Assembly (NCBI GenBank): GCA_903813345.2
Contig: CAIIXF020000007.1
Location: forward strand, 36,726,759-36,790,758
DNA from: Owenia fusiformis
Taxonomy: Eukaryota; Annelida; Polychaeta; Sabellida; Oweniidae
Direction: 5' to 3'
Length of the DNA stretch: 64,000 nt
How positions within the stretch are numbered: position 1 is the first letter of the stretch; the number at the start of each line of letters is the position of its first letter. Shown piece after piece: positions 1 to 64,000 of this stretch. Made by a program: the position numbers and the translations under genes. The notes under the pieces were generated by a model. It was not told the origin of the DNA and did not search any database. It saw only the letters and a program-made list of their open reading frames with translations.

Positions 1-25
1 ACTTATTGTATTTCAATTCGCTTAA

Positions 26-1177
26 CAAATTTTTCTTCTCTACACAACATTTATTTTGAAAACACAGAACGTTTTGGATCACAACAAAAATAATACGATG
101 AACAGGGATCAGGGGAATTATAAATTGGTGGGAATTTGGAATGAATTATTCGGGAATTAATATGACGTTATATTGGTATTTACTTTATTGTTTTGTAGCG
201 CTTCAGTTCAGTTTTGTTACAGTTGATAAAAAAATAGATGTGATCCGAAACGTTCTGTGTTTTCAAAATAAAGGTTGTACGTGGGTTGTCCCAGAAGTAA
301 TGCACTATATGCTCTAACTTTCTTTAATATACTTCAATTCAGCTGAAATTTTGTGTATATAACAATTGAAATTGTATCTATTATATCCTGAAGTTTCAGC
401 ATCAAACATTAATATTAAGTCTTAATATGGTTGCTATAGCAACATGGGGGTAAGGGTGGGCGGGGCAGGTACCAATTTTCCTAATTATGAAAAGATCCAG
501 TGTTATTTTATTAATATTTCTTTTTTTAAATGATCAAAATGTTTTGGAAATTGTTACATTTATTATAATGTAATTTAGCACTGTGATATCATAATAATAC
601 AGTTCAATAGTCACACATTCAAATACAGTCACAGTCAAGAAATTTAAAAGGGAAGAGATTTAAAGGGATGATTGGACCCTGAATGACAACTCCAAACATG
701 GGAGGAAAAAATTCCACAAGTCACAGTGGAAGAAATTGCCAAGTGTGTTTGACCTGACAGGCATCAAAAGTACATAATATGCAAAGGGCAATATTTTGAG
801 AAAATGTGAAATGGGCCACTATGCAATATACATCCATTAAATCTAAGATGTGCTCATAGTAATTTAGTATCTTAAAATGTATTTTTGAGCTACACAAAAT
901 GGTATTTGTTGATTAATTATTTCATATTTTCAATTTTTATTCCTTTTGACGAGACTGTATAACCTGCCCCGCCCTACCCAAACTCACCAACTTGATTTTA
1001 TTATAACATCAAGACAGTTTTATCAGTCAACATGAAAATTTGTAGAATAATCAAAATGTCTCTAAGGAACAATTACTGAAAATTTCATGGAAAAATATCA
1101 ATTATTGATAAAGTTAGAGTATATAGTGCATTACTTCTGGGACAACCCTCGTATAAAGAAAAAAATTTGTTCTAGTG
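26..1177. mobile_element. Foldback element interrupted by a mariner-type MITE
   Basis: An inverted repeat pairs 27-84 with 240-279 plus about 1152-1176. The arm near 46-84 (TTTGAAAACACAGAACGTTT) reappears reverse-complemented at 241-276. The outermost part (AACAAATTTTTCTT at about 26) reappears inverted only after 1152, beyond the MITE at 280-1151. The right arm is therefore split by that later insertion, and the original element was about 280 bp. No coding capacity. Superfamily unknown. Confidence 0.55.
280..1151. mobile_element. Mariner-type non-autonomous element (MITE), TA target duplication
   Basis: Terminal inverted repeats of about 40 bp: the left end reads CGTGGGTTGTCCCAGAAGTA and the right end is its near-perfect reverse complement ending ACAACCCTCG. 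TA flanks both sides (278-279 and 1152-1153), the Tc1/mariner target duplication. The 872-bp interior has no transposase ORF. It sits inside the arm of an older foldback element. Confidence 0.8.
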
Positions 1178-1268
1178 ATTTAATAATCCAACCTGACGAA
1201 CATGTTTAAGCGTATTTTATTGTTTGAACCCTGGAGAATAAAGGAACTGGATGCATCACACTGCTTAC

Positions 1269-1537
1269 TTCTATATTATCGGTAATATCCACAATGGCAA
1301 CATCGTGCCCATTGCTATTCCCCTGTTGAATTTCCCTTTTATTGTAGTACAACCAATTGGTTCCATCTACACTGTAAAGAATTTGGAATGTTTTCACCCA
1401 ATAGGAATGCCCCGGAGCATACCCCTGTAGCGCCATCTTTGTTAATTTATGTGGTTGTAGCACATCAACTTGTAGCCAGGGTGTACTCGAACCATGGCTA
1501 TACCATCCATCTAGATTCATAGAAAAAGTAACCATTA
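1269..1537 (-). CDS. Discoidin (F5/8 type C) domain exon, partial
   Basis: Read on the minus strand, this encodes the middle of an F5/8 type C domain: a GW pair, then PWLQVDV, a stretch matching the Q-G-Y...YWVKTFQILYS segment and DGTNW. These are hallmark positions of the extracellular discoidin fold, which binds carbohydrate or phospholipid. A good donor (GAA|GTAAGC) ends the exon at 1269. Its 5' edge is unclear because the hAT-like end CAGTGGCGAAGCCAGG abuts the coding sequence at 1538. An acceptor inside that repeat (about 1560) would keep the phase-1 frame of the upstream FAMeT exons. The N-terminal strands and C-terminal end of the domain are not visible, so this is either a broken domain or one whose neighbouring exons lie outside the window. 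Linkage to the FAMeT gene is inference. Confidence 0.55.
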
Positions 1538-1610
1538 CAGTGGCGAAGCCAGGAACTGTCAGGGGGGTTCTAATATTTTATGCCACATTTTTCCGGAGCC
1601 CGCTAAAGAT
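1538..1610. mobile_element. hAT-like MITE terminus (fragment)
   Basis: CAGTGGCGAAGCCAGG followed by a G-run resembles the CAG(G/T)..CG.AGCCAGG ends of the hAT-like elements at 38112 and 36447. The opposite end was not found, so the boundary is approximate. It directly abuts the discoidin exon. Confidence 0.35.
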
Positions 1611-2689
1611 GAATTTGGTGAAAAAATCCCAAGTTTGCTGATATTTTTTATGATAAGAAGTAAGACTATATGTAAGTATATTTCGTTATATATATTTACC
1701 ATATTATTTATTCATTATTATATGCAATTAATATATTTTATTGTAAAGATCATGCTGCTGTTACTTGATTAATGGCTGTTTAGACCTCAGTTACCTTACA
1801 ACGGGAGATTCTCTGCGCTACAATCTTGAGACAGAATGATTAAGTATATATCGATGTAATTATGGCATGCAGTTGCTTGCAACAACCAATCATAACTCAG
1901 GATTACAATTTGAATCTTGCTTACATAAACATCTTGTCAGCAATATTCCTACTTATATTTGCACAATAAAATAATTCATTTTATCTGGTGTACAAGGAAC
2001 ACAGCAATATCTGTTTATTCAGTAAGTTTTACTCACTAACCACAATGCTAAACATTGGGTTATAGAAGGAATGAACCTCGCGAGTACCGAACGGCCACAA
2101 GATCCCAATGAATCAAATCATAAAATTATGATTCGCAACAATCACCATAACAGCCCAAGCGAATCGTAACAAAAGTATTATAGCTAGAGCATGGGACTGG
2201 ACAGTACAGGTAATGGGATAGGTGTCATGCCTAAGGTCGGAAACATGATTGCCACAAACATATTGGTATTCTGTCAAATGCAAAAAATGGAACTCGCTTT
2301 TCAAAGTTGATAGCGGAGAGATAAAAGTTACTGCAAATAGCAGCCAGGCAACTGTGAATTTCAAACTGACAAGTATTAGCTTGGATTCGCGAATGCAAAT
2401 ATCGGCTAGCGGCTACGGGATTAACCTTTTTTGTGATCAACTCGTTTAAATTTGAATGGAATAGTGGCAAGTACGATACATATGTTTAAATGAGTTGCCA
2501 ATAAAAGAGTAAGTTAATCCGGTAGCCGACAGGCGTTAGTTGCATTCATGAATACAAGGTTAGCCAACCTAGCCATATAATTAGTTTAACTGGGATCCTA
2601 AAATGCTCATGATATGTTGAGTTTCGATAATAACAAGTGTATTGGTCTGACTTATATAAAAGTGTTATTTAGATGCAAGACAAATGCAC
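1611..2689. other. AT-rich intergenic or intronic sequence, no gene recognised
   Basis: Low-complexity AT-rich sequence. Short ORFs at 2113-2470 on both strands show no recognisable domain. It lies between the discoidin exon and the FAMeT exons, so it would be intron if they belong to one gene. Confidence 0.4.
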
Positions 2690-2739
2690 TTAATAGTTAA
2701 GAATTATTTTAAACTTACTATTCTGGTTAAATCTTGGAA

Positions 2740-3125
2740 GACCACTCGAGGACGATGAATAAGCGACCTGTCCATTGCTTAATATACTCCTGGTCAATGG
2801 CAAACTGCAGTCTGAAACAAAATAGAATTGAGTAATTAAACGGATGCAGCATATGCTTAATATACTCATAGTCAATGATAAACGACAGTCTGAAACAAAA
2901 TAGAATTGAGTAATTAAACGAATGCATCATATGCTTAATATACTCATAGTCAAAGATAAACTGAAACGAAATATAAGGGCAGTATACGAATAATGAATAA
3001 TGTGCTAATTTACTCATGCTCAATGGTAAACTGCAGTCTAAAATAAAATAAAACGCCAGTTTACGAATGTATCATATGCTTAATATATTCCCATTTAAAC
3101 GTAAACTGCAGTTTGAATCAAAAAA
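2740..3125. repeat. Tandem repeat, about 80-bp unit, 4-5 degenerate copies
   Basis: The block containing GCTTAATATACTC, a CAATG/CAAAG-ATAAAC stretch, CAGTCTGAAACAAAATAGA and an AATTAAACGAATGCA stretch recurs about every 80 bp. The two central copies are nearly identical and the outer copies diverged. Short ORFs here are by-products of the repeat. Confidence 0.65.
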
Positions 3126-3518
3126 GACAATATATTAATGCGTCTTGTATTATTTGGTTTGATCAATGGAGAATAAAATATGTTTGTGTGTAGATGTGTT
3201 TTTGAATTGAAAAAAAGATTTAGTATAGAAAATTATGATAAAACAATTCGTAATCAGGGCACGCATATTAAAAAGAAACACACTTCATGACTTACAGTTT
3301 AAAAAGAAAATGTTTTCCCCTTAAACACCTTGAAACCTTAGCCTATTTCCAAAAATTAGACATATAATGTATGAGCATCAATTAAGTTTAATTGTTTACA
3401 CGAACGAGATTAAATGTTTTGTTAAAATAAATTTGTCAATGGTGAGTTGCTCCTTGGACAAAATCACTGCTTTAAAATACAGATCATTGCAAAATGACTG
3501 CTATAAAACAAAACTTAC

Positions 3519-5192
3519 TGTCATCGGGTGTGAATTTCCAAATTCCATTGACACCATTTGTAGTACCAACAGCAAACGAAGTGATGTATTCAGGACTGCT
3601 ATCTTGCCATTCTACCAGCGGATCGATCCCTAATTCACGACCTTTCCCAAGAGCAATGTTTCCTATGAAAAGAAACACAATTAAATACCAGTACATTTCA
3701 GCTTCAAGTACAATGCTTGATTATTGTAAAAATGATAACAAAATATAATGTGGGCTAACTGAATTTAACATCAAAAATAAATTGTTTCATCTCACCATCT
3801 GTCCATCCGATCCACAGAGACACCGATTCATTGCATTTCAGAAGACCTTCTGTCGGTGATCCAGCTCTATCGCATCCTCCTCTACAATCTCGAATCACAG
3901 ACTTTTTGTTTGACCATCCTGATATCAAGATCTCGTACATTCGAGAGTTGGTATCTCCGAAAATGGCTGACAATACGACATGCGCTGATTCACATGCCTG
4001 GACTTGGAATACAAGTCCAAGCTTTCCTGTGAGATCAATCTGATCAATTGGAATATAGTTTGCATCCTCCGTAATAATAGTGATCGTCTCCGAGGTTCCT
4101 TCAAGTTAAAATTATACATTACACATTATAGCATATGCATTCCCCATTGGAGTCCAAAATATTACGTTTTACCATATTGACTTGGGCAACCTTCATATAC
4201 TTCCTTGCCTTAGATTTTTCATTTGATTTGGACATTACACTGGTGCCTGATGGACCAACTGTCTATCATCTCTAAGAAGGGGAACCCCAGAGTTCATAGA
4301 TGAAACTATAGATGCTCTTTTTTAGATAGAGATGAGTTTATCTATGAATCCTGGGATATTTCCCCTCTTATAAATCATTATCAGATTATCATTATATTTA
4401 TTCACAATTACTTCAACCGCATACAGAGTGACCCAAAATGGCAACCCTGTTGGATATAGTAGATATTAGGAAATTACAAAATCGTAAAAAATAAAGTCCC
4501 AAATTTTGTATTCGTAAATGTCTCAGTCAAATACAAGATAAACATAAATTATTTCATTGTGGCCTCGCTATTCCAAAACGGGATGTGAACAGGTTAAATC
4601 ATTGATGTTATGCATCAAGGAAATACTGATCCATAATTAAATAAAATAGGATATATTGACCCTTATTCATGTACTTTCATTGCAAAATAATTTGGCGCGT
4701 AGGAAGTCGGCCTAGACGAAAATATTTATACAATTGCACATATTGTCATGTAATATTATATATCCATGTTATGTTATATTATTATTATATTTTATTAAAT
4801 TTAATAACAGGCAAAACAGTTGTTTTGTTTGTTTTTTGCAACAAAGCGTTGGTAAACACGTGCGTGTGATAAACATAAATACAATATATAGGGTGAGTGT
4901 AAAACACCCTTTATCTATTTTGCAAACATTACTTATAATGCATGGATTTCAATTTCATTTTTGCAGGAAATGGAATGATCTAGTATACATTTGATCACAA
5001 AATGGCATGATAATATCTAGTCATCGTTCAGTTCATGATATAGATTGAATTAATGTATATACTTCCTTTACAATGCTAACTTACCTGGTTGTGCATTAAT
5101 CAGGTGTTGACTATGCACAAATAACATAAGTAGAAGCCATCGAAATTCGGCTGCCATTGTTCAATTACATGTTCATCCGGTGGATCATTCCA
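3519..5192 (-). CDS. Secreted protein with FAMeT-like (Methyltransf_FA/DUF3421-type) domain
   Basis: Three coding exons on the minus strand: 5157-5085 (5' UTR from the acceptor at 5192), 4098-3796 and 3662-3519. All junctions are phase 1 with good sites (CAG|GTAAGT, GAAG|GA, ATG|GTGAGA, ATAG|GA, ACA|GTAAGT). Exon 1 gives a signal peptide beginning MAAEFRWLLLMLFVHSQ and ending near NAQP. Exons 2-3 carry the domain: VQACESAHVVLS, then GDTNSRMYEILISGWSNKKS, a RGGCDRAG turn, then WIGWTDG, and GNIALGKGRELG leading to VGTTNGVNGIWKF. The name comes from a crustacean protein; in molluscs and cnidarians the domain is usually extracellular, and I infer recognition or adhesion rather than methyl transfer. 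It continues past 3519 in phase 1, possibly into the discoidin exon at 1537-1269. The gene is probably incomplete at its 3' end. Confidence 0.8.
4259..4375. repeat. Short imperfect inverted repeat (MITE-like)
   Basis: The arm AAGAAGGGGAACCCCAGAGT with TTCATAGATG is mirrored by ATCTATGAATCCTGGGATA with TTTCCCCTCTT. It lies in the first coding intron of the FAMeT gene. No clear target duplication. Confidence 0.4.
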
Positions 5193-6065
5193 CTGTAAAA
5201 AAGACAGTACTGACATTTATGATGTTTTTTTTCGAATGACAACAAAACGTGCAAATTATCTGCGCATCGCTATATAAATTCAGAACCATGGTGTTATTTT
5301 GGAAAGAAATTGCCGCATGACACTTTATTAGGAAACAAAAATATTCGCTGAATATATTTTTCAACTTAAATTATTTATGTATCTTAGTAAAATGTGATGC
5401 TGCGGTTCCTGCATAAGTTAATCGTTCCAACCTAGTGACTATTATCTATAAAATAAAGTTGAAACTCCAATTATTTATGTACTGAAGTGTAACAAAGTTA
5501 TACCAAAAATGCAATTAATGGCCATGGATATAAATCATTAAAACCATGACAATTATGTATTCATATAAAGCAAGAAAATTGTTCTCAAAAGTGTGATATC
5601 ACAAAATGTATATGTCCTAAACTGAGCACTCGTCAAACAATTCTTCATATGATTTAACATGGAACCATCTATTGCCAGGAACAATACTATACAATAAATA
5701 GCAAAGTGACATTCTCTAAAACATTGTAGGCGTGAACTCCTGCATTTGTGTATGCTAATGTTATAAATAATAAGCAAGCGTGACTCACTTTAAGAATATT
5801 TGAGTAAATCAAGGAATTACAATGGGAAATATAGTTAGGTTGTCGTAACCTGTTGATACACATGCTATCTTTCAACTTAGAAAACACCTTTTCTTATCAA
5901 AACGAAAACAAATGAAAATATCTAAATGTACTTATTGCAATGTAATTCCAGTCTTGTCACGGAAATGTAGTAACCTGTTGTTTCACAAGCGGTCATTCAC
6001 TTTGGAAATCACTTCACGTTACTTTTCAACGAAAACAAATAATTGAACTATTTAAATGTACTTAC

Positions 6066-6440
6066 TGCAACGCAATTCCAGTCTTGTTTTGATGTGCTTT
6101 GATGGTGAACTGTTATTTGGAAGTCACATCTATAAAATAATATAAACAGATTGAAACATACAAAATGTTCTTAAAATGGTGATTGACCTTAGAAGTAGAC
6201 GTGCTCAAATAATCATACGACCTTGAACTTGCTCGTATATGACAGTACCTATACAATTATTAAAGCAATTATATAATTACACTTTCCATCAAACAAGTAT
6301 TTAGAGTCAATCTCCATCCGTTTAGAACACGAATAAAGGAAATGATAAAAAAGAGTAAAGATTGAAATTATTGATAATTTGGGTCCGTAATATGATATTT
6401 ACGTTTGCAGTTATCTTTTTATTGCAAGTAACATGATATA
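6066..6440 (-). promoter_or_regulatory. Candidate alternative first exon and promoter region, copy 1
   Basis: On the minus strand the segment ends AATTGCGTTGCA|GTAAGTAC, a strong donor at 6066 with no long ORF upstream, as expected for a noncoding first exon. The coding exon of the FAMeT gene begins with a 5' UTR acceptor (TTTTTTACAG at 5193), so spliced upstream exons are expected. The whole block of about 400 bp is repeated at 7817-8430. A third, shorter copy near 5936 has lost its donor (GT changed to AT). Transcription is inferred. Confidence 0.4.
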
Positions 6441-7800
6441 GGTTATTTACTGGGAGGGTTTAAATATGTGTTTTATTCCGAGGGACAATGATATTTTCCA
6501 AGGGTCAAGAGGCCCAGAGAATTTTTTTATGAGGAATTAACCCATATTTAATCCAGACCAACGAAAAAAAAGACTATTTATTTAGTCTACAAAATATGAC
6601 TTACTTTATGATATTTTGAAAGACAAAATATCCATTGTATAACACAAACACACCAACATCAAAAAAAAAATTCTAAAATTGAGAGCAATTAGTACCGATA
6701 GAGGCAGACATTTTAGACATTCTTTTCAAGAATTTCTTCATTTTTATATTGTACAATCTGTTTTTATTGTGAATTGTGACATCACAATCAAAACCTGTCA
6801 TTATTTTTAAAACAATGAAGATAAGTCACATTATATTACATCTTAGAAATATATAATTGCAATGGGAAACACATTCTTATTGAAATTTTCAATATTAATT
6901 ATGGCTGACTATTGTTATTCATGTTAGTCATATATTCGATATTATTACAGTGCATGAAAAAATTGCCGTTCTGGGTCACATTTCTCCTGATTAAGCACCT
7001 TTTTCATCACCGGGTCTTTCGATCACTGTCTCTCAGCATGCAACCACGTGGCATTTATATTGTTCCATGCTTTGCAACTGTCAGGTTTAACTGACAATTT
7101 CATGATAGCAGTTGACACGGCTATTTTAGCATCTCTGATGGATCAAATGCCGGGAATATGTGAAGGTGGAGATTTCTTATGTTTTTCTTCATTTTCGACA
7201 TAGTTATTGAACAGTTCGCTTGGGTTGAACTCATTTCCGTTGGCAGGAAGCTTGACCTCCTCCAGCTGGGCTTGATTTAGGAAATGATTCACAGCTGATT
7301 GACAGAATTAGACAAAAAAGAATGAACCAAATTAGATCCTTTAGAGATGACTCACATGGTTGACAATAATCAACCATAATTGGTATGGCAACAAATACAT
7401 ATTGAAAGACTTAGGCGACAGAAACTTTAATAGCTAGACAATATTTGAAATGGCATTAAAAGTTCAATTCACAAGAAAACTTGTATTTTACTGACAGTAA
7501 AGTGTTTATCATATTAAATATTGTCTCTAGAATAAATCCTGAAAATGTCATTGGTTGTTCCGTTGCAAATATATAAAGTAATAACACGACTGCATCATTG
7601 GACCTGTCCAGGGTACTATTAAAACTCAATGCCCCATCATCTTTTTGTATATCACACATGGTTTATCTGTGTGTTTCTTAATACCTCTAAGAATGATAAA
7701 AAGTGTCCCATTTTGTATTACCCACCCTCTGTACTAGTTTATTATTATAATATATATATATAGTATTATTATATCATTTACTATTATAACTTAGTAACAT
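6441..7800. other. AT-rich spacer, no gene recognised
   Basis: I see no conserved domain, splice-supported ORF or clear repeat between the two copies of the duplicated upstream block. ORFs at 6912 and 7456 lack recognisable features. Confidence 0.4.
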
Positions 7801-7816
7801 ATTTAAATGTACTTAC

Positions 7817-8430
7817 TGCAACGCAATTTCAGTCTTTCAGTTTGTAGTGTTTTGTTTAATGTAAGTTTTCGATGGTGACTCGTTACTTAGAAATCTCGGA
7901 TATAAAATATGTATGTAAACAAATTGTTCAAATATTTATGACCATTACATTTTTAAAATCACGTTTTTAAAAGAGTTTTCAAATCTAAATGAAAACAACT
8001 TAACTTATTCAAAATGTAGTTTTAATGCAACGTCTTGTCTAGATGTGTTCTGTTTACAATGAATTGGCGATGACGAATTGTTTTTAGGAGGTCACAATAA
8101 AAAAATATGTAAACAGAGTGAAGCATAAAAATTGTTCTCTAAGAGTTCGAAAACACAACATACGTGTAATTGGCCGTCATAGAAAACGTGTTCAAAGAAT
8201 CATACAACCTTCAACTTGCACGTATATCGCATCCCCTATAAAATTACTAAACCAATTATACAATTTTACTTTCCATCAAACAAGCATTTCGACTTAATAT
8301 TCCTTCATTACGAACACGATAATAGGAAATGATAAAAAAGAACAAATATTTGAAATTATTTCTAATTTGGATCAAAAATATAATAAGGTACTTTTGCATT
8401 TATTTATTTTTTATTGCAAGTAACATGATG
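7817..8430 (-). promoter_or_regulatory. Candidate alternative first exon and promoter region, copy 2
   Basis: This block parallels 6066-6440 along its length. Shared words include ACTTTCCATCAAACAAG, GGAAATGATAAAAAAGA and TTGCAAGTAACATGAT. It keeps the same donor TTGCA|GTAAGTAC at 7817 on the minus strand. I read it as a duplicated promoter plus noncoding first exon of the FAMeT gene, about 2.6 kb upstream of the start codon. It could instead be an unrelated intergenic duplication. Confidence 0.4.
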
Positions 8431-8917
8431 AAAAGAGAGTTATTCTGAACGATTATTTCCGTTTCTATTTTTTGCATATCAGTAGATATAAAACTAGCGA
8501 GTGGCATAAAAAATGGTTACAATATATTTTCATTAACGATATTTTCACATGAATTCAAGTTGCAACATTGTTGTCCAGAAACACATTTTCCCTTGATTTG
8601 ATGCATTATATCATGATATGGTTAAGTCTTATTGATAAATAAATACCATTAATTGAAGAATTTCTTTCAATGCATGACTCATTACATTTTTAAAAGAATA
8701 ACCCTCTTTGCATGTCGTTTGTTCGGCAAAACGTTACTATTTCCAGTCAGGACAATTGTAACACAACTACACTCTAGTAGCATATACTAAATGTTCCAAT
8801 ATGTTGTTCATTTGGACATTTATGCCTAAGTCACATTGTATTCAGTTTTGACACGGTGCGCATTGCAAATCTTTCGTTCTAAACACGAAACTGAAGCTGA
8901 TCGGGTATCTAACCCTA

Positions 8918-9678
8918 CTATCACACCAAACTACTTCTCACTACGTTCTCAAAAACGGGCTTCAACTGTGTACAAACGGACTGGACGTACTTAGAAACGT
9001 TTTGGTGTCTATTTACAAACTTCATCGAACGTACTTGAACGGGTAGGTCCTCTTGAACTTAGATCATGCTCAAAATGCTCTCGTGGTTGTCACGTTCTAC
9101 AATTAGAACGAATGACAACGTTCTAACGACGAGCTGGACGGTCTACTAGGGACGTTTTGACAACGAGTTGAACTGTCTGAGGACGAATTGAGAACGATGT
9201 AGAACTACTTGCAAACAGGTTTAAAATGATTAAGAACGTATTAAAGACTGCTTATGAACGAATTAGAAAAAATAGAGCTATCACACTAAACAAGTTGCCA
9301 TTGCGTTATTCAAAACTGGTTTTAAACTGTATGCGAACGGAATGAACGTAGATGCAACTTCCTAAGGACTATTTACGAACTTCACGAACGTTCTCAGACG
9401 GAAAGGTGATTTTAGAATTTTGAAATGATTTAAAATTCGATGGCGACCATACCGTTCTGTAATAAGGTCATGGTGACCTTCTAGACTAAGGGACGCGTTA
9501 TACGACGTTCCACAACAACTCGGTGCGACCTGGACGAACTGCGAATGAGACGGACGTATTGAAGACTGTTTATGAACGAAGTAGCTAATTATTTTAGACA
9601 TATTCCCCGACCACAGCCAGATTGAGCCCGTTTTCGTAGGGCTGGCAAGAACGGGTAAGAACTAGTTTGTTGTGATAG
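8918..9678. mobile_element. MITE, CTATCACACCAAACTA family, copy 1
   Basis: Terminal inverted repeats: CTATCACACCAAACTACTTC on the left, ACTAGTTTGTTGTGATAG on the right. The interior is dense in ACGTTCT/AGAACG words. It contains a further internal TIR-like motif near 9277 (CTATCACACTAAACAAG), so the element may be a composite of two arms. A second copy lies in opposite orientation at 33348-34116. No transposase is encoded. Confidence 0.75.
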
Positions 9679-9679
9679 G

Positions 9680-11050
9680 GGGGTAAAGTAGACTAATTAG
9701 CGCCTGTTTTGTATGCGTGCTATACACATTACTATATTGATTCATGGACTTTGCGTCCACGGTTACGTTGTGAAAAACATCGCAAACTTAATGTCTCAAA
9801 TATTTGTTGATTCCCGTTTTAGCCAGTTTTTTCACGAATATTTTCATGCGATAAATATCGAAAGAACACTAAAAAACAACACGTAGTATATAAAACACAG
9901 ACAATTCGAGGTCCCTGGCTAAATCCAGATGTATCAACTTGTATATTTTATTTGATAGTGGTTTGAGCAAAGCGATTTAAGAAAATGAATGTTTTCTATG
10001 TATATATTTGCAGTGAAGTGAAGAGTAGCATGGTCCATGATTGACCATTTTCTATATAAATGGAAATTAGATGGCAGGACGGGTATTGGTAGGGCCAGAA
10101 TACATAAAACGTGACAAGAAAAACTCTAAACTTTGAATACAGGTAAACAACTGTGCAAATCAAAGTTAGTTGTTTTGAATTAGAAAATTACACTAAGAAT
10201 TCAAATATGCCATCAAATAAAAGAAAAGATTGGTCATTAATGGTTAAATGGTCGATATTTCTAAAGTCTCATTAAAAAAGATTTCAAATTAAAGCTACAT
10301 GGAAAAGACTCAATCAGGAAGTGTAGCGCAATGGTTATATTAGCCTATCTTTCTCGAATATTGTACAATAGTATATGTCCGCTGTACTCACAAACAACAT
10401 CTGGTTCAAAAGTAAGGGTTTGTCATGTCATGTAACGTACGTACGTATGTGACGTAACACAAAGACTAGAAGAATAACCTATCATCAATACAGCTTTTTA
10501 AAGCATATCAAACTTACCTTAATGTCTTTAAGTCTTTGCCTATGAAATCACCGAATTGAGGATTTGATATGGTTCCACTCTTCTCATTTGCCTAGGATAT
10601 GTTCGTATAGTGAGGCGCTGGTCATAGATGAATTTTTGATCAAAATGGTGTCATATACAGCCTTTTAACGCTCTGTTTATCCCTACAAAAAGAAACGAAA
10701 GTACGCGATAATTTATTAATATTTTACTCAGAAATATTCTAACAAAGATGTTTATCATTCAGGAAGATTCTCAGAAAGATGTTCATCCTACATTCTTGGA
10801 AAATTCACTTGTCGATTGAACTAATTTGAAATAGGAAGAGGCTCCTACTGTATTTAATACGCCGGTTTAAACACCTTTTAACCGGATCGGACCCGATTTA
10901 AAACTTTGTTTACAAAACATTGCTTGAAACTCTCATTTCAAAATAGCATATCAAAATATGTTTTGTGAGTCATTTAGACCCCCCACAAAAAAAGGACCAT
11001 TGTGCAATTTTATATTCAAAATAGAAAAATAACCTAATAAAGACAACTTA
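9680..11050. other. AT-rich intergenic sequence, no gene recognised
   Basis: No ORF with a recognisable domain and no strong repeat. A weak tRNA-like stretch near 10321 was considered and rejected. Confidence 0.4.
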
Positions 11051-11055
11051 CCTTA

Positions 11056-11928
11056 CACTCCCCTCCATAAGTTTGGCAACCTTTTTTCCCCATTGAACTA
11101 CGTGTTAAAGCCTCTTTACATTCGAATTTTTATTTACTTAACCTGCGGAGAAAAGACTTATACTATTGATGGAAACGTAACTTGACTTTATTTCCAATAC
11201 CTCCAAATTTTCTCAATTTTTTTCCTCAATTACAATAGGTCGAAAATTGATGATAAAGTTGATGAATTTTTGAAAATCGTCATTCCTATGTAATCCAATG
11301 GGAAATGAAGGGTTCGGGGCAAATCAGAAATCAGGATATCTTTTCAGTAAAAGATTCAGCAAAAAATATTTTTATATAGAAAATTGAATTGTCTAACTTT
11401 TTTGAACACTAGGTGCTTAGTTTATTTGATGAATATTAAAGTTACAGCGCTTCAAAGTCATTTTTGAAAATAATTTTTCGCCTCCTGTGTTATTTCAATG
11501 GGAGAGTTTTTTTGAAAAACAATTTTGACTTTAAAGCCCTATAACTTTGTTGAACCTGAAGAAACATATCAATTTCTTCTTAAATAAAGTTAGCAAATTC
11601 ATGTGCCTGCCTAAATCGTATTTTATGCAAGGACTCGGATGGATGGATATTCTGTCATATGATTTGCGGCAAACCTACCATTTCCCATTGGTTAACATGG
11701 GAATTTCGATTTTCAAAAATTCATCAAATTTATCATCAATTTTCGACCTTTTGTAATTGAGGAAAAAATTGAGAAAATTTTGAGGTATTGGAATTAAAGT
11801 CAAATTACGTTTCCATCAATAGTATAAGTATTTCCTTCGCAGGTTAAGTAAATAAAAATTCGAATGTAAAGAGGCTTTAACACGTAGTTCAATGGGGAAA
11901 AAGGTTGCCAAACTTATGGAGGGGAGTG
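11056..11928. mobile_element. Tc1/mariner-like foldback MITE with ~245-bp inverted repeats
   Basis: Ends read CACTCCCCTCCATAAGTTTG and its reverse complement, flanked by TA at 11054-11055 and 11929-11930. Inverted repeats extend about 245 bp inward at high similarity (for example CATTCGAATTTTTATTTACT against its mirror near 11850). The 69-aa ORF at 11547 falls in the arm and is not a gene. It shares its TIR with the element at 12705-13255. Confidence 0.85.
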
Positions 11929-12704
11929 TACGTATATTTTGCTTTGTTTGTGGCTAAACGACCCCTAGTGTGGTATTGTGTATGGTGTTACTTCTCTGAC
12001 ATCTCTGACATATTTTAATTTATGACTGAGACTACCTAAATCACAGAAGCAATGGGTTTACTGCAAAAAACGAATTGTCTGAAATAAACGTATGTTTTGG
12101 ATCAAAATGTATGTATTATAATATCAAACTGTCGTCATTTGATTGCTTATTTTTAATAATCTACTTACATGTTCACTGCTTCCGATTGTAAGACACGAGA
12201 GAAATTAATCAACCTTTGTATTCATCACTTTTCCTTTCCTCCTCATATTTTAACTATAAACTTTATTTTATTAAGTGCTTAAATATCCATGATATAGTTT
12301 CGCCACTCAAGTAACTTTCTTATGAGCGTCCTGTTAAATATGTGTACGTTTACACAAGTGTTCTGTACCAGGTTACATCGAAATCGTTAAAAACAAAAAA
12401 GTACTTTTGTCACCCGAGTACCATCATTTTAATCCATATATTTAAGTAGAAAACATTTCCCTTGCATATCCATGTCACCATCAGAAGTGTTGATATATCG
12501 TTACAGTCTCAAACATTTTTGTGAACGGCATTCGGCGGCTAATCGTCGGCGTTCGGCGTCTGTAACAAATGCAACATGTGACGAGAGGTGAAGTTTTGCA
12601 TGATAAAACCATGCACTACATTTACTGTTGTACACTTGGACAGTAAAGTACAGTATTTAAATGTACACTCGCTTAACTTTAATTCAAAATCCCAAATCGA
12701 CTTA

Positions 12705-13255
12705 CACTCACCTCCATACGTTTGGTAATTAGAAGTCCTCCTCTCCTCTGGATCATATATTGAAGCCTGTTTAGGTTTTACAATTTAATATAAGTATCAC
12801 ATTTCAAAACCATTATAATTTGAAAAAAAATTTCAAACATTAAAACGCTTTTATATGTTGTATTACATACCTAGCGAAGCATTTGTATGGAAGTCAATGG
12901 AGCTGAAGGACGGCTATATATTCCTGTATAGCCGCCGAACTTTTCTACCATGACAATTGTATGACGTAAAAACAGGAAACAAAGTGATTTCGACTGGAAT
13001 CGTGTAAAATTTTTGTCTTTTTTTACGCATTATTCTACATAATACCTTCATGGAATGCAATGTAAATGTACTTTAGGTATGTAATACATCAATTATGTCC
13101 GTATCATTGAATATATGCCTTCAGTCTGTCGTCAATATAACCCTCGCAAGCTCGGGCTATATTGACGTCAGACTTCAGGCATATATTCAATGATAGGGAC
13201 ATAATGGCTGAATAAAGTGAAAACGTCCAGTTTGCCAAACTTATGGAGAGGAGTG
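12705..13255. mobile_element. Tc1/mariner-like MITE related to 11056-11928
   Basis: TIR CACTCACCTCCATACGTTTGG pairs with CCAAACTTATGGAGAGGAGTG, with TA at 12703-12704 and 13256-13257. The interior differs from the 873-bp relative and contains its own palindrome around 13100-13205, where ATGTCCGTATCATTGAATAT is mirrored. Confidence 0.8.
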
Positions 13256-13429
13256 TAACAATAACATGCTGGTGCATGAGTCACTATGTTTATTAGAAAT
13301 TATAAGTCGATAATGAGACTCATGTGTTTTTCGTGTACCAAGTGTATTGAAGATTTCTACATAGGCCAGAAGCCTATCCACAGTGACATCTATATTTATC
13401 GTATGATCTGTAAAATGAAGCCCTCTGAT

Positions 13430-13770
13430 TGGTCAGTTCTTGTGCTGTACCAATCTGTATTGTTACTGAGATTGTCACCACTGATCATCTCCGTAGCAAT
13501 ACAGAAAATATTGGTACGGAGAGGGGAGGTGCAATCTCAGTAGCAATACAGAGAAGACAGAATGTTTCGTAGGCATTATCTCCTAAGTGAAATGTATTGG
13601 CCTAAGATCACACGATAAAACGTTATTAAATGCTTTGAAGTGCAATACAGGATATATTCTGTCTCGATACTCTGTATTGGCACTCGACTTCGTCTCGTCC
13701 CAATACAGAATTTCTCGAGCAGAATATATTCTGTATTGCACATCAAATCATTCAATAACTTATAATATCT
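13430..13770. repeat. Dispersed palindromic repeat (AATACAGAATATATTCTG family), copy 1
   Basis: GTGCAATACAGGATATATTCTG is mirrored by CAGAATATATTCTGTATTGCA around a centre with ACTCGACTTCGTCTCG and AATTTCTCGAG. A related copy is at 34405-34580. ORFs here come from the repeat. No target duplication was established. Confidence 0.55.
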
Positions 13771-14315
13771 GTTACTTAATAGTTATTGAAAAAAATTCCC
13801 GACCCTCCCACCAATGTTTGGGTATACGAAATACTTGTTTGTGATCTAGTTGACCAGTACTTCAAACAACATTTTGCCCCAAACCTTAACATGAAGTACT
13901 GATTAAAGTATATGTCACCGTGGGTAGGGTTCATACCATGAATGTTGTTTTAAGATATCTGTCAAGAGATGAAGGGGCAACTGATCAAGGAAACACCGAA
14001 CAGGTATTTCAAAAAAAAGCATACAAATAGCCGCTTTTCATTTTTTCAACTTCATTTTTAAAGTTTTGCAACAACATTTGATAATGTACAGTACATATCA
14101 ATTTGTATAAAACATGATGCAACAATGATACCTTTTTGTAAAAACTAAGCTTATCTTATATGTATCATCCCCTCATCTACAATGCGATATCACTCTGTTA
14201 ATCCTTCTTTTAAGTACATGTAACACATGTTAGTTGTTGATTTAACCCAGCATGATAACACCATGGGCATTGATGTAACAACAGCCTACAATAAGTCATT
14301 TATAAGCCAACGTTA

Positions 14316-14455
14316 TGCCTTGGTCACATATGCTCCGATCCATCGGCCGGCGCCCGGCCGATTGAGTGTTTTGTTCAATATTGTATTCAATTTTGAACAA
14401 AAAACTCAATCGGCCGGGCGCCGTAGTGAAAATCGGAGCAAATGTGACCAAGGCA
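14316..14455. mobile_element. PIF/Harbinger-like MITE, TTA target duplication
   Basis: A 140-bp hairpin. The left end TGCCTTGGTCACATATGCTC and right end ...AAATGTGACCAAGGCA are inverted repeats, and an inner palindrome is GC-rich (CGGCCGGCGCCCGGCCGATT). TTA flanks at 14313-14315 and 14456-14458 form a 3-bp target duplication, as in Harbinger elements. It lies immediately outside the left end of the large foldback element. Confidence 0.75.
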
Positions 14456-14550
14456 TTATTATGGTGTAAATTCTGTGTCAAAAGTTTACAGACATAATTT
14501 CGCAATTTAGGTGCACGAAAATGTACGATTTCGTGTGCTCTTTATTCCAG

Positions 14551-14966
14551 ACGCTCTAAAAGCGAACGCTCTCCATTCCTGACGCTAATGTTCTATTCCA
14601 GACGCTATTTACCTATTCCCGACGCTATCTATTCTGGACGCTCTGAAACCGAACGCTATCTATTCAGGACGCTCCATTCTGGACGCTCACTATTAAACCG
14701 GACGCTATCGATTCCAGACGCTCTATTCCAGACGCTCTATTCTGGACGCTATTAAACCGGACGCTATCGATTCCAGACGCTCTATTCCAGACGCTCCATT
14801 CTGGACGCTCTATTCTGGACGCTATTTAACCGGTCGCTTTCAGCAATCAGGACGCTCTATTCTGGACGCTATTTAACCGATCGGTTTCTGCAATCAGGAC
14901 GCTCTATTCTGAACGCTACTATTTAACCCGACGCTTGTATTCAAGACGCTCCATTCTGGACGCTCG
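14551..14966. repeat. GACGCT minisatellite, left arm of foldback element
   Basis: About 25 copies of a 14-bp motif near GACGCTCTATTCTG/GACGCTCTATTCCA, with longer variants containing ATTTAACCG. The inverted counterpart is 24413-24785. Position just inside the transposon end is typical of sub-terminal transposase-binding repeats (inference). Confidence 0.8.
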
Positions 14967-15589
14967 ATGACATTAACCAAAAGCTCTCCACTCTTATTCT
15001 GATTGATATATTATGAACGTATTGCATTAACCCCGACCTCAACATATCACATCAAGGGCAATACAATATTAAACACGCGCTTCTATCATATCGTAGTAAA
15101 GTTTCGAACATTTTCAAAACATGGCGTATATTAGCACTTTTGATATTAAGTTTACGAATTTAATTTATAGATCATGAACGTAAATTACATCAAGAGCAAT
15201 GAAGTATTTAACGAGCACATCTTACATATCATATCATTTGTTGCGGTAGACCTTCGGATTTGTTTTGTTTAGTAACATTACATAATTGGATTAGCTCAAT
15301 ATATGTAAGCTAGGGGTGGTAGCATATATTTTAAAATGGCTATGGCAATCATTGGTAAAAAATCTTAGGAAATATATGCCATTTTCCTGGGGCTAGTTTA
15401 CCCACAAACGATTTATTTTGAGCAATTTAAATGCATACTCAACTATTCGACAGATATGCTACTTTGAAATTAAGAACATAAATAAACATACTTTTGCTTT
15501 TTTAGTCATTTATTCATGGAACAAATCTCACGTTACTGCCAACTCGAAAAGCTAGTTTCGCATTCGTCAGGTCTAAGGTGGATAAATGG

Positions 15590-16910
15590 GTTTTTGGTGG
15601 TTCAGGTGATTTGTTTAATGTTTCAGCTTTCCTGGTAGGTATATGTATTATGTTGGTAGTATATCTTGTTGTTGAGATATTAACTTAAATGTTCCGTTTA
15701 GTGGTCCGTATTTCAAATATTTCGATTTTATTGTATTTGGTTTTTATCAAATGGGTGTATTGGTTAATTGTATTGGGGTATGGACAGTTCGGTGTTGGTT
15801 CGGTTGTTTTGTTCATTGCGCTTCATTGTCATGTGTATTTTGTGTTGATATCGTGTGTGTTCGAAGAGGCATTAACTTGTTCGTGTATGGTTGTATTTTT
15901 TATTTTTCCGCATTTTGCGATATTTTCGATTTGTTAAGTTGGTGTGAGTTTGACTGTGTCTCGGGTAGGTCTATTGTGTGTAAATTACATTTTGGTGGTT
16001 CAGGAAATCTGCTTGATGTTTTAGCTTTCAGTTGGTATATGTATTATGTTGTTAGCATATCTTGTTGTTGAGATATTAACTTGAGTGTGGGGTATGATGG
16101 TCCGCTTTTCAAATATTTCGATTTTCTATATTCGGTTTTTATCGAATGGGTGTAATGCGTATTGGTTAATTGCATCAGGGTATGGTCAGTTCAATGTTGA
16201 GATTTAATTTGTTTGTTTTGTTCATTGTTTTAGCTTCATGGTCAGGTATATTTTATGTTCATATTGTGCGTATGAGAATAGTTGTTAACTTGTTCGTGTT
16301 TGGTCGTGTTTTTGGTGTTTTCCGCGTTTGCGGTATTTTCGATTTGTTAAGCTGGTGTGAGTTTGGTGGTGTCTAGGGTGGGTCTATGGTGGGTGAATTG
16401 TTTTTTTATTGGTTCAAGTGGCTTGTTTAATACTTTAGCTTTCTATTGGTGTGTGTATTATGTTGGTGGCATATCTTGTTGTTGAGATATTAACTTGAAT
16501 GTAGGGTTTAATAGTCAGAATTTCAAATATTTTGATTTTCCCATGTTTGTGTTTTATCGGAAGGGTGTATGCGTATTGGTTAATTGTGTCTGGCTGTGGT
16601 TGTTTTATTGTTTAAGTTTGGTTTGGTTGTATTGTTTTTCTTAAGCCTCTATTGTGAGGTATTTTTGTGTTGATAGTGTGTGTGTTGAGGGAGTTATCAA
16701 CTTGTTTGCGCATAACCCTTTTTTGGTTTGATCTGAGTTTTGTGGTGTTTTGGTTTGTGTATGTGGTGTTGGTTTGGTGGTGTGTGTAGTACGCATGTGG
16801 TGGGCTAATTTATTTTTCGATGGTTTGGTTGTTTTACGATTTGTTTTGGCTTCGTGTTGCTGTGTGTGTTGTGTTGGTGGCATGTCTCGTTGTTAAGATA
16901 TTAACTTGAT
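15590..16910. repeat. Macrosatellite, ~410-bp unit, four copies
   Basis: The anchor GTTGAGATATTAACTT recurs at about 15671, 16067, 16481 and 16892 (spacing 396-414 bp). Units share ATTTCAAATATTTCGATTTT and GGTGTGAGTTTG. Two inverted units lie at 21482-22140. Strong T/G versus A/C strand bias produces hydrophobic-looking ORFs that I do not regard as genes. Confidence 0.75.
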
Positions 16911-17674
16911 TTTGGGTGCCGTCTTCCCGTTTATGGATATTCTTGTTTTCCGTGTGTTGCGGAATTGTTGTCGGTTTTATAGAAAGATGTCGCTCTTTGT
17001 TAATTCGTTTGGTTACAAGGGGCGATATTTTTTTAAGATTGGTAGTAAGGTTGCTTTCGGTGAGTTCGAAGTGTACACGCATTGTTCATGCAGTCTGTGA
17101 ACAAGTGGTGAGGGGTCTCTGAATGGGGACCTGGAAGACATAATCTAGTCGCCTTAGTTTCCCTAAACTATCGCATGTCTAATATGTGACAAGAGTAGTA
17201 TATGTCAGTAAATAAGGCGTAAGATACTAGTATTGTTCGTATACCCTAGAGATAATATTGTTTTTGTTTTGGGGGTAAGGTTGCCAAACTTCCCCTAACC
17301 ACCGTTAGTACTCATGTGACGGGTAGTCTATATTTGGTAGATCCTAGCTATAGTGTAATGACGTTGGTGTGGTATTTTCTATCTTAATGATCATTTACGT
17401 AGGAGAGACAATCTGAACCCGGGATTTCGAACATGAGAATATGAGATGGAACTGTCTGAATGGAATACATAGGCCTGACAAATCAGATCAGAGGGGCAAC
17501 CCCCCCCCCCCCTGGAGTTGACTTTTTGTTGATATGAAAAATGCATTTGTATTAACAGGGTACCTACTCACTCATCAACTTCATGTTAAGGCTCCTTTTT
17601 AATATGGCACATACCTCATCAACCCCCTACGTAGGCTTTACTTTTAATAGGGTACCTACCCCCACAAAATTATA

Positions 17675-17721
17675 GATAAATCCATGGGCTTTCAAAAGCT
17701 TTTGAAAGCCCATGATAAATC
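17675..17721. mobile_element. Minimal palindromic element, CATGGGCTTT ends with 8-bp flanking repeat
   Basis: 17683-17714 is a perfect 32-bp palindrome (left half CATGGGCTTTCAAAAG). GATAAATC directly repeats on both sides at 17675-17682 and 17714-17721, sharing the final G. The first eight bases, CATGGGCT, equal those of the P-like transposon at 40791. It may be two terminal tips joined without an interior. Confidence 0.5.
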
Positions 17722-18544
17722 TAATTTCAAAGTTATTCAATTCATGAAAGCGTCTGGTCTGGAACAGAAATCTCAATGACTAAGATAAACAAATCGAGTT
17801 CAATGCACGAGAGGTTTATCCTTACAGGAAATAAACAAATGGCGTGTTTTGATAACTTATTAAGAATAAACCCCGGGAATAAACAGTGTATCTGATTGCT
17901 AAAAACTTGGTAAATGAATCAGTCCATGTACGTTTTACCTAAATATAATAAACTAGATACAAACTATTTCATTAAAAGTGAATAATTAAAACATAAGACG
18001 GGATCATATCAGAATTTCACTCAGGGAAATAAGAAATGTTTTCTTTTGGCAAATTATTGGGGATTATGAAATTGTCTCTCCAAATAGCTAAATATCTGCA
18101 ACTTTGTCTCATTTGCTTGTTTTCCTCTTTTATGAAACAGCATCGTGTGTTAATTTATTATAGCTCACCACACATCTATAAAAGTTTTTTATTTTGGCAA
18201 ATCAATTTCACATTTATGGGTGAAGTTTCGAGATCTTCCATTTGTGTACGAGAGGAAAACTTAACATCCAAATTCCCAGTAAATACCCCCATAACGTATT
18301 AGTATACAGCTTGGCATATGAAATATTCTCCAAATGAAACAAAGCAGTTCTAAGAAGGACTTACATGTATGTTGGCCGTTGTACATGTATTCTTTGAACA
18401 ACCACTCTCTCAATAATGTTTTCAGAATCATTATAACGGATTACTTTATCTCCAAGACAATTTCAACAAACTGGAATTTACAAAACTTCCCTTATTTCTT
18501 AAAAATGGACTGGTCCAGTTGACTCACCTGGAGCCGCTATATTG

Positions 18545-18900
18545 TTAGCTCACATGGTGAGCTATTGCAATCATTCGCTTGTCCGTTCGTCCGTCTGTCT
18601 GTCCGTCTGTCCGTGGACAAAATTTCCGGTTTAGTTTTGGGAGTGATGACTTAGACCCTGTCTTGAGACATCACCCGTTGTGAACACGCATTAAGTCATG
18701 CAATCTGTGTCAAATGGTGAGCGGTCTCATTTAGGGGACCTGGGAGACATACCTGTAGTCTAGTGTCTAAGCTTCCCCGAACCACCGTCAATGATTATGT
18801 GACAGGTAGAGTATATTAAGTTGAGCCTAGGATGGTGACATTGGTAGTGTCACTCCTATTGCCATTTATTTTGTAGAGAAAGGCCGGACATACCGATCTT
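18545..18900. repeat. Dispersed repeat segment with (GTCCGTCT)n core
   Basis: Begins TTAGCTCACATGGTGAGCTA, runs through a CCGTCTGTCTGTCCGTCTGT tract and continues with CACCGTCAATGATTATGTGA. Related segments occur at about 17080-17400 and, inverted, at 22500-22800. It forms part of the interior of the foldback element. Confidence 0.5.
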
Positions 18901-19539
18901 TTTTTTCTTTTTTTATTGGATCTTACACATACATCACACATGATATACACACATGTTCACATAATTCTTTTACATTTTACAAATAGGTACTGTTTTAACA
19001 GCTCATCATCATGTATGAGGATTTCCTAACAATATGGTTTACAAATGTTTACAGCATAATGTACAATGGTCTTCAAAAATATATAGATTACCACAGTTTT
19101 ATAATATATAACTCCATACCTTAAATATAATACATACCGTAGTTATTGGCTTAATATGTTCAATAAACGATCTCCAAGTATTGAAGGTTTCTTGCATACC
19201 ATTTGAATTTGCAATCCAATGTTCTGTTCATCTTTGATTTTATATTTTATGATTTCCTTTTTTGGATAAAGGTGATTTTAGTTTTAGTCAGTCTCGATTT
19301 ATGTATTATTTTTTTTATATACATACATACTGGACATCTCCCTTACTTGTGAGTCACAGTAAGGGCCCAAGATGTTTCGAACTCATGGTTGGTGGTCCAT
19401 GATATGTTCTTCATCAGCAGCCTAATGAGGGGGAGGGGGAGAGGGGATGGGTTGTCCCCGATTTGGTTTTGTTTTGGGATTGTCTCCAGTTGGAGACAGT
19501 TAGTTGGGTAGTAAATTGGTATCATGGTTTGGGTTGTGT

Positions 19540-21010
19540 TTGCAGATTGTGCCTGATTGTATTTTAATTGATTCAGTATTGGGTTGTGACTGACTCCGTT
19601 AACTTGGTTGGTGTCAGGTTGTGTTGTGATGATTCAACAATGGGTTAATTTGAGTTTTGTCTCGTTGGCTATGTTGTGTTGTGTTGGTTTGCTGTTTGGT
19701 TGTTCGATTGTGTTAGTTTGATAGTCGATTGTGTTTTGGTGGTTGTTTGTCTGGTTGAGCCTGGATGTGTTGTGTAAGTTTGGTATCGAGTTGTGTCTCA
19801 TTAAGTTATGTCAATTTCAAAATGGTTGTGTTATGTTGTAATTACTCAGAAGCGAGTAGCTAGTTACCAGTTTCGCCACCAGGTGGCTGATTCGGGGGAA
19901 ATAACATGGCAGGGTATTACAAAGTTCCCTTAAATTTGAATTTACATCAATTTTAGTGGTTTACAAAACTATATTACCCTTGTGTATGTTATATTTATAC
20001 AAATTAAAATATTTCCAGTAAAGGAAAATATTATCTGCCCAATACAAGAAAATATATTTCACTTTTTGTGATTTTACAACATGGGGTCTATGGATAATCT
20101 TCCCGACCTAGAAGTCACAAGAAATTTACATTTTATAGTTGATATACTTTTTTCAAAACCCAATTCTAGATGTATTTTTTATTGAGATTCCAAATATGAC
20201 ATCAGATTGACTGAGTTTTGAATTTTCGTTGACAAAAATCAAGATTTTTCCTACTCGCATCTAGTCTTTATTGTGTTGTGCTGGTCGGGTAGCGGGTTGT
20301 GCCCAGTAGGATGAAGTATCGGGTTGTGTCCGATTGTGTTGCGTGATTGGTGTTGTTTTCAGAGAGTGTTGGTTGGGTGTTTTGGTATTCCAGTTTGGTT
20401 GTGCTTGGTTGTGTTTTGATTGTTTTGTGTAAAATTGTGTTGTGCTACATCAACAATGGGTTGTGTTTTGGTTTTGTTGTTTTATTATTTGGTTGTACCA
20501 AATTGTGTTGCGTATATTTGACAATTGGTTGTGTTTTCGGATTTTAAAATAAGGTTGTAGTATTTGGGTTGTGCCGTATTGTGTTGTTGGATTGTAGTTG
20601 GATTGTGTTGTGTGGTTGGTTGTGCCTGATCGTTGAATGATGGGTCGTGGCGAGTTGTGCCCGATTATGTTATGATAGGTGGTCGGTTGTGCCTAGTCGG
20701 GTGAGGTATTAGGTTGTGTTCGGCTGTGTTGTGTGATTGTTGCAATCTCTAGTTCAAGAAAGCTGGTTGTGTGTGTTGGGATTTTTAGTTTGGTTGTTCC
20801 TGATTGTGTTTTGATAGTTTAGTTTTGTTGTGTGGTTTTGCCAAATTGTGTTGTGCTAATTTGACAGTGGGTTGTGTTCTTGGTAATTGTGAGTTAAGTT
20901 GCGTTCTCATTCTTCTGACACTGGTCGTGTTGCGTTGTTGGTGATCTTATGGGTTGTGCTTAGTTGTAATGGTTGGTTGTGATAGGTTATGTATTAAGTA
21001 GCAGGTTATG
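19540..21010. repeat. GT-rich degenerate low-complexity tract (GGTTGTGTT words)
   Basis: GGTTGTGTT/TTGTGTTGTG words recur irregularly over 1.4 kb, interrupted at about 19850-20260 by a different AT-rich block. No gene. It lies inside the foldback element. Confidence 0.6.
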
Positions 21011-21481
21011 CCGAATTGTATTTTGGTGTATCGTGGAGTTTAGATACAAGTAGGGGTATTATGGTGTAGGTATATTCGTTAATTCTTGGTAGAGTCAATA
21101 ATATAAATGTATTTGTGTACATTATTAGTATATGCAATAGGTTTGGTACACTGTACTGTACCTATTCATACACAGTGAGATCTCGTGTAAGAAGTACACA
21201 TGGTATGATGGGCGTTAGCGTTGCGTTGTTCTTTGGTTCTGAAGAGATAGTTTCTCGTTGTTCATTTAATCTCAAAATCTCAGAATGTGGCAGTTTAGTT
21301 CGGCGCTCCTCTTTATATTATATTGCGCGGACGTTAGACAACAAGCTTCCGGTTTTTGGGAATGCCTGTAAAGTGAATGGTTTGCTCGGAAATTTGTGTT
21401 TCTTGCCTGTTTTGTATATTTTATAGTTTCTGTTGTGGTGAGTCAGTTCAGGTGAAGTTTGTTACATCTTATTAGTTAGGC

Positions 21482-22140
21482 TTAAAACTTAAACAATAAA
21501 CCAACCACACCCAGACACAATTAACCAATACGCATACACCCTCCCGATAAAACACAAATATGGGAAAATCAAAATATTTGAAATTCGGACCATTAAACCC
21601 TACATTCAAGTTAATATCTCAACAACAAGATATGCCACCAACATAATACACACACCAACAGAAAGCTAAAGTATTAAACAAGCCACTTGAACCAACAAAA
21701 AAACAATTCACCCACCATAGACCCACCCTAGACACCACCAAACTCACACCAGCTAAACAAATCGAAAATACCGCAAAATGCGGAAAACACCAAAAACACG
21801 AACAAGTAAACAACTCTTCTCATACACACAATATGAACATAAAATATACCTGACCATGAAGCTAAAACAATGAACAAAACAACCAAATTAAATCTCAACA
21901 TTGAACTGACCATACCCCAATACAATTAACCAATACGCATTACATCCATTCGATAAAAACCAAATACAAGAAAATCGAAATATTTTAAATACGGACCACT
22001 AAACGGTACATTGAAGTTAATATCTCAACAACAAGATATACTACCAACATAATATATATACCAACGGAAAGCTGAAACATTAAACAAATCACCTGAACCA
22101 CCAAAAAGCAATTTACCCACCTTAGACCTACCATAGACAC
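21482..22140. repeat. Inverted copies of the ~410-bp macrosatellite
   Basis: AAGTTAATATCTCAACAACA at about 21610 and 22016 marks two units in the opposite orientation to 15590-16910. The minus-strand ORFs here translate the satellite only. Confidence 0.7.
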
Positions 22141-23867
22141 CGCCAAACGCACACCAACTCAACAAATTGAAAATACCGCAAAATGCCACAAAATACTACG
22201 GTACACGAACAAGCCAACAACCCTTTAAATACACACAATATCAACACATAACACACATGACCATATGGCTTAACCAAAAACCAAACCAAACTTTAACAAT
22301 AAACTGACCACGCCCTTATGAAATAACCCAATACGCCTAAACACCCCCCCCCCCCGCCAAAAACGAATAGGGAAATAGGGAAATTACAACTGAATGATAG
22401 ATCTAAAACAGCATCCATTATTCACAATCAAATCACAAATAACATTCTTTCGGCCGCTGAGAAAGAACACTCATGGGATACCCCCATGAATTCGAAACAT
22501 CTTGGGCCCTTATAATGACCAACATATAAGGGAGAAGATCCGCTATGGATCAGGATGTCCGGCCTCTCTCTACAATGAAGACAGGGAATAACACACCAAT
22601 GTCATTACCCTAGGATCTACCAAATATACACTACCTGTGACATGAGTACTGACGGTGGTTAGGAGAAGCTTAGCTACCAGACTTTGTCTCCCAGCCCCCC
22701 CCCCCCCCCGAACGAGACCTCTCACCATTAATACAGATAGCATGACATATATGCGTATTTACTACAGGTGATGTCTCAGGACATTGTCTAAGTCACCAAT
22801 CCCAAAAACTAGGCTATAATTCACAAATGGGCCGGGTTATAATAACTAAGATTGGTAAAAAGTGCTTTCATTCTACAATATGCCCATGATCAATGGATAC
22901 GACTCGGCAGTCCTAATTTTCATCAGTTGAGAGGATAAGATTCACATTTTGGACGACGAAAAGCTAAACCTGAACGCAGAAGAAGTGAGTAGCTCCCATG
23001 ATGGCATCTCATTTCTTCTCAGCCCTGAGATATTTCAAGTGAAACAGAAAGATGCTATGAGTATCAGAATGGGATTCCCCTTAGCCATCCTATATGGCCA
23101 TACAAGCCTTATATGGATCTATCACTTGATATTCAAAATAGCGGACAACGGTCAGTTTGATTCCTAGTATATGGTCATGTAAGCCGAATCGAATACGAAG
23201 GCTGAACTTCGGGAGATCTCCCCCCTGACCTGAACGTAAAGTGCGATGCGCGCGCAACAAATTATGTAAACTCTTTAAGTTCGACTCAGGGGGGGGGGGA
23301 GATTTCCCAAAGATGACCTATCATATTAGCACGTTCGAAAACAAATTTTATAAACAGGCCTCAATTTGACATTGAAATGGATCTCTAAATGTTTAATGTA
23401 GTTTTATGACTATTCTCTACAAGTATGGATCGAGTAACTTCAATAGTATTACCGAAGGTTTGAAATGATGATGTTGAACTGATGTAAACGCCATTCCCAC
23501 GATTTCAAATTTAAATTTGCGCATGCGCAGCACTGAGAGAGCACGTGCTCATGATTGTTCACGTGATCGAATCCTGCAATTTGATTGGAGATGATGCAAG
23601 AGATGATGTAATGGGGAATCCCTGAATACGATAGAATATGAAAGAATTATGCGGGCTACTCACTCCTCCTGAGTTCGACTTGTTTTATAATCCCATCGAC
23701 GTGTAGATTCAATGTAATTTCAATTGGGTTAGTTGGGTTTTAGTCTTGCGATGAACCTGTAACACGAGGGATTGTGAGTAAGGTTGAGATAACATATAAC
23801 TTTCTAGTACTTATTTCACGGTCTCAATCATTTTATACGGCCATTGAGATGCGAAACTCTAGCTAGC

Positions 23868-24873
23868 AAAAGTATGTTTATATATGTTCTTAATTTGAAA
23901 GTAGCATATCTGTCGAATAGTTGAGTATGCATCTAAATTGCTCAAAATAAATCGTTTGTGGGTAAACTAGCCCCAGGAAAATGGCATATATTTCCTGAGA
24001 TGATTACCATAGCCATTTTCAAATATATGCTAGCACCCCTAGTTTACATATATTGAGCTAATCCAATTATGTGATGTTACTAAACAGAACAAATCAGAAG
24101 GTCTACCGCAGCAAACGATATGATATGTTAGATGAGCTTGTTAAATACGTTATTGCTCTTGATGTGAGATGTTGAGGACGGTGTTAATGTAATACCTGTA
24201 CGTCATGATCTATAAATTAAATTCGTAAACTTAATATCAAAACTGCTTATATACGCCATGTTTTGAAAATGTTCGAAACTTTACTACGATATGATAGAAG
24301 CGCGTGATTAATATTGTATTGCCCTTGTGATATGTTGAGGTCGGTGTTAATGCAATTCGTTCATGGTATATCAATCAGAATAAGAATGGAGAGCTTTAAA
24401 GGTTAATGTCATCGAGCGTCCGGAATGGAGCTTCCTGAATACAAGCGTCGGGTTAAATAGCGTCCAGAATAGAGCGTCCTGATTGCAGAAAGCGACCGGT
24501 TAAATAGCGTCCAGAATAGAGCGTCCAGAATGGAGCGTCTGGAATAGAGCGTCTGGAATCGATAGCGTCCGGTTTAATAGTGAGCGTCCAGAATGGAGCG
24601 TCCGGAATAGAGCGTCTGGAATCGATAGCGTCCGGTTTAATAGTGGGCGTCTAGAATGGAGCGTCCTGAATAGATAGCGTTCGGTTTCAGAGCGTCCAGA
24701 ATAGATAGCGTCGGGAATAGGTAAATAGCGTCTGGAATAGAACATTAGCGTCAGGAATGGAGAGCGTTCGCTTTTAGAGCGTCTGGAATAAAGAGCACAC
24801 GAAATCGTACATTTTCGTGCACCTAAATAGCGAAATTATGTCTGTAAACTTTTGACACAGAATTTACACCATA
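23868..24873. repeat. Right terminal inverted repeat of foldback element, with GACGCT array
   Basis: Reverse complement of 14460-15503. The array at 24413-24785 reads AGCGTCCAGAATAGAGCGTC-type units. Sequence then runs through ACGAAATCGTACATTTTCGT to TTTACACCATA at 24873. Confidence 0.75.
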
Positions 24874-25390
24874 GGAGTATATATATGAACTATCTATGTG
24901 CTCATACACGTGCATGTATGAGCACATAAATGCAAACAAAATGGTAAGAGTAGAATTTTTTCCAAAGTAATTTATAGTTTGTTTATTTTTTCTGAGAACG
25001 ACACAGGAATTTGTCTAGATGGAAAAATAAGTCAATAGAGCAAACCTCGACTAAATAAGCATATAAAAGTAAAAAGGAAATCATCTTCATGAAGTTACCA
25101 CATTTTGATCAAGGCCAAACAATGCAAGGAAATGTAAAGTTTTCATTATGTAGCACCTTATTGGATGGATTATAAGCACAGAAATACAATGAGATGGAGA
25201 AACGTGTGTTCTGACCCCATAATAGTGATATTTAAAAAAAGAAGTAAAACTGACAAGTTTTTTCAAAAAATCTCTTTCTGTTTAAAAAATTTAATTGCTC
25301 GTTTTATGCTGTGTTTTTCAGCTGTTACTTACCCGATTTTAAAGATTATTCACTAATGTTGATAAGAACAAGAAAATCTGCCAAAGATGA

Positions 25391-25918
25391 AAAACTAACC
25401 AGTTTTATCGAGATGCAGAAATAGGGGACACCACGGTGGATCTTGAATGCTGCCGTCACTGTTTGATTGAGGACACTATACAAGATAATTTAAAAAGAAG
25501 TGATAACCTAACAGACTCAAATGAATATCTCGACCATGAGTCAATACAAGCAGAGGGAGAAAGTGCTCTGGCAGAAGACCTGCAAAATATCGATGTCACT
25601 GATTGGCTTGAAAAAATTTAATCCCATCTAGACACACCAGAAAAAGATCAGTTCCTAAACCTTTTGGATACTAGGAAAGAACAGTTAGCTAGTTTTGTGT
25701 ACAAACAAGTAACAACAATTAAGCAGGTAATGAAGTCACTGAAACAAAATAACATCAGCCAACAAGATGAGACCAATGCTTACAATTCATACCATCTTAG
25801 CAAATCTTCCAAAGAGGAAATAGCCTTAACAGAAAATCTTTTTGGCAACAAAGTTGATGAACGGCCACTTGTATCACTGGTCACTAGTGTTTATATCAGT
25901 GATGCAATTGGAGAATAA
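25391..25918 (+). pseudogene. Unrecognised ORF broken by one in-frame stop
   Basis: One reading frame runs from about 25391 (just after a TGA) to 25918, with a single TAA at 25619-25621. The part before the stop (about 76 codons) is acidic (DLECCRHCLIEDT, then ALAEDLQN). The part after (about 98 codons) begins LDTPEKDQFLNLLDTRKEQL and is followed by a K/Q-rich helix-like stretch. No domain is recognised. It stands about 700 bp upstream of a LINE remnant on the same strand and could be unrelated transposon coding sequence or a host retro-copy. Codon choice looks more protein-like than flanking DNA. Confidence 0.4.
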
Positions 25919-26589
25919 TAGTGGTTGAGGAAAATGCAGATGCCATTGAATGTGCACTAATATCACTTACATGTAAGATAAATTCCTTAAAAATTCTAAA
26001 AAAAAAGTTAGATCAAAAGAGGACAAGTATTTAGCTAAGAATGTTGCATTGACCTGTCTTATATGTATAATTGAATAATGCATTGACTTGAATGTAAATT
26101 GGAATGTTGCACTAACCTGAATGTAAATCAGAACTAGATTACAGCAATGCAAAGGTAGCAAATTCCCATCGAACAGCCATGGCTGTTTTTTTACAAAATC
26201 CTTCAACTACTATTTCAGTTACAGAACAAAATCATAAAATGGCCACCTACAGCCTATATGTTCCTATAGATGGAGCTAGATTAAGGTGCAATAACCGCAA
26301 TTTATGTCACCATTTCTGGATTAAAAACTACACACTTATAATATTGATTAAGGTTGGAGCATCATGGCAAATGACTACTTTTCTTGAAATAATGAAATAA
26401 GAAAAGATATGAGTATGTACTAGACAGGTATACCTTGAAGGTATTTCATTATATACATTTGGTAGAATCAAAGGATGACAATTTTGCTAAGGATTGAACA
26501 AACTTGAGGTGCAAAAGTGCAATTACAGCTTGGTTTGAAAACAATTCCAAATAAGTAATTGGAAAGCATTGATCAAAATAGTATACAGT

Positions 26590-28068
26590 GAAACTACAGG
26601 CCTATTTCTCTTCTTAGCATCTTTTCAAAAGTGCTAGAGAAACTCATGCATAAAAGAATCTTAGATTTCATAATTAAACAGAAAATACTGAGCTCAGGTC
26701 AGTTTTCTTTTTTACCAAACAAATCAACTTATATGGCAATTTTAACTTTTCTTGAAAACCCCAGAACATCTCTCGATGATAATAACTTTAACATATGACT
26801 GTTTCTTGACTTATCAAAGGCATTTGACACTGTTGATCACAAATTTCTACTTGAAAAAATTGATTTCCATGGGTTAAGGGGAAATGTAAGAAAATGGTTC
26901 ACTTCCTACTTAGAAAACAGAAAACAGATCACTTGCTACAATAACATTTATTCAAATCAAGATATTATTAAATGTGGTGTACCTCGAGGATCAATACTTT
27001 GACCGGATTTATTTTTAATGTATATTAATGAAATAAGTTCAACCTCAAATCTTATCAAATTTGTATTATATGCAGATGATACTAATTTACTTATATCTAA
27101 TCGTAATATGGATGAACTAGTTAGACTGTTAAACAAAGAACTGCAAACAATTAATCAATGGTTAAAACTAACAAACTATCTCTTAACTTAGATAAAACTA
27201 ATTTCATAATTTTCACTCGAGGCAGAAATTTTATCCATGACATAAATACACATGTTGACAATGTGCCAATAAAAAGAGAAAGTTGTGTTAATTTTCTCGG
27301 AGTATTTATTGACGAAAAGTTAAATGGAAAAAGCTATTCAGCATATTACTAAAAAAGATATCTAGAATAACAGGCATTTTCTATAAAGTAAAAGACATCC
27401 TTGACCATGACTCTTAACTTAAAGTATATCATTCATTTCTCATTTCTCAAATTAACTATTGCAATATTATTTAGGGTCATCTAAAAAAACATACTTACAC
27501 CAATACATCTTATTCAAAAGAAATGTATCAGATTTATTACAAAATCACATTTTAGATAGCACCGTACACCGTTCAAAAGAGGAAACATTTTGACAATTTT
27601 TGATACGTATCATATAAATGCTGCTACATTTTTTATATAGATGCTTGAACATACCACCTGGCTTTCCTATATACATTTTTAAAGATTATTTAAAAATTTC
27701 AAAGCATGCCATGACACAAGGTCTAAACACCTTTTAGTCCAACCTAAATGCCGCTTAAAAATATTGGACCATCATATTATAATAAACTACCTAATGAAAT
27801 TAAGCACAGTGTCAATACAGTTATATTGAAGGCAGCACTTGAATATCATATTGTATCAACTTATTAATTTATTATATGTAACTCTAACAGACTCTACCAT
27901 CTCACTTTTCCTGGATTCCTGCACTCCATTAAATAATTGTATTAACAAATATTGACTTTTGATCCTTGAACTACAATATACGCTTTGCGTCAAATTGTAT
28001 ATAATTATGTAACATGTTTAAAAATTGGAATAAACTTAAACGTACTTACTTACTTACTTACTTACTTG
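26590..28068 (+). pseudogene. Decayed non-LTR retrotransposon (LINE) reverse transcriptase
   Basis: Fragments across the frames spell a reverse transcriptase in the correct order. LSKAFDTVDHKFLLEKIDFH is near 26810, followed by GLRGNVRKWFTSYLENRKQ. GVPRGSIL is near 26975, and the YADDTNLL catalytic box is at 27070-27093. NKLSLNLDKTNFIIF then FLGVFIDEKL lie near 27160-27340, followed by the carboxy-terminal region. Numerous stops and frameshifts make it dead. Sequence ends in a tetranucleotide tail of five to six TACT/TTAC units at about 28043-28068, typical of a LINE 3' end. There is no 5' ORF1 I can recognise. Confidence 0.85.
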
Positions 28069-29840
28069 CTAAGAAAAATGCGAAAATGTTGAGGTACATT
28101 TTGTCCATCACGATGTAAGAAATAATCGTCGTTGTTAAGAAAAAAGGACGATAAACATTAAAGTGAAATGAAACACAAGACAAGTCTACACGATGCTTGA
28201 TGAAACGAATCATCTCCTGGTTAACTAGAATAGACTGTGTATAGTATTTTTATATTTATTTGAACTTGTTTGACTCAAATTAGTCTAGCTCCAAACTTCT
28301 GTGACCCCCCCTCCACCTCTCCTGGACGAAACACACTCTCATAGGTTTGAAGGGGGGGGGGTGACAAGTACTTGTTGCTAGACTCGACTCAAAAAGCATT
28401 GTACATTTCTGAATTTTTGACGATTTTACAATTTTTTCGAAAATTCATGAACATTCTACCAAAAAAGAAAACTATTGATGGACAAATATCAGACAACTTG
28501 GGCAGCCATGTGTGTCTTCCAAAGACATGGACCCATAGATTACTCCTTGTAAAGGAAAATTACTAACTTCACACTTGGACATCTAATACGATCCAAAAAC
28601 CGACACCTCTTCGAATGCTTTAACCTGTTAACCTGTAAGTGAAACACCTCTATTAGGGGAACACCTTTATCAGGGGAACGCTTTACCAAGTCCTGTTAAA
28701 TGAACCTCCGGGAACACTTTTTACTATTACTAGGTGCAAATGCGCCCCACATACACAGGTTTTACTCGATGAAATAAGTAAGTGTGGATCCATTACTCAT
28801 TATTCTTAACTAATTCGATATATACTTCCACGGTAATGATATATTTTTCAATATTTAAATGTTTCATATATATATATGGGCGCAGTAGGACATACAGGCG
28901 AGGATACTGCCTCGACATATTTTTACAAAAATATATTTATTCGGATTATTCTCAACTAAAACGGTGAAATAAAGTCCAAATGTAGATGCATGTCTCAATA
29001 ACGCTAGATTGACCTCACCTATAAGGCCTCGCCTTATATTTTAAAGATGTCAGCTATGTACCAGGATATGTCAAAGTCTATTTTTATAAGTAACTCCCTT
29101 GTACCGTCTACCGGATGTCTTTATTTGATAATGTTTTAAGCCTGTTAATATTTGAATCTTCAAGAATTTTGTTTTCTATTTATATTACAATAGTATGGCA
29201 ATGTATGACAATTTAATGATTTTTTTAAATTCGTCAATATAATCCAACTTGAAGATTGATCCAAAGCGGGGGACTTCCGGTCCAAAGCGGTTGACATCCG
29301 GTTCCCAGATTTATGAAGGGGTGTAACTTGAGTCGATGGGTGTCGATGAGCCCGAGTTACATATGGGTAGAGATGTCAAATGATTTGTCCCTAGATCTTT
29401 TAAGGAGACAGAAAATAGTGACGAACTGCAGCAGTACTATGGCCAGCAATGCCCCTACCACGCCCCAGAACAAACTCAAGGAGTACACGGAATCTGAAAA
29501 ACATCGAAACAAATTAATGCTTACTTCTGAACAATACGACTAAAGGACGTGTGCATTAGGGTGGTTAAGCTACACGTTTTAAAGAAATTGTACGTAAGCG
29601 CGTAAAATTATGGTCCGTTGGATGTAGTTTCCCCTATGTAATATTTACGTACCCGTTTATGTATACAGGTGTAAGCAACAAATGATTGTGATATATGATC
29701 CCAGCAAAAAAGAGATAGGGGGAGGCAGTAATCCCAAGTTGACATAAGTCTACACGACCATGTCCTTCTAAACTGTTTAATACAAGTAGCTACGGGAGAA
29801 CGCGCTGTGGAATTTTTCACAAAAAGGCTCTTATTTGGAA
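28069..29840. other. Intergenic sequence, no gene recognised
   Basis: Contains homopolymer C/G runs near 28310 and 28355 and a short repeated word (GGGGAACACC/GGGGAACGC) around 28655-28680. ORFs at 28372, 28782 and 29313 lack recognisable domains or splice support. Confidence 0.4.
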
Positions 29841-29900
29841 ATACCTATCCAATCTGTACAAATAAGGTGTGAATATGTGTGCGTAACAAATTTTGTTTAC

Positions 29901-30141
29901 CTGGATTAACAAAATTGGACCTCACATATTCGTTTTTAGAGACGTTAGTTGACACGCAAATGAGAGGATGTGGACGCAAACGTGTAATATTATGAACCTG
30001 GGTATTGTTGTCAAGTGGTTCAAACGGGGACCCCCCCACACCTTCATACCCAATCGGAGACTTGCATGTATAAAGCTTAGTGATGTTGGAAGACTCCACT
30101 TGTGATCCCAATTTTACACGTTTTAGAAAGGCCCTACACAT
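29901..30141 (-). other. Possible coding exon, unrecognised
   Basis: A minus-strand reading frame ending at a good donor (AATCCAG|GTAAAC at 29901) encodes a polar stretch with four N-glycosylation sequons (NIT, NNT, NIT, NVS) and three cysteines. It lies 130 bp downstream of the laccase stop on the same strand. It could be an exon of a neighbouring secreted protein, or of a longer laccase isoform using the donor-like site at the laccase end. No family is recognised and the acceptor is uncertain. Confidence 0.2.
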
Positions 30142-30268
30142 TCTTCAAAACAGTGCTCGCTTACTAGCATACTATGTAGTAACATGGCAAAATGTGACAC
30201 AATTGAAGAAATACTTTGATATCTAAGTGAAAGACCGTTGCATATTCTCTCATTGTTAATATATCTAA

Positions 30269-32269
30269 TCACTGACCTGTGGCTGGAATTTCCCGTTGTG
30301 CCGTTAAACTATCATCGTCTGTTTGGTTGTACGAGAAATCGCCACATTTAGGAAAGTCTTTTGGAGAAGGTGGATGTTTGTCCGGTGCCTCGTCAAAGAA
30401 CATCGCCATTCCATCAAGATTATGGAGCTCTATGTGACAATGCATGAACCATGCACCAGGGTTGTTTGCCTTAATGCGCACAACCACATAACCGCCAGTA
30501 GGTACGATAATGGTATCCTTCCGCGGCGGATTAACAAGATTAAGTCCTGGAATATTATCGCTATTGATCCATGATGTATTTCTCCACGTAGCGTCATTAC
30601 AGAAGTTCAAATCTTCATCGCCTAAGCAATTTACTTCTGTGTTATCGCGGATTAGTTTTCCTGTTGTACTGTTATAGTCCGCATACCCCATTTTGAGTAC
30701 GTAGAAGCTGTGTCCATGCATGTGAATGGGATGTGACCAACCCTTACCCCTACCGAGATTGAGAAACACCATCTGGATGGTATCGTCGTATTTCAGCTGT
30801 AAGTTATTCGAACATAAACAAACTTTGTTCAATCCACAAGAACCCGTGTCACATCCAGTTTTTAATTCACTCCTCTGAGAATATGCAGACACTGTTGGAT
30901 TTTTGAATGCACGACCATTAACGGCACCTGGCGTCCAGGTCGTCCCGGGAAAGGCAAAATTCAAAAAATAATTTTGAAATTTCCCGGGAGTCGATTCTGG
31001 AGCGGGTGTATCAATCCTATTTTGCAATTGGTCAAATAGCAAACATTCTGTGTACGTATCTGACGGATAGTACGTGAATGGGCAATTGACAACAAGACAC
31101 GTTTTGTTGACATTGCATTTAGATTTCTCACTTGTTATAATGTTGTCCCAATCGGTACTATATGGAGCATCTGCGTAATGCAACACCGCTTCGAAAATAT
31201 GATTCTTTACATCAACTTCGATAGTTTCTCCTCTGATCCAGTAATTATCGACAGCTGCATCAGTAGTAATTTCGAAATCAAACCTCTCCCCTGGGTTTAT
31301 GATAAACGATTCGGCCACAACTGGTTTTAAATCATACCCATCCGAGGCAATAATTGTCAAAATATGGGAATCAACAGATATTCTAAACGGATAAAGAGAA
31401 CCGGCCGCTATCACTCTGAACTTGTACTTTGTAGCACGGGTAACATTGAATACTTCCAAAGGTGCTCCGTTGTGCTTATCTGTTGCAGGGTCATACCATC
31501 TTCCCCTGCCGTTCACAAGTCCAGCGTGGTATTGGAACATGCTGAAAGAAGCACCATCGAGAGATTTCGTGCCTTTAAATTTTGATTTGCCATTGTATAA
31601 ACCATAGACCATCTTAAGATGGCCAGTATCTGAGTCAAAGTCATGGTTCCAGTCAGAGATTGTCATCGTGAATTCTTCAATTGGAGTTTGATTTTCCTTT
31701 GGACGCTCGTGGATGATCATTGGCCCGTATATACCATTTGTACGTTGCGCACCAATATGAGAATGGTACCAAAATGTCCCTTTGCTGCCAACATTGAATC
31801 TATACGTGAATTTATGCCCGGGACCTATCGGACATTGTGTGATGTAGGCAACGCCGTCCATGAAGGGGGTCCCTTTCTGGTGCAGTCCGTGCCAATGTAT
31901 GGTCAGTCCATGGCTCTTAAGTTTGTTCGTGACATGCACGATAATATCCTGATTCTCGTAGATCTCGATGGCTGGTCCCGGTAGTGTCCCGTTCACAACC
32001 ATCACTATTCTATTTCTTTGCCAATAACCATCTCCCTGAATAACACCCTCAGGGGAAATTGGTTCGCTGTTCTCGGGGTCGGTGGCATCATAGGGGTAAA
32101 ATTCTCCTTTATACGGCCATACTAACGTTTTGTGCTTCATCATTGTAAGCGCCTCTTTCACTTCCAACCAAAACTCGCATTGCGCGACATCTGGTGGACA
32201 TGCTGGCTTGGCATTAGTGCAAGACAAGATGGCTGCCAGAAGAAGAAACGTATCCGAAACGAGCACCAT
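30269..32269 (-). CDS. Laccase-type multicopper oxidase, secreted
   Basis: A single long exon of about 666 codons. Start chosen at 32269 because MVLVSDTFLLLAAILSCTNA is a good signal peptide and a splice acceptor (TTACATTTCCAG|AGAAAA) lies just upstream; an upstream ATG at 32344 would precede that acceptor. Numbered from 32344, the four copper motifs are HWHG (150-153), WYHSHIG (192-198), HPIHMHGHSF (538-547) and HCHIELHNLDGM (635-646). These supply the type 1 Cys-His ligands and the trinuclear centre. Laccases oxidise phenols and amines with reduction of O2 to water; animal members act in cuticle or shell hardening, pigmentation, immunity or digestion. The three cupredoxin domains appear complete. 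The 3' end ACAG|GTCAGT looks like a donor, so an alternative C-terminal exon is possible. Confidence 0.93.
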   Translation of the reverse strand: MVLVSDTFLLLAAILSCTNAKPACPPDVAQCEFWLEVKEALTMMKHKTLVWPYKGEFYPYDATDPENSEPISPEGVIQGDGYWQRNRIVMVVNGTLPGPAIEIYENQDIIVHVTNKLKSHGLTIHWHGLHQKGTPFMDGVAYITQCPIGPGHKFTYRFNVGSKGTFWYHSHIGAQRTNGIYGPMIIHERPKENQTPIEEFTMTISDWNHDFDSDTGHLKMVYGLYNGKSKFKGTKSLDGASFSMFQYHAGLVNGRGRWYDPATDKHNGAPLEVFNVTRATKYKFRVIAAGSLYPFRISVDSHILTIIASDGYDLKPVVAESFIINPGERFDFEITTDAAVDNYWIRGETIEVDVKNHIFEAVLHYADAPYSTDWDNIITSEKSKCNVNKTCLVVNCPFTYYPSDTYTECLLFDQLQNRIDTPAPESTPGKFQNYFLNFAFPGTTWTPGAVNGRAFKNPTVSAYSQRSELKTGCDTGSCGLNKVCLCSNNLQLKYDDTIQMVFLNLGRGKGWSHPIHMHGHSFYVLKMGYADYNSTTGKLIRDNTEVNCLGDEDLNFCNDATWRNTSWINSDNIPGLNLVNPPRKDTIIVPTGGYVVVRIKANNPGAWFMHCHIELHNLDGMAMFFDEAPDKHPPSPKDFPKCGDFSYNQTDDDSLTAQREIPATGQ

Positions 32270-32344
32270 TTTTGTAATTTTTCTCTGGAAATGTAATAAA
32301 TTATATAAACTATTCATGATAGTGAAATGAATACAAAAGTGCAA

Positions 32345-33347
32345 TATTTACCCGTTTCTCTTACATAGCGCATCTTTTCAATAATTTAACTTAGAATGAT
32401 TAGAACGAAAACTTATTTCATCTCGACTCAGTTATATTGATACGATACGATTGAACATGTATGTAATGAATATGGTAAAATAAATAGATTTTAATCATTC
32501 AAAATACTTAGGCCTTTGACATACTGCCTCATTTCATTATCTAGAAAGAATTACTTTGAACTGATATGAACTGAACAAGATCCAGAGCCGTTTTCCAAAA
32601 TAGCCTATTAAAATGGGCCTTTTCTTATCTAAAAAGCATACATCTTTAAGACTACGGTTAAAATATACAAACTGGCTCTTTAAGGTCGTCCTTTTCATAT
32701 TTTGTTACATTTGATGTTCTCATTTGTATTAGATTTTCATAGTTCATATACTTAACAGGTCCACGGGGTGCAAGCGAACCCCCTGGCCATAATTATTTCA
32801 AAGTCATGCAGTTTACACCATTGTGAGCACTTTTAAAATGATTTGGGTAAAGAGGGTAAAAATGTGACCCCCACACTGGAAACTGTTGAAAGGTGATCTC
32901 CCTTGTCACCATTGACAAAAGCTGGCTATGGGCTTATTCAAATCCATTATCTTAAAAGTAAAAATTGTGTCTTAGACAAAACATATGACCTGAGCGGGAT
33001 TGGGGTTCTGGTCGGGTGAAATTCCTTGAGCGAATGAATTGTCTTATCAACAAAAGAGATACAAATGAAATGTCAGTTTTAAGAGTTTTCCATTACTTTC
33101 TCTCTTCATGTTAATTTTCAGTCCTGGATCAAATTTTCAACTTTTCAAAATTTTATCAACTCAAATTCGAAAATTCGATTGGCTTCTATACTTCAGGAAA
33201 ATCCACATTTTGTATTCTGATACGAATTTCTTCATTTTTAAATTTCTTATATTAATGAACATGGATTGCACTTGTTCACCCATTGAACTGTTACATACTT
33301 AGCTTTGAAATTGATAATTATAAAATTAGCCTCTCAATCGTACACCC
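32345..33347. other. Intergenic sequence upstream of laccase, with a decayed hAT-like MITE
   Basis: 32757-32934 resembles the MITE at 38112-38320. It shares CCCTGGCCATAATTATTTCA-like sequence, AAAGTCATGCAGTTT, TGTGAGCACTT and GGCTATGGGC at its end, but the outer TIRs have decayed. The first 400 bp contain the probable laccase first exon and promoter; I see no unambiguous motif. Confidence 0.45.
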
Positions 33348-34116
33348 CAATCACACCAAACTAGTTCTCAACCGTTCTTTCCAGTACTACTACGAAAAAG
33401 TCGTAACACGGGCTAAATCTTGCTATGGTCGGGAAATATGTCTAAAATAATTAGCTACTTCTCATTCGCAGTTCGTTCAGATTGTACCATGTCGGTGTGC
33501 ACACGTATTGTAATTGATATCCGATTGCACAACGTTGTATAACGGGTCCCTAGGACGGCAATTACTGATAACATAACGGTATGGTCGCCATCGAATTTTG
33601 AATCATTTCAAAATTCTAAAATCACCTTCACGTCTGGGAACGTTCATAAAGTTCTTAAATAGACCTTAGAAAGTTGCAGCTACGTTCACTCCATTCGCAC
33701 AGAGTTTAAAACCAGTTTCAAAAAACGCAGTGGCAACTTGTTTGGTGTGATAGCTATATGTTTGCCAACTCGTTCATAAGCGTTCTTAATCAGTTTAAAC
33801 CCATTTGCAATTCTACATCGTTCTCAATACGTTCTCAGACAGTTCAACTCGTTGTAAAAACGTCCCTAGTAGGATTGAAGTACGTTCTTTTCGTGGTACG
33901 TCCATCTAGTCGTTAGCACGTTGTCACTCGTTCTAATTGTAGAACGTGACGACCCCGAGAACATTTTAAGCATGTGCTAGGTTCAAGAGGACCTACCCGT
34001 TCGAGTACGTTCGATGAAGTTTGTAAATAGACACCAAACGGTTCTAATTACGTCCAGTCCGTTCGTACACAGTTGAAGCCCGTTTTCGAGAACTTAGTGA
34101 GAACTAGTTGTGATAG
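33348..34116. mobile_element. MITE, CTATCACACCAAACTA family, copy 2 (inverted)
   Basis: Left end CAATCACACCAAACTAGTTC, right end GAGAACTAGTTGTGATAG. The interior matches 8918-9678 in reverse orientation, for example CGTCCAGTCCGTTCGTACAC against GTGTACAAACGGACTGGACG. The flank TAGTAGGGCTAG resembles the flank of copy 1 (CTAACCCTA), so the true end may extend a few bases. Confidence 0.75.
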
Positions 34117-34404
34117 TAGGGCTAGAATAAACGACTTTTTAGGATGATATTCTATTTTATTGACAAAATCGCATTTAATGGTATTGGTAAACTCTTGATG
34201 CATTGTTTTACGATCATGTCACGTGACGTGAAAAACTTATTGTGGAGTTGAAATCAGTTTTGCCGCAAAAAAACAGGTACGTGACTTTGACTAGTCGAAA
34301 TATGTGTATTCAGCCCTGTACATGTCATGTATCATAAGTTTACGCCTCTGTTCGATGGAAGAACCTCCACCTTTGTTTAAATAATATACAGTATCGACTC
34401 ATCC

Positions 34405-34580
34405 TTGTATGAGTTATTGAATGATTTGAAGTGCAATACAGGATATATTCTGCTCGAGAAATTCTGTATTGGAACGAGACGAAGTCGAGTGCACATACAG
34501 ATTATCGAGAGCAGAATATATCTGATTAAGGAGCAATCTCAGTAGCAATACAGATTGACACAGCAAAAGGATTGACTATT
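34405..34580. repeat. Dispersed palindromic repeat (AATACAGAATATATTCTG family), copy 2
   Basis: Shares GAAGTGCAATACAGGATATA, CTCGAGAAATTCTGTATTGG, ACGAGACGAAGTCGAGTG and AGCAATCTCAGTAGCAATAC with 13430-13770, rearranged relative to it. Confidence 0.55.
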
Positions 34581-34704
34581 CAGAGCGCTTTATTTTACAG
34601 ATCATACGATAATTTAACGATATAAAGACACACTCGGTGATATTGTTACGGCGAATACATAACTTGAATGAGTTAACTTATCCAGTTTTATCATCGATTA
34701 CAGT

Positions 34705-35193
34705 CAATGGTGATCCACTCGATTACGCTGGTTACCGAAACGGTTCGAAGGTATGATTTTTCTTGTTTTCCTTATTTTACACGTTGTAGGCAGAATTCCC
34801 ACGACATTTTTATTACAAACGTGTATCAGTATCATATGTTTAAGAAAATGTACATATTTGCGAACGAATAGTTAGAAGACAACAGAATCGTCGATTTAAT
34901 TCCTCACTTAAGTTACATAAACGGTCTTTCAAAAAACAGTTAAGATCTGCACTTTTAACCCAAACCGTTTATGTATAACTTAAGTGAGGAATTAAATCGA
35001 CGATTCTGTTGTCTTCTGAGCTATTTTTCGCAAACATGTACATTTTCTATAACATATGCTACTTATACACGTTTGTCAGAAAAAACCTCGTGGGGACTCT
35101 GCCTACAACGCGTGAAATAAGGAAAAAAGAAAAAATTATACCTTCGACGTTATGACATTTTGTTAACCATCGTAATCGATCGGGTTACCAGTG
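34705..35193. mobile_element. Foldback MITE, CACTGGT family, 5-bp target duplication ACAGT
   Basis: The left end CAATGGTGATCC and right end GGTTACCAGTG are inverted repeats that continue through TCGATTACG and GGTTA. ACAGT directly repeats at 34700-34704 and 35194-35198. Inner arms also pair (AAGTGAGGAATTAAATCGAC near 34980 with its mirror near 34890). Related to 36585-37343 and, by its tip, to 45082-45633. Confidence 0.75.
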
Positions 35194-35198
35194 ACAGT

Positions 35199-36446
35199 AG
35201 TAAGAAGGTATGCATAATCTGCCATAGATTCAACCTATAATGGATAATAAAAAATTCAAGTTATATAATTATTTCATGTTTCCAAAACGTTTTTGTGAAG
35301 TAAGCTACAAATCCAACGCCTTTTCTAATATTTGGGGGGGTTATGGTATGACATTTCCGTTTTGAAAAAGTGATTTGATTCTGATGTATCATGTGGATTG
35401 GTGGACGTTATGATTGGATTCAACTATTACCGTTCTCAATTAAATTGTTACATATTAGAATCGGATTGTTACATATATTATTTAGTTACGAAATGCTGTT
35501 CAAATATCTTCCCTATAACATGAATGTAGTAGCTCGTGAAAGTTTTCTACATTGTCCTACTATATATATTGAATATTTGTGCAAAATTTCAAGACATGAT
35601 GTTTAGTAAAAACTCTGAAATCACTTACCTCGATTTGCTGTTATATTTTTGCAGTGTCCTTATTCCCTAATATAATGTACACGTGAACTTATGATACATA
35701 ACATATGCAGGACTAAATCCACGGATTTCGACAGTGTACGTGTAGACTTTGTATTCTCGATAACATGATAAAATGAAATAGTTAGAGTTTTAATGTTTCA
35801 CCATAGTGGTCTAGACAAAAGTAATGTAACATGCAATATAACCTATTTAAATCGACTAAAGCTACTTTAGAACCACTTTAAGATAAGCCGGTCATTCTAG
35901 TTCTGACCATACATTTCATTTTGGATTACCAAAATGTGAATTTTGCAAGAAAATCAAACTGGTAAGCGACTATGCATACATTTTTGTCAATTTTAGACTT
36001 TGACTATTGCTTTGACTTGGGAATCCTTTACTTCAACTTTACAAGCAATGACGGTTTTTTGTCACAAATAAAATTCCATTGGAACCCAGAACAACAGATA
36101 CATCGGTCACTGTCTGTCTCTAGTAAACGTTATGACAAGTTTAATCCAATCTACACAAATTATGTTTTAAAATGTTTGTAATGGCTCTGTGTCTTTTATT
36201 ATTATGAAATCAAACATCAAATATCGCGAACTAGATGATGTACATGTAAATAACTGGTTTCAAAACATTTTTAGAGCCTGGTATTCAAGAGGTTAAATTA
36301 CACCCCCCGAGTTAATACCCTAGTAAATGTTACTTACCGATGATTGTTTTGTGTAGATCTAAAATGCAAATCTTCCGTAAGGTTTGAGAAAGAACTATAG
36401 ACTTACGGAATCGTAACTTAACGGAGATCGGAGAAATAGACTAGAG
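35199..36446. other. AT-rich intergenic sequence, no gene recognised
   Basis: No ORF with recognisable domain or splice evidence. ORFs at 35391 and 35972 are in AT-rich DNA. Confidence 0.4.
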
Positions 36447-37376
36447 CCCAGGCCCGTAGCCAGCTTTTGCCAAGGGAGGAGTTCACTTCTTGGGGTTCAC
36501 ATTGCACTAATTTAGCCAAAATCACTTAAAAGGTGCTCAGAATGGTGAAAAATTGCATCATTTTAAAATAATTGTTGACCAGGGCACTGCATGGTGATCC
36601 ACTCGATTGCGCTGGTTACCGAAACGACATTTTTTCACACAAACGTGTATAAGTTACTGTATCGTGGCCTTCCAGTAAAAATATATTCCTGCATGAACAA
36701 CTGGTCATGTCGTAATCATAAAATTTGAAATCATATGTCCGCCATTTTTCCATATCACAATTTGAATTGCGAGTTTTGGTCTTATTACCTCACCAAAAAT
36801 TCCAAAACACACATAAAGTGAGCAGTGTATTGGTTCACATCTTCTGGATCGCTAACTTAGAATTTACAGCCAGTTACTAATGTCACACTTCAACGACTTT
36901 TCGTCCAGTTTTCGAACATCGCCATTTTTCTCCTGATGAAATCATGTCATATCTCATCAAGGAGCCGAGCGGGGTCCGTTTTGATTAATGATTTATTTAT
37001 CTGGCGATTTTAAAAATATTCAATAAATTTATGACACGGCGGCCAGGTGTTTTCAAATGGAGTTCACAGTATTCCAGATGAAATCCCCTCTCATATGTTT
37101 TAGGAAAATGTACATGTTTGCAAAAAATAGCTCAGAAGACAACAGAATCGTTGATTTAATTCCTCACTTCAGTTACAGAGACGGTATGGGTTAAAAGTGC
37201 ATATCTTAACTGTTAAATCGACGATTCTGTGGGAATTCTGCCTACAACGTGTGAAATAAGGAAGTGAAAAATCGTACCTTCGACGTTCCGACATTTTAAA
37301 CGAACCGTTTCGGTAACCAGCGTAATCGAGTAGATCACCAGTGCAGGGAAGGGGGGGGGGGGTTCGAACCCCCAAG
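36447..37376. mobile_element. hAT-like MITE split by a CACTGGT-family element
   Basis: CAGGCCCGTAGCCAGCTTTTG followed by GCCAAAATCACTTAAAAGGT and GTTGACCAGGG matches, in order, the inverted sequence of the intact relative at 38112-38320. After CCAGGG the match is interrupted at 36585 and resumes after 37348 with a G-run and TTCGAACCCCC. The right terminus is not clear. Confidence 0.55.
36585..37343. mobile_element. Foldback MITE, CACTGGT family, 5-bp target duplication CAGGG
   Basis: Right end GATCACCAGTG, left end CACTG then a 4-bp insertion and GTGATCC. Both arms continue ACTCGATT(A/G)CGCTGGTTACC. CAGGG is duplicated at 36580-36584 and 37344-37348. It sits within an older hAT-like MITE. 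Confidence 0.8.
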
Positions 37377-37439
37377 GTAACACCCGAGTAGATGCTACTT
37401 ACTGGTCCCGGTTACTGGTTGGTTTATGGACATCTATTG

Positions 37440-37885
37440 TTGTAAATCCTAACTTTATCAAAGATATGTTCCAATGTCATCTAGCTCCAACTGAACTATT
37501 ATATGCAGATTATTGTAAATCTGAACTTCATTCAAAGATACGTTCCAATGTGATCTAGCTCCTAGTGGACTATTATATGCAGATTATTGTAAATCTGAAC
37601 TCCATTCAAAGATACGTTCAAATGTGATCTAGCTCCAACTGAACTATTATATGCAGATTATTGTAAATCTGAACTTCATTCAAAGATATGTTCCAATGTG
37701 ATCTAGCTCCTAGTGGACTATTACAGAATATGCATTGCAGATTATTGTAAATCTGAACTTCATTCAAAGATACGTTCCAATGTGATCTAGCTCCTAGTGG
37801 ACTATTACAGTATATGCATATTATTGTAAATCTGAACTTCATTCAAAGATATGTTCCAATGTGATCTAGCTCCCAGTAAACTATG
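37440..37885. repeat. Tandem repeat, ~75-90-bp unit, about six copies
   Basis: GATACGTTCCAATGTGATCT, AGCTCC(A/T)A(C/G)TG, ACTATTATATGCAGATTATT and GTAAATCTGAACTTCATTCA recur in order. The minus-strand ORF at 37618 is a translation of this repeat and is not a gene. Confidence 0.8.
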
Positions 37886-38111
37886 CAGCATGGATGTATT
37901 TACAAGGGCAAAATAATTAACGTTAGGATTAACAACTGTGTTTCACAGCGACATGTTTACTTCATCTAACTTTAACTTCCTAAACAAATAGCTGGCTGGT
38001 AATTTGATAATAATTGTCCTATTTTTTATATACAAGGTCACGTTTTAGAAATTGTATATCCTTAAGTACAGTTTCAAGAGAAGTCGCGTAGATAAGCTGA
38101 CTCGTAGACAA

Positions 38112-38325
38112 GACAGGCCCGTAGCCAGGGGGGTTCGCAGGGTTCGGGTGAACCCCCCCCCCTGGCCAAAAATTCTTTCAAAATCATGCAGTTTTTGACC
38201 ATTTTGAGCACTTCTCAAGTGATTTTAGCCTAATTTGAGCCAAAATTGTCAAATGTGAACCCCCCCTGAAAATTTTTGAAAATTGAACCCCCCCTTGGCA
38301 AATCTTGGCTACGGGCCTGCAAGAC
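38112..38325. mobile_element. hAT-like MITE with CAGGCCCGTAGCCA ends
   Basis: Left end CAGGCCCGTAGCCAGG and right end TTGGCTACGGGCCTG are inverted repeats. Flanks share CAAGA on each side, shorter than the 8 bp usual for hAT. The interior has long C-runs and GTTTTTGACCATTTTGAGCA. Decayed copies occur at 32757 and 36447. Confidence 0.65.
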
Positions 38326-38532
38326 AAACTGAGTACATGTGTAGTATCCACTGGGTACCTTAAGTACATGTACGACAGAGTGAAGGCGGTGAGGTTGGGG
38401 GCAAGTTTATTTTGCAATAGGATTACATCACAGATTTTTAGATTACCGATAATTTGATTCATATCCACATGTCAAAAATCTATAAAAATGAAATGGGAAA
38501 CGTCCAAACATTCCATGGTATGAAAGCTTTAA

Positions 38533-39177
38533 CCCTAGAAGCACTAAGAGGGGGGGTCATTGACCCCCTTGTTAAGTTTTTCCCCACAACCTTTTATTGG
38601 CATCTGGTAGGGTCTTCAAATTTTCAGTAGCTGAAGCTACAGATATAACCAATGTTTTCTGAAAAAATCAGCAAAATTGAACATAGGGTAATTGATTTAT
38701 TATGATGTAATCATCAGCTGCAATAGACAAAATCGGTAAAAGCTGAGTCTATTTCTATCATACGTGTTATCTCTAGAATAAGATTAGTAATTTACACAAC
38801 TTCCATCATCATAGTTGATAAAGTAATTATACCAAAGTGTAGATGATTGAAGTATATTTGGGGAAAGTTGGAACATCCTAGCTTTACTAATTTGTTATTA
38901 ATTTATTATGATGTAATCATCAGCTCCAATAGACAAAATCATAAAAAAGCTAGCACTTATTCTACCATACGTGTTGTCTTAAGAATAAAATTACGCAATT
39001 TTACATCATCGTAGTTAAGTTTTTACACCAAGTTGTAGATAATTGAATGAAGTATATGTGGAAAAGTTTGAACATCATAGCTCTACTAACAAAAATCTTA
39101 CAAGGGGTGTCCTTTTGACCCCCCCCCCCCCCTCTTTAGGTGTTCGTGTGACTATTTTTACCTAAGGGCTTCTAGGG
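38533..39177. mobile_element. piggyBac-like MITE, TTAA target duplication
   Basis: Begins CCCTAGAAGCACTAAGAG and ends GGGCTTCTAGGG, flanked by TTAA at 38529-38532 and 39178-39181. CCCTAGAA-type termini and TTAA duplication are the piggyBac signature. The interior contains a partial internal duplication (TTATGATGTAATCATCAGCT near 38700 and 38905). No transposase. Confidence 0.85.
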
Positions 39178-39374
39178 TTAACCCCCCCCCTCTCGGTCAC
39201 GCTTTCGTTTCCTTCCTGCCCATTACAAATAGCTACGTGTACCAAGGAGGATACCGACCTTTTAAAATAAATAACATTAAAATAAAAAGTCAAAATTGTA
39301 ATGTTCATAATCCGATTGGATACTTACATATTAGTTGTGTTGTGTTATCTAGAATCTTTCCACTTAGCAGTGTG

Positions 39375-39530
39375 CTTTTAGTTGTGTTGTAGTCTCTAGA
39401 ATCCTTCCACTGAGCAGTGTCCTTTTAGTAGTAGAATCCTTCCACTGAGCAGTGTGCTTTTAGTAGTAGAATCCTTCCACTGAGCAGTGTGCTTTTAGTA
39501 GTAGAATCCTTCCACTGAGCAGTGTGCTTC
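39375..39530. repeat. Minisatellite, 35-bp unit, about four copies
   Basis: AGAATCCTTCCACTGAGCAG followed by TGTGCTTTTAGTAGT recurs with almost no divergence, suggesting recent expansion. Confidence 0.8.
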
Positions 39531-40783
39531 GAGCATTGGCAATTCAAACACCAAAATTACCCAAATATTCATATTGATTATTAATTCGTAAGATTCTCTT
39601 GTTTATGTAAGTTGCAATTTAATTGGCCTTATGAAATCAAAACTCCTAAGCCTTTAAACAAACATAACTAATCGTCTAATGGCTTCTATTTTGATTAAAG
39701 GCCCGTATAAAGTTTTAACCATCTTGGCGTACAACTATAGTACTGCTATCAAAATGTTGCATGTGAAACATTTCATTTAAATTTCAAAAGGTTGATTTTG
39801 AATGATTTTTGTTATAGAATTGTGGATATCATATAAAAGTTTAGTTGTCATACATGTACACGTACACTTTACATTGTTAAGTAATAAATTACACAAAATG
39901 CATAGGGCAGGTATCCAAACCTTTACTGTTCAAAAAGTTAGGAAAATGTGTTGAAAATGAGAAAGAAAATGACTTATAAGCTCAGAAATTAAAGTTGTTC
40001 AGAAAATATTGCATTTTGAGATTTTTATTCCTAATATACATGCATGTATTAAAAACACGAGAACGACTTATTTTCAACCCATATGTAGGTAGCAAATAGT
40101 ATTGCTTTATTTTGACAGTTTAACTTGTTTAGAAAACACTGTGTCACCTTAGTGATATCAAAGCGTTTCGTCACGTTGTATTTTGTGAACTAAAATCTAA
40201 ATGTTTGTGTCCAAAATGACGGGAAATTCAAATATTTGAAAATTATAAGTTGAACTACAAGTTTTTTTTTAGAAATGACGCAAATGCTTTTAAAGTCATA
40301 AAAAGTAATATTTGAATGATAAAATTCTATATGTTAAAACTTCATATGGGGCCTTTAATGTTTGTTCACAGAATTTTGAAGACAGAATGTAACATTTTGA
40401 TAAGGTGACAAAATTCTTTATACAAGCACATGTATCTGATAGTAAGTTTAGAAACATGTTAAAAACACGTGTAGAATACTTGGCTCTCGTGTTTCCCCTC
40501 GTGTTTTTGATTGGTGCATATGAAACTCTATTTTTGAAATCATGGGACTTGCGAATTCTTAATTATAGTTTTAGAATTACACTGAAATCAAATGATACAG
40601 GACAACATTCAACACGAACAGCGGGTGAACATTCCATGGCATCCGGGCATGGCAACATGCATCCGGGCATGGCGATTAATCATTTGGTTTGTTTGGACTT
40701 TGATCCAACCTAATATGAGTCAGATTCGACATTGGTGCGAGTTGACTTTAGCCCCGAGTTGACTTCGATTCGAGTTCACCTTG
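39531..40783. other. Intergenic sequence left of the P-like transposon
   Basis: AT-rich, with no gene recognised. The ORF at 40405 has no domain. The last 55 bp carry a short periodic host repeat, GAGTTGAC every 16-17 bp (40739, 40756, 40772), interrupted by the transposon at 40791. Confidence 0.45.
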
Positions 40784-40790
40784 GTCTGAG

Positions 40791-40819
40791 CATGGGCTCT
40801 ACCACCTGGGTGTGAAACG
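40791..40819 (+). repeat. Left terminal inverted repeat of P-like transposon
   Basis: CATGGGCTCTA is exact between both ends. The next 18 bases match at 13 positions (TGGGT, TG and AACG blocks conserved). Weaker similarity seems to continue inward with small gaps (GCCGcG/GCCGtG, then ATGG). Confidence 0.85.
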
Positions 40820-40996
40820 GATAGAATGGGTGCCGCGGAATGGCTGTAGGAGCTCTTCAAAAATCTTCAAAATGGAGATAAGTACTATTGCGCCATCTAT
40901 CTTGCGCATGCGCAGATCACAAAAAATCGCAAATCCAAGAAAAAATTAATTCTTCTAATTTTAGCAACATATATTGGGAATTCTAGCTTTCAAAGA

Positions 40997-42277
40997 ATGT
41001 CAAAGCGAAAAAAAAACACAAAAAATGATGACTATCTATATTGGGATGAAATGAGTGATGATCCCCTCAAAGAAATTTTGGGTGACTTGTACACAGCCTC
41101 AGGATCATCATCAGAGTCTTCATCTGATTCAAGTCCAGAGACTCCTAAACACCAACCCGAATCTCAAAAGGGTCAAAAGAAACAAAATAATAATATCTAC
41201 AAGTGTAGTCAGTGCACTAAGGAGCTAAAGTCAATAAGTGGACTACGAGGCCATATGAGAAGCCATGGTATCGAATCTGTGCGGCCCAGAGACTACAGGA
41301 TAAATCATTTGGCGTCACATAGTCAGCCAAATAGACACCCCCTCTCTGATAAGGACATTTTTGATGCGGAATATGAACAAATTGTGAACATCGCTGTGAA
41401 AGAGGCACAGAAAGACAATATATATAGAGACTTGTTACCAGAAGCAGCCATTCAGTTCGACAAGTTAAATGTAGCAGATTTAAAGGAGAAAACAGAGCTT
41501 GAAATGTACAATGTATTACTATCGTACAATAGTGACTGCTCTTTGGAACAGGGGCGTGAATCGCTGTTTGCAAACTTTCATCAACTTCGCTTGAAGACAT
41601 CATTCGTCAATGCTATTTCGAGTCATTGTAACCTTCAACCCCACCTCGTTCAGACTATTCTCAGACTGTTACTGAAAGTATCGTTGAATGCCATTGCTTC
41701 ACTCTCTGCAAAGGATGTTGAGAGGCACATTTCAAGTTTGAGTGAGTCTCAGAAGAAAGTTATGCATTATATTGCAGGATATTTGCTTCGCACAATGAAA
41801 AGAATGAAAATGGATAAGGAAATCAGAGAAAATTTTGTGAAACTCTGTTCAACAACTAAGAATGACACTGTCCCCGAGTCAAAATGGACATCTTCCCTTG
41901 ATCGTGGAGGTCTTATGTATCCGTCAACAAAGTTCTTTGAACTTGTATTACTCTTTGAGAAGGAGATCTCTACCCATGTCAATATAGACAATCCATCCGC
42001 CAACTGCATGGCCATAGCACCATTGACTGAAGCAATCATGTCATGTCATGCGATACAGTGCCAGTGGGAGTGTATCACATCAGGAATAGATGATATTACA
42101 GCATCCAAGGTGTTTGAACTCATTATTACCAAATTTCTACGTGTCAGAGGATACGATACTGCAAGACTCCTGAAACATAGACATAAAAAGTCAAAAAAAT
42201 CCACATCTAAGACAGGCAGACGCTGCGGTTTCAGAAAAGGTCTTAAAGAGAAGAGAGGATCAGCACCTCCGAAATAA
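40997..42277 (+). CDS. C2H2 zinc-finger protein with P-transposase C-terminal-like segment
   Basis: An intact 426-codon single-exon ORF. Residues 1-68 are charged and Ser-rich, low complexity. A C2H2 finger is at 70-90 (C70, C73, H86, H90). The middle is helical. Residues 255-312 contain VMHYIAGYLL (255-264), a lone cysteine and SSLDRGGLMYPS (299-310), then an ELVLLFEKEIS helix. The YIAGY...GGL.YPS order is what I recall from the C-terminal part of P/THAP9-type transposases, downstream of the catalytic glutamate. The minus-strand transposase gene lacks this part. A basic tail (KHRHKKSKKS) could be a nuclear signal. I infer a DNA-binding or accessory subunit acting with that transposase. Two polyadenylation words (AATAAA, about 42710) follow. 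An independent domesticated gene is the alternative. Confidence 0.8.
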   Translation: MSKRKKNTKNDDYLYWDEMSDDPLKEILGDLYTASGSSSESSSDSSPETPKHQPESQKGQKKQNNNIYKCSQCTKELKSISGLRGHMRSHGIESVRPRDYRINHLASHSQPNRHPLSDKDIFDAEYEQIVNIAVKEAQKDNIYRDLLPEAAIQFDKLNVADLKEKTELEMYNVLLSYNSDCSLEQGRESLFANFHQLRLKTSFVNAISSHCNLQPHLVQTILRLLLKVSLNAIASLSAKDVERHISSLSESQKKVMHYIAGYLLRTMKRMKMDKEIRENFVKLCSTTKNDTVPESKWTSSLDRGGLMYPSTKFFELVLLFEKEISTHVNIDNPSANCMAIAPLTEAIMSCHAIQCQWECITSGIDDITASKVFELIITKFLRVRGYDTARLLKHRHKKSKKSTSKTGRRCGFRKGLKEKRGSAPPK

Positions 42278-45076
42278 CATCATTGACTAGCCCAATGGTT
42301 GTACAGAAAATCCTCCTGAGACTTCATTTCAGAACAGTGGCTCGCAAACATTTTAAGGCCTAGCAAACATTTTAAGGCCTAGCATGCCTAGTGTGTTTAT
42401 TAAGTGTTATTAATAGTTATCATTTTGCATGTGTTAACAGATATAAACATGAAACACAGTAACAATATTATTCCCAAGATTCATTCATTGATTTTGAGGT
42501 AAATATTGCTTTTGACCATGGTATAAGGTATAAAGCCCGCCTGGTTAATAACTGCTTTATATAAATCATATATAGATGGAAGTAAAAAAATGTGCTAACA
42601 GTATACCCTGTTATAGAAGATTGATGCTATACGTAGCATACTGGAGTTTTATAAATCTTGTACATGTAGTTTGGCTATGTATGCACTGTAATACAGTTAA
42701 ATGTGCCCAAATAAATTCAATAAAATTAACATGCCTGTACTTTTTTAATTGCTTTTATTTGAGCCTGTGGAAATATGTATGGGATACTGTACTCCCAGTA
42801 ATTTCATTTGCGAAATTTGATAGGTTCGAAATTCCATGGGGGATTTTAATGTTGACAATATTTTCATCCAGTGCTTGGCAATAATAGGTAAAACATAATC
42901 AGGTAACATTTTGAGTTTTGAAAAAGAGAAATTAGACGAAAGAAATCTATTACTGTATTAAAACGAATATAATATGAGGCTAAAATCATCGGGCGAAGGA
43001 ATAACCATGGCTGATATCGAAAGAGTGATCTTTTATGACAAAATTGTAAAAATTATTAGCCACAAAATGTCAAAACACTGAAAATTAGTGAAATATAATA
43101 GCCGCAAAATTTCAAAATGCCAAAAACAGCTAAATATAATAGCGTCAAATATTAGTGGGAGTACAGTTTTGTGATTCTCTAGATTGCATGATGCCTGGAT
43201 TGTAAAATTCTTTAATTTGATGTTATTGCAAAGTAATATTTATAGAATTTGGTGAATTTCATTCAAATCCCATGAAATACATTTTGAGATTTAAAATGGC
43301 ATCTTTGCACGCTTCGCTCTTCACTGAGTTCGACAGGAGAGAGTGAACAAAGATGTAAAATGATGAATCATCTGAGAAGTTGGCTCATAGAGAATACATA
43401 TAAATTTTGACAAGCAGCTACATCTTTGATCATTGAACCATACTGATGTATTTTAACAAAATTAATGGATTGAGAAACTTGTCAAAATGTATATGAATTC
43501 TCTATGGGGATTGATACTGGGATCATTCATAAGCCTGGATAATTGAGTCAACCTCTAAAAAAGTATGCCAAATTAAAGCAATTTACAGTATATTGAGTGC
43601 ATGGTAAATTATGATAATGCAGTAGACCAGATGCAAGTAGACACAGACATAATCTTGACATAAAAAATCATATTTTCGAAATAGGCTATTTTAGGATTTC
43701 AAATTTTAAAATTTTCTGCCTGTTTTGAAGGGGGAAAATCAAGATGGCTGCCATTTTTAGACATACAAGAAAAAGATGCTTCACTTTTGAATTTTACAAT
43801 GAGCACAATTTTCTGGTTTGGATTTTTTTAATTGATAATATAAAATTGAAACCAAAATGTGATCAGCATGAATTTGACTGAAATATATACAACTTCACAC
43901 ACGCAAGTGAAGTTTCAAAACTGGATGCTCAGTAACTTTGAGTGACTATAAGCTCTTTTAACCCAGATCAGGTCAGGTACTGACACAAACTGACATAAGG
44001 CCCCATATTATAAAATACCAACAAAAGTAAAACATTGTTTTTATGTTGGACAGAAAGCCTATTTTCTTTTATCTAGGCCTATATTTTTATTTGTATAATC
44101 AGACACATAGCAATTGATTGACAAAATATGATGAATAGAAACACATGTAAGTTTCCATCTTTCAAGATTCTTTCTACCTTGTGAATATGAATGATTGGCT
44201 TTTGACACACATTTTAATTAAATTCATAACTTTATTTTATTTTCCCTACAGTTTTAATTTGATATCTGTAATAAAGTTCTTTCAATGCACAATGTTTATG
44301 ATTAATCATTTCATAGCCCATGTGTGACGAGTAATACAGTATTCACACATAGCTAAGCAAGGTGTGCCTGATTCCAGCCAATCAGAACACAGTATTTTCA
44401 CTAATGGTCATGGTGAGAACTAAACTAAAGGTCTTAAACAAGGTGGATTGGATACCAGCAGAGACCATCAATATTTTCCAACAATGAAAATGTCGAAATG
44501 CTGTTATTTTCTGAAATTAAAACGGACTATAAATTCAATTCAATTCTTGTTAGTTTTGGAATTCTTCGTTTGAAAATAAGACCAAAATGACAATTTAAAT
44601 GATGAAGTAAACAAAATGTTTATGTTTAATATGGTGGCAGTTTGAATTTGAATTTTGAATCATGACATCTCCATATATGGGACAGAATATCGATGTTGCA
44701 CTCTGGGAGCCAATCCTCCTTAAGTCCTAAATCCTTAATTCAAATATTCTAATGAGAGCATGTCATACATTGTTTTAATTTCAGTAATTCATATGATTTT
44801 CCAATTAAATTTTTCAACAAACATCTGCATCAAAAAAATTATTTTACTTACTTACAATATTTTGATCATTATACCTTCTTAGTAGTTTTCATAGGAAAAT
44901 TCAACACCCCTATACAGTATTTCTAAAACATAAACTAGTCCATAAATTACACTGAATAAACTAGGTCAATATGACAATAAGTTCATCACTTTGACATCAT
45001 GATGTAAATGGTGATCTGTTCTACTTTATTGACCAGGGTTATATTTGAATTACAAAAAAGAATCCTGTATCATGCT
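42278..45076. other. 3' region between the two convergent transposon genes, no gene recognised
   Basis: AT-rich. A small inverted repeat pairs AGAGAATACATATAAATTTT with its mirror at 43389-43507. ORF 42576-42884 lies in the presumed 3' UTR of the plus-strand gene and has no domain. Confidence 0.45.
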
Positions 45077-45081
45077 ATAGT

Positions 45082-45633
45082 CACTGGTACTGACCTAGTT
45101 ACGCTGACGATACGTCAGCATAACAAGATGGAAGAACTTTGTTTTCAGTAAGATATTTTTATTTTTTCGATTCTACACCACTTATAAGTCAAGTTGTGGA
45201 CAATAATTTGGCTCAAAGTTAAGGAAGATAGTCTAGTTTGAGAATATGAAGGCAGTTCTATGTTTGGTATATTAACAAAGACGCAATTCACATATTTAGT
45301 CCCTCGATTTTGTTACGTTGACGATCTTCATGATCGACGATGATCAATGATCTTCATGAGTATTGTCACAATGGCAATATTGATGAAGATCGTCAACGTA
45401 ATAAAAGCGAGGGACTAAATATATTAATTGCGTCTTTGTTAAAATACCAAACATTGAACCGCCTGCATATTCTCAAACTAAACTTCCTTAACTTTGAGCC
45501 AAATTATTGTCCACAACTTGATTTATAAGTGATGTAGAATCGAGAAAAAAAATCTTACCGGAAAACGAAGCCCGGAAGTTCTTCCATCTTGTTACGCTGA
45601 AGTATCGTCAGCATAACTAGTTGAGTACCAGTG
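45082..45633. mobile_element. Foldback MITE, CACTGGT end, 5-bp target duplication ATAGT
   Basis: Ends CACTGGTACTGACCTAGTTA and the reverse complement ...AACTAGTTGAGTACCAGTG. Arms of about 260 bp meet at a short loop near 45345-45380. ATAGT repeats at 45077-45081 and 45634-45638. It was inserted into the P-like transposon, so it is younger than that copy or was carried by its progenitor. Confidence 0.8.
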
Positions 45634-45698
45634 ATAGTAGAAATAAAAGTATTTAAATGGAAGTACAAAATCTTGGGAACTAACCCAACCTCTTTTAA

Positions 45699-46415
45699 GG
45701 TGCCATGGAAGTTAACAGGAAATGACTAAACAAAAAATGACAAAACCATGCTGGATTTTGAAAGTTTTTTATAACAGAGTTCTGTTTTGACCTCCAGTCA
45801 GTGTAACTAGTTCCACAAACACAATGGAAATGGTCAGAATGACCATAAACATGATGAAATAACCTTTTCAGCCCTCTGAAAATGTGACTGATAAATAGCT
45901 AAAAGTAGGTGCTCAGGAAAGGTCAATGAACAGAATCTTTTGATTTTTTCAGAAAATGTGTCCAATATATAGTTCTAAATGATACAATCTATGAAATTTT
46001 AAAAAATTGTCTGAAACAATAATGGCTGTAGTGAAAAGGAAAATAGATCTATTTTCTTCAGTTTTCTCTTTTTCTAAAAATGATATTAATTTTTTTAAAT
46101 TGTATCATTTAGAGCAATATATTGGGCACATTTTCTTAAAAAGTCAAAAGATTCTGTTCAGTGACCTTTCCTGAGCACCTACTCTTAGCTATTTTTCAGT
46201 CACATTTTCAGAGGACTGAAAAGGTTATTTCATCATGTTTATGGTCATTCTGACCATTTCCGTTGTGTTACCGGTCATGTAAATGATATGTGGAACTAGT
46301 TACACTGACTGGAAGTCCAAACAGAACGCTGTTATCTTGGTTCAAAAAATTTTCAAAATCCAGCATGGTTTTGTCACTTTTTGTTTTGTCATTTCCTGTT
46401 TACTTCCATGGCACC
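45699..46415. mobile_element. Foldback element with TTAA target duplication (Kolobok-like)
   Basis: Left GGTGCCATGGAAGTTAACAG, right mirror CTGTTTACTTCCATGGCACC, flanked by TTAA (45695-45698 and 46416-46419). Arms of about 330 bp (for example GTCAGAATGACCATAAACAT mirrored near 46245). TTAA with a GG start fits Kolobok better than piggyBac, but the assignment is tentative. It ends about 60 bp from the transposase stop codon. Confidence 0.7.
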
Positions 46416-46475
46416 TTAAACAAGTTCTTTACACAAAGCAGGTGATTTTACAGTTATCTTATTTTTGGGAAATAT

Positions 46476-48867
46476 TTAATTATTATTTACTCTGCGTCTT
46501 TGTAATGGAGTATTGTCTATAATTTGATTGAGGATGTTCCTTTGGACATTGCCTCGGCGTACTGGAGCTAGGGCCTGGCCTTCTGTGACCCTTAGCCTGG
46601 TCATAATATGAGCAGCCTCAAACACTGTAGGATTATCATTTGCTCCTCCTTTGTGACGATAGTGGGAAAAGTGACGCTCTAAATTGTCCTGGTTAAAAAG
46701 AACAGTTTTTACAGATGGCATGCCACTGCCTAAGCAAAACCTGACCAATGCAACAATTGATTTTACAGAAATGTACAACCCTTCAAGGGTTTGGTAGCTG
46801 ATTTGTTTCTCTGCTCGCTCATTAGCAGGATGGCCGGCCAATTCTCTCTCAACCTCATCTTTCCACTCTTGGAAATATCCAAGAAAATCATTTTCTAGCC
46901 ACTCTAAACGAGGGTCATTTCTGTCAGTATATACTGCAAGATTCTCATTTCTCGTTCTTGCTGCCTCTAATGCAGATCTAGTGTTGCAGCAATCGAAAAA
47001 CTTGTTCATCATTCTTATGAAGGTCACTGTTTCAGACACTTCATCTCCGTATTGCATTTCCAAAGCCGCTGCAACAGAATTACTGAGCACCTGAGCTGCC
47101 AAATTCACTTTCATCCTACCATACGGTGTTAGGTCTATGTGGTCACGAGTTAACTTACGACAGAGGCCATATTGTTGGTTCTCACAGTATTCTTCAAAAA
47201 GTCTCACAATATGCATCCAGCTTATTTCTTTGTGATTTTTGAGGAGAAGGCGTGTACGATTGTGGGAATGGGAGTTTGAGAAACAATTTCGAGTAGTTTT
47301 GAGGAGATGAGGTACACAGGAAATAAAATATATCCGACGAGGTTGTCCTCCAGGCTGCACAAATGGATTTTCAGTGTAATGCACATATTCAGGCATTCCT
47401 GGTTCGCGATGTAGCCTGAAAAACCGACGATTGGGGCTGGCTCCATCACAAGTAATAAACATCACTTTAATTTTGCAAATATTTTCTAGATATTCTATGC
47501 ACTCCCAAAGTATGGGCATGAGGAATGCTGCAGTAATCCCATTGGTGGCATAACAAGACAGTGGATACCGCAAGTCAGTGGAAATGCCCTGCACCATCAC
47601 CACTAATAAATATCTCGCCACAGTTTGTCGATTTTGGTCAGGGTTCAAATTCAACAACTGATTGGCTATGTCATCCAACTCAACATAGCCAACAAGTGCT
47701 CCAGTATATTTGTCGTATACTATATCATCCTTAACTTTCACTTCATCCTGAAGAATACCAACAAAGTTATTGTGAAGTTGAGTTTCATCATATACGCCTG
47801 CCCGCTGGCACTCCGTCTTGAGATATTCAAGGTTATCTTTGTTTAGTCCCATCCCAGCTTTCACGTATTTACCATAATCAAACAGTGTCCTATTTGATGG
47901 AAGACGAATGAATCCCGTTTCCCGCATGATGTCATAGGCTCTCGATGAGCGACTTTTCAGGTAAAGACACCATTTGAGAATCATGGGATGCCATCGCATC
48001 TGTTTTGGATTGTTTTTTAATGCTTTTAGCTGCTGTTGCCAAAACAGGTTTTGCAATGATTCAGCTCCGTGGCTTTTCTCTACATCACTTCCAAATTCAC
48101 GCATAACACTTTGAAGTTCCACAGACTGGAGGGGATCAAGGCATTCCCCTTCCACCTCAATTTTGGTTCTCAGCCTTCTCTGTAATATCTCAATTTCATT
48201 TTAAAGCAGAATATTGTCAGCTTTCAGTTTTGAAGCCTTTACAGCAAGCTGGCTATGACTTAGATATTTATTGGCCACATATTTTGAGGGTTCTTTTGGT
48301 TTCCTATTTTCTCTGTACTCTCTTTTCCTTAGGGTGCATCTAGCCTTTTGGCAGGGGACACAGCGAACAGACCTTGAACCAAGTGTTGGGCGTATCAGCA
48401 AACCACAATTGATTGAGCGGATTGTGTCCATATTGAAACCACTTTCATGATAGGCCAAGAGTGGTCCAGATGCATTACAGCTCAACCCAGCGTTCTTGGG
48501 TGTCAAACTAACATATTTCTCTTCATTGTTCGCTAAACACACTTTCCAACAGTCCAACTCATTCAGTATTTTCTCCAAATCAGAATGTGTCTTAATACAC
48601 TTTGGCACTCGGTCCCATATATCGTGTGAACTGGGAATAAATTGATTATGGACTTTTATTAGTGTCTCGAAATTAAGACCAACAGTAACTGACAGTTTTA
48701 CAGTTCCACAATCATACAATTGCACAAGTTTGATGAACTCTGACTGATTCATAGTGATGAAGCTGCTGGGCAATGTTTCCTGTGTGATGGATTGCTTCAA
48801 TGCGACGTAAAGTGGTGGGAACATCGGTCCATATTGGGGTGACTCAGAGTTTGACTGAGATGATAGC
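46476..48867 (-). pseudogene. P-element/THAP9-like transposase, catalytic exon with one in-frame TAA
   Basis: The last exon starts after acceptor TTATTTCAG at 48868 (phase 2). The first 222 codons hold a Cys-rich patch CVPCQKARC and a helix. TAA at 48203-48201 cuts that helix, the likely coiled coil, and the same frame continues for 574 codons. Numbering from 48155: RWHPMILKWCLYLKSRSSRAYD (54-75) is split here only by description; key residues are R54, W55, P57 and W62. LQDEVKV carries D137, VMFITCDGAS carries D237 and NQDNLERHF carries E493, the probable DDE triad, followed by RHKGGANDNPT. Insertion-domain signature VPHLLKTTRN is at 281-290. The protein ends after NNN without the usual C-terminal YIAGY segment. 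P-type transposases excise and integrate DNA using GTP as cofactor. With the TAA this copy is probably inactive unless read through or an isoform starts downstream. Confidence 0.85.
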
Positions 48868-49508
48868 CTGAAATAAGAGTGAACATATTAAGCATAATGT
48901 ATAAGCCAGTCAGGGGCATTGGCTAAAAAATACACTTGACCATAGGTCAGATTTTTTCGGTGCCGAAGTTACAAAATTGTCAAATGGTATTTTTTGGTAT
49001 TATATATATGTCATTACATTAAAAATCTTCAGGGAATATATATATAATTATATATATATATATAGTTTCAAGTTTTCCAATCTTTCAGTATCAAAATTGT
49101 TTATACTGTCAGGGTGTACATAACTCCATTTTGGTACATAAAAGGTGAAGATTAAAAGGTTGATTGGATTGAGTGGATTGGGTTCATGTAAAAGGTGGAT
49201 TGGATCAGTAATCTTCAAAATATAGAATTTTTTTCTATTGATCTCACTCTGTTAGATTGATGCATCAACTAATAATGTATGTATTTGTTGTTGTTTTGTT
49301 TTAATTCCTCAAAGGGACCCAAGTGATCACAAAATACTTTGAGAATGGAAATTTTGCTGAGAGGAAGATCAACAGAAAGGGATTCCATATTTTCAAGATT
49401 TCCGATACAATCCACCTTTTACGTGAATCCAATCCACTTGATCCAATCCACCTTTTAATCTTTACTACATAGAATGCTTATGTCCACAAGGGTAATAACA
49501 TAGCAAAC

Positions 49509-49619
49509 CTTGGCTCAAGTGATACTGGAGTTGATGGTTGTGAAGTGGGTGCTGTCAATGCTACTGTGGGTGATGTCGATTCTAACGTGGGTCCTGTCAG
49601 GTCCTCACAGGCATTATCA
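49509..49619 (-). CDS. Transposase gene exon 8 (37 codons)
   Basis: Acceptor TTTCATTTTAG and donor CCAAG|GTTTGC, phase 2 at both ends. Encodes a Ser/Thr/Pro-rich disordered segment (ACEDLTGPTLESTSPT). Joins in frame to exon 9 at 48867. Confidence 0.65.
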
Positions 49620-49999
49620 CTAAAATGAAAGTTATTTTTATTAATGCTAGGTGTTGTAATATCCAATAATAGTGCTAGGTGTTATAATATCCAATAGTAG
49701 ATATATTTAGACAATATCCTTAATAGCACACAAGGTCCAACAGAAGATATTCATTGCTTAGTCAAAAGATGGAGTCATTGATTGCATGGAGAGATGTCAG
49801 TTCTATACACTCACTGGTGTATCAGGTGTTCTTAACAAATATTGCAAGTGATCTACCATACTGTATAAGTGGTATTTAATCCGAGTGGTTAATTTGCCGA
49901 ATGGTCAAATTTTATCAATTTCCTAATTTAATTTTCCTAATGACAAGAAACGTCCCACTGGTATCTGATATATACAAACATTATAATAAATATGCTTAC

Positions 50000-50161
50000 A
50001 CAGGAGGAATAGATGCGTCCAGAAGTGTGGATCTGTTGTCCAGGACTGGAGTTGAGTGGGTAGATGATGTTCCTACTAGGGTTTCTTCATCTGCACTGAG
50101 ATTACTATTGCTGGTTTCATCAAGATTTTGACTTGTGATGCTCGCTGCCTTGCCATCACTA
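50000..50161 (-). CDS. Transposase gene exon 7 (54 codons)
   Basis: Acceptor TTCAATTGTAG, donor CCTGT|GTAAGC, phase 2 at both ends. Encodes an acidic Ser-rich stretch (NLSADEETLVGTSSTHST). No domain. Confidence 0.65.
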
Positions 50162-50688
50162 CTACAATTGAAAAACACTATATAATAACTCTAAAAAAAT
50201 CTAAATTGAGACACATGGTGAACAATAAAGCATCCTCGACAGATGCAGACAAACATCAACATAAAAGAATTTTGGATAATCCAAAATGGCCACCTTAACA
50301 TTTAGAATGCCTAAAAACTTATCAGTTATAAACTTTCATAGGTAAAAACATCCCTGAAAACTTCAGATGAGACCCCTCAAATGATTTCACCAGAAACCTG
50401 TAGACAAGATTTAGCCTGCTCATCCACCCGGCAACCTGTGTACAATGAAGACCCCAAAAATACTATAAAATGAGACTGATTCCAATATTTGCCTGTGAAA
50501 GAGTATCAGTATGGCATTTTGAAACAACTTCCTAGAAAGAGCACAGAGAAATAAATGCTGGCACATAAGAAGAGAAATCTGAGCAAATAAGGGATGGTGA
50601 CAAAGTCTCATGGTACATGTAAGTTGAGCCAAAAAAGTAGAAAACAGCATTGTATCATTTGCTTTGATTAAATTATTGAATTTATTAC

Positions 50689-52400
50689 CTGATCATTTGC
50701 GATGTATTCCATTCTGCACACAAGCCACCCACAGGTTCTATGCTCAGAAAGCTACTGTCAAGGTCAGAGGACTCACTGCATGATTGAGACATCGAGAATG
50801 CTGGCAGCTGAAGGTCGTTAGATGGCTGTTCCTGGGTAATAGTACGACTGGGCCTCAGTCTTTTTGTTTTGGCACGTATTGGTGTTGAAGTCTGAGGGGG
50901 AGAGGGGGACCCATCATGATGATCATTGTTGCAACTGTGCCACAAAATAAAAACATATTTAAACTAAGATAATGATTTCAATATTTGCCTGTAAAACATT
51001 ATCAATCAGGCATTTTGAGACAACTTCCTAGAAAGAGCATGGAGAAATAAATGCTGGCACATTAGAGAAATTTGAGCAATTAAGGGATGCAGGCCAAATC
51101 TTGAGGTAAGTTGAGTAAGAAAATAGAAACATTTACATTGAATGATTTATTTTGTATAAAATCATTGAATTTAATACCTGATCATAAGTGGTGTATTCCA
51201 GTCTGCACACAAGCCACCCACAGGTTCTATGCTCAGAAAGCTACTGTCAAGGTCAGAGGACTCACTACATGATTGAGAAATTGAGATCGCTGGCAGCTGA
51301 AGGTAATCAGATGGCTGTTCCCGGGTAATAGTACGACTGGGCCTCGGTCTTTTTGTTTTGGCACGTATTGGTGTTGAAGTCTGAGGGGGAGAGGGGGACC
51401 CATCATGATGATCATTGTTGCAACTGTGCCACAAAATTAAAACATATTTAAACTAAGATAATGATTTCAATATTTGCCTGTAAAACATTATCAATCAGGC
51501 ATTTTGAGACAACTTCCTAGAAAGAGCATTGAGAAATAAATGCTGGCACATTAGAGAAATTTGAGCAATTAAGGGATGCAGGCCAAATCTTGAGGTAAGT
51601 TGAGTAAGAAAATAGAAACATTTACATTGAATGATTTATTTTGTATAAAATCATTGAATTTAATACCTGATCATAAGTGGTGTATTCCAGTCTGCACACA
51701 AGCCACCCACAGGTTCTATGCTCAGAAAGCTACTGTCAAGGTCAGAGGACTCACTGCATGATTGAGAAATTGAGATCGCTGGCAGCTGAAGGTAATCAGA
51801 TGGCTGTTCCCGGGTAATAGTACGACTGGGCCTCGGTCTTTTTGTTTTGGCACGTATTGGTGTTGAAGTCTGAGGGGGAGAGGGGGACCCATCATGATGA
51901 TCATTGTTGCAACTGTGCCACAAAATAAAAACATATTTAAACTAAGATAATGATTTCAATATTTGCCTGTAAAAGATTATCAATAAGGCATTTTGAGACA
52001 ACTTCCTAGAAAGAGCATGGAGAAATAAATGCTGGCACATTAGAGAAATTTGAGCAATTAAGGGATGCAGGCCAAATCTTGAGGTAAGTTGAGTAAGAAA
52101 ATAGAAACATTTTCATTGAATGATTATTTTGTATAAAATTATTGAATAAAATACCTGGTCATTTGCGATGTATTCCATTCTGCACACAAGCCACCCTCAG
52201 GTTCTATGCTCAGAAAGCTACTGTCAAGGTCAGAGGACTCACTACATGATTGAGAAATTGAGATTGCTGGCAGCTGAAGGTAATCAGAGGGCTGTTCCAG
52301 GGTAATAGTACGACTGGGCCTCGGTCTTTTTGTTTTGGCACGTATTGGTGTTGAAGTCCGAGGTGGAGAGATGGACTCATCATGATGATCATTGTTGCAA
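50689..52400 (-). CDS. Transposase gene exons 3-6: four tandem copies of an 82-codon exon
   Basis: Exons at 52400-52155, 51912-51667, 51423-51178 and 50934-50689, each exactly 246 bp and phase 2 at both ends, so any number of copies keeps the frame. Acceptors read TTTTGTGGCACAG; donors are AG|GTATT or AG|GTAAT. Start-to-start spacing is 488-489 bp, introns included. The two middle copies encode the same protein; the outer two differ at several residues. Each copy starts SCNNDHHDGSPSPP, then a basic patch (RAKTKRPRPSRT), then a Ser/acidic stretch (SCSESSDLDSSFLSIEP). It appears disordered. Role unknown: possibly nuclear localisation, phosphorylation or multivalent binding. Confidence 0.75.
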
Positions 52401-52718
52401 CTGTGCCACAAAATAAACACACATTTTAAACAAAACAAAGTTAGGGACAAAATTATATTTGTTTATTTACCAACATTTTTATAACAGTGGCACATTGATT
52501 AATATCCAGTGCTGCTTCATACATGTATACAATTTGATTAAAAAAACACATAAACCATGCATAATTTTCTATGTTACATGTACCAATATAACCGACCCTT
52601 ATACTGAACTTAATTCTAAATAAGAAATGAAGAAATTCCATTGATTCATTTTTAAAATGATAAAGTCACAATGGAGAAAAAAGTATTGATCAACATGGTA
52701 GAGCAACACGGTTTGTAC

Positions 52719-52886
52719 CTTGAATATTTCTTTTTCTTATGACAGAATTTAGTTTTCCTTCGTCCTCTTTTCAGTGGTTTCTTCTTTGGTTTTGGCTGAT
52801 TTAGTGGTACTATGGTCTCATCTAGTGTTGTCTCTTCAACTGGTGTGGTCTCATTCTCATATATCACTGGCTTTTGTGACCTTGAA
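52719..52886 (-). CDS. Transposase gene exon 2 (56 codons), basic module copy 2
   Basis: Acceptor TAATTATATTTCAG, donor TCAAG|GTACAA, phase 2 at both ends. An acidic start (ENETTPVEETTLDET) leads into KKPLKRGRRKTKFCHKK, an AT-hook-like basic block also found in exon 1. Confidence 0.65.
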
Positions 52887-53022
52887 CTGAAATATAATTA
52901 TGAAGACATTTCATTGATTAATTTTTAAATTTTATTGATTAATTTTTAAATTGATAATATGTCATCATGTTTAAGTAAATAGAGATAGATTTATCGATAT
53001 GGTAGGATAATATGGTTTGTAC

Positions 53023-53158
53023 CTTGAATGTTTCCTTTTCTTATGACAAAATTTAGTTTTCCTTCGTCCCCTTTTCAGTGGTTTCTTACAATTTAGTAGT
53101 GTGGCCTCATCTAGTTTTCTTGTTGTACTGTACTCCCTGTGTGGAGTTGCCATTTTAT
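53023..53158 (-). CDS. Transposase gene exon 1, basic module copy 1, candidate start
   Basis: An ATG at 53153 (MATPHREYSTTRKLDEATLL) is followed by the basic block KKPLKRGRRKTKFCHKK and donor TCAAG|GTACAA in phase 2. It is preceded five bases upstream by an acceptor (TTATTTTCAG|ATAAAATGG), so a spliced exon lies further upstream. The start is either here or in the exon at 56300. It shares its basic block and splice context with exon 2, indicating exon duplication. Confidence 0.6.
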
Positions 53159-53219
53159 CTGAAAATAAATCAATTAAAATTGCATTCAAACTGACAGACT
53201 GAACAATTTTCAAAAGTTT

Positions 53220-55740
53220 TGAAGATGGAAATAGCATTTTGTGTCATTTTTACAAGTCACTACAAAAAAATTAATTAATTTCTCCCAAATAAGAGTAAGA
53301 TCATCAGATAGGAGACAAAGAAGGCTTTAAAATGGTTTATAAACTATATACCAGTCATGTCTCCTATTACAACTGATCAATTTGACAAAAGTCAGAAAAA
53401 TTAGTCATCAAGACAGGTTTCACGTTGGCTGAAATGGGATTTGTGTCATTTTTAACAAGCCAGTTCAGAAAATATACTCATTTCTCTCAAATAAGAGTAA
53501 GATCATCAGAAAGGACACAAAAAGGGCTTTAAAATGGTGTATAAACTTTATACCAGTCATGTTTCCTATTAAAATGGAACAAATTGAAAAAGACATAAAA
53601 TTTAGTCGTCGCGACAGTTTTAACAGGTATGGAAATGGGATTTTGTGTCATTTTTAACAAGCCAGTTCAGAAAATTTACCAATTTCTCTCAAGTAAGAGT
53701 AAGATCATCAGATAGGAGACAAAGAAGGCTTTAAAATGGTGTATAAACTTGCTACCAGTCATGTTTCCTAATAAAATGGAACAAATTGAAAAAGTCATAA
53801 AATTTAATCATCGCGACAGTTTTAACAGGTATGGAAATGGGATTTTGTGTCATTTTTAACAAGCCAGTTCAGAAAATTTACCAATTTCTCTCAAATAAGA
53901 GTAAGATCATCAGATAGGAGACAATGAAGGCTTTAAAATGGTGTATAAACTTTATACCAGTCATGTGTCCTATTAAAATGGAACAAATTGAAAAAGTCAT
54001 AAAATTCAGTTGTCGCGACAGTTTTAACAGGTATGGAAATGGGATTTTGTGTCATTTTTAACAAGCCAGTTCAGAAAATTTACTAATTTCTCTAAAATAA
54101 GAGTAAGATCATCAGATAAGAGACAATGAAGGCTTTAAAATGGTGTATTAACTTGCTACCAGTCATGTTGACTATTAAAGCTGAACAAATCAACAAAGAC
54201 GGAAAAATTAGTTGCCGCGACAGTTGTCATGGAGATGGAAATGGCATTTTGTGTCGATTATAACAAGCCATTATAGAATATATAATACTTTTCCCCAAGT
54301 AACAGTCACATCATCAGATAGGGCACAATTAGGGCTTTAAAATTGTGTATAAACTTTATACCAGTCATGTTTCCTATCAAAATGGAACAAATTGAAAAAG
54401 TCATAAAATTTAATCGTCGCGACAGTTTTAACGGGATATGGAAATGGGATTTTGTGTCATTTTTAACAAGCCATTACAGAAAATATACTTCTTTTCCCAA
54501 AGTAACAGTCACATCATCAGATAGGGCACAATAAGGGCTTTAAAATGGTGTATAAACTTTATACCAGTCATGTTTCCTATTAAAATGGAACAAATTGAAA
54601 AAGTCATAAAATTTAATCGTCGCGACAGTTTTAACGGATATGGAAATGGGATTTTGTGTCATTTTTAACAAGCCATTACAGAAAATATACTTCTTTTCCC
54701 CAAGTAACAGTCACATCATCAGATAGGGCACAATTAGGGCTTTAAAATGGTGTATAAACTTTATACCAGTCATGTTTCCTATTAAAATGGAACAAATTGA
54801 AAAAGTCATAAAATTTAATCGTCGCGACAGTTTCAACGGATATGGAAATGGGATTTTGTGTCATTTTTAACAAGCCATTACAGAAAATATACTTCTTTTC
54901 CCCAAGTAACAGTCACATCATCAGATAGGGCACAATTAGGGCTTTAAAATGGTGTATAAACTTTATACCATTCATATTTCCTATTAAAATGGAACAAATT
55001 GAAAAAGTCATAAAATTTAATCGTCGCAACAGTTTTAACGGATATGGAAATGGGATTTTGTGTCATTTTTAACAAGCCATTACAGAAAATATACTTCTTT
55101 TCCCCAAGTAATAGTCACATCATCAGATAGGGCACAATTAGGGCTTTAAAATGATGTATAAACTTTGTACCAGTCATGTTTCGTATCAAAACTGAACAAT
55201 TTGATAAAATGAGAAAATGTAGTCATTGTGACAGTTCGCACGGATATGGAAATGGCATTTTGTGTCATTTTTAACAAGCCATTACAGAAAATATACTTCT
55301 TTTCCCCAAGTAACAGTCACATCATCAGATAGGGCACAATTAGGGCTTTAAAATGGTGTATAAACTTTATACCAGTCATGTTTCCCATTTAAACTGAACA
55401 ACTTGACAAAAGTCAGAAAATTCATTCGTCATTCCAGGTTTCACATGGACCGAAATGGGATTTTGTGTCATTTTTAACAAGCCATTACAGAAAATATACT
55501 ACTTTTCCCAAAGTAACAGTCACATCATCAGATAGGAGAGAAATTGGGCTTTATAATGATGTATAAACTTTATACCAGTCATGTTTCATATCAAAACTGA
55601 ACAACTTGACAAAATGAGGAAATTTAGTCCTCGTGGCAGTATTCACGCAGACCGGAATGACATTTTGTGTCATTTTTAGTAAGTCACTTCAGAAATTATA
55701 GTAATTTCTCCTAAATAAAAACTAAAAAATCAGTTAAAAT
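53220..55740. repeat. Minisatellite, 202-bp unit, about 13 copies, in the first intron of the transposase gene
   Basis: The anchor TTTTGTGTCATTTTTAACAA recurs every 202-203 bp (53641, 53843, 54045, 54247, 54450, 54652, 54854, 55056, 55258, 55461, 55663), with diverged copies at 53236 and 53439. Central copies are nearly identical and edge copies are worn, the usual sign of unequal exchange in the middle of an array. No ORF of interest. Confidence 0.9.
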
Positions 55741-56137
55741 ACAACAATAGCTTTGTATTGACATACATAATATATGCAACGGAGGTTTAATATAAAAGTA
55801 AGAGACATAAATAAATTGAACAAAATTTGGTAAATAGCCACTTTGGAATGAAAATTGGATGCAAGAAGTGGTGTACTTTTGACACGTTTTTTCAATAACA
55901 ACGATGACCCAACATATTAATCCTAATCTAAGTGAATAAATGTGTACTCAAAGGTGTCATGAATAGGTTTAAAGTGCTGAAATTCAGTGTTAAAATGAAG
56001 AAAATTGACGAGCAAAAAAACAAAATGGCGATTTTGGATTTTCACAATATTAAATCAATATCGTGACCAATTTAGGCAATTTGATGCCTATTAAACAAGT
56101 TCAACACTAAAAATGAAGTCAGTGTCAAATGTCTTAC

Positions 56138-56300
56138 CAATATTTGTGAAGGTTAGTGTGGTTTCATTGCGGAAATATGAGTAAAATCTATGATGCTTCA
56201 ACTTCGGACCGTATTTTTTCTCGCGTTGCGTCAACTTCCGGCCCTTCGCCAAGCCGAGGCCACCATTTAACACGGCGCCAATGGCTCGTTGCATACCCAT
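56138..56300 (-). CDS. Candidate first exon of the transposase gene, starting in the TIR
   Basis: ATG at 56300 within the right TIR opens a frame of 54 codons (MGMQRAIGAVLNGGLGLAKG at the start) ending at donor ATTG|GTAAGAC (56138, phase 1). Splicing to the acceptor at 53158 gives G+AT, AAA, ATG, in frame with exon 1. It is basic, with no THAP C2CH pattern. It may equally be 5' UTR. Local CpG and GC content is higher than in surrounding DNA. Confidence 0.4.
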
Positions 56301-56315
56301 CTGATAGAGCCCATG
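56287..56315 (-). repeat. Right terminal inverted repeat of P-like transposon
   Basis: Mirror of 40791-40819. An ATG at 56300-56298 lies within it and opens the first candidate exon of the transposase gene. GTCTGAG follows directly at 56316-56322. Confidence 0.85.
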
Positions 56316-56546
56316 GTCTGAGTTGACTGTTATATGCATGTTCACTGTAATGCGCCTTTAAACGATGCGCATATTTACACAGGTAAAGCGATTCTACCAT
56401 TTGCCAGCAGGTGTATTGCGTATGGTCTATCCAGCGTATATTATTTTTAACATTAAGTCTTACCATCATGTAGCTACCTCATTCATTAGTTCTAGAGATG
56501 AAAATACCGAAGCTTCGTAATGGTTTACATTGGACCTCAGATTGGA

Positions 56547-59500
56547 ATGGCAGTTAATGGGATTGGATTTCTATTTTTCATGACTTGTATAGGTAGGCAA
56601 CGTTAGTCCATATATTTTAATTACCTAGTTTTTTCTCATTTTCCTTCAATGTTTGTGTTTTATGGATTATGATGCATGATGGCTTTGCGAACGGATGTTG
56701 ACCCTTTGAATTGCCTATGGACTTCGAGACTGGATCTTATCTATCCCACATCATTTGAAACTGAATACTCTATCTTTTATGAGTACTAGTATCTACAACT
56801 ATTTTTGATGTTATGAGTATTGGCTATCAATTTTTCAATTTTTCTTCAACATTTATTGTAATGACTTCTCAGTATGAATGAAATGTCCCTTGGTGTTCTG
56901 GTCCTGGATTGTGATATTGGTTCTCGATTGGAGGGGGAGGGGGATGTTAGACATTGTTTCCTTTCACGTTAGATCATGGTTTTTGGATATATAGGGTCTA
57001 CTTTTCTTATGACAGATTTACACGTACAGTTTGCTTTTGTTGGGTTTCCTTAACGTTTTTAGTCACCCTTCCCTTTTGGCATTTGTGCCTATATATTTTT
57101 ATTCTCTTCGTTAATTCGTTTGTTTCTTATTTGAAAATATTGCAAAATAAATTTCTTCCTAATTTAGAGATCGATGTTTATTGCCGTGGCGGTCGTGGCG
57201 GGTCAAGAGGCGGGGGAGGTAGAGCTCGGATATATTCGGGGACCCCGAGTAGAATTTACTCCGCCGGTGGGGGCAGATCACGTGGTTTTAACCTTGAACA
57301 GTCAAGATACAATATAACAAATCAAGAAACGCGTATACCGCTACCAGTATAACTATACTACATGTTAAATCCCTATCTAGGCCCATTAAGCTGTCAACGC
57401 AAACATTAATGTGGTTTCATATTCCAGCAAGTTGCAGAAGTTGCTTCTCAAAGCAGAATTAGGATTTAGCTAGAGCCCAGATTTGTGTTACTGTAAACAG
57501 AGAAATATATTTAATTTCTCATCATTTAGGTTTTTTAGATAATAATGTTATTTATCTTATTTGATTTAGTTTGTTGACGAAATATAAATAAATAGACTGT
57601 ATACTGTTAAAAAATCATCGTTAGATTATTTAAAAGGATGAGATTTCGTTGATTTATTTCTGCAAGATTACGCTTATATAAAGAGTTTACAGTAATAGAC
57701 AAACCAAACTGCTTTTAAGAGAATGCGTTACCCTTTACATTTTAAATGTAGCAAACTTTATCATTAATATTATTTGTCGAATCCATCTAAAGTCTTGGAT
57801 CTATCAATAATTTTCAATAGAGTACTGTGAAAGAATGCTGGTACATGTATCTCAAATATTTTCAACGTTTTTTAATCTATTTTGAGTGACAAATATTTTA
57901 GTAGATTGATTTCAGTAGAGGTTGATTAGATGATACAAGATAGTTAACTTTGCAAACTCTTTTTGTGATCTTTATATCCTTTTCGGTTGCAATTTTTTTG
58001 TATTTTTAATACTGTACATTGAGTGTGAGCGTACTGAAGGGTCAGTATTATAGTACCCCACACAAGTTTTTGATCATAACTTTAACCAGTGATTTGAACA
58101 TTCTACCCTTATCTCTGCCTATACTATTTGTTATTAAAAGCACAGATAATCTGGAGGCAATTTTCATTTATTGAGTCATATGTTTTATAATAGTTAAAGG
58201 CAGTAATTTCAAAATGCTACACAGTGGCCAATGTTTTACCAAATTGCTATATTGTTTCAATTTACATGATGTTCAAACTGTACATTTATGATTCAACCAT
58301 GACAACACCTTGACAACTAGATATCAAGGCAAGTATATTTCCAGAATTACCTCTAGTTTATCAGTGTGCTAATTTTATAACAAATAGTTTAGGGTAGAGT
58401 GTTCCAATCACGGGTCAAAGTTATTATCAAAAACTTGTGTGGGGTACTAGTGACTAGAACTGTAGCATTCTACATAGCCTTTACATTTAATTAACATAAG
58501 ACTATTCTATGTTCTATCCATTAGACATTTTAACAGTTAAGTATTCATGTTTACACCTTATCAATGTTTAGTAGTTACACTCTTCCAAGACTTCTACTGC
58601 AGAGGTATCAGATGACAAACAAACTGGCTTAATCACTGATGATATGGGAATTCTATACGGCTAGTGTAGCGGTATACGCTGCCATAGGAGATTTCTTGAT
58701 TTGGGTTGCGCAGTGGAAGAAGTTCGAACAACGGATATAGAATTAGTTCATATAGATTCACCAGAGCGCAATCCATGGCAAACGAAAGGTATGTTGCTTC
58801 TTAATTGAATCTGGTAGATGTTGCATCTCTGGTCATCTCTGGTTACGGATACCAATATAAAGAATTGATGGAGTTCATACTCGAAGAAAGGATCTGTACG
58901 TCGGGTCGGATGTTCCCGTGATGTTCCTGCAGTATGTTTATGTACTAGTAATGAATGTCGATTGTCTTATCTTAATTGTCTGATTATTGTTTTATGGTAT
59001 CAATCATTCGATAAAATCACATTTACCGAATATAATTCAAATAAAATCAAACAGTTTTTGTAATTGATATAAAGCCACGATTTAATCATGGGTCGTTGAC
59101 CAAAGAACACCACGGGACACAATTTGAACCATTGTGTTCATTGTTCCGATTGTGACAGTGATGTGCACACGCGCTAGCTGAAGAAAATAAGATAGCATTG
59201 TGTGTAATGAATGTCGATTGTCTTATCTTAATTGTCTGATTATTGTTTTATGGTATCAATCATTCGATAAAATCACATTTACCGAATATAAATCAAATAA
59301 AATCAAACATTTTTTGTAATTGATATAAAGCCACGATTTAATCATGGGTCGCTGACCAAAGAACACCACGAGACACAATTTGAACCATTGTGTTCATTGT
59401 TCCGATTGTGACAGTGATGTGCACACGCGCTAGCTGAAGAAAATAAGATAGCATTGTGTGTAATGAATGTCGATTGTCTTATCTTAATTGTCTGATTATT

Positions 59501-61552
59501 GTTTTATGGTATCAATCATTCGATAAAATCACATTTACCGAATATAAATCAAATAAAATCAAACATTTTTTTGTAATTGATATAAAGCCACGATTTAATC
59601 ATGGGTCGTTGACCAAAGAACACCACGGGACACAATTTGAACCATTGTGTTCATTGTTCCGATTGTGATGTGATGTGCACACGCACTAGCTGAAGAAAAT
59701 AAGATAGCATTGTGTGTATCACACATACTGTTGTAAACAGGAATGAACGGATGTCAGATTAGGCGATTCCTGGTTCCTGGACTTTACTTTGTTTCAATTT
59801 TAGAATCTCACAGATGTATAATGCCCAACAACGGAGGAATTTCCCAGGATCCTCCAGTGCAAGTTACAGACACGGTCGATATACTTTATACTACAGCCGT
59901 TTGTATTCGAACTACCGTTCTGTAGATTACCAGAACAAAGGATATGGGAGCAGTAATGCTGAATTGTGCTTTAATAAAGACCTTGGGGGAAATCGCACAA
60001 ATGTAGGTGCTTTCACATGCCCCTTGCCGTTTGAGCCATCCTATTTTGTGTACTGTTGCGGTCAACAGAATTCCCAGTATTGTTGTGGCTTTTGGGACTT
60101 GTAAGTATACAATCTTTTATTTTATTTTATCGTATACTATCCATTCTGAAAGAAAATTGAGCTCGTATGTATACCAGTACTATCTATTGTAAAGTTTCAG
60201 TTTCAGTTTAGTTTTTATTTCTACCCACACCTGTGAATATAAATACATATACAATATACGTGTAATATAAAATTGATACAATATCCAATGACAGTTATTT
60301 ACATCCTAAATTTTGTCATGTACAGACGTATGCTCAATGGGTGATGGAGATCAGATTCAAAGTTAATATTGGTCTTAATTGCCTTGTGCAAATCTTTTGC
60401 AAAACTTTGAGATATCCAGATATTAGGAAAACCTATTTCATTTTAAATATCCTCTACACACTTTAACCACTGTGACTTATAAATACCTTCCTGGTATAGT
60501 TTTAGCATTGCCTTATATACTTTGCTACTTTAAGTATCACAAATTAATTATCCTTGTTTTTATTAATATTTCAATAGAGTATCTACCCAACTGACTGTAT
60601 ATTATAAACGATGGTGTTGCTCGTTTAACTCTCAAGATATATTTACAATATTTTTAATGAAGTTTTTCATACTTGAGCATTGCTTTGGAGCACCCCCATA
60701 CCTCACAACCATAAGTAAAAATTGGCAATATTAATGAGTCAAATAAATGTAATTGTATATCGAGTGGCAAGCTCATCTCTGTACATCTCCCTAAGACACT
60801 ATACATAGCATTTTCTGCATTTCGTAATAATAAATTAACATTCTTGCGAAAATTCCCATTATAAGAGAACCAGACTCCCAAATACCAAAGGCTATTGAGT
60901 TGCGAAAAGTAACAAGAAGTTCAAATAGTTGAAAATTGTTGGTTGATTGAGGTATTATTTTTTGAGGTACGCTGGGAAACATGAAATTTCTTCACAGCGC
61001 AAGTATTTCATTGTCATCAAATACATGTAAGTAAACGTTAAACCACGAAAGCACTATTGACCTGAAAAGAACTGTTGACCGCATAAGATGATTGCATAAA
61101 TCAGTTTTACTCGCTTATTGTGTATGTTGGTTGGTCCGTGGAATAGCATGGGACTAATATAATACCGAGGTAAAAATATTTTGATGAGACGAATCGTAAT
61201 TTCATAAATATCAAGCCGTGTTTTTCGGACAGCATTTTATGATGTCCCCAAAAAGAAGTTTGAATATTCAAGTTTATTATACCCCCTTGTATGTGCCGCT
61301 CTCGTTGGAGCATAAGGGTGTTGATATCGCATTGAAGTTTGAAATATTAGAAAGTAGCTGATTCAAATTTCGTTTGTTGATTTCAGGTCTTCCCACGTAA
61401 TTGGCGTTATTTCTGGAGTTATCATCCTCGCTGTGTGTATCGTTGTCATCTCTTGTGTGGCAAGGACCAGATGTCGTAAGACAAAAATTGATGATACACG
61501 AAAAAAAATACGGGATAGTTATCGTGACGAGAACAAGTATACATATGATTAG
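56547..61552 (+). CDS. Shisa-like single-pass membrane protein, four exons
   Basis: Exons 56547-56592, 57168-57346, 59814-60100 and 61387-61552; junction phases 1, 0 and 2 agree, giving about 225 codons. Exon 1 encodes a short signal peptide (MAVNGIGFLFFMTCI) with donor ATAG|GTAGGC. Exon 2 is a Gly/Arg-rich ectodomain stretch (RGGRGGSRGGGGRARIY). Exon 3 has the Shisa cysteine signature: ELCFNKD, TCPLPFEP, YCCGQQ, QYCCGFW. Exon 4 has the transmembrane helix (VIGVISGVIILAVCIVVIS) and a short basic tail ending in KYTYD. Shisa proteins act in ER retention of Wnt/FGF receptors or as receptor auxiliary subunits; which applies here is unknown. Exons 3-4 are firm; exons 1-2 rest on phase and splice agreement. 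Introns hold a TA-flanked MITE, a 256-bp tandem array and a LINE fragment. The P-like transposon ends about 230 bp upstream. Confidence 0.8.
58053..58447. mobile_element. Mariner-type MITE, TA target duplication
   Basis: Ends GTACCCCACACAAGTTTTTG and its mirror CAAAAACTTGTGTGGGGTAC, flanked by TA at 58051-58052 and 58448-58449. Inverted similarity extends about 90 bp inward. It lies in intron 2 of the Shisa-like gene. Confidence 0.85.
58951..59718. repeat. Tandem array, three 256-bp copies
   Basis: ATGAATGTCGATTGTCTTAT starts units at 58951, 59207 and 59463, which differ by only a few bases. It ends about 95 bp before the third exon of the Shisa-like gene. The ORF at 59456 is repeat translation. 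Confidence 0.9.
60193..60965 (-). pseudogene. 5'-truncated LINE fragment (reverse transcriptase C-terminus)
   Basis: The minus strand encodes YLGVWFSYNGNFRKNVNLLL, then SLILPIFTYGCEVWG and MLKYEKLH, a typical order after the palm of LINE reverse transcriptases. It continues past a stop with ILRVKRATPSF and GRYSIEILIKTR. The 3' end is an AAACTGAAACTG-type tail at about 60194-60213. It is inserted antisense in intron 3 of the Shisa-like gene. Different family from the copy at 26590, judged by tail and sequence. Confidence 0.75.
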
Positions 61553-62215
61553 CCAGGGATGACCATATTGACACTAACACTAAGTTCACACCAACGGCGC
61601 TTTGATGGCGCTTTAAAGCGTGCAAAGCTGATTTGCCTATTGATTTTGCCATTTACATACCAATAGATCGGGAGCATTTGGACCCCCTCCCATGGCAAGT
61701 CAAGTGAAGACTACTTGACTTGTCACATTTCAATGATCAGTTTTATCAAATACCAATCAAAGCAAATAACATGAATTACCCTGGCGATAATTAAATAGGC
61801 AAACGCTGACTTAAGTTGAACCTGAGAAGTCACAAAAATATCAAAAATGTCTTAGTAAGATGGCAGCTATATTCAGCTATATTAGCGCTCACAGTTGAAA
61901 CATCAATATCAAGTTTCGAGTAAATTGGATATTGAAAGGTGGCGCTCTGTACAGATACACATACATGTTGGATTCACATCTACAATTTCACCTGCGTGCT
62001 GAGCAGTTCAGAAATCAGACAAGATTTTCCAGCCAGCAATTAAAGAATTCTCTCTTAAAAAATCACTCATTAGATCAACTATTCCAAATAACCTAACCAC
62101 ATTCAATGTCAAACGCAGTCGACTCAAAAACAAAATAAATTGAAAAAATTCACAATTTGTACAAGTATGCTCAGCACAGCAGTGAAGTTTCAATATGAAG
62201 ATACAACCTCAATCG
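61553..62215. other. 3' flank of the Shisa-like gene, no further gene recognised
   Basis: AT-rich sequence. No clear ORF or repeat. Confidence 0.4.
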
Positions 62216-63620
62216 TTATGATGTTGTTAAGCATAATGCTGTTCTATACGACGAGGCTATTGTTTTGTACAATATTATGCTACTCTCTTCAATATTTGTT
62301 TTATTGTTCAGCATGATGCATGATGTTGATGTATCATACAATACACGGTTATTGTACTGTACAATGCATTGTTGTTCCGTACAATCTAAATATTATTGTT
62401 CAGAACAATAATGTTGATCTTTCTATATTTCAGACATCGATCTGTACAATATTGTCATGTTCCATACAATCTTTACATTGTTAAGCATCATGTTGTTTCA
62501 TACAATAAGGTGTTCTGTACAATCCTTTGTTTCTCAGACTGAAGAACATATATTGTAAATGTATATTGTTGTCCAGCACAATAACGTTGATGTTTCATAC
62601 AATACGGTTATTATCCTGTACAGTTTTTTTTGTTGATCCGTACAATCTGTATATTGTTGTCCGCGCAATAATGTTATGTTTCATGAAATTCGCTTATTGT
62701 AGTATACAATCCTTTCTTGTTCCGTACAACATTAATTATGTTGTTCAGCGCGATGATGTTGTTGTTTCATACATAATAGTTATTGCTTCATGCAGTCTTA
62801 GGCTGTTCTTTACAATAAAGTATATACCCCATACAAAAAGTTTATGTTCTGTACCAAGACATTTTCCTTACAATAAATTTCTTTTTTGTAGAATAGACTC
62901 ACTAAATGAGAAAGAATGCTTCGTATGAAAATGGCATCAAGTGGAGAACGTCTCGGTCAAAACTAGAAAGTCATATTGATTACACCCTTCGAAAGGAGAA
63001 AATATCATGAGGGAATGAGTCTTACTGCATTAAATAGAAAATATTGTAAGCGAGCTATTAATGAGGGTACCAAGGATATTATTATGAGCGTTTCTTGTGC
63101 ATACTTTAAAGTCGCGACACATTACTATCTTCATTTAAGGGTCGTGTATCAACGTTTTTCCAATTGATAAGTAAAATCGTTATATTATTGTTTGTCATAA
63201 TAATGTTGATCTTTCATACAACACGGTTGCTGTTCTGTACAATATTTTGCTGTTCCGTACAGTCTTTAAGTTATTGTTTTTCAGCACTATAATCTTGATG
63301 TTTCATATAATAAGCGTATCGTTATGTACAATCCTTTTGTCCTGTGCAATCTGTATATTGTCGTTAAGCACAATATTATTGATGTTTTATATAATACAGT
63401 TATTGTTTTGTGCAATATTTTTTGTTCCATACAATTTCTTTATAGTTGTTCTGAAAATATGGATGATGTTTCATACTATAGGGTTATTGTCCTTTACAAT
63501 TTTTTGTTGATCCGAACAATCTGAATATTGTTCAACATAATAAAATTGAAGTTTTTACAATACAATTTTGTTCTGTATAATCTCTTTTGATCCGTTTGCT
63601 CTTTATATTGTATCATCTTT
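62216..63620. repeat. Degenerate satellite rich in TGTACAAT/ATTGTACA half-palindromes
   Basis: Words such as TTCTGTACAAT, TTCCGTACAATCTTTA, TATTGTTGTTCAGCACAATA and GATGTTTCATACAATACGGT recur in the same order roughly every 110-130 bp in two blocks (62216-62880 and 63175-63620), separated by a unique segment. ORFs at 62527 and 63247 are repeat translations. Confidence 0.75.
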
Positions 63621-64000
63621 ACGATATGTACCATGTGAGGTACCATCTACCATTTTCATTAAGTGAAAATTCAATGGAGATTCAAATAGAAAATCTCTAA
63701 AGAGCGCTCTAGGCTCTATTTACTTTAATTTTGCGTTGCATAAATCAATATAAACATAAGAAATATATATGTGAATCATTTGTGCGTTTAAGTTGACCCT
63801 TCATATTATTACTGGCATTACAATAAAGATTGAATTTTAATAAAGGAATACAATCGGGCTAATATTTTATAATACAATTATAATGTGAATAATATGAATA
63901 CTGAATGTAATATTTTTTGTTGGAAATTGTTGAAAGACCCAGGAGGATAATCTTATTTTAGGCAAACTTTCATGTCAATCTTTTTAAAAGAATTGTGATG
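63621..64000. other. AT-rich sequence at window end, no gene recognised
   Basis: I see nothing beyond AT-rich low-complexity sequence. Confidence 0.4.

Follow-up and report, generated by a model that had tools for sequence, protein, structure and literature searches.

Structure of the insertion

The window, by which we mean the whole 64,000-nucleotide stretch of the Owenia fusiformis genome analysed here, contains a 15,525-bp element (40791-56315) that is one precise insertion (Table 1). Its ends are inverted repeats CATGGGCTCTA that pair at 24 of 29 positions (24 of 31 over 31 bp), as an earlier note on this DNA had read them. Since the left 210 bp and the right 213 bp have at least 9 and at least 12 other matches in the assembly, respectively, the ends are beyond chance. 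The GTCTGAG that the note had seen adjoining both ends is a target-site duplication; its length, however, is 7 bp and not the 8 bp that the note had given for P elements. The note had also proposed looking for empty sites, and one was found 270 kb away (L049, at C7:37038393), where GTCTGAG stands once and the element is wholly missing. It sits in a diverged duplicate of the element's flanks, with identities of 94.0% over 516 bp on the left and 99.4% over 323 bp on the right.

Eleven places with both window-family ends were read by eye, namely the window, seven copies of ~5 kb (L001-L007) and three short ones of <1 kb (L008, L016 and L017). A perfect 7-bp duplication was present at 10 of the 11, the sole exception being L006, in which the left end is altered. 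The ~5-kb copies are derivatives that lack the two genes, and the three short places lack them as well. The first codons of ORF2 (MSKRKKNTK) adjoin the left end in all seven ~5-kb copies, and the 202-bp array adjoins the right end in the three that were compared. Arrays of similar period occur in family B (221 bp) and in the C9 family (201 bp), both described below.

Table 1. Features of the element and its borders (positions in the window)
Feature	Position	Strand	Remarks
Target-site duplication, left	40784..40790		GTCTGAG, 7 bp; identical to 56316-56322; single in empty site L049
Left terminal inverted repeat	40791..40819	+	CATGGGCTCTACCACCTGGGTGTGAAACG; 24/29 against the right end
Partner gene ORF2	40997..42277	+	Acidic N-terminus, one C2H2 finger, C-terminal part apparently of P-transposase CTD type
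CTD-like region of ORF2	41690..42274	+	YIAGY ... W....RGGL.PS ... F..R blocks, alignment A6
Nested inverted-repeat stretches	45081..46420 (45081-45634, 45694-46420)		Between the 3′ ends of both genes
Transposase core, main exon	46476..48887	-	RNase H interrupted by the GTP-binding insertion; block with the catalytic Glu; HTH match weak
Probable upstream transposase exons	49510..53153	-	By-eye reading; Ser/Pro/acid-rich and Lys/Arg-rich pieces
489-bp unit x 4.0, tandem duplication	50477..52431	-	Takes in a coding-like stretch
202-bp tandem array x 12.3	53225..55718		Transposase-promoter side
Right terminal inverted repeat	56287..56315	-	Inward reading CATGGGCTCTATCAGATGGGTATGCAACG
Target-site duplication, right	56316..56322		GTCTGAG

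The transposase core

The minus-strand gene had been taken for a P/THAP9-type transposase, which its domains confirm. It matched the Pfam families TNP-like_GBD (1e-21), RNaseH_N (2e-21) and RNaseH_C (5e-6), with Tnp_P_element HTH below the cut-off (0.009), and in the PDB it matched 6p5a_A (E=2.6e-15). The element thus has the P-type RNase H with a GTP-binding insertion that marks transposases of the P superfamily. Its other features of that superfamily are ends that start with CA(T), seen in the window (CATGGGCTCTA) as well as in family B (CATGGACGTATATCA(A/T)CTGG), and a duplication of 7 or 8 bp, here 7 bp (10/11 places in the window family, 3/4 in family B, and the empty site).

The core ends 66 residues past the catalytic Glu and has one in-frame TAA at 48201-48203. 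In canonical P and THAP9 transposases the CTD forms the C-terminal end of the one polypeptide; a CTD profile, described below, did not find it in the window core and detected only the partner gene in this element. In the window, Pfam matched no THAP domain in 48201-48887 or in five upstream pieces, and none was matched in what was scanned of families B, C9 and L042; all of these exon models are incomplete. A transposase fragment, L024, differed from the window transposase by a dN of 0.06 and a dS of 0.41.

The partner gene

The note's plus-strand zinc-finger ORF converging on the transposase was borne out by an open frame up to 42277, with the first ATG at about 40997, and by a C2H2 finger at about 41198-41266 (zf-C2H2_6, E=5e-6, above the Pfam cut-off). 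Beyond the Owenia genome, ORF2 was compared with the PDB and Pfam. Profile A6, made of the C-terminal part of ORF2 and seven relatives (8 rows, two of them near-identical), was searched against 177,635 PDB sequences and had 6p5a_B (6p5a_B/6pe2) as its top match (E=7e-4), the next one being at 0.54. 6p5a_B comes from the Drosophila P transposase; its name, its length of 135 aa and a review lead us to infer that this chain B is the CTD. The YIAGY and GGL..PS blocks aligned to it in order, the third block (F..R) was not significant, and E-values of the stretches were weak (best 0.16). Sub-profile A7 (window, C9, L022 and L013) gave E=0.013, with the next at 0.058, sub-profile A8 of the family-B group retrieved no P chain from the PDB, and neither the window ORF2 nor L022, each searched as a single sequence, found the P transposase.

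A six-frame search of seven loci with the CTD profile covered 2,597 open stretches of at least 25 aa. The only ones below E=0.01 were partner genes, four in number (window, B, C9 and C4:23.4M), and there was none on any transposase strand. By this remote match, ORF2 appears to be the CTD that is missing from the transposase. The structure predicted from the single ORF2 sequence was poor (pLDDT 41).

The convergent pair in further families

The convergent transposase and partner genes were found in the window and in four further families of the genome, making five, and at 8 of the 10 loci examined, that is, those read at least 5 kb beyond the transposase or up to the partner. The eight are the window, family B on C4, C10, C11 and C2, and C9:28.0M, C4:23.4M and C2:15.55M; no partner gene was present in about 10 kb downstream at C174 or about 9 kb at C4:28.28M. 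Uncounted are L014 (a relic), L024 (1.6 kb read beyond) and L043 (1 kb beyond), together with transposase-like matches such as C3:1.18M, C3:1.85M, C10:33.07M, C10:35.60M and C11:21.6M. The earlier reading had missed both this layout in five families and the apparent CTD in the second ORF.

In three of the four family B copies (C10, C2 and C11), 31-bp CATGG ends and 7-bp duplications bracket the convergent pair. These ends, CATGGACGTATATCA(A/T)CTGG, agree at 30 of 31 positions within each of the three copies, and an 18-bp subterminal inverted repeat occurs in 3 of 4 copies; a first boundary at CTAGTATC was rejected in their favour. The note's expectation that other copies would hold both genes between their ends thus failed for the window's own end family but held for this independent one, which together with the empty site supports its proposal of a large P-superfamily lineage with two genes. 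Since stops interrupt the partner on C11 and the transposases of C2 and of the window, these copies may be non-autonomous. Three pairs of family B partners showed 4/1, 3/3 and 3/2 synonymous/nonsynonymous changes over 227/841 sites, and no finger domain was recognised on this partner. For the C9 family, no convincing pair of ends was found within 25.5 kb.

The partners at C4:23.4M and C2:15.55M, in two families, end in a PHD finger. The former scored 13.6 bits with the CTD profile (at most 5.0 in 400 shuffles), hhalign gave E=0.0015 with a probability of 17%, and profile A9 retrieved no P chain. The latter did not reach E=1 with the CTD profile and is tied to the CTD only via 30-32% identity to the former. 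Judged from these comparisons, the relation of the PHD-type partners to the CTD is weaker still than that of the window partner.

In two degraded relics (C12:9.479M and C4:29.45M), the fragments of the transposase and of the partner share a strand, and at L032 a weak 77-residue transposase-like match lies by the partner on the same strand. For the open CTD-family genes L022 and L031, no transposase was found in the 9-11 kb read. In the L031/L033 pair dN is about equal to dS, which suggests that CTD genes standing alone in this way are relics. L043, a 2,378-aa P-like ORF, was considered as a 'Rosetta stone' with a fused CTD and rejected (CTD profile 0.6 bits, within the shuffle range).

Comparison with known transposons

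The ends of P elements start with CATG. Those of zebrafish Pdre2/THAP9 start with CATA (PMC10983969); both systems share with the window element such ends, the RNase H with a GTP-binding insertion, and shorter relatives with the same ends. P has 31-bp ends, as does family B, and an 11-bp subterminal inverted repeat against the 18 bp of family B, in 3 of 4 copies (PMC7776569). It measures 2.9 kb and duplicates 8 bp, in contrast with 15.5-18.4 kb and 7 bp here (PMC7776569, PMC10983969). Unlike P and THAP9 as portrayed in these two sources, the present elements apparently have the CTD on a separate convergent gene, yielded no THAP domain and carry ~200-bp arrays.

Galileo, a P-superfamily transposon of Drosophila, has 7-bp duplications as here, and its target consensus GTANTAC/GTATTAC resembles our duplications, in which T stands at position 2 in 12 of 13 and A at position 6 in 11 of 13 (PMC4168063). 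Tandem repeats in its ends are a further likeness, whereas its long terminal inverted repeats and the THAP domain of its one described transposase are unlike what we found (PMC4168063).

RAGL transposons likewise have two convergent genes within terminal inverted repeats, one for the recombinase and one for an accessory protein that usually bears a PHD finger (PMC7204232). They differ in their transposase family, 5-bp duplications and kelch-propeller RAG2L; the elements here have a P-type transposase and a 7-bp duplication, and the partners scanned gave no match to a kelch domain. Nothing indicated that the RAGL and P-type partner genes share an ancestor.

A transposase probably divided between two genes

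P elements are textbook single-transposase transposons, and in the fly their activity is switched by third-intron splicing, which adds or omits the C-terminal part. In the present elements the transposase looks split, because ORF2 appears CTD-like and no CTD was found in the core. We consider it probable that 40791-56315 is a 15,525-bp cut-and-paste transposon belonging to the P superfamily, with a 7-bp duplication, and that its transposase is divided between two convergent genes. The minus strand encodes the catalytic core, which stops shortly past the catalytic Glu block, and the plus-strand protein would carry the P-transposase CTD joined to a C2H2 finger. Both proteins might assemble into one transpososome, in which the CTD protein would act in trans, filling the place of the fused CTD of the fly enzyme, while its finger might add contacts to DNA or chromatin. 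In the strand-transfer complex of the fly enzyme the CTD touches both the transposon and the target DNA, and the 66-kDa fly form, which is without the C-terminal third, represses (PMC7776569); the core alone would perhaps be inactive or repressing in the same way.

Alternatively, the second gene could be a regulator, either a repressor or an anti-silencing factor, that derives from a transposase CTD and stands outside catalysis, with the core working alone. The C2H2 finger of the window partner and the PHD fingers of two others would fit a chromatin- or DNA-binding role, and so would the open CTD-family genes L022 and L031 without a nearby transposase. We nevertheless regard this as unlikely, given that no CTD turned up on the transposase strand at any locus searched, that the fly CTD contacts DNA and that the partner is present at 8 of the 10 loci.

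Even less credible, and very improbable in our judgement, is that one large element captured an unrelated zinc-finger gene whose likeness to the CTD is due to chance. The finger alone passes the Pfam cut-off and single-sequence searches missed the P transposase, which is in line with such a capture; but in diverged families, too, a member of this protein family faces a P transposase in convergent orientation, which argues against capture by one element, and the top PDB match of the profile is a P transposase chain. A last possibility is that the ends are coincidental and enclose host DNA or a pair of independent transposons instead of a single 15.5-kb mobile unit. It would agree with the absence of the genes from every other copy found with window-type ends. 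We give this practically no credence, since it is refuted by the empty site with its single target copy; the ORF2 codons and the array retained in the ~5-kb copies, and the same design of family B within its own ends, also stand against it.

Returning to the divided transposase, we suggest, tentatively, that there might be a two-component branch of P transposons, in which core and DNA-contacting CTD are separate convergent genes and the CTD protein swaps C2H2 and PHD modules that read chromatin or DNA. If so, the RAG1/RAG2 type of transposon design would have a second, independent case, the single-chain enzymes of fly P and vertebrate THAP9 could be later fusions, and the fly third-intron switch could be a remnant of two-gene control. 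Literature searches returned no description of a P element with core and CTD as separate convergent genes. With the CTD apparently a gene of its own, tail-to-tail as in RAG-like transposons, its action in trans becomes testable, as do the reason why the 66-kDa form represses and the question of whether convergent core and accessory pairs with PHD fingers had multiple origins among DDE transposons.

Search outside the Owenia genome

No transposase relatives were confirmed in viral contigs, searched with six short patterns, or in phages. The transposase of one contig, L042, also ends without a CTD, and the last 1.4 kb of the contig hold no partner. This contig is filed under a Nitrosopumilus MAG and is, judged by its sequence, eukaryotic, because it has split reading frames and a retroelement.

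Insertion site and ends of the element

The inverted ends flanked by GTCTGAG that the earlier note had described were confirmed: the terminal inverted repeats pair at 24 of 29 positions, and the 7-bp direct repeat adjoins both ends of the element. The 250 bp to its left match C7:37038167-37038399 (contig:position in the O. fusiformis assembly) at 94%, and the 250 bp to its right match C7:37038393-37038642 at 100%, the two matches overlapping by seven bases, GTCTGAG, present there in single copy. The empty-site locus L049 aligns to 40276-40790 (94.0%) and 56311-56633 (99.4%) of the window and, as the earlier note had anticipated for an empty site, joins both flanks with no element sequence between. 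As L049 has a single GTCTGAG and nothing of the element, 40791-56315 is one precise insertion. The flanks of the insertion site are duplicated 270 kb apart in one contig (C7:36.77M and C7:37.04M).

The left 210 bp and the right 213 bp of the element have at least 9 and at least 12 other matches in the assembly, respectively. Besides the window, we inspected 10 places with both ends, and in seven of them (L001-L007) the ends enclose 4.4-5.5 kb, the other three (L008, L016 and L017) being short. A perfect 7-bp duplication was found at 10 of the 11 places, window included, the exception being L006 with an altered left end. Among 13 duplications, 3 of them from another P-type family with its own ends (family B), T occupies position 2 in 12 and A position 6 in 11, a preference much like the Galileo target consensus GTANTAC (PMC4168063).

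Features in the window
Feature	Position	Strand	Remarks
Element	40791-56315		15,525 bp
Partner gene (ORF2)	frame ending 42277	plus	open frame, one C2H2 finger
Nested inverted repeats	45081-46420		two long stretches, where the 3′ ends of the two genes face each other
Transposase core	46476-48887	minus	Pfam: TNP-like GTP-binding insertion domain (GBD) 1e-21, RNase H N 2e-21, RNase H C 5e-6
Probable further transposase exons (upstream pieces)	49510-53153	minus	assigned by eye
489-bp unit with coding-like stretch	50477-52431		four repeats in the transposase gene
Open frame, 692 aa	30269-32347	minus	multicopper oxidase-like by eye

The transposase core

That a P-type transposase gene lies inside the element was borne out by the Pfam TNP-like domains and by a match to chain A of PDB 6p5a (residues 118-196 and 323-554 of that chain). 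Judged by eye, this alignment conserves the catalytic Glu block together with several of the residues that PMC7776569 names at the GTP site. The core ends 66 residues past the catalytic Glu. It holds one in-frame TAA, so the window copy may be dead. A search of five of the upstream pieces for a THAP domain found none.

The partner protein and its resemblance to the C-terminal domain

The zinc-finger ORF of the earlier note does hold a C2H2 finger, and is more than that, since its C-terminal part remotely resembles the C-terminal domain (CTD) of Drosophila P transposase. We gathered the protein family by genome searches with the window ORF2 and two relatives; Pfam found no domain in it apart from the finger. 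From the C-terminal parts of eight members, of which two are near-identical, we built a profile (A6) and compared it with 177,635 PDB sequences. Its best match was 6p5a_B/6pe2 (135 aa, E=7e-4), entitled "Transposable element P transposase", followed by an unrelated protein at E=0.54; the alignment runs in three ordered blocks, the third not significant. Chain A of that entry is 569 residues long, and the CTD is described as attached through a disordered linker (PMC7776569); we infer that chain B is the CTD. A profile of four A6 members (A7: window, C9, L022 and L013) reached the same chain at E=0.013 (runner-up 0.058), and that of the other four (A8) did not find the P transposase chain in PDB, nor did single-sequence PDB searches with the window ORF2 or L022 find 6p5a_B.

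The CTD profile was also run over 2,597 open stretches taken from all six frames of seven loci. Only the partner genes of the window, family B, C9 and C4:23.4M fell below E=0.01, with nothing at that level on a transposase strand; the C2:15.55M partner fell short of E=1. The partners of C4:23.4M and C2:15.55M, 32% identical to each other, both end in a PHD finger (E=3e-6 and 8e-6). The former scored 13.6 bits against the CTD family, with 400 shuffles reaching at most 5.0, and hhalign of both against that family gave E=0.0015 at 17% probability, which is only suggestive of a relationship for the C4:23.4M partner. The segment linking the CTD-like part to the PHD finger contains, in both of these partners (L047:5082-6179 and L052:53-1174), a stretch that resembles a SAP motif by eye; Pfam reports none. 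Solitary open genes of the CTD family occur at L022 (311 aa) and L031 (373 aa), with no transposase detected within the fetched 9-11 kb.

Recurrence of the convergent pair

Out of a larger set of transposase-like matches, 10 loci were examined for a partner, and the tail-to-tail pair was present in 8, window included. Family B contributes four (C4:29.37M, C10:19.10M, C11:2.20M and C2:10.98M), and the others are C4:23.4M, C9:28.0M, whose partner is spread over two open stretches (a C2H2-like motif in one of them is under the Pfam cut-off), and C2:15.55M, where the 3′ ends are at most 0.3 kb apart. At C174 and C4:28.28M, where the transposase is damaged in each case, no partner was found within about 10 and 9 kb, respectively. 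Two degraded relics (C12:9.479M and C4:29.45M) carry fragments of both genes on one strand.

The C10, C2 and C11 copies of family B (16.9, 17.3 and 18.4 kb by arithmetic on end coordinates) have 31-bp ends, CATGGACGTATATCA(A/T)CTGGATACCTAACAG, the two ends of each copy agreeing at 30 of 31 positions, have an 18-bp subterminal inverted repeat and are flanked by CTACAAT, GTGAAAC and GTCTATG, respectively; the ends of the C4 copy are eroded. The listed identity of the partner among the C4, C2 and C10 copies is 100%; stops break up the C11 partner, and the C2 copy has stops within the transposase match. Synonymous/nonsynonymous changes between partner pairs (4/1, 3/3 and 3/2), few in number, lean towards purifying selection.

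The two-gene layout that the earlier note proposed to look for elsewhere occurs in further families, but not in the ~5-kb copies of the window family, whose longest frame in the first 2.1 kb is at most 111 aa. These copies retain the left 223-234 bp of the element, and all seven have the first codons of ORF2. The three compared in detail (L001, L003 and L007) share 2.5-3.1 kb with its right side, including the 202-bp array, with ~1.7 kb between the shared parts that is unmatched in the window element. The simplest reading is that a two-gene parent mobilised them as non-autonomous passengers. Family B and C9 likewise have ~200-bp arrays (221 and 201 bp, respectively) on the upstream side of the transposase.

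A probable split of the transposase between two genes

The element is a precise insertion with a P-type core and a recurring partner, and its best explanation, which we consider probable, is a P-superfamily transposon whose transposase is split between two convergent genes. This explanation is slightly weakened by two family B copies that contain stops, by the failure of the C2:15.55M partner with the CTD profile, and by L032, where a weak 77-residue transposase-like stretch lies beside a partner gene on the same strand. The partner protein would supply the CTD in trans. In the fly enzyme this domain contacts transposon and target DNA and rests against the GBD of another subunit, and the 66-kDa product, without the C-terminal third, acts as a repressor (PMC7776569). 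If the gene is indeed split, activity would hang on two promoters, a role taken by splicing in the fly. A search of literature listings and abstract openings, in a library with few subscription journals and outside Repbase, turned up neither a two-gene P element nor a P transposase split in two; the literature compared comprised PMC7776569, PMC10983969, PMC4168063, PMC7204232 and PMC6431247.

Other P-like genes

A single 2,378-aa ORF at L043:1079-8212 (C3:16.79M) joins a P-like RNase H/GBD transposase to CCHC knuckles and a YqaJ nuclease domain; similar ORFs occur at C331, C486 and C10:18.3M, and other matches lie in ORFs 2,362 and 1,189 aa long. A P transposase across several reading frames, 38% identical to that of the window, was found together with a retroelement integrase-like frame in JACERO010000093.1 (L042), a sequence filed under a Nitrosopumilus MAG that is probably eukaryotic contamination.
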